Positions 1 to 64,000 of a stretch of DNA of 64,000 nucleotides are shown piece by piece. Positions within the stretch are counted from its first letter, which is position 1. Each line of letters starts with the position of its first letter. The translations under genes were made by a program, and so were the position numbers. The notes below the pieces were generated by a model that saw nothing but the letters and a program-made list of their open reading frames with translations, was not told the origin of the DNA and searched no databases. Where the stretch lies: NCBI RefSeq assembly GCF_016804325.1, contig NZ_CP043627.1:4709001-4773000 (forward strand), written 5' to 3'. Origin of the DNA: Methylobacterium aquaticum. Its GTDB lineage: Bacteria > Pseudomonadota > Alphaproteobacteria > Rhizobiales > Beijerinckiaceae.

Positions 1-326
1 GCGCCCGCCCGCGTCTCCACCACCGTGGCGCCGCGGCCCGGCGTGCCGGGCGGGTAGTTCGCCGGGCGCACGAGGCGCGGCTGGCGGGCGATGAACACCA
101 TCGCCTCGCGCTGGTCGAAGGAGTGGTTGCCGAGCGTCACCGCGTCGGCGCCGGCATTGATCAGTTCGTCACAGATGCTCTCGGTGATGCCGAAGCCGCC
201 GGCGGCGTTCTCGCCGTTGATCACCACGCAGTCGAGGCGCCAGCGCTCGCGCAGGGCCGGCAAGCGCTCGCTCACCGCCAGGCGGCCCGGCCGGCCGACG
301 ATGTCGCCGAGGAAGAGGAGGCGCAT
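1..326 (-). CDS. YmdB-family metallophosphoesterase (partial, C-terminus outside window)
   Basis: Read on the minus strand from an ATG at 326, this gives about 108 residues before the window edge. Calcineurin-like phosphoesterase signatures of the YmdB type are visible: GDIVGRPGR at residues 7-15, NGENAAGG at 37-44 and TLGNH at 64-68, which supply metal-binding Asp, Asn and His residues. Family members are about 270 residues long and include cyclic-nucleotide phosphodiesterases; the substrate here is unknown. The gene lies 8 bases downstream of the 5-formyltetrahydrofolate cyclo-ligase gene on the same strand, so the two are probably co-transcribed. Confidence 0.85.
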   Translation of the reverse strand, partial: MRLLFLGDIVGRPGRLAVSERLPALRERWRLDCVVINGENAAGGFGITESICDELINAGADAVTLGNHSFDQREAMVFIARQPRLVRPANYPPGTPGRGATVVETRAG

Positions 327-334
327 GGCGGGGT

Positions 335-925
335 TCAGTCTCCGGTGGGGTGGATCAGGCCCGCCTCGGTGACGATCGCGTCGAGGGGCCTGTCGTGCGG
401 GCCGTCCGGCACGCGGGGGGTTTCCTGGGCCGAAAAGGCGATGCCGAGGGCGAGCGCAGGCACAGGTGCGTCGAGGCGCGCCAGCGCCCGGTCGTAATAG
501 CCCTTGCCGTAGCCGATGCGGTGGCCGCGCCGGTCGAAGGCGGCGAGCGGCACCAGCAGCACGCGGGGATCGACGATCCGTGCGTCGGGCCCGGGCTCGC
601 TCAGGCCGAACCCGCCGGGGCTGAGCGCGTCGCCCTCGGCGGCGAGGCGGAACACCAGCCCGTCCGGCGTGACCTGCGGCAGGGCCACGGCCTGCCCGCG
701 GGCGCGCAAACGCGCGATCAGCGGCCGCAGGTCGACCTCGCTGCGGATCGGCCAATAGGCCGAGACCACGTCGGCCCTCGCCACCTCGGGAAGGGACAGG
801 ATCGTCTCGGCGATGCGGCGGGAGGCGTCCTCGCGGGCCTCGACCGCCAGCCCGTCCCGCCGCGCCAGGGCGGCTTTGCGCAAGGCGGCCTTGTCCGGGG
901 GAGCGGGGGAAACGTCCGTCGTCAT
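335..925 (-). CDS. 5-formyltetrahydrofolate cyclo-ligase
   Basis: This cytosolic enzyme uses ATP to convert 5-formyl-THF to 5,10-methenyl-THF, returning an inhibitory storage folate to one-carbon metabolism. The 196-residue protein matches the family length. The nucleotide-binding signature GYGKGYYDR is at residues 138-146, and an R/K-rich N-terminal helix (KAALRKAALARR) is typical. I chose the ATG at 925; an in-frame upstream start would add seven residues without family similarity. A 6S RNA lies immediately upstream on the same strand, the classic ssrS-fau/ygfA pairing, so the two are probably processed from one transcript. Confidence 0.9.
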   Translation of the reverse strand: MTTDVSPAPPDKAALRKAALARRDGLAVEAREDASRRIAETILSLPEVARADVVSAYWPIRSEVDLRPLIARLRARGQAVALPQVTPDGLVFRLAAEGDALSPGGFGLSEPGPDARIVDPRVLLVPLAAFDRRGHRIGYGKGYYDRALARLDAPVPALALGIAFSAQETPRVPDGPHDRPLDAIVTEAGLIHPTGD

Positions 926-941
926 GTCAGTCCAGCGCGGA

Positions 942-1088
942 GCCACGAGAGCCGTTGGAGAATCGATCCCGGGAAACCTACGAAGTAGGTGGGCGCCGTT
1001 ATGCCCCGGTCCACGGACCAGGGCAGTGACAGCTCCCGAGGGAGTCGATAAGGCCCCGGGGATATTGTCTCCTGACGAGAGCCGCAGC
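942..1088 (-). ncRNA. ssrS: 6S RNA
   Basis: Read on the minus strand, the region folds as a 6S RNA. A closing stem pairs GGAGACAAUAUCCCCGGG with CCCGGGAUCGAUUCUCC, allowing small bulges. The terminal hairpin pairs UGCCCUGGUCC with GGACCGGGGCA around a short loop. A small side hairpin, CCUAC-UUC-GUAGG, sits on the 3' side of the central bubble, as in alphaproteobacterial 6S RNAs. 6S RNA mimics an open promoter and sequesters sigma-70 RNA polymerase in stationary phase. Its position just upstream of the cyclo-ligase gene matches the conserved linkage. The ends are approximate. Confidence 0.8.
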
Positions 1089-1215
1089 CCCGCCGACCCA
1101 TGTAGCGCTGCCGAGGCGGTTGCGAAAGGGGGCGGATGGGGGATTCGGAGCCGAGGGGCGCAGCGAGGGTGGGGGCTGCATCTCGCTCGACCGCGGCGTC
1201 GAAACTATCCCGCCC

Positions 1216-1343
1216 GCGACCTCATCCTGAGGTGTCAGTCGATCGCAGATCGACTGACCTCGAAGGAGGGCTCCAGAAGCCTCGGTGCTCTCTGGAGCCC
1301 TCCTTCGAGGCTCCCTTCCGGTCGCACCTCAGGATGAGGTCGC
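1216..1343. repeat. Intergenic palindromic repeat, family A copy 1
   Basis: A 128-bp imperfect palindrome whose arms are GCGACCTCATCCTGAGGTG and its inverse CACCTCAGGATGAGGTCGC. Inside, GGAGGGCTCCAGA pairs with TCTGGAGCCCTCC. A related element with the same outer and inner motifs lies at 12137-12279. It has no coding potential and occupies most of the gap between the 6S RNA and the MAPEG gene. The remaining sequence from 1089 to 1426 shows nothing else I recognise. Confidence 0.75.
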
Positions 1344-1426
1344 AGGTTGGAGTGTCTTTACGATGCGATCTGACTCAAGCCTCATCGGATGAACTAGCAG
1401 ATGCTCAACAACCTCTCCAGGACCCC

Positions 1427-1846
1427 ATGAGCCCACAAGCCGTCCTTGCCCCCGTCTTCGTCCAGGTACTGTTGACCTTCTGCCTGCTGCTCTGGACCGG
1501 ACGGGTGCGCTTCGCCGCGGCGCGGGCCGGCGCCGTGAAGCTCAAGGACATCTCGCTCGGCGAGCGCAGCTGGCCGGCGCCGGTGCAGCAGGTCTCGAAC
1601 GCCTTCGCCAACCAGTTCGAACTGCCGGTGCTGTTCTACGTCCTGACCGGCTTCGCGCTCGCGACGGGGAAGGCCGATCACCTCTTCGTCGGCCTCGCCT
1701 GGCTGTTCGTGCTGACCCGGCTCGTCCATGCGGGGATCTACGCCACGAGCAACGTGGTGATCCGGCGCTTCCAGGCCTTTCTCGCCGGGGCGATCGTCCT
1801 GATGGCGATGTGGGCGATCTTCGCCGTCAGGATCCTCCTCGCCTGA
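1427..1846 (+). CDS. MAPEG-family membrane protein
   Basis: A 139-residue membrane protein with about four hydrophobic segments (roughly residues 7-22, 62-80, 85-103 and 116-137). It fits the MAPEG superfamily of membrane-associated eicosanoid/glutathione-metabolism proteins, with the conserved stretch NQFELPVLFYVL near residue 65 and the RLVHAGIY segment. Bacterial members have few defined substrates; glutathione transferase or peroxidase activity is only inferred. The ATG at 1427 was chosen because upstream in-frame sequence comes from the palindromic repeat and is not protein-like. It appears to be a single-gene unit. Confidence 0.85.
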   Translation: MSPQAVLAPVFVQVLLTFCLLLWTGRVRFAAARAGAVKLKDISLGERSWPAPVQQVSNAFANQFELPVLFYVLTGFALATGKADHLFVGLAWLFVLTRLVHAGIYATSNVVIRRFQAFLAGAIVLMAMWAIFAVRILLA

Positions 1847-1970
1847 AGCCGGCTTCTCGCCATCCCGGCGCGAGGAGGGTAAGGGGCACGCAGCGTCTCT
1901 CACGAAACTCCCGGCCACCATCGTCGCTGGCGGTAGCGGCGCCGGTGCGGCGGGAGTGTCGCGAGGACAT

Positions 1971-2158
1971 TCAGTAGCGCGGGGCCCGCGGCGGCGGGTT
2001 GCCGTATTCGAGCTGCGTCTTGGCATCGTAGGGCCGGGGCGGCGGCGGGGTGAGGTCGACGGCCGGGCCGCCGGGGCGGTGGCGCAGGCGCCGGCCGCCA
2101 GCGCGATCAGGCCGGCGAGACTCACGGCGAGGGCGGACGGGATGGAACGACGGATCAT
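1971..2158 (-). pseudogene. Small lipoprotein gene with apparent frameshift
   Basis: From an ATG at 2158 the minus strand encodes a lipoprotein signal peptide (MIRRSIPSALAVSLAGLIAL, then AAGAC with lipobox Cys about residue 25). That frame then runs on past the expected end in arginine-rich sequence of no protein character. A neighbouring frame continues sensibly (LTPPPPRPYDAKTQLEYGNP) and stops at 1971. Restoring one G near 2070 joins signal peptide and tail into a lipoprotein of about 62 residues. I read it as one gene broken by a single-base loss, probably a sequencing error. Function unknown. Confidence 0.45.
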
Positions 2159-2269
2159 GCGAGCGGGTCTCCGGCTCAACGAGGGGAACGGCCAAGGCTT
2201 CGCGACGCGCCTGGCCGAAAGCTTGGCCGGGATGGGCCGGTCCCGCGGCGCTGGCGTGGCGGTTTCGCG

Positions 2270-3562
2270 ATGACCCCCGGCGCCCGCCTCTCCGCCGCCA
2301 TCGAGGTCCTGGCCGACATCGCCGAGCGCCGCCGCCCGGTGGCCGATGCCCTGAAGGATTGGGGCCTCGCCCACCGCTTCGCCGGCTCCGGCGACCGCGC
2401 CACCATCGCGACGCTGGTCTACGACGCGTTGCGCCGTCGCGCCTCCTCCGCCTGGATCATGGGTGCGGACAGCCCGCGCGCGACGCTGATCGGCTCGCTG
2501 CGGCTCCAGCGCGGCCTCGCGGCCCGGACGGTCGCGGAACTGTTCACCGGCGAGCGCTTCGCGCCCGCCCCCCTCACCGAGGCCGAGCGGACGCGGCTCG
2601 AGACCGGGACGCTCGCCGACGCTCCGGTCCACGTCGCCGGCGACGTGCCCGAATGGGTGGTGCCGTCCCTCGAGAACGCTCTGGGCGACGACCTCCTGCC
2701 CGAATTGCGGGCGCTCGCCCGCCGCGCGCCCCTCGACATTCGGGTCAACACCCTCAAGGCGACCCGCCCCGGCACGGCCGAGGCGCTGGCCCATCTCGCC
2801 CCCGAGCCGACGCCGCTCTCGCCGGACGGCCTGCGGGTGCCGCTCGGCGAGGATGGCCGCGGGCCGGCGCTCCACGTCGAGCCGGAATTCCTGGACGGCT
2901 GGTTCGAGATCCAGGACGAGGGCTCGCAGCTCGCCGCCCGGCTCTCCGGGGCGGGTCCCGGCATGACCGTGATCGACCTCTGCGCCGGCGGCGGCGGCAA
3001 GACCCTGGCGCTGGCCGCCCTGATGAACGATCAGGGCCGGCTGATCGCCACCGACGGCGACCCGCGGCGCCTCGCGCCGATCCACGAGCGCCTGCGCCGG
3101 GCCGGCGCCACGGCGGAGGTGCGCACGCCCCGCGGCGGCAAAGGACGGCCTGACGTGCTGACCGACCTCGACGGGACCGCCGACCTCGTCCTCGTCGATG
3201 CGCCCTGCACCGGCTCGGGCACCTGGCGGCGCAACCCGGACGCCAAGTGGCGCCTGCGCCCCGGCAGCCTCGCCACCCGGGTGGCCGAGCAGGAGGCGGT
3301 GCTCGACCGCGCCGCGCGGCTGGTGCGGCCGGGCGGTCGGATCGTCTACGTCACCTGCTCGCTCCTGCCGGAGGAGAACGATGCGGCCGTGGCCGGGCTC
3401 GTCGGCCGGCGCGACGACATCGCGCCCCGGCCCCTCGACCTGCCCGACGCCGTCGCCACCAGGGTCCGCCGCACCGCCCACGGCATCCAGATGACCCCGG
3501 AGCGGACCGGGACCGACGGCTTCTACGTCGCGCTCCTGGAGCGCGGGCCGGACCATTCCTGA
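2270..3562 (+). CDS. rsmB: RsmB/NOP-family 16S rRNA cytosine-5 methyltransferase
   Basis: A 430-residue S-adenosylmethionine-dependent RNA m5C methyltransferase. An N-terminal NusB-like helical region (about 1-135) precedes the Rossmann methyltransferase core. The SAM-binding motif DLCAGGGGKTL is near residue 240. The two catalytic cysteines are visible in DAPCTGSGTWRR (motif IV, about 310) and YVTCSLLPEEN (motif VI, about 365), the arrangement used by RsmB. It probably modifies C967-equivalent 16S rRNA, although related RsmF-type enzymes cannot be excluded. The upstream gap holds the broken lipoprotein gene on the opposite strand. Confidence 0.88.
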   Translation: MTPGARLSAAIEVLADIAERRRPVADALKDWGLAHRFAGSGDRATIATLVYDALRRRASSAWIMGADSPRATLIGSLRLQRGLAARTVAELFTGERFAPAPLTEAERTRLETGTLADAPVHVAGDVPEWVVPSLENALGDDLLPELRALARRAPLDIRVNTLKATRPGTAEALAHLAPEPTPLSPDGLRVPLGEDGRGPALHVEPEFLDGWFEIQDEGSQLAARLSGAGPGMTVIDLCAGGGGKTLALAALMNDQGRLIATDGDPRRLAPIHERLRRAGATAEVRTPRGGKGRPDVLTDLDGTADLVLVDAPCTGSGTWRRNPDAKWRLRPGSLATRVAEQEAVLDRAARLVRPGGRIVYVTCSLLPEENDAAVAGLVGRRDDIAPRPLDLPDAVATRVRRTAHGIQMTPERTGTDGFYVALLERGPDHS

Positions 3563-3744
3563 ACCCGGCGCCGCGCATCGCCCGGCCGACCCGGTACTTT
3601 TCTGCCGTGCATCGGCGGCAGCTTGGCGTATGCAGGGCGGACGAGGGGTCGTCCCGCGGTCCGATCGAGCCTCGTGCGATCGGGTCTCGGGGCCGGGGTC
3701 TTCGGGAGCTGGGTCGCGGTCATCGGGCGTATCGGACGGTCGGC

Positions 3745-4782
3745 ATGGCGCTGCATCGCAGGACGTTGCTCACGGGAACGGCCGCCCTCGCCCTCGCGCC
3801 CGCCGCCGCGCAGGAGCGGCCGGCGGGCGCGCCGCCACCGTTGGACGGAACACCCCCGGAGCGGCCGCGGGAGACACCATCGGGGCACGATGCGCCGCCG
3901 GAGACCGCGCCCGGTGCCGCCCTGGAGGTGATGCCGCTCTGGCCCGGCCAGCCGCCGGGGGGCGGCGGGCCCGGTTCGGACGGGCCGCGCTTCGACGAGA
4001 GCCGCGAGGGCGTGGTCACCGGCGTCGCCGAGCCCTGCCTGCTGGTGATGCGCCCGGCGCGGCCGACCGGGAGCGCGATGGTGATCGCCGCCGGGGGCGG
4101 CTATCGCCGCATCGATCTCGGCCACGAGGCGGTGCCGGTCGGGCGCTGGCTGAACAGCTTAGGCGTCACCGCCTTCGCGCTGGTCTACCGCCTGCCCGGC
4201 GAGGGCTGGGCGGCGGGGGCCGACGCGCCGATCCAGGACGCCCTGCGGGCGACGCGCCTGGTGCGGGCCCGGGCCCGGCGCTACGGCTACGAGCCGAACC
4301 GGGTCGGGGTCATGGGCTTCTCGGCCGGCGGCCACCTGATGGGGTCGGCCAGCACCCGCTTCGCCGCGCCACTGTACAAGCCCGTGGATGAGGACGACGC
4401 GGTCTCGGCCCGGCCCGACGTCGCGGCGCTGATCTATCCGGTCATCACCCTGAAACCGCCCTTCGACCGCACCTCGAGCCGCCGCGTCCTCGTCGGCGAC
4501 AGCCCGACCCGCGTCGCCACCGAGGCCTATTCGGTCGAGACCCGCGTCCCGCCCGAGACCCCGCCGACCTTCCTGGCCCAGGCCGCGGACGACCCGATCG
4601 CCGTCGTCGACAACTCGCTCCTGATGTTCTCGGCGCTCCGGGCCGTCGAGGTGCCGGTGGAGATGCATCTGTTCGAGCGCGGCGGCCACGGCTTCAACCT
4701 CGGCGTGCCGGGGTCGCCGGCCGCGGCCTGGCCGGGCCTGTTCGCCACCTGGGCGAGGCGGCGGGGGTTCATCCGGTTGTGA
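3745..4782 (+). CDS. Secreted alpha/beta hydrolase, acetyl-esterase-like
   Basis: A 345-residue serine hydrolase with an export signal: MALHRRTLLTGTAALALAPA, Arg pair plus hydrophobic stretch and AAAQ cleavage region. A Pro/Gly-rich linker follows. The nucleophile elbow GFSAGG puts Ser near residue 192; Asp in QAADDPIAV (about 282) and His in GGHGFNLG (about 314) complete the triad. The layout resembles periplasmic acetyl-xylan or BD-FAE type esterases; the substrate is unknown. The start is the ATG at 3745 because sequence upstream in the same frame overlaps rsmB and lacks protein character. Confidence 0.85.
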   Translation: MALHRRTLLTGTAALALAPAAAQERPAGAPPPLDGTPPERPRETPSGHDAPPETAPGAALEVMPLWPGQPPGGGGPGSDGPRFDESREGVVTGVAEPCLLVMRPARPTGSAMVIAAGGGYRRIDLGHEAVPVGRWLNSLGVTAFALVYRLPGEGWAAGADAPIQDALRATRLVRARARRYGYEPNRVGVMGFSAGGHLMGSASTRFAAPLYKPVDEDDAVSARPDVAALIYPVITLKPPFDRTSSRRVLVGDSPTRVATEAYSVETRVPPETPPTFLAQAADDPIAVVDNSLLMFSALRAVEVPVEMHLFERGGHGFNLGVPGSPAAAWPGLFATWARRRGFIRL

Positions 4783-4886
4783 GAGACCGGGGTTTCGAAC
4801 GCCTGCTCGCATCATGGCCAAAGAGCCATACCCATTCTTCCAATCTCGATTGACACGGCCTCCGGCCACGCCGCATCATCGCGCCC

Positions 4887-5822
4887 GTGACCGACCCTCT
4901 GCCCCCCGACCCGAACCTCTCCGCTCCCCTCGGCCATCTGGAGGGCGAGTCTCCGCCCGCCCCCGACTGGTTCCGGGACGCGGTCGCCGCCGCACCGGAG
5001 ATCGGGCGCGTCACGGTGAAGGGCGCGTGCCTCGAGACCTTCGCGTGGGGCCGGCGCGGGCGACCGGGGCTGCTGCTCCTGCACGGCAACGGGGCCCATG
5101 CGGGCTGGTGGCGCTTCATCGCGCCGTATCTCGCGGAGGATTACCGGGTGGCGGCCCCGTCCTGGTCCGGCATGGGCGGCTCGGACTGGCGCGAGACCTA
5201 CGACCTCGACACCTTCGCCGACGAGATCGAGGCGGTGGCGCGGGAGACCGGCCTGTTCGATGCCGGGATGCCCGTGATGGTCGGCCATTCCTTCGGCTGC
5301 TTCCCGATGCTGACCGAGGCGGGGCGGGAGGCCGGGCGCTGGCGCGGCGCCGTGATCGTCGATCCGCCGATCTTCTCCCCCGAGCGCCGCACCGGCCGCC
5401 GGCGCGAGGACGGGCGCTTCGCGCATCACCGGGTCTACCCGACCCTGGAAGCGGCTCTGGCGCGATTCCGCTTCGCGCCGATGCAGCCCTGCGACGCGCT
5501 CTACATCGCCGACCTGATCGCCCGCGAATCGCTGAAGGAGGTGGCGGGCGGCTGGAGCTGGCGCTTCGACCCGTCGCTCTGGGCCCGCCTCGCCCTGCCG
5601 GACCGGGCCGCGATGGTGACGGGAGCGCGCTGCCCGCTGGCGCTCGTCACCGGCGCCCGCTCGGACCTGATGCGCCCGGCCGATGCGGCCTATGTCCAGG
5701 GCCTGCTGCCGCCGGGCTCACCCCGGATCGACCTGCCGGAGGCCTATCATCACGTGATGGTCGACCAGCCGCTCGCCTTCGTGGCGGCGCTCCGGACGCT
5801 GCTGGCGCTCTGGCCGAACTGA
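4887..5822 (+). CDS. Alpha/beta hydrolase fold protein
   Basis: A 311-residue cytosolic alpha/beta hydrolase starting at GTG 4887. An oxyanion-type motif HGNGAHAGWW lies near residue 68. The nucleophile elbow GHSFGC is around 132-137, and the catalytic His is in YHHVMVDQP near 288. Topology and length fit epoxide-hydrolase or haloalkane-dehalogenase-like lipases and esterases, but nothing fixes the substrate. It follows the secreted hydrolase by about 100 bases on the same strand. A strong hairpin immediately after its stop separates it from the convergent small secreted gene. Confidence 0.85.
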   Translation: MTDPLPPDPNLSAPLGHLEGESPPAPDWFRDAVAAAPEIGRVTVKGACLETFAWGRRGRPGLLLLHGNGAHAGWWRFIAPYLAEDYRVAAPSWSGMGGSDWRETYDLDTFADEIEAVARETGLFDAGMPVMVGHSFGCFPMLTEAGREAGRWRGAVIVDPPIFSPERRTGRRREDGRFAHHRVYPTLEAALARFRFAPMQPCDALYIADLIARESLKEVAGGWSWRFDPSLWARLALPDRAAMVTGARCPLALVTGARSDLMRPADAAYVQGLLPPGSPRIDLPEAYHHVMVDQPLAFVAALRTLLALWPN

Positions 5823-5824
5823 AG

Positions 5825-5850
5825 AAGGGCGGCCCCACGGGGCCGCCCTT
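5825..5850. terminator. Bidirectional hairpin terminator
   Basis: A perfect 12-bp stem (AAGGGCGGCCCC paired with GGGGCCGCCCTT) with a minimal loop starts two bases after the hydrolase stop codon. It lies between two convergent genes, so it can serve both; the AA and TT flanks give short U tracts in each direction. Confidence 0.8.
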
Positions 5851-5869
5851 CCGAATCGTCAGGCGCGGC

Positions 5870-6106
5870 TCAGTAGCAGCGGCGCACCTTGCGCACCACC
5901 ACCCGGCCGAAGGGCCCGCGGGTGCGGGTCACCTTGACCGTGCAGCGCGGACCGCGGCGGATCACCCGGCGGGTGACGTACTGCGCCTGCTCGATCGAGG
6001 CGACGGGCGCGACGCTGTGGCCGGGGGCGACCGGCAGGGCCGAGGCCGGCGTGAGGCTCAAGCCCGTGGCGAGGGTGGCGGCGATCCCGAGGACGACGGC
6101 TCGCAT
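5870..6106 (-). CDS. Small secreted basic protein
   Basis: A 78-residue protein from ATG 6106. An N-terminal signal peptide (hydrophobic residues 4-22, ASA before the predicted cleavage near 24) precedes a short mature part rich in Arg and Val, with Cys at about 55 and at the penultimate position (RRCY). Such short exported Arg-rich proteins recur in Methylobacterium-type genomes without known function. The two cysteines could form a disulfide in the periplasm. It sits convergent to the hydrolase gene and divergent from guaA. Confidence 0.7.
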   Translation of the reverse strand: MRAVVLGIAATLATGLSLTPASALPVAPGHSVAPVASIEQAQYVTRRVIRRGPRCTVKVTRTRGPFGRVVVRKVRRCY

Positions 6107-6246
6107 GACGAGGCTCCCTGTCTGGTGGGTTGGGGGCGCCTCGATCGCCGTTAGCGCCTGAACGTCCGGTTAATGCCGTGGATGCACCGGGGATGCGCGG
6201 TGCGGCGCGTTGCGCGGAGCCGGAGCCTCGTCTAACTCATCGTTCC

Positions 6247-7802
6247 ATGACGACCGAGCACGACAAGATCCTCATCATCGATTTCGGCAGCCAGGTGACC
6301 CAGCTCATCGCCCGAAGGGTGCGTGAGGAGGGGGTCTATTCCGAGATCGTCCCGTTCCAGGCGGCCGAGGCGGCCTTCGCGGCGATGAAGCCGCGGGCGG
6401 TGATCCTGTCGGGCGGGCCGGAATCGGTCACCGTCGAATCCTCGCCGCGGGCGCCGCAGGCGGTGTTCGAGGCCGGCGTGCCGGTTCTCGGGATCTGCTA
6501 CGGCGAGCAGACCATGGCGGCGCAGCTCGGCGGCGAGGTCGAGGGCGGCCACCACGCCGAGTTCGGCCGGGCCGAGGTCGAGATCATCGCCGACAGCGCG
6601 CTGTTCCGCGGCGTCTGGCATGTCGGCGAGAAATATCCGGTCTGGATGAGCCACGGCGACCGGGTGACGAAGCTGCCCGACGGCTTCACCACCGTGGCGA
6701 TCTCGCCCAACGCCCCCTTCGCGGCGGTGGCGGACGAGGACCGGAAATTCTACGCGGTGCAGTTCCACCCCGAGGTGGCCCACACCCCCCACGGCGCGCT
6801 GCTGATCCGCAACTTCGTGCGCGACATCGCCGGCTGCACCGGCGACTGGTCGATGGCCGCCTTCCGCGAGGAGGCGATCGAGCGGATCCGCGCCCAGGTC
6901 GGCGGCGCCAAGGTTTTGTGCGGCCTCTCGGGCGGCGTCGATTCGGCGGTGGCGGCGGTGCTGATCCACGAGGCGATCGGCGAGCAGCTCACCTGCGTCT
7001 TCGTCGATCACGGCCTGCTGCGCCAGGGCGAGGCCGAGGAGGTGGTGCGGCTGTTCCGCGACCACTACAACATCCCGCTCGTCCACGTCGAAGCCTCCGA
7101 CCTGTTCCTCGGCGAGCTTGCCGGGGTCACGGATCCCGAGGTCAAGCGCAAGACGATCGGCCGCCTGTTCATCGACGTGTTCGAGGCCGAAGCGAAGAAG
7201 ATCGGCGGCGCCGACTTCCTGGCGCAAGGCACGCTGTACCCGGACGTGATCGAGAGCGTGTCGTTCACCGGCGGCCCGTCGGTGACGATCAAGAGCCACC
7301 ACAATGTCGGCGGCCTGCCCGCCCGCATGAACATGAAGCTCGTCGAGCCCCTGCGCGAGCTGTTCAAGGACGAGGTGCGGGTGCTCGGCCGCGAGCTCGG
7401 CCTGCCCGAGGCCTTCGTCGGCCGCCATCCCTTCCCGGGTCCGGGCCTCGCCATCCGCTGCCCCGGCGAGATCACGGGCGAGAAGCTCGATGCGCTCCGC
7501 AAGGCCGATGCGATCTACCTGGAAGAAATCCGCAAGGCCGGCCTCTACGACACGATCTGGCAGGCCTTCGCGGTGATCCTGCCGGTCAAGACCGTCGGCG
7601 TGATGGGCGACGGGCGCACCTACGACCACGTCTGTGCCCTGCGCGCCGTCACCTCGGTCGACGGCATGACGGCGGATTTCTACCCCTTCGACATGGCGTT
7701 CCTGGGCCGGGTCGCGACCCGGATCATCAACGAGGTCAAGGGCATCAACCGGGTGACCTACGACATCACCTCCAAGCCCCCGGCACGATCGAGTGGGAGT
7801 GA
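6247..7802 (+). CDS. guaA: GMP synthase (glutamine-hydrolysing), frameshifted near its 3' end
   Basis: GuaA aminates XMP to GMP using glutamine and ATP, the last step of GMP synthesis. The class I amidotransferase domain comes first, with nucleophile Cys in GICYGEQTM (about residue 83) and His-Glu in QFHPEVAHT (about 174). The ATP-pyrophosphatase domain has the P-loop GLSGGVDSA near 226 and the C-terminal dimerisation domain follows. The family ending SKPPGTIEWE is in the sequence but one frame off. The C run at 7777-7781 has five bases where six restore the frame and the stop at 7800-7802. As given, the frame instead runs into the downstream c-di-GMP gene. Confidence 0.92.
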
Positions 7803-7980
7803 TCCGGGTTCCGGGCGACTCGTCCGGAACCGGAAGGTGGGGCCGGCGCCACACCGAGCCCCGCGCCGCGGCATAGGCCGAGAATTCGACTCAACCTCCG
7901 GCACCAAATCGCCTAGCGTGCGCCTCGAAATGGTGAGCGTCCGCGGAACACAGCCCGCGGCGCGATGGGGCTGTGCGTCG

Positions 7981-10023
7981 ATGGGGAGTGAAGCGATCGC
8001 GATCCGCACGGACGACGACGATGCGGCCTCCGCGCTTCACGATGCCTGGTCACGCCTCGTCTGGAACGCGACCGATCCGGCCCTCTGCCTTCTCGATCCT
8101 CACGGGCGGGTCGTCGCCTGGAACCCCGGCGCCGAGCACCTGACCGGTTACCTGGCCGCCGAGGTGGTCGGCCGCACCTTCGCGTATGGCGAGGCGCCCG
8201 AAGATTCCGCCGCGGCGCTCGCGGCGGTCCGGGAAGCCGGGCGGCACGAGACGGAAGGGTGGTGGCCGCGGCGTGACGGCAGCCGGTTCCGGGCCAGCAC
8301 GGTCATCACGGCGATCCACGACGGCGACAGGCTCGCCGGCTTTGCCCAGACCATCCGCGACGCGACACCGCGCGGGGAGGAGGGCGGCCAGTTCGAGGCG
8401 GTGGCGCTGATCCTCGACCTCGCCCTCTCGACCATGTCGCAGGGCCTCTGTCTGTTCGATGCCGACGGCCAGGTGCGGCTCCTCAACCAGCGCTTCTTCG
8501 CGATGTTCGCCGCGGCCGGCGGGCGCGACCTCGTCGGGATGCCGGTCGCGGCCCTGTGGGCCCTCGCCTTCGCGGAGCCGGATGCCGGGGAGGGGGCGGG
8601 CGCCGCCCTCCTCGCCGGGCACGAGGCCGGGCTCGCCCGCGGCGAGGCGGTCGTGGTGCCGACGCCGGACGGCCGCGCCATCGCCGTCGTGCGCCGGGGC
8701 GTCCCGGGCGGGGCCTTCGTCGTCACCTTCGAGGACGTGACCCGCCAGCGCGAGGCCGAGCTGGAGATCATCCGGCTCGCCCACCACGACGCCCTCACGG
8801 GTCTGGCCAACCGCACGATGCTGTGGCGGCGCCTGCGCGAGAGCGCCGAGGGCGGACGGCTGCCCGCCGGCACCGCCTTGCTGTTCCTCGACCTCGACGG
8901 CTTCAAGGCCGTCAACGACGATCTCGGGCATCAGGCGGGCGACGCGCTGCTGCAGCAGGTCGCCGACCGCCTGCGCCGGGTCCTGCCGCCAACCGGGCTC
9001 GCCGCCCGGTTCGGCGGCGACGAATTCGCCCTGCTGCTCCCGGGCGTGGCCGGCGACCTCGCCGTCTCCCTCGCCGAGGGCCTGCTGATCGAGCTCGCCC
9101 GGCCCTACGCGATCGAGGGCCAGCGGCCGCGCCACGTCACCGCCAGCATCGGCATCGCCTTTTCGGAGGAGACGACCTCCCCCGACGCCATGCTGCACCA
9201 GGCCGATTGCGCGCTCTACGCCGCCAAGGGCGCCGGCAAGGCCGCCTGGCGCCCGTTCACGCCGGAACTGCAGATCGAGCGCAGCGACGAGGAGCGCCTG
9301 GAGCAGGACCTGCGGCACGCCATCGCGGCCGGCCAGCTCGGCGTCGCCTACCAGCCGCTCATCGGCCTCTCGCACGGCGCGGTCACCGCCCGGGAGGCGC
9401 TCCTGCGCTGGACCCATCCGGGCCGCGGGTCGATCCCGCCGCGGAAATTCATTCCGCTCGCCGAGAAGTCGGACCTGATCCGGGTGCTCGGCCTGTGGAT
9501 CCTCGACCGGGCCTGCCGCGATGCCGCCGCCTGGCCCGACCAGGCCCGGATCTGCGTCAACGTCTCGGTGCGCCAGCTCGGGGATGGCAGCCTGCCGCGG
9601 GCGGTGCAGGAGATCCTGAAGCAGACCGGCCTTACCCCCCGGCGCCTCGAGCTCGAGATCACCGAGACGGTGCTGACCAACTCCACCGAGGGCATCGTCG
9701 ACGACCTGCAGCTCCTGCACGCCATGGGCGTGCGGATCTCGCTCGACGATTTCGGCGTCGGGTTCTCGTCCCTCGGGCGCCTGCGCGCCTTCCCGTTCGA
9801 CCGGATCAAGCTCGACGCCTCGTTCGTGCGCGACGCCGTCGAGCGGCCGGATTGCCGGGCGATCGTCGGCGTGGTGGCCGAGCTCGGCCGGCGCCTCGGC
9901 ATCGAGACGGTGGCGGAGGGCGTCGAGACGCCGGCCCAGCTCGCGGTGGTGCACGAGGAGGGTTTCACGGAGGGGCAGGGCTACCTGTTCGGCCGCGCCG
10001 TCCTGACAGCCCCGGCGGCGTGA
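7981..10023 (+). CDS. PAS-PAS-GGDEF-EAL cyclic-di-GMP turnover protein
   Basis: A protein of 680 residues: a PAS sensor (about 20-125), a second PAS (about 145-255), a GGDEF diguanylate cyclase domain (about 265-420) and an EAL phosphodiesterase domain (about 440-675). Catalytic signatures look intact on both sides: [10 protein letters not shown] near 344, REALLRW near 470, plus [18 protein letters not shown] and TVAEGVET in the EAL part. It could make and break c-di-GMP, with PAS input setting the balance. No transmembrane segment is seen, so it is probably cytosolic. The start ATG 7981 is a choice; the given sequence leaves it in frame with guaA. Confidence 0.85.
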
Positions 10024-10034
10024 GCCGCCGGGGC
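10009..10034. terminator. Hairpin with the stop codon in its loop
   Basis: GCCCCGGCGGC pairs perfectly with GCCGCCGGGGC (11 bp) around a GTGA loop. The last three loop bases are the UGA stop codon of the c-di-GMP gene. It lies between convergent genes and probably terminates transcription from at least the plus strand (followed by TTGG). Confidence 0.65.
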
Positions 10035-10061
10035 TTGGTGTGGGTCAGGCCCGGCTGTCGC

Positions 10062-11081
10062 TCAGGAGATCGGGCCGGTGTGCTTCTCGAGGAGCGCCCA
10101 GGCGTCGTCGCCGAACTTGCCCTTCCACTCCTTGTAGAAGCCGGCCGATTGCAGCTTGGCCTGGAACGCCTTGGTGTCGACGTCCTGGATGGTCAGGCCG
10201 CGGGCCTTCAGGTCCTGCTCGGTCGTGCCGGCGCGCTGGGCCATGTCGGCGCGCTGCGCCACGGCCTGGGTGTTGAAGTGCTTGGCGATCACGGTCTTCA
10301 CGTCCTGCGGCAGGCCGCGCCAGACCTTGCCGTTCGACAGGAGCCAGAAGCCGTCCCACATGTGGTTGGTCTTCGAGAGGTACTTCTGCACCTCGTAGAG
10401 CTTGGCGTTGTCGATCAGGGTCAGCGGGTTTTCCTGGCCCTCGGCGATCTTGGTCTGGAGCGCCGAGTACACTTCCGCGAAGTTGATCGTCATCGGGGCG
10501 GCGTCGAAGGCCTTGAACATCGAGGTCCACATCGGGCTCGGCGGGACCCGGATCTTGAAGCCCTTGAAGTCCTCCGGCTTCAGGATCGGCCGGGTCGACG
10601 AGGTGGTCTGGCGGAAGCCGTTCTCCCAGATACGGTCGAAGGCGTAGAGGCCCGACTTCTCGATCTGCGCCCGCACATGGGCGCCGAAATCGCCGTCCAT
10701 CGCCGGCCACAGCTTGTCGTAGGACGACCAGGCGAAGCCGACGCCGCTGATCGAGGCCGCCGGCACCAGGGTGGCGAGGATCAGCGGCGAGAGGGTGAAG
10801 AATTCCAGCGCGCCGGAGCGCAGCTGGCTCAGCATGTCGGTGTCGCCGCCGAGCTGGTTGTTGGGAAACAGCTTGATGTCGACCTTGCCGCCGGTCTCCT
10901 CGCGGATCCCGTCCGCGGCCTTGGTCATGAAGACCGTGAGGGGGTGGCTGATCGGGGTGTTGTTGGCGGCCTTCAGGCTGAACTCGGCCGCATGCGCCCG
11001 GGTGATGCGCAACACCGCCGGTCCCGCGACGGCGCCGGCGACGGCGAGATGGAGCGCGCGGCGGCGCGTGAGCGTGGTCAT
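10062..11081 (-). CDS. TRAP transporter substrate-binding protein, DctP family
   Basis: A 339-residue periplasmic binding protein. The N-terminus MTTLTRRRALHLAVAGAVAG carries consecutive arginines, a hydrophobic core and an AHA cleavage region, so it is exported, possibly by Tat. The mature part has the DctP fold signatures: NNTPISHP near the start, FPNNQLGGDTDM, and the helix-hinge segment GFKIRVPPSPM with the anion-binding Arg. It would deliver an organic acid to a TRAP permease, but no dctQ or dctM genes are adjacent, so its permease lies elsewhere. The start at 11081 follows a purine-rich stretch and gives a clean signal peptide. Confidence 0.88.
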   Translation of the reverse strand: MTTLTRRRALHLAVAGAVAGPAVLRITRAHAAEFSLKAANNTPISHPLTVFMTKAADGIREETGGKVDIKLFPNNQLGGDTDMLSQLRSGALEFFTLSPLILATLVPAASISGVGFAWSSYDKLWPAMDGDFGAHVRAQIEKSGLYAFDRIWENGFRQTTSSTRPILKPEDFKGFKIRVPPSPMWTSMFKAFDAAPMTINFAEVYSALQTKIAEGQENPLTLIDNAKLYEVQKYLSKTNHMWDGFWLLSNGKVWRGLPQDVKTVIAKHFNTQAVAQRADMAQRAGTTEQDLKARGLTIQDVDTKAFQAKLQSAGFYKEWKGKFGDDAWALLEKHTGPIS

Positions 11082-11154
11082 GGCATCCTCCCTGGAAGAC
11101 CCGACGAATCCGGGTCGATGGTTGTCCCGCATCTCGGGTGCGGGTCCGTCGTGG

Positions 11155-11273
11155 CTTAAAGCACGTTTTTTCCGCTCCGGCATCCGCCCCGCGGCCCCCG
11201 CCGCGCCGTTTCCGTCGCGACGATCGGGCCGCCCCGGCAAGTCGCCGTTACGCGCGCGCCGAAATGCTCTAAG
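11155..11273. repeat. Possible degenerate CTTARAGCA-ended intergenic repeat
   Basis: The ends CTTAAAGCA and TGCTCTAAG are near-inverted copies and resemble the ends of the element at 25945-26050. The interior is very GC-rich and shows no clear match, so this may be a decayed or hybrid copy. It fills the gap between the divergent TRAP and acyltransferase genes and may contain their promoters. Confidence 0.35.
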
Positions 11274-11357
11274 GAGGGCGCCTCCGCATCACGCGGGCGG
11301 CCCGCGATCCCCTTCCGGACGCGGCGCCGGCCCGGAAGGCTCGCTGTTCCACCCATC

Positions 11358-12088
11358 ATGCCGCTCGTCCGCTCGATCCTGTTCACCGTCGCGTTCTATC
11401 TCGCCACCGCCGGGATCATGATCCTCGGCCTGCCGACCATGGTCAGCCGGCGCAGCGTGGTCTGGCTCGCCCAGACCTGGGGCCGGACCATCCTGAAGCT
11501 CCTGCACCTGATCGTCGGCCTGCGGGTCGAGTTCCGCGGGCTGGAGCATCTGCCGGCCGGGGGCGTGCTGGTCGCCGCCAAGCACCAATCGGCGCTGGAG
11601 ACCCTGGCCCTCGTCACGGTGCTCGACGACTTCACCTACATCCTCAAGCGCGAGCTGATGTGGCTGCCGCTGTTCGGCTGGTACCTCGCCCGCAGCGAGA
11701 TGGTGGCGATCGACCGCTCGAAGGGCTCCCGCGCCCTGGCGCTGATGAACGAGGAGGCCGCCGCCGCCATGGCCGATGGCCGCCGCCTGATCATCTTTCC
11801 CGAGGGCACGCGCCGTGCGGTGGGCGCCCCCCGGCCTACAAGTACGGCGTCGTCCACATGTACGACCGCCTCGGCGTGCCGTGCCTGCCGGTCGCCCTCA
11901 ATACCGGGGTGTTCTGGGGCCGCCGCCGCCTGACCTACCGGCCCGGTACGGCGGTGATCGAGTTCCTTCCGGTGATTCCGCCGGGCCTTTCGCGGGACGC
12001 GTTCCATGCCGAGTTGCAGCAGCGGATCGAGACCGCCTCGGATGCCCTGGTGCGCGAGGCGGACGGCACAGGCGCGGCGCGGGCGTAG
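11358..12088 (+). CDS. 1-acyl-sn-glycerol-3-phosphate acyltransferase, frameshifted
   Basis: PlsC-type acyltransferases convert lysophosphatidic acid to phosphatidic acid at the inner membrane. The N-terminal half (hydrophobic segment about 8-28, acyltransferase block I KHQSALET near 75, and FPEGTRR near 148) is in the first frame. The C-terminal half (KYGVVHMYDRLGVPCLPVAL onward) is one frame off. The C run at 11827-11832 has six bases; a seventh joins both parts into about 243 residues ending at 12088. Block I reads HX4E rather than the textbook HX4D. The gene is otherwise complete, so a sequencing deletion is the likeliest cause. Confidence 0.8.
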
Positions 12089-12136
12089 GGGGGTGATGCT
12101 CCTCCGGTCGACGACGACGTCCGGCTTCCTGCCCCG

Positions 12137-12279
12137 CCCTCGACCTCGTCCTGAGGTATCGGTCCATCGGGGATGGATTGACCTCGACGGAGGGCTCCAG
12201 GGATCACGGAGCTTGCTGGAGGTCTCCTTCGAGGTCGGCCGATCTTCGATCGGCTAACACCTCAGGATGAGGCCGAGGG
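12137..12279. repeat. Intergenic palindromic repeat, family A copy 2
   Basis: A 143-bp palindrome related to 1216-1343. The outer arms are CCCTCGACCTCGTCCTGAGGT and, inverted, ACCTCAGGATGAGGCCGAGGG; internal motifs GACCTCGACGGAGGGCTCCAG and its partial inverse are shared with copy 1. It lies directly after plsC and could act as its terminator. The rest of 12089-12454 shows no convincing gene. Confidence 0.75.
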
Positions 12280-12454
12280 TGGGAAGGACGTCGGAAAAAT
12301 CCGTCCTGTCCCTCGAAATCCGACTGTTTCGATCCGGATCCGAACGCTGCGCAAGCACAGCCTTGGAGCCGTCGGTGGTCGAACATGAACTCTTCGTAAT
12401 CTTGAAACGATGTCCCCGCCTCGTGCATTTCATGGGCCTCACCAACAGGAGGCC

Positions 12455-12793
12455 ATGATGCGTTGGACGATGGCTGCAGGCGCTGCGATCCTGTCTCTCG
12501 GCGCCCTCGCCGGCACGGCGACGACCGCGGAAGCGCGGGACGGCTGCGGTCCCGGATTCCACCGGAACTGGCGCGGCTGGTGCCGCCCGAACGCCTGGGG
12601 ACCCCGGGTCTATTACGCCCCCGTCGTCGGCTACCGCACGGTCGTCGTCGGCCCGCGCTGGGGCTACGGCTGGCGTCGCGCCGGCTGGCACCGGCCCTGG
12701 GGCTATGGCGGCGGCTGGCGCCGGGTCGGATGGGGCGGCGGCTGGGGCCACCACCACGGGTGGGGCCATCACGGCTGGCATCACCGCTGGTAA
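12455..12793 (+). CDS. Small secreted Gly/His/Trp-rich protein (GCG-type)
   Basis: A 112-residue exported protein preceded by a strong Shine-Dalgarno (CAGGAGGCC) just before ATG 12455; a second ATG follows directly. The signal peptide (residues 4-25, ending AEA) leads to GCGPGFHRNWRGWCRPN, a motif with paired Cys seen in many small Methylobacterium secreted proteins. A tail of GW, GWRR and HHGWGHHGWHHRW repeats follows. The His-rich tail could bind metal, but that is inference. No function is known. It is probably monocistronic. Confidence 0.75.
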   Translation: MMRWTMAAGAAILSLGALAGTATTAEARDGCGPGFHRNWRGWCRPNAWGPRVYYAPVVGYRTVVVGPRWGYGWRRAGWHRPWGYGGGWRRVGWGGGWGHHHGWGHHGWHHRW

Positions 12794-12949
12794 CCGGGCG
12801 CGCGGCGGCCTTGGCGGCCGCCGCGCCACCCTGCCCGGAGCGTCGGATCGACCCCGGCTCTTGAACCTCGCGCACACCCTCGCCAGATCGTCTTCATACC
12901 GATCGTTCGCGCTTGACGGACGTCCGGGATCGGAACTAGGCTGGAACAA

Positions 12950-13378
12950 ATGGCGAACAAACGAGCCCTGTCCTGGTCGGTGGCGATGCGGGACATCCAG
13001 AACGACCGCGCGAGGAGAATGGACGTGCGTGAGGAGCGCCTGAGAACGGCCTCGAGCCTGCGCGGCACCCCGGCCCTGCCGCTGAGTGCCTGGCGCGGCC
13101 AGTCCGGCCGCCGCTACGTGGTGGGGATCCACGCCCTCGACGACGATCCGGCGGAGGTCGGCGAGGCGGTGGTGATCGCGGTGCGCCGCGGCGGCGACGG
13201 CACCGCCGAGCTGGTGGCGGTGGCCGCCGCCGGCGAGAGCCCGCGCGAGCGACTCGCCCGCGGCTGGCTCACCCGCGCCCGGGCCCGTGGCGCGACCGAG
13301 ATGCATGTCCACCGCTTGGCCGAGGACGCCGCGGCGCGCCGCGCCGTGGTGGCGGATCTCGGCGGCGTGTCGGCGTGA
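12950..13378 (+). CDS. Hypothetical protein
   Basis: An ORF of 142 residues with protein-like codon usage and the compact middle section SAWRGQSGRRYVVGIHAL (about residues 46-63), followed by an acidic/Ala-rich alpha-beta region. I recognise no family. The start is uncertain: ATG 12950 is the longest; an ATG at 13019 after GAGGAGA would remove 23 residues. Its TGA stop (13376-13378) is the left target-site duplication of the 123-bp element that follows, so the element inserted exactly in the stop codon without altering the protein. Confidence 0.6.
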   Translation: MANKRALSWSVAMRDIQNDRARRMDVREERLRTASSLRGTPALPLSAWRGQSGRRYVVGIHALDDDPAEVGEAVVIAVRRGGDGTAELVAVAAAGESPRERLARGWLTRARARGATEMHVHRLAEDAAARRAVVADLGGVSA

Positions 13379-13501
13379 TACCAACGGTCGTTGGAAACGA
13401 CCTTTGGTTCCGTTCTCGAATTTTCGTCGAGCCTCTGGCTTGGCATAGACAATTCGAGATGGCTCAAGGGCCCGATGCGTCGGCATCTTGGGCCATTGGT
13501 A
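13379..13501 (+). mobile_element. 123-bp MITE-like element, copy 1
   Basis: A non-autonomous element with inverted ends TACCAACGG and CCATTGGTA, flanked by a TGA duplication (13376-13378 and 13502-13504). Copies of identical length are at 26926-27048 and 53576-53698, differing at about six positions. Internal hairpins: GGTCGTT-GGA-AACGACC; CTCGAATTTTC with (GA)CAATTCGAG enclosing GAGCC/GGCTT; and GATGC-GTCG-GCATC. Base composition is much less GC-rich than the surroundings. There is no transposase nearby. TNA duplications are typical of the IS1031 group of the IS5 family, so a full-length relative may mobilise it (inference). Confidence 0.85.
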
Positions 13502-13511
13502 TGAGGCGTCG

Positions 13512-14477
13512 TCAGTAGATCGGGCCGGACGACCAGGTCGGGCTCGAGAGCGGCAGCGGCTCCGGAAGGGCCCGCGGCTCGGCGATCATCGCCGGCCGCG
13601 CCGGCGGCGGGACGTAGGCGTGGACCGGCGCAGGGGAGGGCGAGCGGGCGACCTTGGTCGCGGTCTCCCGGGCGCTCGTCGGCGACAGGCCGTAGGGATC
13701 GTCCTGCTCGACGTCGATCGGCGCCGGCTCGGGGGCCGGCTGCCAGGCCGGCGGCTTCCTGCGGATCGGCGAGAGCGGCGTACCGGGGGGCGGCAGGCGC
13801 GATTCGTACTTGATCAGCGGCTTGCAGATCCGGCGCAGGCCCCGGGGATCGTGCCGTGCCAGATCGAGATGCAGGTGGTCGTAATGGTAGACGTTCGACC
13901 CCGGCGCCAGCACGGTCGTGAAGTGGTTGCACGCCCCCAGGAACACCTCGCGCAAGAAGCCCTGCTCGGCTTCCGTGCCGCGCCAGCCGCCCTTCACCGT
14001 CACCACGTAGCCGTCGGCGAAGCGGAAGGACATCACGTCGACGGCGTTGCCGAAGGAATGCTCCGAGAGCTTGGCGCCGACCTGGTTGTTGCGGCCGCGG
14101 CAGGAATACGAGCCGGAATTCATCTCGACCACCGGCTGGCCGAAATAGATCTCGGCCGCCGGCTGCACCGTGCCGGCGAGCCAGGCCTCGACCTCCGGGA
14201 TGATCGGGCAGGCCAGCGTCATGCGCTGCTTGAGCGCCACCGTCCCGCCGGCGAGCCGCGTGACCCGGAACGGATGCACCATCCCGCACACGCCCGGCCC
14301 GTCGATCTCCTTGACGGGCTGGATGTCCTCGCTCGGACGAACGAGTTTCTGGGCGAGGCAGACCTCTTCGGCCTGATTCCGCCACGGTTCGCGCTGCTCA
14401 AACCGGTTGAGCGCGCATCCGGTAAGCCCCAGGCCGAAAAGCGTGAAGGCTGAGAACGCTACGATGCCACGACGCAT
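13512..14477 (-). CDS. Extensin-family lipoprotein
   Basis: A protein of 321 residues from ATG 14477. A lipoprotein signal peptide ends in LTGC with the lipidated Cys near residue 21. The bacterial extensin-like C-terminal domain follows: GPGVCGMVHPFRV, MTLACPIIPEVEAW, and SEHSFGNAVDVMSF with the conserved His and Asp, then YHYDHLHLDLA. The fold resembles metal-dependent D,D-peptidases, so a cell-wall role in the periplasm is plausible but unproven. The C-terminal quarter is Pro-rich and disordered. An upstream GTG (14495) is possible but gives a worse signal peptide. Confidence 0.85.
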   Translation of the reverse strand: MRRGIVAFSAFTLFGLGLTGCALNRFEQREPWRNQAEEVCLAQKLVRPSEDIQPVKEIDGPGVCGMVHPFRVTRLAGGTVALKQRMTLACPIIPEVEAWLAGTVQPAAEIYFGQPVVEMNSGSYSCRGRNNQVGAKLSEHSFGNAVDVMSFRFADGYVVTVKGGWRGTEAEQGFLREVFLGACNHFTTVLAPGSNVYHYDHLHLDLARHDPRGLRRICKPLIKYESRLPPPGTPLSPIRRKPPAWQPAPEPAPIDVEQDDPYGLSPTSARETATKVARSPSPAPVHAYVPPPARPAMIAEPRALPEPLPLSSPTWSSGPIY

Positions 14478-14584
14478 GATGCGGACAATGCGCACGATGC
14501 CGTAAACACGCCGTCAACCTCGGCCGTTAGCTTCTGGCCCAGGATGGGTCGGTCCGCACACGCGAACCACATTCTCCGTGGGAC

Positions 14585-14602
14585 GGTTCGCTCACGCGAA
14601 CC
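14585..14602 (-). terminator. Hairpin with the stop codon in its loop, end of the EamA gene
   Basis: On the minus strand GGTTCGC pairs with GCGAACC around a GTGA loop whose TGA (14594-14592) is the stop of the transporter gene. A second GCGAACC/GGTTCGC pairing with upstream sequence at 14564-14570 is also possible. It has the same loop design as the hairpin at 10009-10034. Confidence 0.5.
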
Positions 14603-15451
14603 TTTTGGCTCCCGCCACGCACAGGACCACCAGCCCGGTCACGGCGATCATCGCCGGGGCGACCGGCTCGCCGAGGAGCAGGCCCGCCAGCGCCAGGCCG
14701 AGGAAGGGCTGGAGCAGCTGCAACTGGCCCACCCCGGCGATGCCGCCCGCGCCAAGCCGCGATACCAGAACACGAAGCCGACCAGCATGCTGAACACCGA
14801 GACGTAGGCGAGGCCGGCCCAAGCCGGCCCGCCGACCTGCGCCACCCCCGCCGGCCGGGTCGCGAGGGCCAGGACCAGCATCGCCGGCAGGGACAGGACC
14901 AGCGCCCAGGAGATCACCTGCCAGCCGCCCAGCCGGCGCGACAGGGCCGCGCCTTCCGCGTAGCCGAGCCCGCAGAGCAGGATGGCGGCGAGCATCAGGA
15001 GGTCGCCGGTAAACGACCCCGCGCCGCCCTGGACGAGGGCGAAGCCCGCCACCGCGGCGCTGCCGACCAGCGAGAACAGCCAGAATGCCGGCCGCGGCCG
15101 CTCGCCCCCGCGCAGGACGCCGAACAGGGCGGTGGCGAGCGGCAGGAGGCCGATGAACACGATCGAATGGGCCGAGGTGACGTGCTGGAGCGCCAGCGCC
15201 GTCAGGAGCGGGAAGCCCAGCACCACGCCGAAGGCCACGATGGCGAGCGACAGGAGGTCCGACCGCGCCGGCCGCGCCTGCCGCAAACCCCACAGCAGCG
15301 CCGCCCCGAGGAGGGCCGCGATCACCGCCCGGGCCGAGGTGAGGAAGAGCGGCGAGAAGCCCCCCACCGCCACCCGCGTCGCCGGCAGCGAGCCGCTGAA
15401 GATGACCACCCCGAGGAGCCCGCTGCCCCACCCATCCGCCGACCGTTGCAT
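14592..15451 (-). CDS. EamA-family (DMT) exporter, frameshifted near its 3' end
   Basis: An inner-membrane drug/metabolite transporter with ten predicted helices in two EamA repeats, about 286 residues when repaired. From ATG 15451 the first frame covers about eight helices as far as FVFWYRGLA. The last two (GVGQLQLLQPFLGLALAGLL and PAMIAVTGLVVLCV) are one frame off and end at TGA 14592. Adding one base to the CCC run at 14746-14748 (minus strand GGG) restores it. It diverges from the MocR-type regulator gene across about 175 bases, a common arrangement in which the regulator controls an amino-acid or amine exporter. Confidence 0.8.
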
Positions 15452-15604
15452 CGCTCACGTCTCTTTCACCGGTGAGACCGGATGAGGCGCGGGATCCCTC
15501 CTCCCCGGGTGGGAGAGGGGAGACCCACGCCTCATTCTGTCTCCGAATCTGTCCACGACCGGCGACAGGAATACGGCTCCCGGTCTATCTGCCGAAGGCA
15601 CGGT

Positions 15605-15632
15605 CCCATACGGTTGCGCCGAACTGTATGGG
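15605..15632. promoter_or_regulatory. Candidate operator of the MocR-type regulator
   Basis: A dyad, CCCATACGGTT then six bases then GAACTGTATGGG, with half-sites matching at ten of eleven positions. It lies between the divergent exporter and regulator genes and overlaps the ATG at 15628, suggesting autoregulation or that translation starts further downstream (15646 or 15664). A second small palindrome, TGGGTGCCTGCACCCA, overlaps its right end. Confidence 0.5.
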
Positions 15633-17055
15633 TGCCTGCACCCACATGGCCGGGGACGAGGCGATGGCGGAAGGCGGCCGCACGGCGGCGGTGATGGCGG
15701 CGATCCGGGCCCGGATCGCCGCGCGGGGGCTGGCGCCGGGGGAGCGGCTGCCGTCGATCCGCGGGCTCGCCGCCGCCATGGGCGTCTCGCCCTCGACGGT
15801 GGTCGAGGCCTATGAGCGCCTCGCGGCGGATGGGGCGGTGCGCTCGCGCCCCGGTTCCGGCTTCTACGCCGCGGCGCCGGGTCCGCTGCCGGTGCTCGCC
15901 GAGACCGGCCCGCGCCTCGACCGGGCGGTGGACCCGCTCTGGGTGTCCCGGCAATCCCTCGACGGCGAGCCGGAGAGCCCGAAGCCCGGTTGCGGCTGGC
16001 TGCCGCCGGCCTGGATGCCGGTCGCGGCGCTCCGCCGCGCCGCCCGCGGCCTCGCCCGGGCCGAGGATTCCGTGCTCACCAATTACGGCGCCACGCGCGG
16101 ACCGCTCCCGTTGCGCCGGCTGCTGTCCCGGCAATGCGCCGCGGAGGGGCTGGCGGTCGGCCCGGACCAGGTCCTGCTCACCGGCTCGGGCACGCAGGCG
16201 ATCGACCTGATCTGCCGCCTGCTCGTGCGACCCGGCGACACGGTGCTGGTCGACGACCCCTGCTACTTCAACTTCCAGGCGCTGCTGCGCGCCCACCGGG
16301 CCAACGTGGTCGGCATCCCCTTCACCGAGGCGGGACCGGACCCGGAGCGTTTCGCGCAAGCCGCCGCCGCGCACCGGCCGCGGCTCTACGTCACCAATTC
16401 GGCGCTCCACAACCCGACCGGCGCCACGCTCTCGCCGGCCGTCGCCCACCGGCTCCTCAACGCGGCCGCCGCCCACGACGTCACCATCGTCGAGGACGAC
16501 ATCTTCGCGCCCTTCGAGCCCGAACCCTCGCCGCGTCTCGCCGGCCTCGACGGGCTCACGCGGGTGATCCGGATCGGCAGCTTCTCCAAGACCCTCTCGG
16601 CCTCGATCCGCTGCGGCTACGTCGTGGCGAAGCCGGACTGGATCGAGGCCTTGATCGACCTCCAGGTGGCGACGAGCTTCGGCGGGGTCAGCCCGGTCGC
16701 GGCGGAACTGGTCGCGGGCGTTCTCGGCGACGGCCAGTACCGCAAGCACCTGGATTCCGTGCGCCGCCGCCTCGACCGGGCCCGGCGCGAGGCCGCCGAG
16801 CGGCTGGCTCCCCTCGGCATCCGGCCCTGGCTGATGCCGCGGGGCGGATTCTATCTCTGGTGCAGCCTGCCGGAGGACCGCGACGCCGCATCCGTGGCCC
16901 GGGCGGCGCTCCGCGAGGGCGTGGTGCTGGCGCCGGGCGACGTGTTCAGCGTCTCGCGCACGGCCGGGTCGCGCATGCGCTTCAACGTGGCGCAGATGGC
17001 GGATGCGCGGGTGATGCCGGTGCTGGAGCGGGCGCTGGCGGTGCCGGAGATGTGA
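15628..17055 (+). CDS. MocR-type (GntR/aminotransferase) transcriptional regulator
   Basis: A 475-residue fusion. A GntR winged-helix DNA-binding domain (about 15-85, with ERLPSIRGLAAAMGVSPSTV) is followed by a fold-type I aminotransferase domain. The PLP Lys is in GSFSKTLSAS near residue 318, with HNPTG near 265 and the C-terminal RMRFNVA. MocR proteins sense PLP or amino compounds rather than catalyse transamination. This one diverges from the EamA exporter and likely controls it. The start is uncertain because a dyad operator covers ATG 15628; ATG 15646 or 15664 would still keep the whole HTH domain. Confidence 0.85.
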   Translation: MGACTHMAGDEAMAEGGRTAAVMAAIRARIAARGLAPGERLPSIRGLAAAMGVSPSTVVEAYERLAADGAVRSRPGSGFYAAAPGPLPVLAETGPRLDRAVDPLWVSRQSLDGEPESPKPGCGWLPPAWMPVAALRRAARGLARAEDSVLTNYGATRGPLPLRRLLSRQCAAEGLAVGPDQVLLTGSGTQAIDLICRLLVRPGDTVLVDDPCYFNFQALLRAHRANVVGIPFTEAGPDPERFAQAAAAHRPRLYVTNSALHNPTGATLSPAVAHRLLNAAAAHDVTIVEDDIFAPFEPEPSPRLAGLDGLTRVIRIGSFSKTLSASIRCGYVVAKPDWIEALIDLQVATSFGGVSPVAAELVAGVLGDGQYRKHLDSVRRRLDRARREAAERLAPLGIRPWLMPRGGFYLWCSLPEDRDAASVARAALREGVVLAPGDVFSVSRTAGSRMRFNVAQMADARVMPVLERALAVPEM

Positions 17056-17172
17056 GGCGGGCCGCTGGTCGTGGTGAGCGATCCGGATGATCGTGGCCGA
17101 TGCTGCCGTGAATCCGGTCGGTCGCGGATGACACGCGGGGCATCACCTCGGCACCCGGGAACTCCCGGTTTA

Positions 17173-17190
17173 TGTACGGTGATGCGTACA
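17173..17190. promoter_or_regulatory. Candidate YefM operator
   Basis: TGTACG and CGTACA form a perfect 6-bp inverted repeat separated by six bases, ending one base before the antitoxin start codon. YefM-type antitoxins bind palindromes with a TGTACA core, so this is a plausible autoregulatory site for the toxin-antitoxin operon. Confidence 0.6.
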
Positions 17191-17191
17191 G

Positions 17192-17485
17192 ATGGAGAAG
17201 GCCGTGACGCATGTGAGCCTGACTGATTTCCGACAGAGCATCGCGACCCACTTCGACCGGGTCGAACGCGACCGGGAAGAGCTGGTGGTCACCCGTCAGG
17301 GTCACGAGCCCCTGGTGCTGCTCCCCCTCGCCGAGCTGAACAGCCTGCGGGAAACCCTGCACCTCCTCGGCTCGCCTGCCAATGCGCGGCGCCTGATGCG
17401 GTCCATCGAACAGCTCGACGCTGACCAAGGGATCGAACGCTCTCTGATCGAGGACGACCGGTCCGACGAGGCGACCGAGGGATGA
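17192..17485 (+). CDS. yefM: Antitoxin, Phd/YefM family
   Basis: A 97-residue antitoxin. The N-terminal DNA-binding Phd/YefM fold is recognisable from THVSLTDFRQSIATHFDRV, a central VTRQGHEPLVLLPLAEL strand pair, and an LRETLHLLGSPANARRLM helix. The acidic C-terminus would wrap and neutralise the toxin. It represses its own operon, probably through the TGTACG/CGTACA dyad at 17173-17190. Start ATG 17192 is used; a GTG four codons later (17204) is nearly as good and gives the usual MTHVS-like N-terminus. Its stop overlaps the toxin start by four bases, which ties their translation. Confidence 0.88.
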   Translation: MEKAVTHVSLTDFRQSIATHFDRVERDREELVVTRQGHEPLVLLPLAELNSLRETLHLLGSPANARRLMRSIEQLDADQGIERSLIEDDRSDEATEG

Positions 17486-17754
17486 AACTCGCCGTCTCGG
17501 ACGATGCCTGGAACGAGTATCTGTCCTGGAAGGGCGAGAGCAGCGCAACGCTGCAACGAATCAACGACCTCATCAAGGAGATCAAACGAACTCCGTTCAC
17601 CGGGACAGGCAAACCCGAGCCCTTGAAATTCAAGCTCGAGGGTTGGTGGTCGCGCCGGATCTCGGGGGAACACAGGCTCGTCTATCGCGTGAGCGGTTCC
17701 GGCGCGGCGCAGACGCTCGAGATCGCTCAGTGCCGGTGGCACTACGACGATTGA
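17482..17754 (+). CDS. yoeB: Toxin YoeB, ribosome-dependent mRNA interferase
   Basis: A 90-residue RelE-superfamily endoribonuclease that cleaves mRNA in the ribosomal A site when freed from its antitoxin. It follows the YoeB consensus closely: YLSWK near the N-terminus, RINDLIKEIKRTPF, GKPEPLKFKLEGWWSRRI, GEHRLVYRV and CRWHY at the end. Residues equivalent to catalytic Glu (in KPEP), Arg (EHRLVY) and C-terminal His (RWHY) are all present, so it should be active. It overlaps yefM by ATGA. The pair sits 80 bases from the 3' end of a tRNA-Leu gene. Confidence 0.9.
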   Translation: MKLAVSDDAWNEYLSWKGESSATLQRINDLIKEIKRTPFTGTGKPEPLKFKLEGWWSRRISGEHRLVYRVSGSGAAQTLEIAQCRWHYDD

Positions 17755-17834
17755 TCTCGCGGAAGGGCGACGAAGGGCGGCCGGGGATGGGCCGGGCATC
17801 ACCGCGGACGGACAATGGGGCTGCCCGGGACGAG

Positions 17835-17921
17835 TGGTGCGGGCGGTCGGACTCGAACCGACATATCCGTGAGGACGGCGGATTTTGAGTCCGCTGCGTC
17901 TACCAATTCCGCCACGCCCGC
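17835..17921 (-). tRNA. tRNA-Leu (anticodon CAA)
   Basis: On the minus strand the sequence folds as a class II tRNA. The acceptor arm is GCGGGCG/CGCCCGC with discriminator A and an encoded CCA. The anticodon stem GCGGA/TCCGC encloses the loop CTCAAAA, giving anticodon CAA for UUG codons. A long variable arm and TTCGAGTCC in the T loop complete it. Length is 87 including CCA. Confidence 0.95.
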
Positions 17922-17965
17922 GCGCGGTGAAGCCCCTCTCCTGTGCCGTGGGAAGCGGGAGCGTG

Positions 17966-19156
17966 TCAATCCCGTGCGGTGCGGCCGGAGCCGGGATTGC
18001 GGTGGGAGCCGCGCGGCTCCTTGGCCTGACCGTCCTTGGCCTGACCGTCCTTGGCACTCTCCGGCGGCGCGTTGATGCCGGGCGCGATCCCCGGCGCGAT
18101 CTCCTCGGCGCTCGGACCCGCCTTCGGGTCGGGCGCCGGCAGGGTCGAGATCGCGTGCGGGCCCTTCACGGTGGTGGTGATTCCCGCCGGCGAGACGGCG
18201 GCGCCGTCCGGCCGCCGGGGGCCGAGGCGGTCGACGAAGGCGCTGAATACGTCGCGCAGGCGGTCGCCGGGCTCGGCATAGGCCCCGACCGAGACCGTGG
18301 CGGTCATGCCGGCGACGAGGGCGATGCCCGTCGGCACCGCCTCGATGCGGATGCGCACCGGCACCCGCTGGGCGAGGCGGACCCAGGTATAGACCGGATC
18401 GACGCTGGGCAGCCCCTGCGTGCTCGCCGCGGCGTTCGGGGTGCTGATGCCGCGGGTGATGCTGTCGACCCGGCCGCGGATCGGCGCGGCGTAGCCCATC
18501 AGGGCGGCGGTCGCCGGGTCGCCGACCCGGATGTGGTCCATCTTGGTCTCCTCGAAATAGCCGTCGATCCAGTACGAATCGGCGTCGATGACCGAGATGT
18601 TGGACGTGCCCGCGGCGGCGTAGTCGCCGACCCGCAGGAGCAGGTTGGTGACGTAGCCGTTGACCGGGCTCTTCACCTCCGTGCGCTTCAGGTTGATCTC
18701 GGCCTGCGCGACCTGGGCCTGCGCCGTGGCGAAGGCGGCCTCCGCCTGCTTGGCGACCCCGGCATATTGCTGCTTCTCCTCGATCGAGGTCGAGACCGTG
18801 GTCAGCGCCTCGCGCCGCGCGGCCTGGGCGCGCTTGACCTGGAGGTCGGCGGCGCGGTTCTCGAGATCGGCCTTGGCCGAATCGAGCGCGACTCGGAAGT
18901 CGAAGGGATCGATCACGTAGAGCACGTCGCCCTTGCGGACGAGCTGGTTGTCGACCACCCGCAATTCGGTGATCTGGCCCGAGACCTGGGGGGCGATGCG
19001 TGCCACCTGCACCCGCACCCGCCCGTCCCGGGTCCAGGGCGCGGTGACGTAGTATTGCCAGACGATCAGGGCGGCGAGGGCGGCGAGCACCAGCACCACG
19101 AGGGTCGCCAGGATCCGTAAAACCCGCCGTCCCCGGGTCGTCCGCTTCACCGCCAC
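17966..19156 (-). CDS. HlyD-family periplasmic adaptor of an efflux system
   Basis: A membrane-fusion protein of about 396 residues linking an inner-membrane pump to the outer membrane. A single transmembrane helix (about residues 15-33) follows KRTTRGRRV; then come the lipoyl half-motif GRVRVQVARIAPQVSG, a coiled coil (AKADLENRAADLQVKRAQAA) and the second half-motif EVKSPVNGYV. The C-terminus carries a Pro-rich tail with two KDGQA repeats. The start is ambiguous: GTG 19156 has GAGGAG six bases upstream. With the DUF1656 and FUSC genes upstream it makes an AaeX-AaeA-AaeB-like operon for aromatic carboxylic acid efflux. Confidence 0.85.
   Translation of the reverse strand: MAVKRTTRGRRVLRILATLVVLVLAALAALIVWQYYVTAPWTRDGRVRVQVARIAPQVSGQITELRVVDNQLVRKGDVLYVIDPFDFRVALDSAKADLENRAADLQVKRAQAARREALTTVSTSIEEKQQYAGVAKQAEAAFATAQAQVAQAEINLKRTEVKSPVNGYVTNLLLRVGDYAAAGTSNISVIDADSYWIDGYFEETKMDHIRVGDPATAALMGYAAPIRGRVDSITRGISTPNAAASTQGLPSVDPVYTWVRLAQRVPVRIRIEAVPTGIALVAGMTATVSVGAYAEPGDRLRDVFSAFVDRLGPRRPDGAAVSPAGITTTVKGPHAISTLPAPDPKAGPSAEEIAPGIAPGINAPPESAKDGQAKDGQAKEPRGSHRNPGSGRTARD
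18019..18054. repeat. Short tandem repeat, 15-bp unit
   Basis: Two full copies and a partial third of CCTTGGCCTGACCGT lie in the 3' end of the adaptor gene, encoding the pentapeptide KDGQA twice. Fifteen-base units keep the reading frame, so copy-number slippage would only lengthen or shorten the disordered C-terminal tail. Confidence 0.8.
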
Positions 19157-19273
19157 CACACTCTCCTCGTTTGATACCCGACCGATTGCTTCGCGATGCG
19201 GATGTCGGATTCGTTCAGGCGCCGCGCGGGCCGGTGTGATACGAATTCCGGACAAGTCCCGGCGGAAGTCGCG

Positions 19274-19468
19274 TCACACCAGCACGATCAGCAGCGCCAG
19301 GATGCACATGTAGATCCCCGCCTCGGCCAGCGGCGGGTTCGCGAAGACGCGCTCGAACCGCAACAGGCGCAGGAGCGGCCGCAAGGCCAGCAGGATCGCC
19401 AGCGCGAGGGCCGCGTAGACGACGAAGGGGGAGACCAGCACCCCGCCGATCGTCAGTTCGTGAAACAT
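19274..19468 (-). CDS. DUF1656 membrane protein (AaeX-like)
   Basis: A 64-residue inner-membrane protein with two hydrophobic helices (about 12-32 and 48-64) and the family start MFHELTIGGVLVSPFVVY. DUF1656 proteins are nearly always encoded between a FUSC permease and an HlyD adaptor, as here and in aaeXAB. It starts three bases after the permease stop codon and is surely co-translated. Its job in the pump is not established. Confidence 0.88.
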   Translation of the reverse strand: MFHELTIGGVLVSPFVVYAALALAILLALRPLLRLLRFERVFANPPLAEAGIYMCILALLIVLV

Positions 19469-19471
19469 CGC

Positions 19472-21490
19472 CTAGCGGGTCCCCCACAGGTCGAGGCGCC
19501 GCAGCACCCGGCCCTGTCCTTCGACGACATAGGACGCGCTGGCGAGGTCGGCCACGACCCGTGTCGCGATGCGGCGCGATTCGGCCGGCGTGTCCCGGGC
19601 CGCGGCGAGGAGGGCGGCGCCCGCCTCCCGCAACGGCCCGGCTTCGGCCCGCCGCAGGGCGCTCCTCGCCTGGCGCACCGCGTCGTCATAGGCTGCGGTT
19701 CCGGCGAGCCGGTTGAGGCCGGCCTGCGCGCCGGCAGCGGCGGTGTCCAGGGCGGCGAGCGCGAAGGCGTGGCGTAGCGAGGCGCGGCGCACCGCGCCCG
19801 CGGTGCCGGCCCAGCCGGCGAACTGCACCACCCGGTCGGCGTCGAGGTTGACCCGCTCGTCGGCCTCCTGCGGCTCGCCCGACAGGGCCTCGATCACGTC
19901 GGCCCGGGCCGCCCGGAGCGACCAGCGCCGGCGCTGGGCGTCGGTGGTCGGCAGGACGATCCGGATCACCAGGAACAGGATCAGCCCGGCGACGCAGAAC
20001 AGCACGCTCGCGTTGATGTAGGATTCCGGGTTGTAGGGCTGGGGATTGGCCGGCGACAGGACGACGGGGAAGAACACCAGCAGGATGAAGCCGAGGCTCG
20101 CGGTCGCCGGCCGCAGGCTGAGCAGGCAGGCGGTGACGATCACCGGCGCCATCGCGATGGCGAGCAGCGGGAAGCCCTGTCCGCCGTCGAGAAGGATGAA
20201 CTCGACCACGCCGGCGCAGACCGCCGCGAGCGGCATGCCCCACAGCGCGCCGGTGGCGAACCCGATCGGGTTCGGGTTGATCGAGGCGAGAGCCGCGAAG
20301 GCGGAGACCTGGAGCAGGGCCGCGGAGGTGGCCGGCCAGCCGCTCAGCACGAACAAAGCGGCGCCGATCGCCACCGTGATGACCACCCGGGCGGCGTTGC
20401 GCAGGGCATCCGGAAAGTCGCGATGCACCGGCAGGCGCATGTCGCGCACCGGGTCGCGGCCGGTCTCCAAAGCCGCGATCCCGTCCTCGGCGAGGAGGTC
20501 CTGGCGTAGGATGTCGATGGCGCGCCGGTGCAGCAGCACGGCATCCGGATCGGCCGTGCCGCTCGCGGCGAGCGCATCGAGCCGGGCCACCAGATCGGGC
20601 AGGGCGTCGCGGTCGCCGTCGAGGCCGGCGACGACACGCCCTCTCAGGTCGTCCGGATCGCCGGAGCGCGCGACCGCCAGGGCGAAGGAGCGGGCCGCCG
20701 CCACCGAGGCGAACAGGGCCGCCACGGCGCTCCTCGCCCCCGCTGCCCGGTTCGCGCCGTCGTGGAACTCGGTCGCGACCACCCCGATCGCGTCGCGGGG
20801 GGCGGCCGCCAGGCGCATCGCGTCGGCGGCGTCCTCCGGGCCCGGGTCGCCGTCCCGGACCGCCCGGCGGACGAAGGCGCGCACCGCCTCGCGGGCCTTC
20901 CCCATGCCGGCCCTGAGATCGGGGAAGACGGAGGGCGCACCGAGCGCATCATTGATGAAGGTGATCGACACGATACCGAGCATGATCGCGGCGACGCGGC
21001 CGATGCCCGATTCGAACACCGATTGCGGTGCATCGATGTTGTTGATGGCGATGATCGCCACCGTGTAGCCCGACAGCATGGCGCCGTAGGCCTTGGTGCC
21101 CTGGAGGTAGTTGGCGACGAAGACGCACAGCCCCATCCAGGTCGCGAAGGCGACCAGCATCTCGACCCGGTCCTGCCCGAACAGGGCCGTGAACAGGATC
21201 GCCACCGCGAAGCCGACGAGCGTGCCGAGGAAGCGGTAGGCCGCCTTCGACAGGGCCTGGCCGCGCCTCGGCTGGGCGAGGATCGCCACCGTGACGGCGG
21301 CCGAGGACGCGCTCTCGAGCTGCAGCCAGAACCCGGCATAGAGCGCCAGCATCATGGCGAGCCAGATCCGCAGGGCGTAGGCCCAGGACGCGAGGGGCGG
21401 CGGCTCGATCCGGTCGAGGAGCGCGTCGATCCAGGCGCGCTTGCCCGTCGCCTCGGCCGTGCTCGCCGCTGCCGCGGTCACCTCGGCCAT
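19472..21490 (-). CDS. FUSC-family (AaeB-like) aromatic acid efflux permease
   Basis: A 672-residue inner-membrane protein from ATG 21490. Two blocks of about five to six helices (approximately residues 36-180 and 345-500) flank a cytosolic helical domain, the duplicated FUSC layout. Characteristic pieces are WAYALRIWLAMMLALY, AVTVAILAQPRRGQALSKAAYR in the first block and SALLQVSAFAALAS-like sequence in the second. Relatives export p-hydroxybenzoate and similar weak acids. It is first in a three-gene operon and diverges from a zinc alcohol dehydrogenase gene, sharing a 130-bp promoter region. Confidence 0.87.
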   Translation of the reverse strand: MAEVTAAAASTAEATGKRAWIDALLDRIEPPPLASWAYALRIWLAMMLALYAGFWLQLESASSAAVTVAILAQPRRGQALSKAAYRFLGTLVGFAVAILFTALFGQDRVEMLVAFATWMGLCVFVANYLQGTKAYGAMLSGYTVAIIAINNIDAPQSVFESGIGRVAAIMLGIVSITFINDALGAPSVFPDLRAGMGKAREAVRAFVRRAVRDGDPGPEDAADAMRLAAAPRDAIGVVATEFHDGANRAAGARSAVAALFASVAAARSFALAVARSGDPDDLRGRVVAGLDGDRDALPDLVARLDALAASGTADPDAVLLHRRAIDILRQDLLAEDGIAALETGRDPVRDMRLPVHRDFPDALRNAARVVITVAIGAALFVLSGWPATSAALLQVSAFAALASINPNPIGFATGALWGMPLAAVCAGVVEFILLDGGQGFPLLAIAMAPVIVTACLLSLRPATASLGFILLVFFPVVLSPANPQPYNPESYINASVLFCVAGLILFLVIRIVLPTTDAQRRRWSLRAARADVIEALSGEPQEADERVNLDADRVVQFAGWAGTAGAVRRASLRHAFALAALDTAAAGAQAGLNRLAGTAAYDDAVRQARSALRRAEAGPLREAGAALLAAARDTPAESRRIATRVVADLASASYVVEGQGRVLRRLDLWGTR

Positions 21491-21622
21491 CCCGCGCCCC
21501 GCCGATCGATCGCGCCCGATTGGGATGCACAATCCGAATTCGATGATAGGCTGCGGGCGGCCGGGCAGCGATCCGGCTCGTGGCCCCGCGCCGCGCCAGA
21601 ACAACCGGAAGAGGAAGCGCCG

Positions 21623-22780
21623 ATGAGCAAGCCTGAGATCCGCGTGGCCACGTTCGCGGGCCCGGGGGCGGAACCCGTCATCCAATCGGTGCCCTGGCCG
21701 AAGGTTCCGCGCAAGGCCGCGCTGATCAAGGTCGGCGCCTGCGGCGTCTGCGGCACCGACCAGCACATCCTCAAGGGCCACTGGCCCAAGCCCCTGCCGT
21801 GGCCGTTCACGCTCGGCCACGAGATCGGCGGCGTCATCGTCGAGAAGGGCGACGCGTTCACCGCCGACTTCATGGAGAAGCCGCTCCAGGTCGGCTCGAA
21901 GGTGATGATCCCGCCGCTGATGCCGTGCGGGCACTGCTATTACTGCGTCCACTACCCCGAACAGGCCAATAAGTGCCTGACCCCGGTCTATTACGGGCGC
22001 TATCTCGGCTTCGACAAGGCGCCGCACCTGTGGGGCGGCTGGGCCGAATACGTCTATGTCGATCTCGAGATGCTGCCGGGCACCAAGGTCTACAAGTTGC
22101 CCGACGACATGTCCCTGCGCCTCGGCGCGCTCTCCGAACCCCTGACCTCCTGCATCCGCGCCTTCAACCGGGCGACCCGGGCCGGCGGCTTCAAGTGGGG
22201 CGACACGGTGGTGATCCAGGGCTCCGGCCCGATCGGCATCCTGGCGGTGGCCGCCGCCCAGGAGATGGGGGCGGGGCGGGTGATCTGCGTCGGCGCGCCG
22301 GAGGAGCCGCGGCTCGCGCTCGCCCGCAAGTTCGGCGCCGAGGCTACGATCGACATCACCGAGGTCACGACGCCGGAGGCCCGCATCGCGGCGGTGCGCG
22401 AGATCGTCGGCGGCTTCGGTGCCGACCTGGTGATGGATTGCTCGGGCCACCCGAGCGCAGGACCCGAAGGCATCGAGTTCCTGCGCGACGGCGGCACCTA
22501 CGTCGAGATGGGCCAGTTCACCGATGCGGGGAAGATCGAGACCTCCTGGCACCGGATCTGCTCCAAGGACCTGAACGTCCTGGGTTCCTGGGCCTTCACC
22601 GGCAACGACCTGCCGCTGGGCGTCGACATGCTCTACCGCGCCCGGGACAAGTATCCGTGGCTCGAGATGCAGACGGTCTATCCGTTCACCCAGGAGGGCG
22701 TGTCGCAGGCGGTGAAGGACGCGATGGCGATGAAGACGGTGAAGTCGACCATCGTGCCGTTCCCGGAGCTCGTCGCCTGA
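21623..22780 (+). CDS. Zinc-dependent medium-chain alcohol dehydrogenase
   Basis: A 385-residue MDR-family oxidoreductase starting at ATG 21623 after GAGGAAGCG. Catalytic zinc ligands lie in GACGVCGTDQH (Cys about 38) and LGHEIGG (His about 72). Four clustered cysteines in MPCGHCYYC and the following QANKC form the structural zinc lobe. The nucleotide-binding Rossmann motif is IQGSGPIGILA near 198. The protein resembles threonine dehydrogenase/sorbitol-dehydrogenase-like enzymes, substrate unknown. Divergence from the aromatic-acid efflux operon suggests a shared inducer, perhaps an aromatic alcohol or aldehyde; that is inference. Confidence 0.88.
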   Translation: MSKPEIRVATFAGPGAEPVIQSVPWPKVPRKAALIKVGACGVCGTDQHILKGHWPKPLPWPFTLGHEIGGVIVEKGDAFTADFMEKPLQVGSKVMIPPLMPCGHCYYCVHYPEQANKCLTPVYYGRYLGFDKAPHLWGGWAEYVYVDLEMLPGTKVYKLPDDMSLRLGALSEPLTSCIRAFNRATRAGGFKWGDTVVIQGSGPIGILAVAAAQEMGAGRVICVGAPEEPRLALARKFGAEATIDITEVTTPEARIAAVREIVGGFGADLVMDCSGHPSAGPEGIEFLRDGGTYVEMGQFTDAGKIETSWHRICSKDLNVLGSWAFTGNDLPLGVDMLYRARDKYPWLEMQTVYPFTQEGVSQAVKDAMAMKTVKSTIVPFPELVA

Positions 22781-22852
22781 CCGGATGGCGTGGGGGGCGC
22801 GAAAGCGCTAGGTCGGGGGTTCGCCGATTCTCCCGATCCGGAGCCCACGCCG

Positions 22853-23265
22853 TTGCGCCTCGTTCGTCTCGCCGCCCTGTTCCTCGCCTGCGCGCCGGCG
22901 CTCGCCCACGCACAGGCGGGTCCCCAGCCCACCGGGACCTGGCTCACCGCCGGGGGGACGCGCAGATCCGCATCAGCCGCTGCGGCGCCGGTTATTGCGG
23001 CACCGTCGCCAAGGTGCTGACGGGCGAGTCGAAGGACGTGAACAACCCCGACGCCTCGTTGCGCGGCCGCAGCGTCGTCGGCGTGGCGCTCACCCGCGAC
23101 ATGCGCCCCGCCGGCGAGGGCTGGGAAGGCTCGCTCTACAATTTTCGCGATGGCAAGACCTATTCGGGCAAGCTCGCCATGAAGGGCCCGAACGTGCTCG
23201 AACTGTCGGGCTGCGTGCTGGGCGGGCTGATCTGCAAGAAGCAGCTCTGGACGCGGGTGGAGTGA
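22853..23265 (+). CDS. DUF2147 secreted protein, frameshifted
   Basis: A small exported protein of about 137 residues when repaired. A signal peptide (RLVRLAALFLACAPALAHA) and the domain start PTGTWLTA are in one frame from a TTG at 22853. The remainder (DAQIRISRCGAGYCGTV, MRPAGEGWEGSLYNFRDGKT, LSGCVLGGLICKKQLWTRV) is one frame off. The G run at 22952-22957 has six bases; a seventh restores a normal DUF2147 sequence, including its paired cysteines. DUF2147 proteins are periplasmic and of unknown role. It follows the alcohol dehydrogenase by about 70 bases and may be co-transcribed. Confidence 0.7.
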
Positions 23266-23280
23266 GGGTGCGCGCTGAAG

Positions 23281-23304
23281 CCCTTCCCCCCTGCGGGGGA
23301 GGGG
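23281..23304. terminator. GC-rich hairpin between convergent genes
   Basis: CCCTTCCCCC pairs with GGGGGAGGGG around CTGC. It lies between the convergent DUF2147 and DUF4345 genes. The sequence resembles the CCCCTCTCC/GGAGAGGGG palindromes found elsewhere in this window (for example 48632-48826), so it may be a short member of that repeat type acting as a terminator. Confidence 0.55.
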
Positions 23305-23317
23305 TGAGGCGCGACCT

Positions 23318-23725
23318 TTACAGCACCTCCACTCCCGCCCGGCTCGCCACCCGCATCTGCCACAGGCACAGCAGCGGCGTGACCACCAGTTCCATGCCGA
23401 GTGCTGCCAGCATGACGAGCGAGGGCACCCCGGTGAGCCAGAGTCCGAGGAGCCGGGCAAGGCCGCCCAGGACCACCACCATCGTCAGGAAGCGGAACAG
23501 CGAGGTCTTGGTCGCGATGCCCGGAATCGTCGACCAGAACAGCAGGCCGATCCCGAGCAGCAGGCCCGACAGGTAGCGGAAATGGCTGTCGGTCGAGACG
23601 TCGAAGGCGCCGCCGCCGAGGCCGGCCTGGCCGAACAGCACGCCCCAGAGCCCGCCCAGGACCGGCACGAGCCCCGCCAGGGCCACCACGCGCTGCAACG
23701 CCCGCCGCTCCGTCTCGTAGGTCAT
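23318..23725 (-). CDS. DUF4345 membrane protein
   Basis: A 135-residue inner-membrane protein with four hydrophobic segments (approximately 12-34, 48-68, 74-95 and 99-122). The family core is clear: HFRYLSGLLLGIGLLFWSTI, then a TSLFRFLTMVVVLGGLARL segment. DUF4345 proteins have no established function. It lies upstream of nothing on its strand and faces the DUF2147 gene. The MaoC-like gene is transcribed in the same direction 57 bases upstream, so the two may form an operon. Confidence 0.8.
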   Translation of the reverse strand: MTYETERRALQRVVALAGLVPVLGGLWGVLFGQAGLGGGAFDVSTDSHFRYLSGLLLGIGLLFWSTIPGIATKTSLFRFLTMVVVLGGLARLLGLWLTGVPSLVMLAALGMELVVTPLLCLWQMRVASRAGVEVL

Positions 23726-23782
23726 GCTCGCTCGCCGGTCAGCCCTGGGTCCTTCCCCACAATCCGCCGGGCGGCGCCCGGT

Positions 23783-24241
23783 TCACCAATGGTGCAGGAC
23801 CACCGCCTCGGCGAGGCAGGCCGGCTTCGCGCCGCCCTCGATCTCCACCGTCACCCCGTAGGTCGTGCGCAGGCCGCGCGGCGGCACGTCGAGGGCGGCG
23901 GCCACCCGCACCCGGCCGCGCAGGCGCGCATTCACCACGACGGGGGCGGGGAAGCGCACCCGGTCGAGGCCGTAATTCAGGCTGAGGCGCAGGCCCTCCA
24001 GCCGGCGCACCCCGGCGATGAAGCGCGGCACCAGCGACAGGGTGAGGTAGCCATGCGCGACCGTGGCGCCGTAGGGCGATTCGCGCGCCGCCCGTTCCGG
24101 ATCGACATGGATCCACTGGTGATCGTCGGTCGCCTCGGCGAAGCGGTCGATCATCGCCTGGTCGACGGTGACCCATGCGCCGACGCCGATCTCCTGCCCG
24201 ATCGCCGCCTTCAGGGCCTCCGGCCCGTTGAAGATCTCCAT
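23783..24241 (-). CDS. MaoC-like (R)-specific enoyl-CoA hydratase
   Basis: A 152-residue hot-dog fold protein. The hydratase signature DRFAEATDDHQWIHVD (about 33-48) contains the catalytic Asp and His, and ATVAHGYLTLSL (about 59-70) the conserved Gly/His loop. Single-domain MaoC proteins hydrate trans-2-enoyl-CoA to (R)-3-hydroxyacyl-CoA, linking beta-oxidation with polyhydroxyalkanoate precursors; the chain-length preference here is unknown. It reads towards the DUF4345 gene. The 436 bases upstream separate it from the divergent nitrate transporter gene. Confidence 0.87.
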   Translation of the reverse strand: MEIFNGPEALKAAIGQEIGVGAWVTVDQAMIDRFAEATDDHQWIHVDPERAARESPYGATVAHGYLTLSLVPRFIAGVRRLEGLRLSLNYGLDRVRFPAPVVVNARLRGRVRVAAALDVPPRGLRTTYGVTVEIEGGAKPACLAEAVVLHHW

Positions 24242-24677
24242 GCGATGTCCTCCCCTTGCCGGCGCATTCTAGGGCCGGTTCGCCGGCACGGCCACGCGCG
24301 ATCGGCGACGACGACCCGGGAAGAGTGTCATGCGGGGGGCTTCGTGGGGGAAGACGAAGCCGGCAAGCGCGCGCATCCCGCCTCGGACAGGCTAGGCGGA
24401 CGAGCCGCGCCCTCGCTCTGCCGTCCGGCGCGCCAGTGTCTGCCTTCCCTTCAGGCAGGCGGTCGCTCGAGAGGCCCGGCCAGACATAACGTGCATCTGG
24501 CACGAGACATGCACCACTCCCCGCAGGCTGGCCTTACGGCCTGGGGGCAAGGACGCCCGAGCCTTGGACACGGATGTCCGACAGACGGGGGAGCGTGACC
24601 GGGTTATCCCGGAGCCGCGATCCTCACCCTGAAGCGCGTCGAAGACCCCCCGCGGGGCTGTGCGTGAGGCTCCGATT
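24242..24677. other. Intergenic region upstream of narK
   Basis: No gene is convincing here. Several hairpins are present: one near 24523-24550 with GGCC-TTAC-GGCC flanked by CCCC/GGGG, and GGACA-CGGA-TGTCC near 24565-24578. They could be leader structures controlling nitrate transport, but I cannot match them to a known riboregulator such as an ANTAR target. Confidence 0.3.
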
Positions 24678-25943
24678 ATGGCCAGTTTCAAGACCGTCAT
24701 GAAGTCGGGTCATCCCCCGACCCTGTTCGCCGCGTTCCTGTATTTCGATTTCTGCTTCGCGATCTGGGTGCTGAACGGCGCCATGGGCCCGTTCATCACC
24801 GAGCACTACAAGCTCACGCCGGCCGAGACCGGCTTCATGATCTCGCTGCCGATCCTCGCCGGCGCGATCATGCGCTTCCCCCTCGGCGTGCTCGCCCAGT
24901 ATATCGGGCGCAAGAACGCCGCGATCACCGAGATGTCGCTGATCGTCCTGGCGATGGCCTACGGCTTCTTCCTCGTCCACAACTTCACCGACGTGCTCGC
25001 CATGGGCGTGCTGCTCGGCATCGCCGGCGCCTCGTTCGGCGTGGCCCTGTCCCTCGGCTCGGGCTGGTTTCCGCCCGAGCACAAGGGCCTGGCGATGGGC
25101 ATCGCCGGGGCCGGCAACTCGGGCACCGTGCTGGCGGTCCTGTTCGCGCCGCCGCTCGCCCAGGCCTATGGCTGGCAGGCGGTCTACGGCTTTGCCGGCG
25201 TGTTCATGCTGATCCCGCTCGCCGTCATGATCGTCTTCGCCAAGGAGCCGCCGGATCGCGAGCACCAGAGCTTCCGGCAGCACGTCTCCTGCCTGTTCGA
25301 GAAGGACGGCTGGGCCTTCAACCTGGTCTACGTCATCACCTTCGGGGGCTTCATCGGCCTGTCGAACTTCCTGCCGACCTTCTTCTACGAGCAGTTCGCC
25401 GTCACCAAGATCGAGGCCGGGCGGCTGACCATGCTGGCGGCCCTGATGGGCTCGGGGATCCGCATCCTCGGCGGCTATTTCGCCGACCGGATCGGCGGCA
25501 TCCTGGTGCTGACCGTGGTGCTGCTCGCCGCCGTCGGCTCGTTCCTGATGCTCACCGCCGCGCCGACCCTGTTCGTCACCACGCTGCTGTTCATGTTCTG
25601 CTTCGCGGCGCTCGGCGCCGGCAACGGCGCCCTGTTCCAGCTCGTCCCCTTGCGCTGGCCGACCAACACGGCGGTGGCGGGCTCGATGATCGGCGAGGTC
25701 GGGGCGCTCGGCGGCGCCATCCTGCCGAACGCCATGGGCCTGTCGAAGCAATATACCGGCGGCTTCGCAACGGGCTTCCTGTTCTACGCCGCCTTCACGG
25801 CGGTCGTGCTCGGCTGCCTCGCCCTGTGGTCGCGCAAGTGGGTCGGCGTCTGGGTCGGCCCGCGCGGCAAGGTGCTGACGCAAGCCGGGACCGAGGCGCC
25901 GGCCGCGCCGGAGAACACCATCGGCGGGGTGCAGCGCGCCTGA
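24678..25943 (+). CDS. narK: Nitrate/nitrite transporter, NarK family (MFS)
   Basis: A protein of 421 residues with twelve membrane helices. NarK-type marks are present: FLYFDFCFAIWVLNGAMGPF in helix 1, the nitrate signature AGAGNSGTVLAVLFAPPLA in helix 5, and a second one in ALGAGNGALFQLVPLRW, with the conserved Arg for anion binding near MRFPLG. It would import nitrate or exchange nitrate and nitrite. I start at ATG 24678; the in-frame start six codons upstream has no better ribosome site. No nitrate reductase gene is in the window; a formate/nitrite-type channel gene lies at 50425. Confidence 0.9.
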   Translation: MASFKTVMKSGHPPTLFAAFLYFDFCFAIWVLNGAMGPFITEHYKLTPAETGFMISLPILAGAIMRFPLGVLAQYIGRKNAAITEMSLIVLAMAYGFFLVHNFTDVLAMGVLLGIAGASFGVALSLGSGWFPPEHKGLAMGIAGAGNSGTVLAVLFAPPLAQAYGWQAVYGFAGVFMLIPLAVMIVFAKEPPDREHQSFRQHVSCLFEKDGWAFNLVYVITFGGFIGLSNFLPTFFYEQFAVTKIEAGRLTMLAALMGSGIRILGGYFADRIGGILVLTVVLLAAVGSFLMLTAAPTLFVTTLLFMFCFAALGAGNGALFQLVPLRWPTNTAVAGSMIGEVGALGGAILPNAMGLSKQYTGGFATGFLFYAAFTAVVLGCLALWSRKWVGVWVGPRGKVLTQAGTEAPAAPENTIGGVQRA

Positions 25944-25944
25944 G

Positions 25945-26050
25945 CTAGAGCACTTCACGATCGCGTTGCAATCGCGAAGCTCTCTAGGTCGTTGATTTTT
26001 CCGCATTTTCTACGACGAACCGGTATCCACTTCGTCGGAAAATGCTCTAG
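25945..26050. repeat. CTAGAGCA-ended intergenic repeat (MITE-like)
   Basis: A 106-bp element with inverted ends CTAGAGCACTT and AAAATGCTCTAG. Inner hairpins pair ATCGCG with CGCGAT-like sequence and CGACGAA with TTCGTCG. It starts one base after the narK stop codon, and its right end CTAG contributes the TAG stop of the convergent comF gene. This AGAGCATTTTC-type palindrome is a common intergenic sequence in related Rhizobiales (from memory). It probably serves as terminator for both genes. Confidence 0.75.
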
Positions 26051-26817
26051 ATCACGTCGCGCCCGTCGCTCACCACGCGGGCGAAGACCAGGACATCGAC
26101 CGCCGCCGCCCCGCCGCGCAGGAGCGCCCGGGCAGCGGCGTTCGCCGTCGCGCCCGTGGTCAGCACGTCGTCGACGAGGAGGACGCGCTTGCCCTGGAGC
26201 CGGGGCCGTGCCGCGTCCGGCACCCGGAAGGCGCCTTGCAGGTTCTCCGCCCGAGCGGCGCGGGTCAGGCCGACCTGCTGCCGGGTGCGCCGGACCCGGG
26301 CCAGCAGATCGGGCGCCACCGGCACGTCGCGGCCGCGCGTGGCCGTCCGGGCGAGCAGGGCGGCCTGGTTGAAGCGCCGCCACCACAGCCGCCAGCGCCA
26401 GAGCGGCACCGGCACCGCCACGTCGGCCTCCGCCAGGAGTTCGGCGCCGGCCCGCGCCATCATCGCCCCGAGGGCGCCCGCGAGGTCCAGGCGGTCCTCG
26501 TATTTCAGCCGCTGGACCAGCCGTCGGGCGGTCGCGTCGTAGCGCGCCACCGCCCGGGCACGCTGATAGACCGGCGGATCGGAGAGGGCGGCCGGCGAAA
26601 GCAGGCCGGGAGAGCCGAGATCGACCGAGAACGGCGTGCCGAGCCGTTCGCAATAGGGCCGCTCGATGAACCGCATCTCGCTCCAGCAGCCGGCGCAGAG
26701 GGCGTGCGGCACGGCGGTCGCGGTCCCGCAGGCGATGCAGCTCGGCGGATAGACCAGGCCGACGAAGCCGCGGAACGCGAGCCCGGGCAGCGCGGCGAGG
26801 CGGCGCGGGTCGATCAC
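26047..26817 (-). CDS. ComF-family phosphoribosyltransferase-like protein
   Basis: A protein of about 256 residues. The N-terminal zinc-ribbon cysteines (CIACG and CAGC) precede a phosphoribosyltransferase fold with the PRPP-binding motif VLLVDDVLTTGAT near the C-terminus. Between them are LKYEDRLDLAGALG and the basic RRFNQAALLAR segment. ComF proteins assist DNA uptake across the inner membrane in competent bacteria; in non-competent species their role is uncertain. The start is unclear: I use GTG 26817; a TTG at 26907 would add 30 poorly conserved residues. The stop TAG comes from the adjoining repeat. Confidence 0.82.
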   Translation of the reverse strand: MIDPRRLAALPGLAFRGFVGLVYPPSCIACGTATAVPHALCAGCWSEMRFIERPYCERLGTPFSVDLGSPGLLSPAALSDPPVYQRARAVARYDATARRLVQRLKYEDRLDLAGALGAMMARAGAELLAEADVAVPVPLWRWRLWWRRFNQAALLARTATRGRDVPVAPDLLARVRRTRQQVGLTRAARAENLQGAFRVPDAARPRLQGKRVLLVDDVLTTGATANAAARALLRGGAAAVDVLVFARVVSDGRDVI

Positions 26818-26925
26818 GGCGGCCCCGCTCCCCGGGAGGGGCGTGCCGTACCGCGCGGCGGGAATCCGGGGTGCATCGGGTGGACTGCCGTGCTCGGGTG
26901 GGGACAATGCGGGGGTGCCGCTTTA

Positions 26926-27048
26926 TACCAACGGTTGTTGGAAACGACCATTGGTTCCGTTCTCGAATTTTCATCAAGCCTCTGGCTTGGCATAGAAAAT
27001 TCGAGATAGCTCAATGGCCCGATGCGTCAGCATCTTGGGCCATTGGTA
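26926..27048 (+). mobile_element. 123-bp MITE-like element, copy 2
   Basis: Same length, orientation and ends as the copy at 13379 (TACCAACGG ... CCATTGGTA), with TTA duplications at 26923-26925 and 27049-27051. Relative to copy 3 I count about six substitutions. One (GGTT for GGTC) turns a C-G pair of the first hairpin into a U-G wobble, so the fold is kept. It lies upstream of comF, about 110 bases from its likely start, and could influence its promoter. Confidence 0.85.
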
Positions 27049-27142
27049 TTAGTGGTGACCATTTCCGGTGCGGAAGGCATTGCAGCCCGGCATGAGCCGG
27101 CGCGAGAATAAGCACAACGAGAGCCACGGAGAGGAAACGGTC

Positions 27143-27340
27143 ATGACGACGACACCGACCCATCCTCCGACCATGGCTCGACCCCACGCCCCGGCCGGTC
27201 GCGCGAGGCAGGATGGGCTCGCTGCACCCGACCCGGTCGGGGGAACCCAGGCCGCCCATCCCCCGGCGATCGAGGTGCAGCGCGAGCGCGCCCAGCAGGA
27301 ATTAAAGCGAATCTGGGATCTCTGCACGCCGGCGCAGTAG
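27143..27340 (+). CDS. Small hypothetical protein (uncertain)
   Basis: A 65-residue ORF with GGAGAGGAAACGG before ATG 27143. The N-terminal half is rich in Thr, Pro and Ala; the C-terminal half, PAIEVQRERAQQELKRIWDL, could form one amphipathic helix. No family is recognised. On the opposite strand a frame from 27163 begins with a signal-peptide-like stretch (FLSVALVVLILAPAHA), so the coding strand here is uncertain. The good ribosome-binding sequence is the main argument for the plus-strand reading. Confidence 0.35.
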   Translation: MTTTPTHPPTMARPHAPAGRARQDGLAAPDPVGGTQAAHPPAIEVQRERAQQELKRIWDLCTPAQ

Positions 27341-27437
27341 AGCCGGGGGACCATATACCGGTTCGGCGCGGCCGTCGCGGCGACGCTCCTTCCGCGGAGC
27401 CGCACGGGGCCTCTCGGCGCGGTCTCCTGTCGTCGCG

Positions 27438-28220
27438 TCATGATTGTCGCCGTCCCGGCGACCGCTTCGGCAAAGGGCGGTCGAGGGCGGCGAGGGCATC
27501 GTGGTGCAGCAGCAGCACGTCGGTCGCCGCCGCGAGCTTGCGGGCGGCCGGCGTGAAGCCGGCATTCGAGACCACGGCGGCGCGATCGGCGCCCCAGTAG
27601 CTGCGGGCCGCCACCACCTCCTGCACCGCGCCGTTGCCGACCGGCTTCGCGTAGCGCTTGCACTGCACCACCAGCCGCATCCCGTCGCGCTCCGCCACCA
27701 CGTCGGCGCCCTGGTCGCCGGCCGCCTTCGTCGTGCGCGCCTCCCAGCCGGCCTGTTCGAGCAGGGCGGCGCAGTAGCGTTCGTAGGCGATCCCGTCCTC
27801 TGGCAGGTCCTCGGCCTCGTCGGGCGGCGCGACGCTCAAGGAGGCCGCCTCGACGATGTCGAGGATCTCGTCCCAGCGCGGCTCGATCAGGTCGCCGTAG
27901 CCCTCCGCCTCCAGCCGCGGCAGCACGGTGCGCTCGGCGAAGTAGCGGCGCTCCCGCAGCCAGCCGTCCAGGATCTCGTTGCCGTAGGGATCGACGTAGC
28001 TCTCCTGCCGCCGGCGCAGGGCCAGGGTCTCGCGGTGCCGGCGGGCCAGCGCCCGGACCCGGCGCCGGAAGCGGCCGCCGCGCCCGAGACGATGCACGAC
28101 CAGCGCCAAGGCCACCAGGCCGGCAATTCCGAGCGCCTTGGGGCCGAACCACAGGCTCGCCGCACCCCCGGCCACGATGGGCCAGAACAGGCGGTCGGCG
28201 AGGCTGGAGGGGCGGCGCAT
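27438..28220 (-). CDS. Membrane-anchored Mrr-like restriction endonuclease fold protein
   Basis: A 260-residue protein. Two hydrophobic stretches near the N-terminus (about 10-45) are followed by a basic, charged helical linker and a C-terminal Mrr_cat domain. The nuclease core shows GDQGADVVAE (catalytic Asp), VVQCKRY (QxK motif) and the downstream NGAVQEV helix. All catalytic residues look intact. Such proteins cleave modified or foreign DNA, but membrane-anchored stand-alone versions have unclear roles. No methylase or other defence gene adjoins it, so I do not call a restriction system. Confidence 0.8.
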   Translation of the reverse strand: MRRPSSLADRLFWPIVAGGAASLWFGPKALGIAGLVALALVVHRLGRGGRFRRRVRALARRHRETLALRRRQESYVDPYGNEILDGWLRERRYFAERTVLPRLEAEGYGDLIEPRWDEILDIVEAASLSVAPPDEAEDLPEDGIAYERYCAALLEQAGWEARTTKAAGDQGADVVAERDGMRLVVQCKRYAKPVGNGAVQEVVAARSYWGADRAAVVSNAGFTPAARKLAAATDVLLLHHDALAALDRPLPKRSPGRRQS

Positions 28221-28504
28221 CGGCGGGGCTCTCGGGCAGGGCTTTCGACGGACGGCTCCCGCGCCGCGCGAGGCGGCCGGACGGTCCGCACTCTCGGGCG
28301 GACGGGGTTGTCCCCAGCCTAAGACACCGCCTGTCCCCCGCGTCATCCACAGCAGAACGCACCGCGCCGCCGGATGGCGGCAGGCGGGTCCTCACGCGAG
28401 CGTGTCGGGCCAAGGCCTTCACGGCGCTTGCCTTCGGGCCGGCGGACGGACGATCCTGACCCCTCGCCGGAGCGTCCCACGAACCGGCGCAGGGGAGTCC
28501 CCGG

Positions 28505-29302
28505 ATGAGATCACGCGTCGTCGCGCTTCTCGCCTGCCTGCTCGTCGCCGGCACGGCCGGCCCCCCGGTCCGGGCGGGGGGCGACCCGGTCGAGGTCGAC
28601 GTCGCCCTGGTGCTCGCCGTCGACGTGTCCCTGTCGATGACCGGCGACGAGCAGGCGGTGCAGCGGGAGGGTTACGTCGAGGCGTTCCGCAATCCGGCGG
28701 TCCACCAGGCGATCCGCCAGGGCATGGTCGGGCGCATCGCCGTCACCTATGTCGAGTGGGCGGGCGTCGGCAGCCAGCGGGTCGTGGTGCCCTGGACGCT
28801 GATCGCCGGGGCCGAGGAGGCGGCCGGCTTCGCCGACCGGCTGGGCCAGAGCCCGCCCCGGCGCTCGACCTGGACCTCGATCGCCAGCGCCATCGACTTC
28901 TCCGCCGGCCTCCTCGCCGGGAGCGGCTTCGAGGCGACGCGGCGGGTGATCGACGTCTCGGGCGACGGCCCGAACAACCAGGGCCGCTCGGTCACCAAGG
29001 CGCGGGACGACGCCGTCGGGCAGGGGATCGTCATCAACGGCCTGCCCCTGATGATCCGCGAGCCGAGCGGGCCCTGGGACATCAAGGACCTCGACCTCTA
29101 CTATCGCGATTGCGTCATCGGCGGCAGCGGCAGCTTCATGGTGCCGGTCCGCGAGCGCGACCAGTTCGCGGCGGCGATCCGCACCAAGATCATCCGCGAG
29201 GTGGCGGGCCGGGACGCGGGCGGCCCCCTCGTGCGGCCGGCCCAGGGCGAAGCCAGGGCCAACTGCCTCGTCGGCGAGCGCCCCAATCTCGACTGGGACT
29301 GA
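28505..29302 (+). CDS. DUF1194 secreted VWA-like protein
   Basis: A protein of 265 residues. A signal peptide (residues 1-25) leads to a von Willebrand A-like domain: VLAVDVSLSMTGDE (about 39-52) is a MIDAS-type DxSxS motif, and RRVIDVSGDGPNNQG (near 150) carries the later metal-coordinating residues. DUF1194 proteins are exported and unassigned; VWA folds usually bind partner proteins through a divalent metal. It diverges from the Mrr-like gene across about 280 bases, in which I see no other feature. Confidence 0.82.
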   Translation: MRSRVVALLACLLVAGTAGPPVRAGGDPVEVDVALVLAVDVSLSMTGDEQAVQREGYVEAFRNPAVHQAIRQGMVGRIAVTYVEWAGVGSQRVVVPWTLIAGAEEAAGFADRLGQSPPRRSTWTSIASAIDFSAGLLAGSGFEATRRVIDVSGDGPNNQGRSVTKARDDAVGQGIVINGLPLMIREPSGPWDIKDLDLYYRDCVIGGSGSFMVPVRERDQFAAAIRTKIIREVAGRDAGGPLVRPAQGEARANCLVGERPNLDWD

Positions 29303-29353
29303 GGGCGCCCGAACAATGCAACCTGAAAGTGCAGGACCGAGCCGGCCTGCCGG

Positions 29354-29812
29354 TCAGTCCTCGGTGCCCATGTCGCGCCCGTTGCCCTCGCCGCCGCGCA
29401 GGGATTTGCGCCGCTGCTGTCCCAGGCCCATGGTCTTCGCCAGCTCCGAGCGGGCCGCCGCATAGTTCGGCGCCACCATCGGATAGTCGGGTGACAGGTT
29501 CCAGCGTGCCCGGTAATCCTCGGGCGACAGGCCGTAGCGGGTGCGCAGGTGACGCTTCAGCGACTTGAACTTCTTGCCGTCCTCGAGACAGACGAGATAG
29601 TCCGGCATGATCGACTTCTTGATCGGGACCGCCGGGGTCAGGGGCTCGGCCTGCTCGGCTGCGGCGCCGCGGCCGAGGCCGCCCAAAGCAGAATGAACCG
29701 AGGCGATCAGACTCGGCAGATCGGCGACCGGGACCGAATTATTGCTCACGAAAGCCGCCACGATGTCCGCGGCGAGCCCGATATGGTTCGTCGACGCCTC
29801 ACTCTCACTCAT
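29354..29812 (-). CDS. Ros/MucR-family zinc-finger transcriptional regulator
   Basis: A 152-residue global regulator of the MucR/Ros family. An N-terminal oligomerisation region (about 8-45) precedes the prokaryotic zinc finger. The finger reads YLVCLEDGKKFKSLKRHLRTRYGLS (given here in two parts: YLVCLEDGKKFKSL and KRHLRTRYGLS). The second Cys of the usual CxxC is Asp, a substitution known among rhizobial MucR relatives. The family represses exopolysaccharide, motility and virulence genes through AT-rich DNA and usually its own promoter; the upstream DNA here is AT-richer than average. Start ATG 29812, with GTG 29815 just before it. Confidence 0.88.
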   Translation of the reverse strand: MSESEASTNHIGLAADIVAAFVSNNSVPVADLPSLIASVHSALGGLGRGAAAEQAEPLTPAVPIKKSIMPDYLVCLEDGKKFKSLKRHLRTRYGLSPEDYRARWNLSPDYPMVAPNYAAARSELAKTMGLGQQRRKSLRGGEGNGRDMGTED

Positions 29813-29815
29813 CAC

Positions 29816-30545
29816 GTCGGCCTTCTTCCCAGGGTAGATCCGTCGGACGCTTAGACATTCCCACCTCAGGACACGGATGCCGCAGGGCTGGCCTGTCTTT
29901 GCTTAACTGTGCAACTATGATGTCGTTGCAGCGACCGCAAGAGAAAAAAGAAGCGACTCCGGCCTTCGGTCCAGCGCTCGTCGGAATTCTTGTCGAAGGC
30001 CAGCTACAGGGTCAGGTTGTGCTCAGTTCACCGTTAGCGCCTTACCCTCCAACTCGATGCGGGGCGACGCGCAGGCCCTATCCTCTTTGGCTTATGTCGA
30101 ACGGACTGGACTCATACCCTTCGAACAATGCAAAGATCATTTGTCGGCGATGGACGGCACAGGGTCTCGGGAACCCGCGGACCGGCGGCAACCACAAGAT
30201 GTCGCCGGGCGCAGCCATGATCACCAGCTAGTTGATTATATCGCATTCCTATCACGCACGAAGCAATTGACCGCGAATATTTCTCTGTGCCTGGCTCGAC
30301 ATGCGATCGCCGCCATCCGGCGCGATCGTCGATTGACGAATGGTGGTGTCGCTATCGCGCCGGACGCCTGTCGCGGAGGCGTCTCGCCTCGAAGGGCACC
30401 CGTGATGCGCTCAAGGCGGCGGCGACGTCGCCCCCGACAGGGTCGGCGGGCGGGCCACGGGGCGGGGCCCGGCCGAATACCGTCATCCGGCCCGCGTGCC
30501 GTCATGCCGGCGGCACAGCCCTTGACCGCCCGCCCTGCCTCGTCG
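29816..30545. other. Gene-poor, lower-GC region upstream of mucR
   Basis: About 730 bases between mucR and the cyclase gene. GC content drops visibly from about 29880 to 30340 (for example AGAGAAAAAAGAAG and GCGAATATTTCTC). Two overlapping plus-strand frames starting at 29899 and 30057 are open but lack ribosome sites and convincing codon bias. MucR-type proteins bind AT-rich stretches, so the part nearest 29816 could hold an autoregulatory site. The rest may be a decayed gene. Confidence 0.4.
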
Positions 30546-31682
30546 TCAGGCGGCGGCGCGGACGGGGCGTGGGGCGTGTTCCAGGGCGGCGACCGCCAGG
30601 GCCTGGTCGCGCCCGCGCACCGCGTGCTCGCCGAGCGGCCGGGCCCGCACGCCGTCGGGCAGGCGCGGCAGCTTGGCCAGGAGATCGCCGGAGATCAGCA
30701 CCGGCGCGTCGAGGGTCCGGCACAGGGCCTCGAGCCGGGCCGTGACGTTCACCGCATCGCCGAAATACGCGATCTTGTGCCGGTCGACCCCGACCTCGGC
30801 GGTGACCACCGGCCCGCCATGCAGGGCGGCGCGGATGCGCGGCACGGCGCCGAACCGCTCCTGCCAGGCCGCCGCGTCCCGGGCCAGGCTGTCCTGGATC
30901 GCCAGCACGCAGGCGACGCAGCGCGCATCCTGAAGGCCGCGGGCCATCGGCCAGGTGATCATCGCCATGTCGCCGATGAAGTCGTCGGTCGAGCCCTGGC
31001 AGCGCCGCACCGGCTCGGCCAAGGTCGCGAAGACCGCGCCGAGGAAGGCCTGGGTCTTGAGGGCGCCGTGGGTCTCCGCATAGGCCGTCGAGCCGACGAC
31101 GTCGACGAACAGGAAGATGCGCTCCTCCTCCACCGGCCGGTGGTAGCGGCCGACCAGCAGGTTGACGAACACCTCGGCGCCGATCAGGTCGCGCATCCGC
31201 ACCACGAAGACGAGGAGCGCCGAGACGGCGAGCGCGTAGACCAGCACCCGGAGCGAGGGCACCACCGCCACCGCGAAGGGCTCGGGCGTCAAGCCGGTGA
31301 CCCAGACGATCACGCCCCCGGTCGCATGCCCGAGGGTGATCATCCCGACATAGGCGAGCTCGGCGATCGGCACGTACAGGAAGGTCGGCAGGCGGCGCAG
31401 TCGCGCCTGCAGCCGCGGCAGCAGCGTGCCGCGCTCCATCAGCAGCGCGCAGGCGCCGATGAAGAAGCCGTGGATCGCCGCCACCAGCGGGATGCCGTTC
31501 TGGAACAGCGCGTCGTAGAGCAGGCCCGCCCCGGCGCTGAGCAGAAGGATGCCGATCCAGAACCAGGCATGCTGCGGGATCGGCAAGCCGGCCACGCGCC
31601 AGGCTTGCGCCAGGCGCGCCGGAAAGCCGGCTTGCGCCGCCTCTCCCGATGAGCTGCGGTCGACGGGGCCGGCTGCGGGCAC
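30546..31682 (-). CDS. Membrane-bound class III adenylate/guanylate cyclase
   Basis: A protein of 378 residues with an N-terminal six-helix membrane region (about 25-175) and a C-terminal class III nucleotide cyclase domain. The first metal Asp is in FLFVDVVGSTAYAE, the second in DDFIGDMAMITW, and the transition-state Asn/Arg in YFGDAVNVTARLE. The Lys that normally precedes the second metal site is replaced (DFIGD), a variant also seen in other rhizobial cyclases. It probably makes cAMP from a membrane signal. The start is chosen as GTG 31682 with AGGAG eight bases upstream; a TTG at 31751 is possible. Confidence 0.83.
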   Translation of the reverse strand: MPAAGPVDRSSSGEAAQAGFPARLAQAWRVAGLPIPQHAWFWIGILLLSAGAGLLYDALFQNGIPLVAAIHGFFIGACALLMERGTLLPRLQARLRRLPTFLYVPIAELAYVGMITLGHATGGVIVWVTGLTPEPFAVAVVPSLRVLVYALAVSALLVFVVRMRDLIGAEVFVNLLVGRYHRPVEEERIFLFVDVVGSTAYAETHGALKTQAFLGAVFATLAEPVRRCQGSTDDFIGDMAMITWPMARGLQDARCVACVLAIQDSLARDAAAWQERFGAVPRIRAALHGGPVVTAEVGVDRHKIAYFGDAVNVTARLEALCRTLDAPVLISGDLLAKLPRLPDGVRARPLGEHAVRGRDQALAVAALEHAPRPVRAAA

Positions 31683-31908
31683 GGTGGAGGTCTCCTGGCG
31701 CGGCCCGACGGTTCGGCGAAAGGTCCGGCCCGCGGCGCTGCGGCAATTCAACCGCGATTCACGCCGTTTTCAGGGCACCCGCAAGGCGCAAAACGGCCAA
31801 GTTTCGGGGTGCCGCCCGGATCGTCGCGAGACTGAGTAGAAACTAAGGAACTCTCGGCTTGACCATGGCGTTTGAAGCACAATTCAACGCTCAAGCCCGG
31901 AGATCGGC

Positions 31909-32142
31909 ATGTCCTTCCGCCTCGTCACCCTCGCAGCCCTCGGTGCCCTCGTCACGGTTCCGGCTCTCGCCGACGACGTGACGGTGATCCGCCGCGATTC
32001 CGCTCCGGTGGAGCGCAACACCGTGATCGAGAAGCGCTCGGTCGAGTCGACCGGCTCGGTCGGCGGCTGCGAGACCAAAACCGTCAAGAAGACCAACGAG
32101 TACGGCGACAGCAAGACCGTGCACAGCGAGCGCTGCGACTGA
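31909..32142 (+). CDS. Small secreted hypothetical protein
   Basis: A 77-residue exported protein: signal peptide residues 1-21 (ending VPALA), then a charged mature part. Its Cys residues at GGCETKT and the C-terminal ERCD are likely disulfide partners. A repeat-like KTVKKTNEYGDSKTVHSE segment precedes the C-terminus. No family function is known. It is convergent with the lanmodulin-like gene, separated from it by a strong terminator. Confidence 0.75.
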   Translation: MSFRLVTLAALGALVTVPALADDVTVIRRDSAPVERNTVIEKRSVESTGSVGGCETKTVKKTNEYGDSKTVHSERCD

Positions 32143-32147
32143 TCATG

Positions 32148-32181
32148 AAGGGGGGGCGGCCCGCCGCGGGCCGCCCCCCTT
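32148..32181. terminator. Strong bidirectional terminator hairpin
   Basis: AAGGGGGGGCGGCCCG pairs with CGGGCCGCCCCCCTT around a three-base loop, with TTCCTC after it on the plus strand. It lies between two convergent secreted-protein genes. Confidence 0.85.
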
Positions 32182-32192
32182 CCTCGTCGAGA

Positions 32193-32600
32193 TTACTTCA
32201 GCAGGCGCGCCAGGGCCTTGCCGGCCGGGGTGCGGAGTTCCTTGGCATCGATGGTGCCGTCGTTGTCCGGGTCGGCGAGCTTGAAGCGGGCCTCGGCCAG
32301 GGCGAGGTACTCGTTCTTGTCCAGGGTGCCGTCGTTGTCCGGATCGGCCTGCTTCATGTCCTTGCGGCTGACGCGGCCCTGCAGCTCCTTGGTGTCGAGG
32401 GTGCCGTCGGCATCCTTCTCGAGCTTGTCGAACACCGCGCCGGCCGCGGCCTTGACCTCGGCGAGATCGATCGTGCCGTCCGAATCGGTGTCGACGGCCG
32501 CGATGGTGCGGTCGGTCTTCGGCTTGGCCTCGGCCGAGACGGGCAGGGCGAGCGGCGCGGCCAGGAGGGCGGCGAGAAGAAGAGTCCGGTTGAGGATCAT
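32193..32600 (-). CDS. Lanmodulin-like periplasmic EF-hand protein
   Basis: A 135-residue exported protein (signal peptide 1-25, VSAEA) with four EF-hand loops at 37-48, 61-72, 86-97 and 110-121. Neighbouring loops are only 12-13 residues apart, and Asp occupies position 9 of each. Compact spacing and Asp9 are lanmodulin traits, as are segments such as DPDNDGTLDKNEYLA and GRVS between loops 2 and 3. Lanmodulin binds lanthanides with picomolar affinity in the periplasm. Here only loops 3 and 4 keep Pro at position 2; loop 1 has Thr, and loop 2 has Lys and Glu in place of Asp1. Selectivity for lanthanide or calcium is therefore uncertain. Start ATG 32600. Confidence 0.85.
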   Translation of the reverse strand: MILNRTLLLAALLAAPLALPVSAEAKPKTDRTIAAVDTDSDGTIDLAEVKAAAGAVFDKLEKDADGTLDTKELQGRVSRKDMKQADPDNDGTLDKNEYLALAEARFKLADPDNDGTIDAKELRTPAGKALARLLK

Positions 32601-32709
32601 GGTGCGATCTCCATAGCTGAAGCCGGGCGCACCCTCTCTCGCGAGGGGCGGCCCGGGATAATCTGGCAATTGCATACCTAACCGCACCAGGAAGGTTTGC
32701 AACCCCGAT

Positions 32710-34047
32710 TCACGCTGGGGAAGATTCGCGTCCCACCTTTTCGACCAGCACCTTGTCGACCCGGCGCCCGTCCATGTCGACGACCTCGAAGCGCCAGCCG
32801 TTGCGCTCGAACCCGTCGCCGGCCGTCGGGATGCGGCCGAGCTGGAAGATCACGAATCCGGCGAGCGTCGAGAAGTCGTCGTTGTCGGGCCGCTCGGTCA
32901 GGCCGAGACGGTCGAAGGCGTCGACCGCCGGCATCATCCCGTCGATCAGCAGCGAGCCGTCCTGGCGCTCGACCACCATCGGCTCGTCGTCGTCGGTCTC
33001 CGGGATGTCGCCGGCGATCGCCTCGAGGAGGTCGGTCTGGGTGACGATGCCTTCGAGGTCGCCGTACTCGTCGACGACGATCGCCATCCGGACGGGCTTG
33101 GCCTTGAAGGTCTCGAGCACCCGCAGGATCGGCATGCCCTCATGCACGACGATCGGCTCGCGGATGATCGTGTCGAGGGTGATCGGCGCCCCGTCGAGGA
33201 GCTGGTTGAGCACGTCCTGCTTGCGCAGCACGCCGACGATCTCGTGGATCTCGCCCCGGCTCGCCACCAGCTGCTCGTGACGGCAGGCGCGGATCGTCTC
33301 CAGCACCGCCTCGCGCGGGTCCTCGACGTCGATCCAGTCGACCTCGTGGCGCGGGGTCATGATGTCCCGCACCCGGCGCTCGCCGATGCCGAAGATGCGC
33401 TGCACCGCCGCCTGCTGCGATTCCTGGATCAGGCCGGCCTCCTGGCTCGCCGCCACCAGGAGCGACAGCTCGGCGGTGGAGTGCAGCGAACCCTCGCCCG
33501 AGCCGGGCTGCAGGCCGCACAGGCGCAGCACGCCGTTGCCGAGCCCGTTGAGGAACGAGATCGCCGGGCGGAAGACCAGCAGGAACACCCGCAGGGGCCG
33601 CACGATGGCGAGCGCCGTGCGCTCGCTGCGCTGGAGCGCCAGGCTCTTCGGCGCCAGCTCGCCCAGCACGATGTGCAGCGAGGTGATGACCACGAACGAG
33701 AACACCACCGCGATGGCATGGGCGCCGGCCGTGCTCGCGCCCTGGGGCAGGAAGGCGAGCAGCGGCTCGATCAGGTGGGCGAGCGCCGGCTCGCCGACCC
33801 AGCCCAGCGCCAGGGACGAGATGGTGATGCCGAGCTGCGTGGCCGCGAGATGCGAATCCAGGCTGTCGACCGCCCGTTGCAGGGCGCCGGCATTGACCCG
33901 CTTCTCGGCTACGAGCTCCTGGACCCGGCTGCGCCGGACCGCCACCAGGGCGAACTCGGCCGCGACGAAGAACCCGTTCGCGAAGACCAGGAACACGATG
34001 GCGAACAGGCCGAGGCCCGTCCCCCAGGGACTGTCGGAGAAAATCAC
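32710..34047 (-). CDS. CNNM/CorC-family protein (DUF21-CBS-CorC_HlyC)
   Basis: A 445-residue membrane protein starting at GTG 34047. An N-terminal DUF21/CNNM domain with about four helices (1-190) is followed by two CBS domains (about 215-335, with [17 protein letters not shown] and [19 protein letters not shown]). The C-terminal CorC_HlyC domain (about 350-435) ends in [14 protein letters not shown]. Relatives are linked to magnesium/cobalt export; older annotations as hemolysin are misleading. CBS domains probably sense ATP-Mg. It lies downstream of the lanmodulin-like gene's promoter, with no obvious operon partner. Confidence 0.88.
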
Positions 34048-34320
34048 CGCCTCCCGTGGCGCAACCGGCCGCGCCCGGGGTCGGAGGCGGCCTGCCCCCT
34101 CATAGCAAGTCTGCCCTCGAGAGCCTATCCGTCAGAATGCGCGGGGGCCGCTTCCTCCACGGCCGATGCCGCGGAGTAAGTCGAGGGACGCTTCACACCG
34201 TTTTGCGGCGCAACATCTGGCCTCGATCGGCGGTTTCTGCTAGGCGCCCCGGAAATTCCTGTGCCGGCTCGGGTTTTTCCGCGGGCCGCAGGCCCACGAC
34301 CGAAAGACCCGGTGGCATTC

Positions 34321-35937
34321 ATGGCGAGCGACCTGTCCCGCATCTCCCGCGCGCTCCTCTCCGTCTCGGACAAGACCGGGCTGGTGGAGTTCGCCCGCGC
34401 GCTCGCCGCCCGCGGCGTCACCCTGGTCTCGACCGGCGGCACCCACCGGGCGCTGACCGAGGCCGGATTGACGGTCACGGAAGTCTCGGACCTCACCGGA
34501 TTTCCCGAGATGATGGACGGGCGGGTGAAGACCCTGCATCCGGGCGTGCATGGCGGGCTGCTGGCCGTCCGCGACAACCCGGAGCACCAGGCCGCCATGC
34601 TGGCCCACGGCATCGCGGCGATCGATCTCCTCGTCGTCAACCTCTACCCCTTCGAGGCGACGCTGGCGGCGGGCAAGCCCGCGGCCGACTGCATCGAGAA
34701 CATCGACATCGGCGGCCCGGCGATGATCCGTGCGGCGGCCAAGAACCACAAGGACGTCGCGGTGGTGGTCGACGTGGCGGATTACGCCACGGTGCTCGCC
34801 GATCTCGACGCTCATGACGGCGCGGTCACCCTCGCGACCCGCCGGCGCCTCGCCCAGAAGGCCTATGCGCGCACCGCCTCCTACGACGCCGCCATCTCGA
34901 CCTGGCTCGCCGGCGAGATCGCGGCCGCGCCGGAGGCCCAGACCTTCCGGGCGCCAGTTTTTCAGGCGCTGGGCGGGACGCTGGCGCAAGGGCTTCGCTA
35001 TGGCGAGAACCCGCACATGAAGGCCGCGTTCTACCGCACCGCCGGCGCCCCGCGCCCGGGCGTCGCGACCGCCCGCCAGCTCCAGGGCAAGGAGCTGTCC
35101 TACAACAACATCAACGACACCGACGCCGCCTTCGAGGCGGTGAGCGAGTTCGATCCCGCCCGCAAAGCCGCGGTGGTCATCGTCAAGCACGCCAATCCGT
35201 GCGGCGTCGCGGAGGGCTCGAGCCTGGTCGAGGCCTACGAGCGGGCCCTGCTCTGCGATCCGGTCTCGGCCTTCGGCGGCATCGTCGCGCTCAACCGCAC
35301 CCTCGACGCGGAGGCGGCAAGGAAGATCGTCGAGATCTTCACCGAGGTGATCATCGCCCCCGACGCCACCGAGGAGGCGGCCGCGATCGTCGGCGCCAAG
35401 AAGAACCTGCGCCTCCTCACCACCGGCGGCATCGCCGATCCCCGGAGCCCCGGCCAGGCCTGGCGCACGGTGGCGGGCGGCTTCCTGGTGCAGGACCGCG
35501 ACAATGCCGTCGTCGACGACATGCCGCTGAAGGTCGTGACGAAGCGCGCCCCGACCGAGGCCGAATTGTCGGATCTCCGCTTCGCCTTCCGGGTCGCCAA
35601 GCACGTCAAGTCGAACGCCATCGTGTATGCCAAGGATGGCGCGACGGTCGGCATCGGCGCCGGGCAGATGTCGCGGGTCGATTCCTCCCGCATCGCCGCC
35701 TGGAAGGCCGCGGAAGCCGCCAAGGCCGCCGGCCTGCCGGAGAGCCTCGCCCGCGGCGCGGTGGTGGCGTCCGACGCCTTCTTCCCCTTCGCCGACGGCC
35801 TGCTCGCGGCGGCCGAGGCCGGGGCCACCGCGGTGATCCAGCCCGGCGGCTCGATGCGCGACGACGACGTGATCCGCGCCGCCGACGAGGCGGGTCTCGC
35901 CATGGTGCTGACCGGCCACCGCCACTTCCGGCACTGA
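34321..35937 (+). CDS. purH: Bifunctional AICAR formyltransferase / IMP cyclohydrolase
   Basis: A 538-residue enzyme catalysing the last two steps of IMP synthesis: formylation of AICAR by 10-formyl-THF, then ring closure. The N-terminal IMP cyclohydrolase (about 1-200) starts [16 protein letters not shown] and contains the [10 protein letters not shown] motif. The C-terminal transformylase holds [22 protein letters not shown] with the catalytic His, and the C-terminal [10 protein letters not shown]. Length is normal. A hairpin terminator follows at 35947. The preceding 270 bases show nothing recognisable beyond presumed promoter sequence. Confidence 0.95.
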
Positions 35938-35946
35938 TGGCATGAC

Positions 35947-35972
35947 GCCGGCCCGTTGACCGACGGGCCGGC
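35947..35972 (+). terminator. Terminator after purH
   Basis: GCCGGCCCGT pairs with ACGGGCCGGC around TGACCG, nine bases after the purH stop codon. No long T tract follows, so it may also act as a transcript-stabilising 3' hairpin. Confidence 0.7.
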
Positions 35973-36013
35973 CTCGGCCAAGCCTCACGGCGACGTGAGG
36001 AGAGGCGGGCACG

Positions 36014-37297
36014 ATGCGGCTGGACGAACACCCCCTGCGGGCGCGGGTGCTGGCGGAGGTCCATGCCCGGCCGTTCACCCCGGTCAAGACGCCCCGCCGC
36101 TTCCTGCACTACGCCTTCCTGACCGACGGCGACGCGGCGGCGGCCGATCGCGACGCGCTCGAGGCCTATTGCACGGGCCTGGGCCATCCCGGCCCGGCGC
36201 CGGGGGCCAAGCAGCACCGGGTGGTGTTCTCCGGCGCGATCCTGCGCTGGGAGAGCCACAGCGAGTTCACCACCTATACCTGGGAATACGGCGACGCCCA
36301 GGGGCAGGCGTTCCAGCCCCAGCCCGACGCCCTCGAGGGGGCGATGGCGGAGCTGGCCCAGCCCGGCCCGCTCCTCGTCGCGGTCGACCTGCACCTCCTG
36401 CCGGCGGTGGAGGGCGGGATGCCGCCGGAGATCGTCTCGACCTTCAACGCCGCCTCGCTCGCCATGGCGGATGCGGAGGGCGGGGCGGCGGTGATCGCCA
36501 CCGACTTCCAGCCCGATCCGCACGGCTATGTCCGCATCGTCGTCGCCGACCGGCGCCTGAGCCGGCTCGGGGCCGGCGCCCTGGTGCAGCGCCTCCTGGA
36601 GATCGAGACCTACCGGACGCTGGCGCTTCTCGGGCTGCCGGAGGCGCAGAGTCTAGGCCCGACGATCCGCCGGATCGAGACCGAGCTGCCGACCCTGATG
36701 GAGGCGATGCGGACCAGCGAGGGCTTTGCCGAGAACCACGCCCTCCTCGACCGGCTGATCGCGCTCGCCGCCGAGCTGGAGGCTGGGTCGTCGCGCACGA
36801 TGTTCCGCTTCGGCGCGACCCGGGCCTACGACGAACTGGTGCGCCTGCGCCTCTCGGCGGCGGCCGAGCACGCGCTGCCCGGCCAGACCAGCTGGTCGAT
36901 GTTCCTCGCCCGGCGCTACAACCCAGCGATCCGCACCTGCCTGGTGACCGCCGACCGCCAGGACCTGCTCTCCCGCCGCCTCGCCCGCGCCGCCCAGATG
37001 CTGCGCACCCGGGTCGACATCGAGCTGGAGCGCCAGAACCAGGCCCAGCTCCAGGCGATGAACGACCGGGTGCGCCTGCAGCTCCGCCTGCAGCAGACCG
37101 TGGAAGGCCTCTCGGTCGCGGCGATCACCTACTACGTCGCGAGCCTCGTCCACCACGTGCTGGAGGGCGCGCACCATGCCGGGGTCCCGGTCGATGCGAC
37201 GATCGGGACGGCCTTCGCGGTGCCGCTGGTGCTGGTCGGGGTGTGGTGGACGGTGCGGCGGATCCGGCGGGCGCATGCGGAGCCGGGCGGGCATTGA
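36014..37297 (+). CDS. DUF3422 family membrane-anchored protein
   Basis: A protein of 427 residues. The family N-terminus is clear ([19 protein letters not shown], then [12 protein letters not shown]), followed by [13 protein letters not shown] and a long helical, probably coiled-coil region (about 290-365). Two hydrophobic segments near the C-terminus (about 365-415) anchor it in the membrane. DUF3422 proteins are widespread in proteobacteria and have no established function. It follows purH by about 75 bases behind a terminator, so it is probably a separate unit, and it is convergent with rsmA. Confidence 0.85.
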
Positions 37298-37329
37298 GCG
37301 GGCGGTTTTCGCGTCGCCCTGCCTGTTCT

Positions 37330-37387
37330 GAAGACCTCCGCGTCGGTCCGGGGCCGCAAGCGGAGCCCGGACGACGCGGAGGTCTTC
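37330..37387. terminator. Long bidirectional terminator hairpin
   Basis: GAAGACCTCCGCGTC pairs perfectly with GACGCGGAGGTCTTC; an inner GTCCGGG/CCCGGAC stem extends it. It separates the convergent DUF3422 and rsmA genes. Confidence 0.8.
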
Positions 37388-37436
37388 CGACACGGTTGGG
37401 GTGATCGGAAGCGCGCATCGCGTCGATGTCGAAGAC

Positions 37437-38272
37437 CTACAGCACCTGCGCCATCGCCACGAACCCCGCCACCGGCACCTCCTCGGCCCTCGCCGTCTCG
37501 GGGATGCCGGCGGCGGCGAGCAGGCGGGCGGGGTCGGGGTGGCGGCCTTCAGGCTCTGGCGCAGCATCTTGCGGCGCTGGCCGAAGGCGGCGCCGGTCAC
37601 GGTTTCGAGCGCCCGGACCCGGCAGGGCAGGGGCTCGGGCCGCGGCACCAGCCGCACCACGCTCGAGGTCACCTTGGGCGGCGGCACGAAGGCCGAGGGC
37701 GGCACGTCGAACAGGATCTGGGCCTTGGTCCGCCAGCCGCACAGCACGCCGAGGCGGCCGTAATTCGCCCGGTCGCCCTCGTCGGCGACGATGCGCTCGG
37801 CCACCTCGCGCTGGAACATCAGGGTCAGCGACTCCCACCAGGGCGGCCAGGCCTCCGCCGTGAGCCAGCCGGTGAGAAGCTGCGTGCCGACATTGTAAGG
37901 GAGGTTGGCGACGATCCGGGCCGGGCCCTCACCGACCAGCGGCCTGGGATCGAATTCCAGCGCGTCCGCCTCCACCACCTCCAGGCGGCCGGGATAGTGG
38001 GCGGCGATCTCGGCGAGCGCCGGCAGGGCGCGGGGGTCGCGCTCGACCGCGATCACGCGCGCCGCGCCATGCATCAGCAGCGCCCGGGTCAGGCCGCCGG
38101 GACCGGGGCCGACCTCGACCACCGTCACCCCCTCGAGCGGACCCGAGGAACGGGCGATCCGGCCGGTGAGGTTCAGGTCGAACAGGAAGTTCTGGCCCAG
38201 CGACCGGCGCGGCATCAGGTCGTGCGCCTGCACCACCTCGCGCAGGGGCGGCAGACCGTCCGGCGCGCTCAT
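37437..38272 (-). CDS. rsmA: 16S rRNA dimethyladenosine transferase, frameshifted near its 3' end
   Basis: RsmA (KsgA) dimethylates two adjacent adenosines in helix 45 of 16S rRNA, a late check in 30S assembly. From ATG 38272 the frame shows [11 protein letters not shown], the SAM motif [11 protein letters not shown] (about 50-60), the catalytic NLPYN (about 117) and the C-terminal [16 protein letters not shown]. The last 35 or so residues ([15 protein letters not shown], then [12 protein letters not shown]) are one frame off. Adding one base at 37536-37539 (GGGG on plus) restores a 277-residue protein ending at 37437. Its ATG overlaps the pdxA stop, so the two are translationally coupled. 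Confidence 0.88.
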
Positions 38273-39285
38273 GCCGAGGCTCCCGTCCGGGTCAGCCGCC
38301 CGGCGAGCTTGAGGGCGGCGATCAGGCTGTCGGGCTTGGCCAGGCCCTTGCCGGCGATGTCGAAGGCGGTGCCGTGATCGGGCGAGGTGCGCAGGAACGG
38401 CAGCCCGAGGGTCACGTTCACGCCCTCGTCGAAGGCGAGCGTCTTGATCGGGATCAGGGCCTGGTCGTGGGTCGGGGCGAGCGCCACGTCGTAGGTGGCC
38501 CGGGCGCGGGCGTGGAACAGCGTGTCGGCCGGGTGCGGGCCGGTGATCCGGATGCCCTCCGCCCGCAGGCGCTCGATCGCGGGCGCCAGCACGTCGCGAT
38601 CCTCGGTGCCCATCGTCCCGGCCTCGCCGGCATGCGGGTTGAGCCCGGCGAGCACCAGGCGCGGGGCGGACAGGCCGAAGCGGGTCCGCATGTCGGACTC
38701 GACGATGCGGGCGGTCTCGACGACGAGGTCGGCGGTCAGCAGCTCCGGCACCCGGCGCAACGCCACGTGGATCGTCACCGGCACCACGGCCAGCGCCTCG
38801 GACCACAGCAGCATCACGGGCGTCGGCGGGTTTTCGCCGGGCGCGGCGGCGAGGGCGGCCAGGTACTCGGTATGGCCGGGATGGCGGAAGCCCGCCTCGT
38901 AGAGCACGTGCTTGGCGATCGGGTTGGTGACGAGGGCAGGCGCCCGGCCCGCCTGCACCAGCCGCACCGCCTCGTCGATCGAGGCCAGCGTGCCGGCGGC
39001 GGTCGCCGGATCGGGGGTGCCGGGCTCGGCCGCGACGGTGATGTTTCCAGGCAGCCGCACCACCGGCAGGGCCCGGGCGAAGGCCTGGGCCGCACTCTCG
39101 GGCGTGGCTTCCGCCAGCGGCACCGCGAGCCCGAGCCGGGCGGCGATCTTTTCCAAGAAATCCGGGTCGCCGATCACGAAGAACGGGGCCAGCCCGTGCT
39201 CCTCCCGGGCGAGCCAGGCCCGCAGGGTGATCTCCGGGCCGATCCCGGCCGGGTCGCCCTGTGTCAGCGCGAGGGCTGTGGTCAT
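38269..39285 (-). CDS. pdxA: 4-hydroxythreonine-4-phosphate dehydrogenase
   Basis: A 338-residue NAD-dependent enzyme of the DXP-dependent pyridoxal phosphate pathway. It oxidises 4-phosphohydroxythreonine for condensation by PdxJ, whose gene is at 60408. Family marks are [13 protein letters not shown] at the N-terminus, [10 protein letters not shown] (near 115), the metal-binding His in [11 protein letters not shown] (near 130), GLNPHAGE (near 203), PHPADTLF and [12 protein letters not shown] near the C-terminus. It overlaps rsmA by four bases. Only 86 bases separate it from lptD, where many alphaproteobacteria have surA. Confidence 0.92.
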
Positions 39286-39371
39286 CGCGGTTCCGTTCGC
39301 TGGTGGCGCGTTCTCGCGCCATCGCATCCCGGCTCCTGCCGGGCAAGCGCCCACCTCGGTCGCCCGGCCCG

Positions 39372-42038
39372 TCACCGGGCCGTGGCGATGCCGTCCGCCG
39401 TCGTGGTGGTGCTGAGGTTCTGGCGGAAATTCGCCTCGCCGAGGGTGCGCAGCTCGATCCGGAGCAGGAAGGTGCGGTTGCGCTCGCGCAGGCCCGACGC
39501 CGTCTCGATCGGCGAGGACAGGTAGTTGAGCGAGATCGTCGTGCACTCGTCGCGGTAGCCGAAGCCGAGGCCCGACGACGAGACGTAGAACTTGTCGGCC
39601 CGGTCGTAGGTCGGCGCGGTGCCGACGGGGTTGAGGAAATAGGACTGGGCCGCGGTGGCGTAGAACTCGCGCACCTGGAGATAGTGCGAGAGGTCGAACA
39701 GCACCTGGCCGGTGACGAACCAGTTCGGCGTGATGTTGTAGAGGGCCGAGGCCTGCAGGCCCTCGCGGCGTCGGTCGAAGCCGAGCTCGGGCTGCGCCTC
39801 GTAGCGGGCGTAGATCAGCGAGGTCTCGAGCGGCAGGAACGGTGCGAACTTTGCCGTGATGCCGCTCTCGAAGCGCTTGAGCGCGAAGGTCGAGTTGTCG
39901 AACCGGGCCCGGGTGATGAAGCTGATGTTCTGGTTCGGCGAGACCTGGAACCGCGAGACGAAGTCCGAGCGGGTGGTTTCCAGGCCGGAATTGCGGCCGA
40001 CATTGTCGATGTCGCCGCGGCGGAACGAGTTGACGCCGGCGAGCGCGATCGACTCGCCGAACATCGCGTTCATGTAGAAGCCGTTGCGGCCGGTGATCGA
40101 GTATTCCGCGCCGAGATTGGCGCGCACGCCGCCCTCGACCCGGTCGTAGCCGGAGAACTTGTCCCAGGCGAACAGCGAGGTGTCGTCGAAGACGAGGCTC
40201 TGCGCGTCCTCGTTCGGCAGGCGGCCGATCTTGGTCTCGCTCGGCCGCGCGATCACCTGGGCGACCGGCGACACGGTGTGGACGCCGAGCGGGCCCAGGT
40301 CGGCGACGAAGGGATAGCGGTATTCGAGGCCGACCGCCGGCATCACCCGGCCGGAAAAGTTCGACTCGGGCGAGAACAGGTTGGTGACTTCGTTGTTCTG
40401 GAAGCCGGTCGTGTTCGGGTTCACGAAGAAGGCGTCGCCGCGCAGGTAGGCGAAGGGCTGCCAGCGCTGGCCGAACTCGTCCGTGAAGGTGCGCCGCCAC
40501 GACACCTGGGCGGTGGCCCGGGTGGTGTCGCCGGCCAGCCCGCTCACCAGGCACTGCCCGCGCTCGAACACCGAGCAGGTGCTGTAGAGCGGGAAGGTGA
40601 TGCCGTTGACGCTCGGGCTGAGCAGGTAGGTCCCGGTGCGCGGGATCTGGGTGTACTGGGTCGCGTCCCGGGTCAGGTGGGTGAAGTTCGCCTGGAACCG
40701 TACCTCGCCGCCGATCGGGTCGGGCCCGTCGCGGCGCTTGTCGTAGTCGATCACCGGGGCGACGATCGGCTGCTGCTTCTGCCAGTCGAAGGTCGACAGG
40801 CCCTTGAAGTAGTAGCCCCGCGCCTCGAACCACGAGCGGTCGCCCTGGCCGATCAGGTAGGCGGTGGAGACCGCCTCACGGAAGTAGTCCGTGCTGATCG
40901 TCTGGTTGCGGATGCGGTAATTGTCGAGGAACCACTTGTCGGTGACGCCGACGACGTCCCAGCCGGCGCGCCAGTTCGGGGCGAGGTAGAACTGGCCGGC
41001 CGATTCGATCGAGCCGCGGAAGTCGCGGTCGCCCGAGCCGAGGGGGCCGGGCAGGAAGGCGCTCGGCGTCGACTGGAAGATGCCGCTGATGCGGACGTTG
41101 TAGAAGCCGTTGGCCAGCCGCTGGCGCCACTCGGCCTGGCCGAGCACACCCTGCTTCGACAGGAAGGTCGGCTCGACGGTGAGGTCGTAATCGGGCGCGA
41201 TGTTCCAGAAGAACGGCGTGCCGATGCCGTAGCCGAGCACGTTCGAGGACACGAAGTGCGGCGCTAGGAAGCCGGTGTCGCGCCGCACCGTCGGGTCGGG
41301 CGAGTAGAAGTAGGGCAGGTAGGCGATCGGGATCCCGGCCACTTCGAGGGTCGAGTCCTCGTAGTAGATCCGGCGCTCCTCGTTGTTGTGGATGATCCGC
41401 GCCGCCTTGACCTGCCACAGGGGCGGCCGCTCGGGATGGTCCTTGCACGGCTCGCAGGCCGTGTAGGTGCCGTATTCGAAGGTCGTGGTCTGGCCCTCGA
41501 CGCGCTCCGCCCGCGGGGCGGAGAAGCGCACCCGGGCCGGGCGGCCGCGCTGCTCGATCGTCTGCTGGATGCGCAGCGAATCGATGAAGCCCGACTTGAA
41601 GTCGTCGGTCAGCTCCATCCGGTCGCCGGTGACGACCGCGCCGGTCTCGTCAGTGAGGCGGACGTTGCCCTCGGCGAAGACCCGGCCGGTGTTGCGGTCG
41701 TAGCGGACGCGATCGGCCAGCAGGGTGCGCGGGCCGTAATGCAGCTCGGCGTTGCCGACCGCCGAGACCGTGTTGCGGTCGTTGTCGTAGACGAGCTCCT
41801 TCGCCTCGACGAGGAGGCGCTCGTTGCCGCCGCCCTTGGCGGCGTTCTTGGCCGAGCCGGCCGCCAGGCGGTCGTTGAGCGTACCTTGCGCATGCGCAGG
41901 GCCGCTCACGCCCGCCGTCACGGCGGCGGCCAGCATCACCGTCAGGGATCCCGTGACCGCGGCACCCGCGGCCTTACGCACGACTCGACCCATCCCCGCA
42001 CCCGCTAGCCCCGCGCCGCCTTTCCGGAGGTCCGGCAT
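39372..42038 (-). CDS. lptD: LPS-assembly protein LptD
   Basis: An outer-membrane beta-barrel of 888 residues that inserts lipopolysaccharide into the outer leaflet. The N-terminal export signal (about 15-50, ending AHAQ) leads to the periplasmic OstA-like beta-jellyroll (about 65-190: [20 protein letters not shown], then [15 protein letters not shown]). The long C-terminal barrel follows, ending [14 protein letters not shown]. Paired cysteines (YTACEPCKD and CSVFERGQC) may form the disulfides LptD needs. The chosen ATG 42038 overlaps the lptG stop in TGATG; an internal ATG at 41993 is the alternative. Confidence 0.92.
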
Positions 42039-43126
42039 CAGCCATCCTCCAGGTGCAGAAGCGCGAGCGTTCCGAGAAGACTCCCTACCACGGCCGGGAA
42101 CCACGCCGCCACCGGTGCCGCGACCAATCCAGAGGCTCCGAGGCCCTCCATCACCTGGCGTGCCACGTAGAGCACGAAGCCCGCCGCGACGCCGCCGAGA
42201 ACCATCTTGCCGATGCCACCAAAGCGGAAGAACCTTAATGAAACCGATGCCGCCACCAGCACCATCGCCAGGAACAGCACCGGCCGGGCCAGCAGCACGT
42301 CGTACTGAAGGCGGTAACGCGTGGCGTCGAGCCCCGCCCGCTCGGTCCGGGCGATCGTCTGGCGCAGTTGCCAGAAAGGCACGGATTCGGGCGGGGTGAA
42401 GCGCTGGCGCACCTGCGAGGGGTCGAGCGTCGAGGCGATCAGGTAGGTGTCGTAGCTCTGCGGCTCCTGGTCGAGCCCTTGCACGCGCACGTCCTGCAAC
42501 TCCCAGTAGCCGTCATGCAGGATGGCCCGGGCCGCCTGCATCTGCTGGGTGAAGGCGCCGGCATCGTCGAAGGTGAAGACCGCGACGCCGGCGAGCGTCG
42601 TGGTGCCCTCGATCGCGGTCTCGGCCCGGATGATCGCCTGGCCGTCGAGGCTGCGCTGGCGGATCCACAGGTCCTTGCCGGAGGCGGCTTTCCCCGAGCG
42701 GGCGAAGATCTTGGCCTCGATCTCGGTCGAGCGCTGCTTCAGCTCGGCCGAGACCGGGTTGTAGACCCCGACCGTGAAGGCGCCGATGCCGAGCGCCACC
42801 ACGACGCCCGGCTGGAGGAACTGCCAGGCCGAGATGCCGGCGGCCCGCGCCACCACCAGTTCGAGCTTGCGGCTGAGCTGGAGGAGCGCCGCCATGGCGC
42901 CGAACAGGATCGCGAAGGGCAGCACCTGCTCGGCCACGGCGGGCGTGCGGAAGAGGGCCAGCCGCGCCATCACGGCGGCCGAGGCGCCCTCGGCATCGCC
43001 GGCGCGGCGCATCAGCTCGACGAAGTCGAGGGTGTAGACGAGGGCGAAGACCGTGAGGAAGACCCCCAGGATCATGCGCAGGAAGCGGGCGGCCAGGTAG
43101 CGGCCGAGGGTGAAGCCGATCAGCAT
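42038..43126 (-). CDS. lptG: LPS export ABC transporter permease LptG
   Basis: A protein of 362 residues of the LptF/LptG family. Membrane helices lie at the N-terminus (about 15-35, 60-85 and 100-120) and C-terminus (about 275-355), with a periplasmic beta-jellyroll between them (SGKDLWIRQRSLDGQAIIRAE). With LptF and the ATPase LptB it extracts LPS from the inner membrane and passes it to LptC, LptA and LptD. It starts six bases after lptF stops and overlaps the lptD start, so all three should be made together. Confidence 0.92.
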   Translation of the reverse strand: MLIGFTLGRYLAARFLRMILGVFLTVFALVYTLDFVELMRRAGDAEGASAAVMARLALFRTPAVAEQVLPFAILFGAMAALLQLSRKLELVVARAAGISAWQFLQPGVVVALGIGAFTVGVYNPVSAELKQRSTEIEAKIFARSGKAASGKDLWIRQRSLDGQAIIRAETAIEGTTTLAGVAVFTFDDAGAFTQQMQAARAILHDGYWELQDVRVQGLDQEPQSYDTYLIASTLDPSQVRQRFTPPESVPFWQLRQTIARTERAGLDATRYRLQYDVLLARPVLFLAMVLVAASVSLRFFRFGGIGKMVLGGVAAGFVLYVARQVMEGLGASGLVAAPVAAWFPAVVGSLLGTLALLHLEDG

Positions 43127-43132
43127 CGCGGG

Positions 43133-44299
43133 TCAGCCGGCCTTCGTCCGCAGGACCGGGACCGATCCCGAGAGCCGGCGAAAGCGCGCCGCGACCCCGG
43201 CATTGAACGCCCGCACCCGGTTGCCCTGGGTGGCGACGAGGAGGGACAGGAGGATCGCCACGAGCGGCACGGCATAGACCGCCACTACCGCGCCCTGGCT
43301 GCGTACCGCCGCGCTCGCGGCGGCAAAGCCCGCGATGCGCAGGGCCACCACTGCCGCGATGGCGCCGGCGACCGCGAGCCCGCGGCCCTGGCGGGTGGTG
43401 CGGGGATCGCCCAGCGCCGCGAAGGCGATCAGCCCGAGCGCCAAGGGATAGAGCCAGGACGACAGCCGGTCGTGCAATTCGGCCCGGAAGCGGCCCTTGG
43501 TGAGCTTGTAGTAGGTCTCGTTGGCGTCCGGGAACATCAGCTGCACGGTCGAGCGCTCGCGCGGCTTGTAGATCGTGTCGGCATCCGGCGGCGTGAACGC
43601 CGCGAGGTCGACGGCGTAGCGCTGGAAGGTGATGATCGACGAATCGCGGCTGCCCGGCTGCTGGCGGTGGATGCTGCCCTTCTCGAGCACGAGGTAGGTC
43701 TGGCCGTCGAGATCGACCGCCTGGCCGCGCTCGGCGAGGTAGACCACCATCTTCCCCGCCTCGCGCCGGTCCTGCATGAAGATGCCGAGCAGTGCGCCGT
43801 TCGGCGCCCGCTCGCGGAAATGGAAGGTGATGCCGCTGTCGAGCGTCGTGAACTGGCCTTCCTTGACCACGTTGGCGATGAAGTCGCCCCGCACCCGGGT
43901 CAGCACGTCGCGCAGTTCCTGGAAGCTCGACGGCATCACCTGGATGGTCAGGAAGCCGATCGCCGCGCTGACGATGAGGGCCAGCGTCAGGAACGGCCGC
44001 ATCAGGTGGCGCGGCGACATGCCCGCCGCGCTCATCACGATCAGCTCGGAATCGCCGTTGAGCTTGTTGAGCGCGTAGACCACCGCGATGAACAGGGCGA
44101 CCGGCGCGATCACGGTGATCAGGGTCGGCAGCGACAGCCCGGTGATCAGGAAGAAGATCAGCAGGGTCTGGCCCTTGGCGGTAATGAGGTCCAGCTCGCG
44201 CAGGGCCTGCGTCACCCAGATCACGCCGGTGAGGCCGATCAGGCACGACAGGAAGGCCCCGAGGGCGATGCGGAAGATGTATCGCTCGATCTGCTTCAT
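43133..44299 (-). CDS. lptF: LPS export ABC transporter permease LptF
   Basis: A protein of 388 residues starting MKQIERYIFRIALGAFLS, the usual LptF N-terminus. Six membrane helices in two groups of three flank a periplasmic jellyroll (about 130-255, including GITFHFRERAPNGALLGIF). It is the first gene of the lptF-lptG-lptD-pdxA-rsmA unit and diverges from pepA across 235 bases, the arrangement found in many proteobacteria. The promoter of the LPS transport operon should lie between 44300 and 44534; I could not single out boxes. Confidence 0.92.
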   Translation of the reverse strand: MKQIERYIFRIALGAFLSCLIGLTGVIWVTQALRELDLITAKGQTLLIFFLITGLSLPTLITVIAPVALFIAVVYALNKLNGDSELIVMSAAGMSPRHLMRPFLTLALIVSAAIGFLTIQVMPSSFQELRDVLTRVRGDFIANVVKEGQFTTLDSGITFHFRERAPNGALLGIFMQDRREAGKMVVYLAERGQAVDLDGQTYLVLEKGSIHRQQPGSRDSSIITFQRYAVDLAAFTPPDADTIYKPRERSTVQLMFPDANETYYKLTKGRFRAELHDRLSSWLYPLALGLIAFAALGDPRTTRQGRGLAVAGAIAAVVALRIAGFAAASAAVRSQGAVVAVYAVPLVAILLSLLVATQGNRVRAFNAGVAARFRRLSGSVPVLRTKAG

Positions 44300-44534
44300 C
44301 GGCCGGCTGCGGTCGGGCCCCCTCCCGCGTGGATGATGGTTAGGCGCCCCCCGCCGGCCGCACAAGCATCGGGGGGCCTCAAGCACGGCAAGTGCGGCCT
44401 TTTGCGGGCGGGCGCGCCCCTCCCGCCACACATGGGCCGCGTTGCGCTCGACGGCATCGGGCCGCTACACAGGACCTGACGCGGCGCCCTTCACAGGAAG
44501 CGCGCGATCCAAGGAACGGGACGAAAGCAGCGCC

Positions 44535-46046
44535 ATGGCGGACGGCATCAGCATCGAGATCGAATCCCTCGCCGCGTCCGGGGCGCACGCCAAGCCTGGT
44601 GGCGACCTCGTGCTGTTCGTGGGCGAGGACCTCGCCCTGTCGCCGCGGGCGGCCGAGATCGCCGGTCCCGGCGCGGCCGAGCTGGTGACGCGGGCGGCGA
44701 ACGTCGAGCGGTTCAAGGGCAAGGCGTCGAGCGCGATGGTGCTCACCGCCCCGACGGGCCTGTCGGCCGAGCGGCTGGTGGTGATCGGCACCGGCTCCGA
44801 CGAGGCGGCCGCCCGCGACTGGGCGACGCTCGGGGGCTACACCGCCGGCAAGCTCGGCAGCCGCTCGGCCACCCTGGTGCTCGAATGGCCCGGCACCGCG
44901 CCCGGCTCCGACGAGGTCGCGGCCTTCGCGATGGGGGCGCGGCTTCGCACCTACAAGTTCGACCGCTACAAGAGCAAGAAGTCGCCGGAGGCCGAGGAGA
45001 CGGGCGGGGCAGGGCGCCTGACCCTGCTGGTGCCCGAGAATGCCGGCCTCAAGAAGGCCATGCGCGGGGCCGAGGGGCTGGCCGAGGGCGTGATCCTCGC
45101 CCGCGAACTGGTGAACGAGCCGCCGAACGTCCTCGACCCGGAGGAATTCGCCCGCCGCGCGGCAGGCCTGGAGAAGCTCGGCGTCGAGATCGAGATCCTC
45201 GACGAGAAGGACATGAAGAAGCTCGGCATGCGGGCGCTGCTCGCCGTCGCGCAGGGCTCGTCCAAGGAGGCCCGGGTCGTCATCATGCGCTGGAACGGCG
45301 CCGAGGACTCCTCCGAGGCCCCGGTGGCGTTCATCGGCAAGGGCGTGACCTTCGATTCCGGCGGCGTCTCCATCAAGGGGAGCGGCGGCATGGAGGACAT
45401 GAAGGGCGACATGGCCGGCGCGGCCTGCGTCGTCGGCCTGATGCACGCGCTCGCCAGCCGCAAGGCCAAGGTCAACGCGCTCGGCGCCATCGGCCTCGTC
45501 GAGAACATGCCCGACGGCAAGGCCCAGCGCCCCGGCGACATCGTCACCTCGCTGTCCGGCCAGACGATCGAGATTATCAACACCGACGCGGAAGGCCGCC
45601 TGGTGCTCGCCGACGTGCTCTGGCACGTCCAGCAGACCTACAAGCCCCGCTTCATGATCGATCTCGCGACCCTGACCGGCGCGATCCTGGTCGCCCTCGG
45701 CCAGGAATTCGCCGGCATGTTCTCGAACAACGACGAATTGGCGCAGCGCCTCTCGGCGGCGGGCGAGGCCACCGGCGAGAAGGTCTGGCGGATGCCGCTG
45801 GCGCCGGGCTTCGACAAGCTCATCGAGTCGAAATTCGCCGACATGAAGAATACCGGCGGCCGCCACGGCGGCTCGGCCACGGCGGCCCAGTTCCTCAAGC
45901 GCTACGTCAACGACGTGCCGTGGATCCATCTCGACATCGCCGGGGTCGGGATGGGCTCGCCGGCCACCGAGACGAACCGCTCCTGGGGCTCGGGGTGGGG
46001 CGTGCGCCTCCTCGACCGCCTCGTGCGCGACCATTACGAGGCCTGA
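44535..46046 (+). CDS. pepA: Leucyl aminopeptidase (M17)
   Basis: A 503-residue cytosolic metallo-aminopeptidase. The N-terminal macro-like domain (1-170) is followed by the catalytic domain with two metal ions. Conserved blocks: VNEPPNVL near 195, [14 protein letters not shown] (metal Lys/Asp) near 272, the [12 protein letters not shown] stretch near 288 and the M17 signature NTDAEGRL near 350 with VLADVLW after it. It removes N-terminal residues from peptides and probably acts as a hexamer. It diverges from lptF and is followed by a small membrane protein gene. Confidence 0.93.
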
Positions 46047-46072
46047 GCGCCGGCAAGCCCTTCGCCGGTCCG

Positions 46073-46798
46073 ATGGCCTCCCTGCCATCCAGCGGGCGGG
46101 AGCGGCGCGCCGCTCCCGCACTCGCTGCCATCCCCCTGACGGCGGCCGTGGCGGTGGTGGCGCTCGCCGCCGCGACCGGCGCGACGCAAGGCCGCCTCGA
46201 GGCGGCCGGCCTCGGCGGTTACGCCTACGGCTTCTTCGCCGACCGCTACCCGCTGTTCTTCGCAGGCATCGCCTACGGGCTGGCGCGGGTCGCGCTCCTG
46301 CCCGTCGTCGCCCCCGGCTGGCGCGGCTGGCTCGGCGCCCTCCTCGGCCTTGCCCTGGTGCTGGGCCTGTCGCTGCACCCGACCTATGGCGGGCTGGTCC
46401 TGCGCACCGGCTTCTCGGTCGGCAGCGTCGCCTTCCTGTCCGGCCAGACGATGATGGCGGCGCAAGGCCTCGGTCTCTCGATGACCGCCCTGGTCTTCGG
46501 CTTCGCCATCGGCGTCCCCGCCCTCGTCGCCCGCGGCCTGCCGCGGCGCGGCGACCGCTGGCGGGGCTTCGGCCGGGGGCTCCTGCGCCTCGTCGCGCTC
46601 GCCTTCGCCTTCGCCCTGCTGGCGGCGGCACGGGATCTCGGCCTCTCGGGCTTCCCGCGCCTGCCCCTGTCGGGCGAGCAGGCGGCCCTGGCCGGTTGCA
46701 TCGTGCTGGCGGCGTTCCTGCCGCATGCGATCGTCGGCCGGCTCGGCCCCCGGGCCGGCCGGCGCGCATCGGTTGAAACGCCTCGGGCGAGCGGCTAA
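46073..46798 (+). CDS. Hypothetical multi-pass membrane protein
   Basis: A protein of 241 residues with about six hydrophobic segments (approximately 18-38, 55-75, 80-100, 120-150, 168-190 and 205-225) and basic loops. I recognise no family. Start ATG 46073 is 26 bases after the pepA stop, so it is likely co-transcribed with pepA. The intervening hydrophilic loops (RGLPRRGDRWRGFGRGLLR) are Arg/Gly-rich and would face the cytosol. Function unknown. Confidence 0.65.
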   Translation: MASLPSSGRERRAAPALAAIPLTAAVAVVALAAATGATQGRLEAAGLGGYAYGFFADRYPLFFAGIAYGLARVALLPVVAPGWRGWLGALLGLALVLGLSLHPTYGGLVLRTGFSVGSVAFLSGQTMMAAQGLGLSMTALVFGFAIGVPALVARGLPRRGDRWRGFGRGLLRLVALAFAFALLAAARDLGLSGFPRLPLSGEQAALAGCIVLAAFLPHAIVGRLGPRAGRRASVETPRASG

Positions 46799-46853
46799 CC
46801 GGGAGAAAAGCCGGAGTCCGTCAGAGCATCCGGCCCGAGGGAGGGTAGAGTTC

Positions 46854-48569
46854 ATGGGCAAGGGGCCGAGCGCGATGGAACCGAACACCCCGCCGCGGCC
46901 CTGGCTCGCCGCCTATCCCGCGAGCGTCCCGGCGGAGATCGAGACGAGCTCCCTCGGTTCCCTCGTCGAGTTGATCGAGACCGCCGCGGGACGCTTCGCC
47001 GACCGCCCGGCCATCACGTGCTTCGGCGCCTCCCTGACCTTCGGGGCCCTGCGGCGCGACGGCGGGGCGATGGCGGCCTGGCTCCAGGCGAAGGGCATCG
47101 GCAAGGGCGACCGGGTCGCCATCATGATGCCGAACGTGCCGGCCTTCCCCATCGCGCTGATCGGGGCGCTCCTCGCCGGGGCCACGGTCGTCAACGTCAA
47201 CCCGCTCTACACCCCGCGCGAACTCACCCACCAGCTGCGCGATGCCGGCGCCCGGGTGCTCGTCGTGCTGGAGAACTTCTGTCACACGGTCGCCGAGGCG
47301 CTGCCCGACCTGCCCGGCCTCGAGCAGGTGGTGGTGGCCGGCGCCGGCGACGGGCTGGGGCTCAAGGGCTCGCTGATCACGCTCGCGGCGCGCCACCTCA
47401 AGAAGGCGGTGCCGGCCTACACCCTGCCGGCGGCGCGCCGCACCGGCTTCAGGGCGGCGCTCGCCGCGGGCCGCAAGGCGACGTTCCGGCCGGTCGCGGT
47501 CGGCCCCGACGACCTCGCCTTCCTGCAATATACCGGCGGGACCACCGGCGTGTCGAAGGGGGCGATGCTGACGCATCGCAACGTCGCCGCCAATGTCGAG
47601 CAGAGCCGGGTCTGGTTCCGCATGCGCGACGACGAGGGGCCGGGCCGGGTGATGGTAACCGCCCTGCCGCTCTACCACATCTTCGCGCTGACCTGCTGCT
47701 TCTTCTTCATGATGCGGCTCGGCGCCTGCTGCCTGCTGGTGCCGAACCCGCGCGACATCGACGGCTTCGTCGGGCTGCTGCGCAAGAACAGTTTCACCAA
47801 CCTGTCGGGCGTCAACACCCTGTTCAACGCGCTCCTCAACCATCCCGACCTCGCCAGGGTCGACTGGTCGCGGCTCGAACATGCCATCGCGGGCGGCATG
47901 GCGATGCAGGGGCCGGTGGCCAAGCGCTGGAAGACCGCGACCGGCAAGGCGGTGATCGAGGGCTACGGCCTGTCGGAGACCTCGCCGGTGGTCTCGATCA
48001 ACCCGCCGGACCTGCACGACTGGTCGGGCACCATCGGCTACCCGGTCTCCTCGACGGAGGTCTGCATCCGCGACGCCGCCGGCACCACCCTGCCGCTGGG
48101 CCAGCCCGGCGAGCTCTGCGTGCGCGGACCCCAGGTGATGGCCGGCTACTGGGGCCGGCCCGACGAGACCGCCCGGGCGATGACCCCGGACGGCTTCTTC
48201 CGCACCGGCGACATCGCGGTGATCGAGCCCGACGGCCAGGTCCGCATCGTCGACCGGATGAAGGACATGATCCTGGTCTCCGGCTTCAACGTCTATCCGA
48301 ACGAGGTCGAGGACGTGCTCGCCGCCCATCCCGGCGTGCTCGAAGTGGCGGTGGTCGGCGAGCCCGCGGCGGAGACCGGCGAGAGCGTCGTCGCCCACGT
48401 GGTCCGGCGCGACCCCGACCTGACGGCGGAAGCGCTTCGCGCCTATGCCCGGGAAGGGCTCACCGCCTACAAGGTGCCGCGCCGCATCGTCTTCCGCGAC
48501 ACTCTGCCGAAGACCAATGTCGGCAAGGTGCTGCGGCGGGCCCTGCGGGATGGGGAGGCGGTGGGGTGA
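46854..48569 (+). CDS. Long-chain fatty-acid--CoA ligase (AMP-forming)
   Basis: A 571-residue ANL-superfamily ligase. It activates fatty acids as acyl-AMP and then acyl-CoA at the inner membrane. Motifs: the ATP loop YTGGTTGVSKGAML near 226, the adenine-binding GYGLSETSPVV near 368, the hinge GFFRTGDIAV near 450 and the A10 Lys region LPKTNVGKVLRRALR at the C-terminus. The sequence follows FadD more closely than other ANL enzymes. Start ATG 46854 has GAGGG nine bases upstream; ATG 46875 is an alternative. Confidence 0.9.
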   Translation: MGKGPSAMEPNTPPRPWLAAYPASVPAEIETSSLGSLVELIETAAGRFADRPAITCFGASLTFGALRRDGGAMAAWLQAKGIGKGDRVAIMMPNVPAFPIALIGALLAGATVVNVNPLYTPRELTHQLRDAGARVLVVLENFCHTVAEALPDLPGLEQVVVAGAGDGLGLKGSLITLAARHLKKAVPAYTLPAARRTGFRAALAAGRKATFRPVAVGPDDLAFLQYTGGTTGVSKGAMLTHRNVAANVEQSRVWFRMRDDEGPGRVMVTALPLYHIFALTCCFFFMMRLGACCLLVPNPRDIDGFVGLLRKNSFTNLSGVNTLFNALLNHPDLARVDWSRLEHAIAGGMAMQGPVAKRWKTATGKAVIEGYGLSETSPVVSINPPDLHDWSGTIGYPVSSTEVCIRDAAGTTLPLGQPGELCVRGPQVMAGYWGRPDETARAMTPDGFFRTGDIAVIEPDGQVRIVDRMKDMILVSGFNVYPNEVEDVLAAHPGVLEVAVVGEPAAETGESVVAHVVRRDPDLTAEALRAYAREGLTAYKVPRRIVFRDTLPKTNVGKVLRRALRDGEAVG

Positions 48570-48611
48570 GGGGCGCGCCAGCGCTCGCTCCCGAGGATGG
48601 GGTCGTCCAGG

Positions 48612-48849
48612 GACAAGAATAGGCGCGGGTTCCCCTCTCCCCGCGGGCGGGGAGAGGGCTGCGTCTCCGTTCAGGAGATGCAGCAAGCCCGGAGGGCGAG
48701 GGTGAGGGGGTGTGTCCGGAGGAGTCTCATCCGTCGAGACCCCCTCACCCTCGCTACGGCTTTCGCCTCCGCTTGCCGACGACACGACAAGGTGTCGTCG
48801 GCCCTCTCCCCGCCCGCGGGGAGAGGAGGAAACCCGCGCCATTCCTGTC
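48612..48849. repeat. Large intergenic inverted repeat
   Basis: A 238-bp element with long nested inverted arms. GACAAGAATAGGCGCGGGTT at the left matches the inverse of the right end, AACCCGCGCC then ATTCCTGTC. Inside, CCCTCTCCCCGCGGGCGGGG pairs with its counterpart near 48803-48826, then GCGAGGGTGAGGGGGT with ACCCCCTCACCCTCGC. It has no coding potential. Such CTCTCCCC/GGGGAGAG palindromes are dispersed in alphaproteobacterial genomes (from memory). Shorter relatives are near 15500, 23281 and 55700. Confidence 0.75.
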
Positions 48850-49010
48850 TCGACGATTCCGTGTGCAGCCCTGCCCCTATGGGGATAAAAAGACTCAATT
48901 TTACAATAGCTTGACCTTCCAGATCGAAGTATGGGGCTGCAAGCGGGGTAGGGGGGAGAGTCGAGGGATGACGGCGAAGGGTGTGCGAGTCAGCAGGTGA
49001 TCGGGGCCCC
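48850..49010. other. Short AT-richer intergenic stretch
   Basis: Downstream of the large inverted repeat, 48885-48930 is noticeably AT-rich (GGGATAAAAAGACTCAATTT). It lies between the ends of two convergent genes, so it is not an obvious promoter. I see no gene or RNA in it. Confidence 0.3.
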
Positions 49011-50270
<1,260 letters not shown>

Positions 50271-50424
50271 GCTTGCCTCCCCGTTCGATTCTCGAATTCA
50301 GGTCTTGGATGTCCGGTAGCATCGGCGCGCGGCGGCTCGCAACCGGCCGCCGCGAAAGGGGAACGGCGGAAGATGCCCGGCGTCGAACCCGCACACATCC
50401 TCTTGCGGGCGGTAGGGCGGCATC

Positions 50425-51234
50425 ATGGCGGATCTCGACGAGGACGAGCGCAGCGAGATCGAGGACCGCTCGGCGCCGCGCGCCACCATCGTCCACGAGG
50501 TGGTGCGCAAGCAGGGCCGGGAGGAACTGGAGCGCCCCGCCGGTTCCCTGTTCTGGTCGGGGCTCGCGGCCGGCGTCGCCATCATCGCCTCGGTGATCGC
50601 GCAGGGCGCGCTGCACCACAAGCTGCCGGAGGGGATGGCCGGCCGCACCCTCGTCTCGCAGCTCGGCTATCCGCTGGGCTTCCTGATCGTGATCCTCGGA
50701 CGGCTGCAGCTCTTCACCGAGCAGACGATCGTGACCGTGCTGCCGCTCGTCACCCGGCCGAGCCGGCGGGCGCTCGCGGCGACGGCCCGGCTCTGGGGGA
50801 TCGTGCTCCTCGGCAACCTGCTGGGCACCGCCGCAGCCGCCTCACTCACCGTTCACGGCCACGTGGTCAGCCCGGCCCTGCTCGACGCGATGCTGGCGGT
50901 GTCGCGCGAGAGCCTGATGCACAAGGCGCCCTCCGCTCTCCTGCTCCAGGGCATCCCCGCCGGCTTCCTGATCGCCACCGTGGCGTGGCTGCGGGCGGCG
51001 TCGAGCGGGGGCGAGTTCTGGATCGTCTTCACCCTCACCTTCGCGATCGCGCTCGGCGACTTCACCCACGTGGTGGCGGGTGCAGCGGAAGCCTTCCTGC
51101 TGCTCGTCTCCGGCGAGGCCGGTCCGGCCCGGGTCGTCGGCGGGATGATCCTGCCGGCGCTCGTCGGCAACGTGATCGGCGGAACCGGCCTGTTCGCGCT
51201 CCTGGCGCATGCCCAGGTCCGGCAGGAACTCTGA
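50425..51234 (+). CDS. Formate/nitrite transporter (FocA/NirC) family channel
   Basis: A 269-residue inner-membrane protein with six helices after a charged cytosolic N-terminus of about 40 residues. FNT features are present: LFWSGLAAGVAIIAS in helix 1, QLFTEQTIVTVLPL in helix 2-3 (the conserved electronegative-loop region) and GDFTHVVAGAAEAFLLL in helix 5. These proteins form pentameric channels for formate, nitrite or hydrosulfide. The long acidic N-terminus resembles the YfdC/FdhC-like branch. Formate relevance would fit a methylotroph, but no formate enzymes are adjacent. Confidence 0.85.
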   Translation: MADLDEDERSEIEDRSAPRATIVHEVVRKQGREELERPAGSLFWSGLAAGVAIIASVIAQGALHHKLPEGMAGRTLVSQLGYPLGFLIVILGRLQLFTEQTIVTVLPLVTRPSRRALAATARLWGIVLLGNLLGTAAAASLTVHGHVVSPALLDAMLAVSRESLMHKAPSALLLQGIPAGFLIATVAWLRAASSGGEFWIVFTLTFAIALGDFTHVVAGAAEAFLLLVSGEAGPARVVGGMILPALVGNVIGGTGLFALLAHAQVRQEL

Positions 51235-51329
51235 CCGAGCGGACATGCTGCGCTGCGGCAGGCTGCCGATTTTCTCTCCCCGCCGCCCTTGATAAGGAGA
51301 GGGCAGTCTGTTGCGCATAAGGGAGTCCC

Positions 51330-51764
51330 ATGAGCCTCGTCCAGGCGGCCTTCGGCCGGTTCAAGCAGACGGTGACGGCCTATGCGGGCGACGCCCCGCT
51401 GATGAAGGCCGCGGTGTCGGCCTGCGCCAACGTGATCGTGGCCGACGGCGAGGTCGCCGGGGCGGAGTTCGAGGCGGCGCTGAAGGGCATGCTCGCCGAC
51501 CCGATCCTCGAGAAGGGTTATGACAGCCTGATGCTGGAGGAAGAGCTCTACGACGCGATCGGCCGCGCCCGCACCCGGGCCGGGCGGATGCAGAACCTCC
51601 ACTTCATCGAGGCCCTGGCCGAGCGCCCGGCGGAGCAGCGCCAGAGCGTCTTCCTCATCGCCGCCGACGTCGCGGATTTCGAGGGCATCAGCCCGTCCGA
51701 GCACCGCGCCCTGACCGAGGTGGCGACGGCGCTCGACCTCGACCGGGACGCGCTGCTAGCCTGA
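51330..51764 (+). CDS. TerB-family protein
   Basis: A 144-residue all-helical protein of the TerB/DjlA N-terminal type: ACANVIVADGEVAGAEFEAAL (about 31-51) contains the acidic metal-binding DGE motif, repeated symmetrically as ADVADFEGISPSEHRALT near 113-130. The domain is linked to tellurite resistance and phage defence in larger ter operons. Here it stands alone with no other ter genes, so its role is open. GGGAG lies six bases before ATG 51330. Confidence 0.83.
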   Translation: MSLVQAAFGRFKQTVTAYAGDAPLMKAAVSACANVIVADGEVAGAEFEAALKGMLADPILEKGYDSLMLEEELYDAIGRARTRAGRMQNLHFIEALAERPAEQRQSVFLIAADVADFEGISPSEHRALTEVATALDLDRDALLA

Positions 51765-51777
51765 TCGCGGTCCGCGT

Positions 51778-52470
51778 TCACCGCCGCACGGACAGGGTCA
51801 GCGAGATGATGTGGTCCATCGTCACCTGGGCGGCCGGCGCGCTGACGGCCTGGTTCAGGTAGCCGATCTCCAGGGTCGACCTGCCCTCGAGCGGCACTTC
51901 CAGCCCGACGAAGGTGCGGACCCGGTCGAAGCCGGCCCGCGCCCCCCAATCGGTGTCGTTGAACGCCACGAAGGCCTCGCTCCAGGCCAGGGCGGAGACG
52001 CCGTTCGTGTCCCCGGTCAGCGGGAGGGCGGCGCGCAGCATCTGGCGCAGGCGAAAGCCGGTGTTCCGCCCGTTGGTCTGGACGCGCTGCTCGAACCGCG
52101 TGCGCGAGGAGAGCCTCACGCCCTCGACCATCCCGATCTCCCAGCCGACCTGCTGGAAGCTGCGATCCTCCGAGAAGGAGCGCCCACCGAGCGGCGTGTT
52201 CTCGACCCGGGCATAGCCCTGGTAGACGGTGACGGCGTCCGAGATCTTCCAGCCGATCGCCGGCCGCACGATGAGCTGGTCGAGCCGCGAGGGACCGTCG
52301 CCGAAGCGCGGCTGCACCTCGGCGAACATCGCGAACGAACCGACGCTGCCGAAGGCCGTGGCATTGATCCAGAGCTGCCCGTCGTGATCGGCTTGCGCCG
52401 CCGCCGGCGGGATCGAGGCCGCGAGCCACAGGGCGGGCAAGAGAGCGAGCAGACGTCCGGTCGCGATCAT
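51778..52470 (-). CDS. DUF2490 outer-membrane protein
   Basis: A 230-residue exported protein from ATG 52470. The signal peptide (1-25, ending AAAQA) leads to alternating beta-strand sequence typical of DUF2490 beta-barrels. Recognisable parts are GQLWINATAFGSVG, the RPAIGWKISDAVTVYQGYA segment and RTRFEQRVQTNGRNTGFRLR with conserved aromatics and Arg. The protein ends in a strand finishing LTLSVRR rather than a C-terminal Phe. It probably sits in the outer membrane; function is unknown. It is convergent with the TerB gene, 13 bases away. Confidence 0.8.
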   Translation of the reverse strand: MIATGRLLALLPALWLAASIPPAAAQADHDGQLWINATAFGSVGSFAMFAEVQPRFGDGPSRLDQLIVRPAIGWKISDAVTVYQGYARVENTPLGGRSFSEDRSFQQVGWEIGMVEGVRLSSRTRFEQRVQTNGRNTGFRLRQMLRAALPLTGDTNGVSALAWSEAFVAFNDTDWGARAGFDRVRTFVGLEVPLEGRSTLEIGYLNQAVSAPAAQVTMDHIISLTLSVRR

Positions 52471-52643
52471 GCCTGCTCCATCGGATGCGCCCGTGCGTAT
52501 CTCGACGGGATTATCCGTCCTGTCGCACGCGCGGTCGAGGCGCTTCGCGCCCGATGAGCCGGCAATGTTTCCAGATCGTTGCGGGGGCGCCACGGAGGAG
52601 CGGCGGCCTTCCCCCTGCGGGTAATCCCGGGACCGTCGAGGCT

Positions 52644-52841
52644 TCAGAGGAGGGCGACGATCTCGCTCTCCCGGACCGCGCGCTCGCCCATCCGTGACCG
52701 GATGCGATAGGCGGCTTCCCCGCTGCGATCCTCCGGCATCAGGCGCACGACCTCGAAGGAATCCATGTCGCTGGCATGGGCGTCGGAGGATCCGGACCGC
52801 ACCATCCGCACGCGCTGGTTCAGCTTGAACTTGTAGGTCAC
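52644..52841 (-). CDS. Small hypothetical protein of the cold shock cluster
   Basis: A 65-residue protein starting at GTG 52841. It reads like a small beta-rich domain (KFKLNQRVRMVRSG, then FEVVRLMPEDRSGEAAYRIRS, then ERAVRESEIVAL), with a fold similar to short SH3-like barrels, which is only a guess. It is the last of four short minus-strand genes (cspA, 71-residue ORF, DUF6481, this one). No function is known. Confidence 0.65.
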   Translation of the reverse strand: MTYKFKLNQRVRMVRSGSSDAHASDMDSFEVVRLMPEDRSGEAAYRIRSRMGERAVRESEIVALL

Positions 52842-52883
52842 GGCACCAATCCCTTCGATGGTCTCGAGCGTTGCGGCAGATGC

Positions 52884-53267
52884 TCAGCCGCGCTTGCGCG
52901 CCTTGCGGGCGGCGTAGCGGGCATCGCGCGCGGCCTTCTGGTCGGCTTGCAGCGTCTCGGCGTTCCGCTCGGCCTCGGCGGCGCGCTCGATTTCCGCGGC
53001 GGCTGCGATCTCGCGCAGGCGGGCTTCTTCGGCGGCGGCTTCGGCCTCGCGTGCGAGCCGCGCGGCGTCCTGCGCGGCCCGCTCGGCCTCGCGCTCGGCG
53101 AGACGGGTGGTCCGCGCCGTGGCGATCGCCTGGCGCACGGCACGCCGGGCCGCGACGGCCGGATCGTCGTCGGTGGCCCGCGACTGGAACTTGGCGAGGG
53201 CGGCCTGCCGGGCGGCCTGGGCCGAGCCCAGCCGGTCGCCGAGCGGCGCTTCCTTGAACTTGCCCAT
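52884..53267 (-). CDS. DUF6481 coiled-coil protein
   Basis: A protein of 127 residues made almost entirely of charged helix: GDRLGSAQAARQAALAKF at the N-terminus, then a long Ala/Glu/Arg coiled coil (about 60-115), ending RKARKRG. It matches DUF6481, small proteins often encoded beside cold shock genes in Rhizobiales (from memory). The highly charged helix and basic tail suggest RNA or ribosome binding, but that is inference. ATG 53267 is clear, and the next gene upstream ends three bases before it. Confidence 0.75.
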   Translation of the reverse strand: MGKFKEAPLGDRLGSAQAARQAALAKFQSRATDDDPAVAARRAVRQAIATARTTRLAEREAERAAQDAARLAREAEAAAEEARLREIAAAAEIERAAEAERNAETLQADQKAARDARYAARKARKRG

Positions 53268-53270
53268 CGC

Positions 53271-53486
53271 TCAAACCCGATTCAGGGCGAGGGAGTGGAC
53301 CGGGCGGGAGAACCGGTCGGCGAGGTGCCAATGCAGCTCCCGGACCGAGTGATACCGGTAGGTCCGGTCGATCAGGTGGCTGACCTCCCGGCTTTCATGG
53401 TCGACCTGCTGCCAGATCTGCCGCACCTGGAACGTCGCGGGCTCGATGGTCGGGGCCGTGGACTGCGAACTGAAGGTAAAATTCAC
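53271..53486 (-). CDS. Small hypothetical protein (71 residues)
   Basis: An ORF from GTG 53486 with a Trp/His-rich pattern (RQIWQQVDHESREVSHLIDR, then YHSVRELHWHLADRF). No family is recognised. It stops three bases before the DUF6481 start, suggesting co-transcription. Its own upstream region contains the third copy of the 123-bp element, which separates it from cspA. The start codon is uncertain. Confidence 0.55.
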   Translation of the reverse strand: MNFTFSSQSTAPTIEPATFQVRQIWQQVDHESREVSHLIDRTYRYHSVRELHWHLADRFSRPVHSLALNRV

Positions 53487-53575
53487 TCAAGACTATCCGT
53501 TGGAAGGTCGGGCCCGCGTCGTGCGCAGGGCGAGGGATGCGGAGAGGCCCCGCATCCCGGGTCGTGGGGCCGTTA

Positions 53576-53698
53576 TACCAACGGTCGTTGGAAACGACCT
53601 TTGGTTCCGTTCTCGAATTTTCGTCAAGCCTCTGGCTTGGTATAGAAAATTCGAGGTGGCTCAATGGCCCGATGCGTCAGCATCTTGGGCCATTGGTA
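53576..53698 (+). mobile_element. 123-bp MITE-like element, copy 3
   Basis: Third copy, same orientation and length, with TTA duplications at 53573-53575 and 53699-53701. On the minus strand the right-hand duplication reads TAA and is the stop codon of the cold shock gene, so the element inserted exactly in that stop codon. The hairpins GGTCGTT/AACGACC, CTCGAATTTTC/GAAAATTCGAG with CAAGCC/GGCTTG inside, and GATGC/GCATC are all perfect in this copy. Confidence 0.85.
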
Positions 53699-53920
53699 TT
53701 ACGCGGCGCGCAGGTTGCCGGCGGATTGCTTGCCGCTGCGACGGTCGGTCTCCATCTCGTAGGAAATCTTCTGTCCTTCCGAGAGAGTCTGCATGCCCGA
53801 CCGCTCGACGGCCGAGATATGCACGAACACGTCCTTGCCGCCGTCATCCGGCTGGATGAAACCGAAACCCTTTTGCACGTTGAACCACTTCACGGTGCCG
53901 ATCGTCATCGTCGTATCCAT
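53699..53920 (-). CDS. Cold shock protein, CspA family
   Basis: A cold shock domain protein of about 73 residues, binding single-stranded RNA and melting secondary structure. RNP1 (KGFGFIQPD) and RNP2 ([10 protein letters not shown]) motifs are intact after GTVKWFNVQ. The start is ATG 53920 or ATG 53908 (MTIGTVKWF); a longer frame from 53950 adds residues unlike the family. The TAA stop is one copy of the 3-bp target duplication of the adjacent element. The 350 bases upstream to 54272 hold no gene and probably include a structured leader, as is usual for cold shock genes. Confidence 0.88.
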
Positions 53921-54272
53921 ATTCTGCAAGCGTAGGATGAAGCTCGGCACGCTGTCGGCAGCGCCAAGGCTCGAATCAATCGATGAATTTGGAGCGAGTG
54001 GCAGAGCATGCGCCAGCGGACACGCGGCGGAGAGGCTCGGTAGTCAGGCCAACAATCGATCCATCATCACTAAATGAAAATTTGCCCACACGCAAGGCGA
54101 CCACGAAAATATTTGCGCAGAGCGACGGAACGACTGAAAAATCCTCAAGAAAAGTCGATCGGCGCGGCTGAAAAACGATCCCCCAACGTGCTGCCGATCC
54201 TCGCGAAACCACGCCCTGCCGGGGGCGGGGAGGGGCCGGTCTCCCCGACGCACGCCCTGCCTCGGGTTCCGG
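53921..54272. promoter_or_regulatory. Upstream region of the cold shock gene
   Basis: A gene-free stretch with an AT-rich segment near 54060-54150 (AATGAAAATTTGCC and CGAAAATATTTGCG). It should contain the cspA promoter and 5' leader on the minus strand. I cannot identify definite -35 and -10 boxes or a named leader element. Confidence 0.35.
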
Positions 54273-55415
54273 TCAGGCGGCCCCGCCACCGGGGGCAGGC
54301 CAGCCGATGCAGTCCTCGTGCGCACGGAAGTTGCGCAGCCACCAGCCCCAATCCTCCGGCACGAGGGAGAACGGGTCGGGATGCGCGAGTTCCCGCGCCG
54401 CCCAGACCGGCCAGTGCGGATTCGACAGGGCGGGACGGCCGAGGAAGACGAGGTCGATCAGCTCGTCGCGAATGACCTGATCGGCCACCGCCGGCAGGCC
54501 GAGATTCCAGCTCACGCCCACCGGGATCCCGACCTCGCGCCGCACCCGCGTCCCGCGCTCGACCATGAACGACATCCGGGCGAAGGGCGGATCGGTCATC
54601 TCGTCGGTGTTGAAGCCGATCGAGAGGTCGGCGAGGTCGAGACCGTGGGCCTTCATCCGGCCGACCGCCACCACCGCCTCGTCGAACTGCACGCCCTCCG
54701 GGTGGAGGTCGTCGGAGCCGAGCCGCATGGTCAGCGGCAGGCGCTCGGGCCACACCGCGCGCACGGCGTCCAGTGCCTCGAGGTGGAACCGCAAACGGTT
54801 GTCGAGGCTGCCGCCGTAGCGGTCGGTGCGCCGGTTGGCGAGCGGCGAGAAGAAGCTGGCGCCGAGATAGCCGTGGGCGAAATGCATCTCCAGCCACTCG
54901 AATCCGGCCTCCCGCGCCCGGCGGGCCGCATCCGCATAAGAGCGGTGGATGCCGGCGATCTCCTCGACCGTTAGTTCCTCGACCGGATAGGTGTAGCGGC
55001 CGCCATAGGAGATCGGGGAGGGGGCCTTGAGCTGCCAGCCATCGGGATGGTCCGGCGGCAATTGCCGCTTGCCTTCCCACGGCTTCTGCTCGCTGCCTTT
55101 CCGTCCGGTATGCCCGAGCTGGATCGCCGGTACGCCGCCCATCTCCCGGATGATGCGGGTCACCCGGGCGAGCCCCTCGACGTGGCTTTCGTCCCAGATG
55201 CCGGCGCAGGCGCTGGTGGTGCGCCCCTCCGGGGTGATGGCGATCTGCTCGGGGAAGACGAGGCCGAATCCGCCTGCCGCCCGCGAGCCGTAGAGCATCA
55301 CGTGGTAGTCGCCCATCGCCCCGTCGACCGAGCGATGCATGGTCATCGGCGACATCGCGATCCGGTTGCGGAGCGTGACGTCCTTCAGGGTGAAGGGGCT
55401 GAACAGGTCGGGCAT
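54273..55415 (-). CDS. Old Yellow Enzyme family NADH:flavin oxidoreductase
   Basis: A 380-residue FMN-dependent ene-reductase. N-terminal FSPFTLKDVTLRNRI and SPMTMHRS bind FMN. The catalytic pair is in EMHFAHGYLGASFFSP, followed by NRRTDRYGGSLDNR, the classic OYE fingerprint. QLGHTGRKG lies near 100. The length without a C-terminal iron-sulfur domain puts it with YqjM/XenA-type enzymes, which reduce alpha,beta-unsaturated carbonyls and nitro compounds. It has its own promoter region; the next gene on the same strand ends 400 bases upstream. Confidence 0.9.
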   Translation of the reverse strand: MPDLFSPFTLKDVTLRNRIAMSPMTMHRSVDGAMGDYHVMLYGSRAAGGFGLVFPEQIAITPEGRTTSACAGIWDESHVEGLARVTRIIREMGGVPAIQLGHTGRKGSEQKPWEGKRQLPPDHPDGWQLKAPSPISYGGRYTYPVEELTVEEIAGIHRSYADAARRAREAGFEWLEMHFAHGYLGASFFSPLANRRTDRYGGSLDNRLRFHLEALDAVRAVWPERLPLTMRLGSDDLHPEGVQFDEAVVAVGRMKAHGLDLADLSIGFNTDEMTDPPFARMSFMVERGTRVRREVGIPVGVSWNLGLPAVADQVIRDELIDLVFLGRPALSNPHWPVWAARELAHPDPFSLVPEDWGWWLRNFRAHEDCIGWPAPGGGAA

Positions 55416-55815
55416 GCGGCCTCGCGGTCGGGGCGGGCCGTCCCGTGGGGAGGCCGCTCGCGAGGGTAGGAAGCCGGGGCATGGGCCGGCAAGGGAGCGG
55501 GGGCGCCGGAGGCGATCCGCCGCGGGACGCCGCGTGCCCGCAAACCCTCCTTCTTCCGCAGCTTGGCGGATTGCGCTGGCAGGCCAACGCCGCGACCGCT
55601 CAAGCTCTTGTTTTATTGCAGATCTTTCGCGCCGGACCGGTCACCGCTTCGGCGAAATCCGCTTGGGCTCCCTGGAGAGGAACGGCGCGGGCTCTTCCCT
55701 CTCCCCGCGGGCGGCAGGGCCATCGCGTCATGTTCGATGGCCCGCACCGGGGAGAATTCACGCGCGGGCTCCTGGCCGAACAGACCCGAGGGACGAGGGG
55801 AACCTCCCCCCGCCT
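55416..55815. other. Intergenic region with palindromic repeats
   Basis: No gene is seen in these 400 bases. A hairpin GGGCCATCG/CGATGGCCC at 55717-55743 lies about 75 bases past the ABC transporter stop and may terminate it. A CTCTCCCCGCGGGCGG repeat fragment lies just beside it. The rest probably holds the Old Yellow Enzyme promoter. Confidence 0.4.
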
Positions 55816-57582
<1,767 letters not shown>

Positions 57583-57814
57583 CGTGGCGATCGATCCCGG
57601 TTCTTCGCACGCGTGCGGCCCACGGTCGGGAGAGGGAGGGGAAGCAAGACTCCCGCCACAGCCTCTCCGCACGAACCCGCGAACCCCACCCGCTTCTCGC
57701 AACGCGCAAGCGTCGCCATGTGTTGCAGGCGAAAGGTGCTGCCCGCTGTCTAATCCGTCGTTTCTGAACGGAAGTTGAGCGGCGTTGCGCTGCACACCGC
57801 CGTCCCGTCGGCTC

Positions 57815-59179
57815 TCAGCGCTCCTTGGGCCGCCGGGTCTCCGGCATGATCGCCACGATCAGGACCAGCGCCACGAGCGCCACCGCCGAGAGGCCCATGA
57901 AGGCGGCATGCGAGCCGAAATGGTCGGCCATATAGCCCGACAGCGTCGTGCTGGCCGCGGCCCCCAGGCCCATGGCGGTGCCGACCGCGCCGAGCGCCAT
58001 GTTGAACCGGCCGGTGCCCCGGGTGCAGTCGGCCACGACCAGCGGCACCATCACGCCGAGCACCGCGGCCGAGATCCCGTCGAAGATCTGCACCGCCACC
58101 AGCAATTCGGGTGCGTCCGTATAGGCGAAGAGCAGGCCGCGGATCGGCAGGGCGGCAAAGCCCAGGATCAGGAGCGGGCGCCGCCCATAGGCCTGGGCGG
58201 CCCGTCCCACCGCCGGGGCGATCAGCGCCATCACCAGCTGCGGGGCCATGATGCAGGCGGCGATCAGGATGGTGGCGGTGTGGCTCGTGCGCACGGTCAG
58301 CACGCTGCCGACCAGCGGCAGCATCGCGGCGTTCGAGACGAAGAACAGGGTGATGCAGGCGGCAAAGCACAGCAGCGCCCGGTTGGTCACGACGAGCTTC
58401 AGGCTCTCCCAGCCGCCGGGTGCCGTCTCGCCCTCCGGGGCCTGTGGGCGGACGTGGTCGATCTCGCTCGCGCGCACGAACCACAGGGCGGCGAGCGTCG
58501 GAAGCGCCAGCGCCGCCGTGACGTAGAACACCGCCTCGCTCGACAGGTAGTAGCCGCAGGCGCCCATGCCGCCGGCGGCGAGCGCGTTGCCGATCGAGGA
58601 GAAGCGGGCGTTGCGCCCGAGCCGTTCGCCCAAGCCCGCATGACCGACGAGGCCGAGGCTGATCGCCGCGATGGCCGGGGTGAGGGTACAGCTCGCGATC
58701 GAATGCGCCGCCATCGAGAGCGCCACGATCAGGAAGGTCGGGAACAGCGCGAGGCCGGCCGCGGACAAGCCGATGATGGCCACCGACAGGGCGGCGACGA
58801 AGCGCTTCGAGGTGACCCAGTCGACGAAGGCGCCGCCGGGCACCTGCCCGAACAGGCTGAACAGCCCGCCGATGGTGAGCACCAGCCCGATATCGGACTG
58901 GGTCCAGCTCTGCGAGGTGAAGTAGACCGCCACGAACGGGCCGAAGCCCGTCTGCAGGTTGGCGACGAAGAACGTGAACGCGTCGAGCCCGCGGCTGCTG
59001 GTGAGCGAGGGCGCCGGCTTCTCCCCGCGCCGGCCCGTGGACGCGCCTCCCCGGTCCCGGACGGGGTCGCGCGCGAAATCGCGGCCGGAATCCTGGCGGG
59101 ACTCCGGCCGCATCTCGGAGCGGGACGCCTCCCGGTCGCGGTGGGCGAGGGAGCGGTGGGCCTGGCGCGGTCGCGTCAT
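57815..59179 (-). CDS. Major facilitator superfamily transporter
   Basis: A protein of 454 residues. An unusually long, charged N-terminal tail (about 60 residues with RESRQDSGRDFARDPVRDRG) precedes twelve membrane helices. The MFS loop 2-3 region reads GAFVDWVTSKRFVAA, and the repeat half shows AVGRAAQAYGRRPLLILG. Sequence character resembles sugar or drug exporters of the DHA type, without a firm assignment. Its ATG overlaps the stop of the PRC-barrel gene (ATGA), so the two are translationally coupled. Confidence 0.82.
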   Translation of the reverse strand: MTRPRQAHRSLAHRDREASRSEMRPESRQDSGRDFARDPVRDRGGASTGRRGEKPAPSLTSSRGLDAFTFFVANLQTGFGPFVAVYFTSQSWTQSDIGLVLTIGGLFSLFGQVPGGAFVDWVTSKRFVAALSVAIIGLSAAGLALFPTFLIVALSMAAHSIASCTLTPAIAAISLGLVGHAGLGERLGRNARFSSIGNALAAGGMGACGYYLSSEAVFYVTAALALPTLAALWFVRASEIDHVRPQAPEGETAPGGWESLKLVVTNRALLCFAACITLFFVSNAAMLPLVGSVLTVRTSHTATILIAACIMAPQLVMALIAPAVGRAAQAYGRRPLLILGFAALPIRGLLFAYTDAPELLVAVQIFDGISAAVLGVMVPLVVADCTRGTGRFNMALGAVGTAMGLGAAASTTLSGYMADHFGSHAAFMGLSAVALVALVLIVAIMPETRRPKER

Positions 59180-59985
59180 TTGTCCGGCGGGTTGCGGGGA
59201 GAGGCGGCCTGGTCGGCGTCGGGTGCGGGCGCCGGGGCGGACGCGGCCGGCGGCGGCGAGGCCGGTGCCGGAGATGCGGCGGGAGCCGCCGGCGGCGGCG
59301 CGGCGGGAGCGGGCGAAGCGGCGGCCGGCGCAGGCGAGGCGGCCGACGGCACCGGGCCGGCCGGGCCGAGCACGACGATCGGGTCGCCGGGCTTGTATTC
59401 GGGCGAGACCCGGACCTGGTTGCGGTTGAGCTGGAGCACCGCGCGGCCCGGCTTGTTGTCGGCCGAGAAGTGCAGGGCGCGCCAATCCACCGCGATCTTG
59501 CGCGAGCCGACGCCGAGGAAGCCACCGAAATCGATGATCGCCGCGCGGGGCTTGCCGTCCTTGTCGACGATGATGTCGATGATGCGGCCCATATCCTCGC
59601 CGGCGGCGCTGCGCACCGGCTTGCCGAGGACGCCGTCGTAATCCTGGGTGTCGAGGACCGTGGCCGGCGTCCCGTGCGGGCCGTGCGGGACCGCCGGGGC
59701 CTGCGCCGCGGGAGCGGGGCCGGTGGGAGCTTGGTTCGCCGGGGCTTGCGCCGCAGGCGACTGGGGCTGGGCCGCGGGCGCCTGAGGCTGGGCCGCAGGC
59801 GCTTGGGTCTGTGCCGCGGGTGCGGACGGGGCGGCGGGGGCCGCTGCCGGAGGCTTCTGCGCGTCGGCCGGGGCCGAGCCCTGCTGGGCGTGCGCGGCCG
59901 TCACGGCGGAGAGCGCGCAGGCCGCCAGCAGCATCCGCAGGGTTCCGGGCAGTGATGCGGGCAAGCGGGCCTCACGCAGGGTCAT
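59176..59985 (-). CDS. Exported PRC-barrel domain protein
   Basis: A protein of 269 residues from ATG 59985. A signal peptide (about 1-34, AHAQ) leads to a low-complexity Ala/Pro/Gln stretch ([15 protein letters not shown] type, about 45-95). The PRC-barrel domain follows (about 105-200: [38 protein letters not shown]), then another Ala/Pro-rich tail. PRC-barrel proteins bind RNA, photosynthetic proteins or other partners; exported ones in Rhizobiales are of unknown role. It is coupled to the downstream MFS transporter by a 4-base overlap and diverges from pdxJ. Confidence 0.8.
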
Positions 59986-60407
59986 ACGGCGCGTCGATCC
60001 GGAAACCGCGGCCACGGCCGACGGTTCCGGAGGCGAGAGGTCCGGATGCGGGACGAACGCGGCGAAGTTGTGGGGGCGGGGCGGCAGGGGCAGCCGGGCG
60101 GGCGCATCACCGCCGCGGTCGAGCCGTCGAGCAGACATCGTGGGCCTCCGGGGCAGGCGCGGCGGCCCGCCCGAGCATCGGTCGTCGGGTTGTCGCGGCG
60201 GGGCGTTACACCGAATGGGTATCCGGGTCCGCGCCGCGGAAATCCCACAGTGCGGCGCAGCGGGCGAAGTTGTCCAGGCGGTTGCCGGGGTCGCGCGCGC
60301 TTTCCCGGGGAGTGTTGTTCCGCCATACGGGCGGCTGGCGGGCGCGCGTGGGCGACGCTACATCGCGGGCGTCCCCGAGACGCCCGTCGAGAGAAGCCGC
60401 TCCGAGA
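59986..60407. other. Divergent intergenic region between the PRC-barrel gene and pdxJ
   Basis: About 420 GC-rich bases without a convincing gene on either strand. It must contain the promoters of the pdxJ-acpS-lepB-rnc-era operon and of the PRC-barrel/MFS pair. I see no clear riboswitch or strong palindrome. Confidence 0.4.
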
Positions 60408-61175
60408 ATGTCGCCGATGTCCGCCTCACCCCTCCGCCTCGGCGTCAACGTCGACCACGTCGCCACCCTGCGCAACGCCCGCGGCGGTACGCTGCCGGAC
60501 CCGGTGCGCGCGGCGCATGCGGCGGTCGCGGCCGGGGCCGACGGCATCACCGCCCACCTGCGGGAGGACCGGCGCCACATTCGCGACGCCGACATGGAGC
60601 GGCTGCGGCGCGAGATCGACCGGCCGCTCAACTTCGAGATGGCGGTGACCGACGAGATGATGGCCATCGTCCTGCGCCTGCAGCCTCACGCCGCCTGCCT
60701 GGTGCCGGAGAAGCGCGAGGAGCGCACCACCGAGGGCGGGCTCGACATCATCGGCGGCCGCGAGCACCTGGCGCCCGCCATCGCGCGCCTGAACGAGGCG
60801 GGGATCCGGGTCTCGCTCTTCGTCGAGCCCGAGATCCACGTCATGGAGGCCGCCCGGGCGCTCGCCGCGCCCGTGGTCGAACTGCATACCGGCACCTATT
60901 GCGAGGCGGTGATCGCCGGCGACGCGTCGCGGATCCGGGCCGAGCTCGCCCGCCTCGCCCGCGCGGCCGAGCACGGCCATGCGCTCGGGCTCGAGATCCA
61001 TGCCGGGCACGGCCTCGACCTTACAAGCGTCGGCCCGGTGGCGGCGCTGCCCCAGCTGCGCGAGCTGAATATCGGCCATGCGCTGATGGCGGAGGCGATC
61101 TTCGACGGGCTCGCCCCGGCGATCCGGGCGATGCGGGCGGCGATGGAAGCCGGGCGTCGCGGGGCCGCGGCATGA
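60408..61175 (+). CDS. pdxJ: Pyridoxine 5'-phosphate synthase
   Basis: A protein of about 255 residues condensing 3-amino-2-oxopropyl phosphate with deoxyxylulose 5-phosphate to form pyridoxine 5'-phosphate. It is the partner step of PdxA, also in this window. TIM-barrel motifs are clear: [17 protein letters not shown] at the N-terminus, [47 protein letters not shown] and GHGLDL near the C-terminus. ATG 60408 or ATG 60417 may be used. Its stop overlaps the acpS start (ATGA), beginning the conserved pdxJ-acpS-lepB-rnc-era series. Confidence 0.95.
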
Positions 61176-61573
61176 TCGTCGGCATCGGCTCCGATCTCTG
61201 CGACATCCGCCGCATCGAGCGCTCGCTGGAGCGCTTCGGCGACCGCTTCACCCACCGGGTGTTCACCGAAGGCGAGCGCGCCCGCAGCGACCGGCGCGCC
61301 GCCCGCGCGCCCTCCTACGCCCGGCGCTTCGCCGCCAAGGAGGCCTGTTCCAAGGCGCTCGGCACGGGCATGAGCCACGGCGTGTTCTGGCGCGACATGG
61401 AGGTGGTCAACCTGCCCGGCGGCCGGCCGACCCTGCGCCTCACCAACGGCGCGGCGGAACGCCTCGCTACCCTGATCCCGCCGGGCCACCGCCCGGTGGT
61501 CCACGTGACGCTCACCGACGATCCCCCGCTCGCCCAGGCCTTCGTCGTCATCGAGGCGTTGCCCGAGACCTGA
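61172..61573 (+). CDS. acpS: Holo-[acyl-carrier-protein] synthase
   Basis: A 133-residue phosphopantetheinyl transferase that activates acyl carrier protein using CoA. The two family motifs are intact: [15 protein letters not shown] (metal Asp, residues 4-18) and [14 protein letters not shown] (catalytic Glu and Lys, about 51-64). [10 protein letters not shown] near the C-terminus is typical. It acts as a trimer in the cytosol. Translation is coupled to pdxJ through the ATGA overlap. Confidence 0.95.
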
Positions 61574-61729
61574 TCGGCCCGTGTCCAGGGGTGATTCGCT
61601 CGCCTCTGCGCCATTGCGTTGCGGGCGGGCAAGCGTTGGTCTAGACCCCCCGCACCGCGCATGAAGCCGGCCGCGTGCCCTCGGCGGGTGCCCAGGCGAT
61701 CGCTGCACGGACCGCCGGAGAGAACGAGC

Positions 61730-62521
61730 ATGGATCGCGCACGCACGGACCAGGACCTGAAACGCGGCAAGGATGCCGGCCTGTGGGACTCGATCAAGGA
61801 GACCGTCAAGGTCGGCGCCCAGGCGCTGCTGATCGCGCTGGTGGTCCGCACCCTGCTGTTCCAGCCGTTCAACATCCCGTCCGGCTCGCTGATCCCGACC
61901 CTGCTGATCGGCGACTACCTCTTCGTCTCGAAGTACTCGCTCGGCTACTCGAAGTACTCCCTGCCGCTGAGCGAGTACCTGCCGTTCGAGGCCAAGGGGC
62001 GGATCTGGGGCGCCTCGCCGAAGCAGGGCGACATCGTCGTCTTCAAGCTGCCCAAGGACAACGCGACCGACTACATCAAGCGGGTGATCGGCCTGCCGGG
62101 TGACCGGATCCAGGTGATCGAGGGCGTGCTCAACATCAACGGCCGGCCGGTGAAGCGCGAGCGCATCGCCGATTACTCGACCACCGACGCCTTCGGCCAG
62201 CCGACCCTGGTGCCGCAATACCGCGAGACCCTGCCCAACGGCGTCAGCCACGAGATCATCGAGCGCGACGGCGACCGCGGCCTGTGGGACAACACCCAGG
62301 TCTACACCGTGCCGGCGAACCACTTCTTCATGATGGGCGACAACCGCGACAACTCCACCGATTCCCGCGATCTCGGCAATGTCGGCTACGTGCCCTACGA
62401 GAACCTGATCGGCCGGGCCGAGGTGATCTTCTTCTCGATCGACGAGGGTGCGGCCGCCTGGCAGATCTGGAACTGGCCCTGGACGGTGCGCTGGAACCGG
62501 ATCTTCAAGCCGATCCACTGA
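61730..62521 (+). CDS. lepB: Signal peptidase I
   Basis: A membrane-anchored serine protease of 263 residues that cleaves signal peptides on the periplasmic face. One N-terminal helix (about 27-45) is followed by NIPSGSLIPTLLIGDYLFV with the catalytic Ser (about 53); the residue after it is Leu rather than the usual Met. The Lys general base lies in DYIKRVIGLPGDR (about 116), and the signature GDNRDNSTDSR near 204. The single-helix anchor is normal for alphaproteobacteria. It stands 156 bases after acpS, a gap long enough for its own promoter. Confidence 0.95.
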   Translation: MDRARTDQDLKRGKDAGLWDSIKETVKVGAQALLIALVVRTLLFQPFNIPSGSLIPTLLIGDYLFVSKYSLGYSKYSLPLSEYLPFEAKGRIWGASPKQGDIVVFKLPKDNATDYIKRVIGLPGDRIQVIEGVLNINGRPVKRERIADYSTTDAFGQPTLVPQYRETLPNGVSHEIIERDGDRGLWDNTQVYTVPANHFFMMGDNRDNSTDSRDLGNVGYVPYENLIGRAEVIFFSIDEGAAAWQIWNWPWTVRWNRIFKPIH

Positions 62522-62536
62522 CGGGAGGTGACGAGC

Positions 62537-63325
62537 GTGAGCGACGCCGCGATGCCGCAGGCCGAGAAGCCGGTGCCTGATGCAGGCGACGCCCCGCCGC
62601 GGCGCAAGCGCGGGATGCGGCGCCGGCCCGACCTCTCGGTGCTGGAGGAGCGCATCGGCCACCACTTCGCCGACCGCGACCTGCTGGTGCGGGCGCTCAC
62701 CCATGTCAGCGCCACCAACGGGAAGGGCAGCTACCAGCGCCTCGAATTCCTCGGCGACCGGGTGCTCGGTCTGGCGGTGGCGGACGGCCTCTACAACGCG
62801 TTGCCGGGTGCCGACGAGGGCGACCTGTCGCGGCGCCTGTCGAGCCTGGTGCGGCGCGAGAGCTGCGCCATGGTGGCCAATGCCTGGGAGGTCGGGCCGC
62901 ACCTGAACCTCGGCGGCGGCGAGGTCCATGGCGGCGGGCGCCGCAACGCGGCGATCCTCGCCGATGTCTGCGAGGCGATCCTCGGCGCGGTCTTCCTCGA
63001 TGCCGGCTATGCCGCGGCCAAGGCGGTGATCGACCGGGCCTTCGAGGCCGACCGCCAGACCGAGGGGACGCGCAGCCGCGACCCGAAATCGGCGTTGCAG
63101 GAATGGGCGCAGGCGCAAGGCTGGCCGACGCCGACCTACGAGGTGGTGGAGCGGGCCGGGCCCGACCACGCGCCGCAATTTCGCATCGAGGCCCGGGTCA
63201 CCGGCGTCGCGCCCGGAATCGGCATCGGCGGCTCGAAGCGCTTGGCCGAGCAGACGGCCGCGCGCGACCTGCTGGTGCGCGAGGGGCTGTGGACCGGGAA
63301 CGAGCCCGGGGAGCAATCAGAATGA
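62537..63325 (+). CDS. rnc: Ribonuclease III
   Basis: A 262-residue double-strand-specific endoribonuclease for rRNA and mRNA processing. A charged N-terminal extension (about 30 residues, PRRKRGMRRRP) precedes the catalytic domain. The signature RLEFLGDRVLGLAVAD near 72 holds catalytic Glu and Asp, and ADVCEAILGAVFLDAGY near 142 the second metal site. A C-terminal double-stranded RNA-binding domain follows from DPKSALQEWAQ. GTG 62537 was chosen because GGGAGG lies eight bases upstream. It overlaps era by four bases. Confidence 0.93.
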   Translation: MSDAAMPQAEKPVPDAGDAPPRRKRGMRRRPDLSVLEERIGHHFADRDLLVRALTHVSATNGKGSYQRLEFLGDRVLGLAVADGLYNALPGADEGDLSRRLSSLVRRESCAMVANAWEVGPHLNLGGGEVHGGGRRNAAILADVCEAILGAVFLDAGYAAAKAVIDRAFEADRQTEGTRSRDPKSALQEWAQAQGWPTPTYEVVERAGPDHAPQFRIEARVTGVAPGIGIGGSKRLAEQTAARDLLVREGLWTGNEPGEQSE

Positions 63326-64000
63326 TCGACGACGACACCACACCCGGCTCCGAGGATGACGGCACGCTCCCGGGCGCTCCCGCCGACACCGCTCCCCCGA
63401 AGGACACCCGCGCGGGCTTCGTCGCCCTGATCGGGGTGCCGAATGCCGGCAAGTCGACCCTGCTCAACAGCCTCGTCGGCACCAAGGTGTCGATCGTCTC
63501 GCGCAAGGTGCAGACCACCCGGGCGCTCGTGCGCGGCATCGCCATGGAAGGGTCGGCGCAGATCGTCCTCGTCGACACGCCCGGCATCTTCGCGCCCAAG
63601 CGCCGCCTCGACCGGGCGATGGTGACCTCGGCCTGGAGCGGCGCGGCCGATGCCGACGCGGTCTGCCTGCTGATCGACGCCCGCAAGGGCGTGGACGAGG
63701 AGGTCGACGCGATCCTCAACCGGATGCCGGAGCTGAAGCGCCCGAAATACCTGGTGCTCAACAAGATCGACCTGATGCCCCGCGAGAAGTTGCTGGCGCT
63801 CGCCGCCGCGCTCCACGAGCGGGTTCAGTTCGAGCGCATCTTCATGATCTCGGCGCTCACCGGTGACGGGGTCGACGACCTGCGCCGCGAACTCGCCACC
63901 CGGATGCCCCCGAGCCCCTGGCTCTATCCCGAGGACCAGGTCTCCGACGCGCCCCTGCGGATGCTCGCCGCGGAGATCACCCGCGAAAAGATCTACGACC
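63322..64000 (+). CDS. era: GTPase Era (partial, C-terminus outside window)
   Basis: The first 226 residues of a ribosome-assembly GTPase that binds the 3' end of 16S rRNA. After an acidic N-terminal extension (MIDDDTTPGSEDDG), the G domain has G1 GVPNAGKST (about 39-47), G2-region KVQTTRALVRG, G3 DTPGIF and G4 NKIDL. The KH domain lies beyond the window edge. ATG 63322 overlaps the rnc stop codon. It closes the conserved pdxJ-acpS-lepB-rnc-era gene order. Confidence 0.94.
   Translation, partial: MIDDDTTPGSEDDGTLPGAPADTAPPKDTRAGFVALIGVPNAGKSTLLNSLVGTKVSIVSRKVQTTRALVRGIAMEGSAQIVLVDTPGIFAPKRRLDRAMVTSAWSGAADADAVCLLIDARKGVDEEVDAILNRMPELKRPKYLVLNKIDLMPREKLLALAAALHERVQFERIFMISALTGDGVDDLRRELATRMPPSPWLYPEDQVSDAPLRMLAAEITREKIYD

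Follow-up and report, generated by a model that had tools for sequence, protein, structure and literature searches.

The window analysed here, a 64,000-nucleotide stretch of the Methylobacterium aquaticum genome (7.28 Mb), has a G+C content of 71% and contains three copies of a MITE. All are 123 bp long, carry the ends TACCAA...TTGGTA, and are flanked by 3-bp duplications of TGA, TTA, and TTA, as was described in an earlier note on this DNA. The note had also recognized that the left TGA of copy 1 is the stop codon of the upstream gene, and this triplet indeed ends the called 132-aa gene (Table 1). The product of the gene has no Pfam match, and the stretch is conserved up to a TGA in the closely related genome G023, with 83% DNA identity over 683 aligned columns. 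Within the window, copies 1 and 3 target called stop codons, and copy 2 is intergenic. The nearest called gene end is located 389 nt from copy 2, which makes it a misfit to the stop-codon pattern.

Table 1 Positions of the MITE copies, hairpins, and neighbouring genes within the window.
Feature	Positions	Strand	Description
Called 132-aa gene	12980..13378	+	Stop codon is the target of copy 1
Left target duplication of copy 1	13376..13378	+	TGA, stop codon of the upstream gene
MITE copy 1	13379..13501	+	123 bp, ends TACCAA...TTGGTA
Hairpin H1	13380..13408	+	12 pairs; terminator-like stem 13386-13402, then TTTGGTTCCG
Hairpin H2	13415..13458	+	12 + 6 pairs; copy 1 is without two outer-stem pairs kept by most relatives
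Hairpin H3	13465..13498	+	14 pairs, five with double changes
Right target duplication of copy 1	13502..13504	+	TGA
Called convergent neighbour gene	13512..14282	-	Stop codon at 13512-13514, TCA in plus-strand reading
MITE copy 2	26926..27048	+	123 bp; TTA duplications at 26923-26925 and 27049-27051; intergenic
MITE copy 3	53576..53698	+	123 bp; TTA duplications at 53573-53575 and 53699-53701
Called 69-aa gene	53699..53908	-	Minus-strand stop codon (TTA) is the target of copy 3; short, low-scoring call

A search of the whole genome with two arm patterns gave 75 left-arm and 70 right-arm matches, which merged into 79 places containing full or partial elements, mostly 93–100% identical to the consensus. 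An exact 50-base left-arm pattern had no match in the genome_contigs collection. Identical flanking triplets were found at 61 of the 79 places, and every one of them is TNA (along the element 23 TAA, 20 TGA, 12 TCA, and 6 TTA), so the duplications noticed at the window copies recur throughout the genome. Permutation of the right flanks among the copies yielded, on average, 18.8 and at most 31 identical triplets out of 79. Sixteen of the 18 places without an identical TNA pair keep TNA on at least one side. The length of the 61 elements is 123 bp in 57 cases, 124 bp in two, and 122 and 138 bp in one each. Some copies carry a right module of another kind or measure 107 and 137–170 bp. In three variants (L053, L057, and L067) a different long palindrome takes the place of the right hairpin, which suggests a modular make-up. 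Since two pairs of places (3511/6974758 and 14861/6986110) share their flanks at a nearly equal offset, the ends of contig 1 are probably redundant, with about 17 kb repeated (L069, L137). The element is present in 20 of 111 genomes of the genus, including that of the window (E <= 0.001), and all three plasmid records with the same element are from Methylobacterium. Its small size and numerous near-identical copies are those of a MITE, as is the combination of target duplications with empty sites, which were seen at both places read in G023.

To classify the targets, TNA-flanked copies were removed in silico, and genes were then called with our own gene caller, a fourth-order codon-phase model trained on long GC3-rich frames. 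The exclusion of the 18 places without identical TNA and of one duplicate left 60 non-redundant copies, the targets of which are exactly a stop codon in 37 cases, intergenic in 23, and coding in none. Over the 0.91 Mb covered, the remaining TNA sites comprise 646 stops, 3944 intergenic sites, 320 sites at starts, and 12336 sites inside genes. The premise of the earlier note that TNA triplets are concentrated at stop codons therefore does not hold, as stops represent 646 of 17246 TNA sites. The overlap of the copies with stops nevertheless exceeds the null expectation, as the note had anticipated: 37 of 60 targets are stops, compared to 646 of 4590 non-coding TNA sites (14%, p=5e-17). Within 100 nt downstream of genes, stops make up 37 of 50 occupied sites and 646 of 1785 others (p = 1e-7). 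Four thresholds of the caller gave 37, 37, 36, and 32 stops, with p from 4e-15 to 5e-17. Our caller yields a coding fraction of 0.76, lower than the 84% that PMC2680597 states for the chromosomes of M. extorquens, so a share of the null sites counted as intergenic probably falls in genes that the caller missed, and the stop ratio is inflated as a result. The duplicated triplet pre-dates the insertion, and therefore an in-frame TAA or TGA at the target was already the stop. Pfam domains were detected in nine of the ten stop genes tested, the exception being the gene upstream of copy 1, and several of the domains reach the C-terminus (FlgG-type, FAA hydrolase, G6PD). In the annotated record of M. 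nodulans plasmid pMNOD02, a gene for a sterol desaturase has as its annotated stop the TTA that one copy has duplicated; three of the five places found on plasmids were examined, and the copies at the other two do not coincide with an annotated stop. Overall, about half of the copies examined coincide exactly with a gene's stop codon.

Two of the insertion sites are empty in G023. At the positions of copies 2731177 and 2733298, G023 contains a single TCA, which is the stop of minus-strand genes at both sites read. Beyond the stop at the 2731177 site the G023 sequence also differs in that a second repeat is present in the window's genome. A palindromic repeat of ~180 bp (L100:5719-5898) adjoins copy 2731177, and its ~37-base core occurs at high identity in at least several relatives. 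At the site corresponding to that of copy 1, it is instead the stop of the convergent neighbour that is occupied in G023, by a related element whose flanking triplets, TCA and GCA, are one base apart. Each of the two species thus has its own insertion here, at adjacent stops.

No insertions were found at the 941 TNA sites located within the last 45 nt of coding sequences, although the rate seen at stop codons would predict 15.9. A co-directional gene starts less than 50 nt behind 2 of 65 occupied stops and 246 of 1040 unoccupied ones (p=2e-5). Both depletions fit the purging of insertions that alter a protein or part closely spaced genes. The proposal that insertion into a stop codon, with duplication of the triplet, rebuilds the stop is thus supported by the 37 stop targets, the empty sites, and the lack of coding hits close to gene ends.

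The target preference extends beyond TNA. The flanks favour G or C at positions -1 and +1, A or T at -2 and +2, G at -3, and C at +3, which corresponds to the symmetric motif GWS-TNA-SWC. Furthermore, TAA/TTA triplets are preferred (28 of 60 targets, 1339 of 17250 null sites). A matrix trained on the intergenic targets alone predicts 10.6 of 60 copies at stops in the window's genome, where 37 were observed. In four related genomes taken together, 28 of 67 usable copies target stops, compared to 15.9% of non-coding sites (p=4e-7), with 18/41 in G004, 1/7 in G071, 5/12 in G031, and 4/7 in G063; without adjustment, neither G071 nor G031 (p=0.12) reaches significance. The 67 copies are what remained of 100 left-arm copies after removal of 30 without a recognized TNA pair and 3 without gene context, and one of them is called inside a gene. 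The left-arm matches taken were 60 of 143 in G004, 7 of 49 in G071, 16 of 21 in G031, and 17 of 20 in G063. When adjusted for motif, triplet type, and local A+T content, the odds ratio for a stop is 9.8 (3.8–25) in the window's genome, 1.84 (0.92–3.69, p=0.09, not significant) in the relatives, and 3.6 (2.1–6.2, p=3e-6) in the pooled data, in which the odds ratios are 3.1 per matched base of the motif and 5.9 for the TAA/TTA preference. Much of the stop effect is accounted for by the motif, and what excess remains is well supported in the window's genome alone. Local A+T richness was considered as a cause of the stop targets and rejected (pooled odds ratio 0.75 per 10%). A REP-like palindrome, considered as a favoured target away from stops, is located near 20 of 127 targets and 829 of 7511 null sites. 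The concentration of copies at stops stems from the wider motif, the TAA/TTA preference, and, as we infer, the purging of harmful insertions.

In 48 of the 65 copies at stops, window's genome and relatives combined, the gene is on the side of the left end (p = 1.5e-4). In the window's genome alone, the corresponding numbers are 29 of 37 at stops and 13 of 23 at non-stop targets. The 29 of 37 looked directional and suggested terminator function, an explanation that was dropped because non-stop targets, once further copies are included, are equally biased: 42 of 62 read TAA or TGA into the left end (p = 0.007; p = 0.56 against the stops). Any stop of TNA form is TAA or TGA in the direction of its gene, and the orientation bias therefore follows from the asymmetric reading of the target. 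It is target asymmetry and not function.

The element contains three hairpins, H1 to H3. Their covariation was evaluated in an alignment of 27 of 28 sequences picked from 96 full-length copies, with one sequence left out due to an indel. The hairpin positions are paired in 96.6% of cells across these diverse copies from different species, and changes on both sides occur in 13 of 44 pairs, in 33 cells compared to 6.0 in shuffles, which ignore the relatedness of the sequences. In contrast, the six pairs of the terminal repeats contain one double-change cell, and their inner pair is unpaired in 9 of 27 copies. Because the terminal repeats show so little covariation, the alignment indicates that the hairpins are kept independently of the element ends. 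The stem of H1 that resembles an intrinsic terminator, together with TTTGGTT, starts 8 nt past the stop on the plus strand only, and 0.2 such occurrences are expected in shuffles. An Rfam covariance-model search of six loci with E up to 1 gave four matches, none of them on the element. In G105, a long open frame closes with a TGA, and right behind this triplet lies an isolated H1-like hairpin (L058:1501-1543), with the rest of the element absent. The surroundings of this stretch were checked for a second end, as it might have been an IS end, and none was seen.

A search with the end pattern, as proposed in the earlier note, identified an IS with the same terminal repeats. It is 1175 bp long and occupies two places in G071, which are 99.4% identical, with TAA duplications at both. 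Its ends are TACCAACGGCC and TACCAGTGGCC or TACCATTGGCC, and its two overlapping ORFs both belong to the IS630 family (NF033545, 150.6 and 103.8 bits; PF13358). The window's genome contains 11 matches to the DDE part of this IS, seven of which are near full length with 88–89% identity; the three copies read whole are 1175 bp long and 99.9% identical to each other. Each end of the MITE shares 11 of the 12 terminal bases with the matching end of the IS from the same genome, and the similarity between MITE and IS is limited to about 12 bp at each end. Both ends were recognized, with no demand on the flanks, at 14 of 30 IS loci, where pairs of ends were accepted by us at >=13/20 matching bases and eight weaker and eight endless loci were set aside. 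TNA is present on both sides in all 14, and the two triplets are identical in 11. The three exceptions are copies from the window's genome (L374, L387, and L396) with the chain-like flanks TAA/TGA, TGA/TTA, and TTA/TCA, perhaps resulting from recombination between copies. Eight copies of the IS630-type ISs were tested for their targets; one had called genes on both sides, and its target was not a stop. IS630 elements usually duplicate TA, whereas the MITE duplicates 3-bp TNA. In a TAA triplet, a 3-bp duplication may go unnoticed behind the outer TA; the TGA and TCA triplets and the empty sites settle 3 bp for the MITE. A TNA-duplicating branch of IS630 would be the unusual part of the system. 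As judged from the shared ends, the MITE is most likely moved in trans by the IS630-family transposase of the same-ended IS.

The earlier note had pointed to IS5-family elements of the IS1031 group. The TNA duplication agrees with this assignment, and the genus has IS5-type ISs with TNA duplications, such as a 927-bp IS in G071. However, the IS5-type ISs of the genus have other ends, for example GAGTCTGTCC and GAGCGCCTAAC, and the ends of the MITE were found on IS630-family elements instead. No IS with MITE ends was found at 10 PF13340 loci of the window's genome, where one MITE copy lies near the L035 transposase, and none was recognized at 60 PF01609/PF13586 loci in six genomes, where the lone end-like matches were a MITE copy (L266) and single right ends (L229, L247). 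We therefore regard membership in the IS1031 group as highly improbable. The copies of the 927-bp IS (L283-L287, L291, and L292) have TNA duplications and the ends GAGTCTGTCCGGG, and two of them, L284 and L285, are inserted in CCTCATCCTGAGGTG sequence that was also hit by MITE copies. Among 20 regions with IS5-type TNA elements, nine had recognized ends and seven were classifiable, a small number, with none at stops.

ISAli3 and its relatives, IS630-like elements from plasmids of Azospirillum, Paracoccus, Skermanella, and Rhodovastum, have TACCA ends like the IS of the window's genome and are, unlike the MITE, autonomous. Their DNA identity to that IS is 67–70% over about 85% of its length. 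Identical TNA flanks (five TAA and one TCA) were present in six of the seven related plasmid ISs read, three of which are ISAli3; the seventh, from Sinorhizobium, does not have identical TNA flanks. These seven come from 152 matching plasmid records, and candidate ends were scored higher for identical flanks and for a TACC terminus. IS870 from Agrobacterium belongs to the IS630 family, and its insertion also involves a stop codon, but it completes the stop of its own transposase gene at CTAG, whereas the MITE restores the stop of a host gene. REPs are tied to other transposases. Like the MITE, REP sequences are dispersed palindromic repeats beside genes; the REP's own end supplies the stop according to PMC3733652, while the duplicated target of the MITE restores that of the gene. 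REPINs are likewise short, mobile, and hairpin-forming, with common compensatory changes, but they are REP doublets linked to RAYT, and neither TNA duplication nor stop targets are described in the consulted part of PMC3116915. RUP of Streptococcus pneumoniae resembles the MITE in being short and non-autonomous, with IS630-like ends and many intergenic copies; it is 107 bp long, its proposed mobilizer is IS630-Spn1, and its targets contain TA (PMC2229807). The MITE differs in duplicating TNA and in its position on stops. ERIC of enterobacteria is MITE-like and co-transcribed with upstream genes, and its hairpin can alter mRNA stability depending on orientation; it is not placed on stop codons in the sections of PMC2229807 consulted, and the orientation bias of the MITE is explained by its target. 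MiniMdi3 from M. extorquens is a MITE of the same genus, about 400 bp long and related to ISMdi3, and MITEs are few in that species, with 4 and 8 in two strains (PMC2680597). A literature search of titles and abstracts returned no description of the element or of stop-codon insertion by target duplication.

Based on these observations, a mechanism of insertion can be proposed. The element is a non-autonomous MITE, most likely mobilized by IS630, that duplicates TNA and rebuilds the stop, with its distribution probably shaped by motif, selection, and an excess specific to the window's genome. The engine would be an IS630-family enzyme acting in trans on the MITE ends. Insertion duplicates the 3-bp TNA target, and at a stop codon the duplication rebuilds the stop. 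The targets prefer GWS-TNA-SWC, favour TAA/TTA, and more often read TAA or TGA into the left end. Stops would be over-represented because they match the motif better than the average TNA site, because insertions into coding sequence or between closely spaced co-directional genes are presumably lost, and because of an additional, unexplained stop excess in the window's genome. The three hairpins, one of which is terminator-like and directly follows the stop, may terminate or protect the transcript and so allow such insertions to be tolerated. The idea of stop-codon insertion put forward in the earlier note thus stands, while its IS family and its premise on TNA density do not.

The size of the stop excess bears on two opposite alternatives. 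The local motif might alone account for the stop targets without any stop-specific effect, as suggested by the non-significant adjusted effect in the relatives and by the strong pooled odds ratios for motif and TAA/TTA. We consider this unlikely, since the matrix predicts far fewer stop targets in the window's genome than the 37 observed and the pooled adjusted odds ratio remains 3.6. Conversely, the ends of genes might be actively targeted beyond sequence preference, through transcription, translation-free RNA, supercoiling, or a protein. In the window's genome, the adjusted odds ratio of 9.8 at the stop is followed by 3.9 (1.25–12.4) for the next 30 nt, and rates drop from the stop to distant 3′ and divergent regions, which argues for such targeting. 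However, the adjusted effect is not significant in the relatives, the lack of insertions just upstream of stops fits selection equally well, and none of the seven classifiable IS5-type TNA elements is at a stop, although these depend on a different enzyme. Active targeting of gene ends is quite improbable on this evidence.

Copies at stops might also have been retained for a function, as a portable terminator or an mRNA 3′ stabilizer. The terminator-like stem just past the stop on one strand only and the covariation of the hairpins, not shared by the terminal repeats, are consistent with this, and a polar terminator could explain why copies are scarce in close tandem genes. However, orientation, which would be the clearest sign of such a function, shows the same bias at non-stop targets, the identity to the consensus is no higher for copies at stops than for others (96.5% vs 97.3%), and covariation could also arise from a DNA-level constraint or from template-switch repair of palindromes. 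Retention for function therefore appears doubtful. A more far-reaching idea, which we offer as speculation and do not expect to hold, is that a branch of IS630 that cuts TNA with a 3-nt stagger became, via the MITE, a stop-codon specialist, with a hairpin that replaces the displaced terminator. If this were true, the motif and the pull to gene ends seen in the window's genome would make stops a standing safe harbour.

The MITE bearing on stop codons described here is an ordinary kind of element with an unusual target, combining TNA duplication with heavy presence on restored stops. It represents a simple and countable way for a transposable element to spread in a gene-dense genome and leave the proteins unchanged, choosing a target that reads as a stop and duplicating it. 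Now that a likely partner IS has been identified, the respective shares of target choice and subsequent selection can be tested directly. The existence of an IS630 branch that duplicates TNA would alter expectations of target cutting in the Tc1/mariner-like superfamily. The many natural insertions of a stop plus hairpin are on offer for the study of bacterial transcript 3′ ends.
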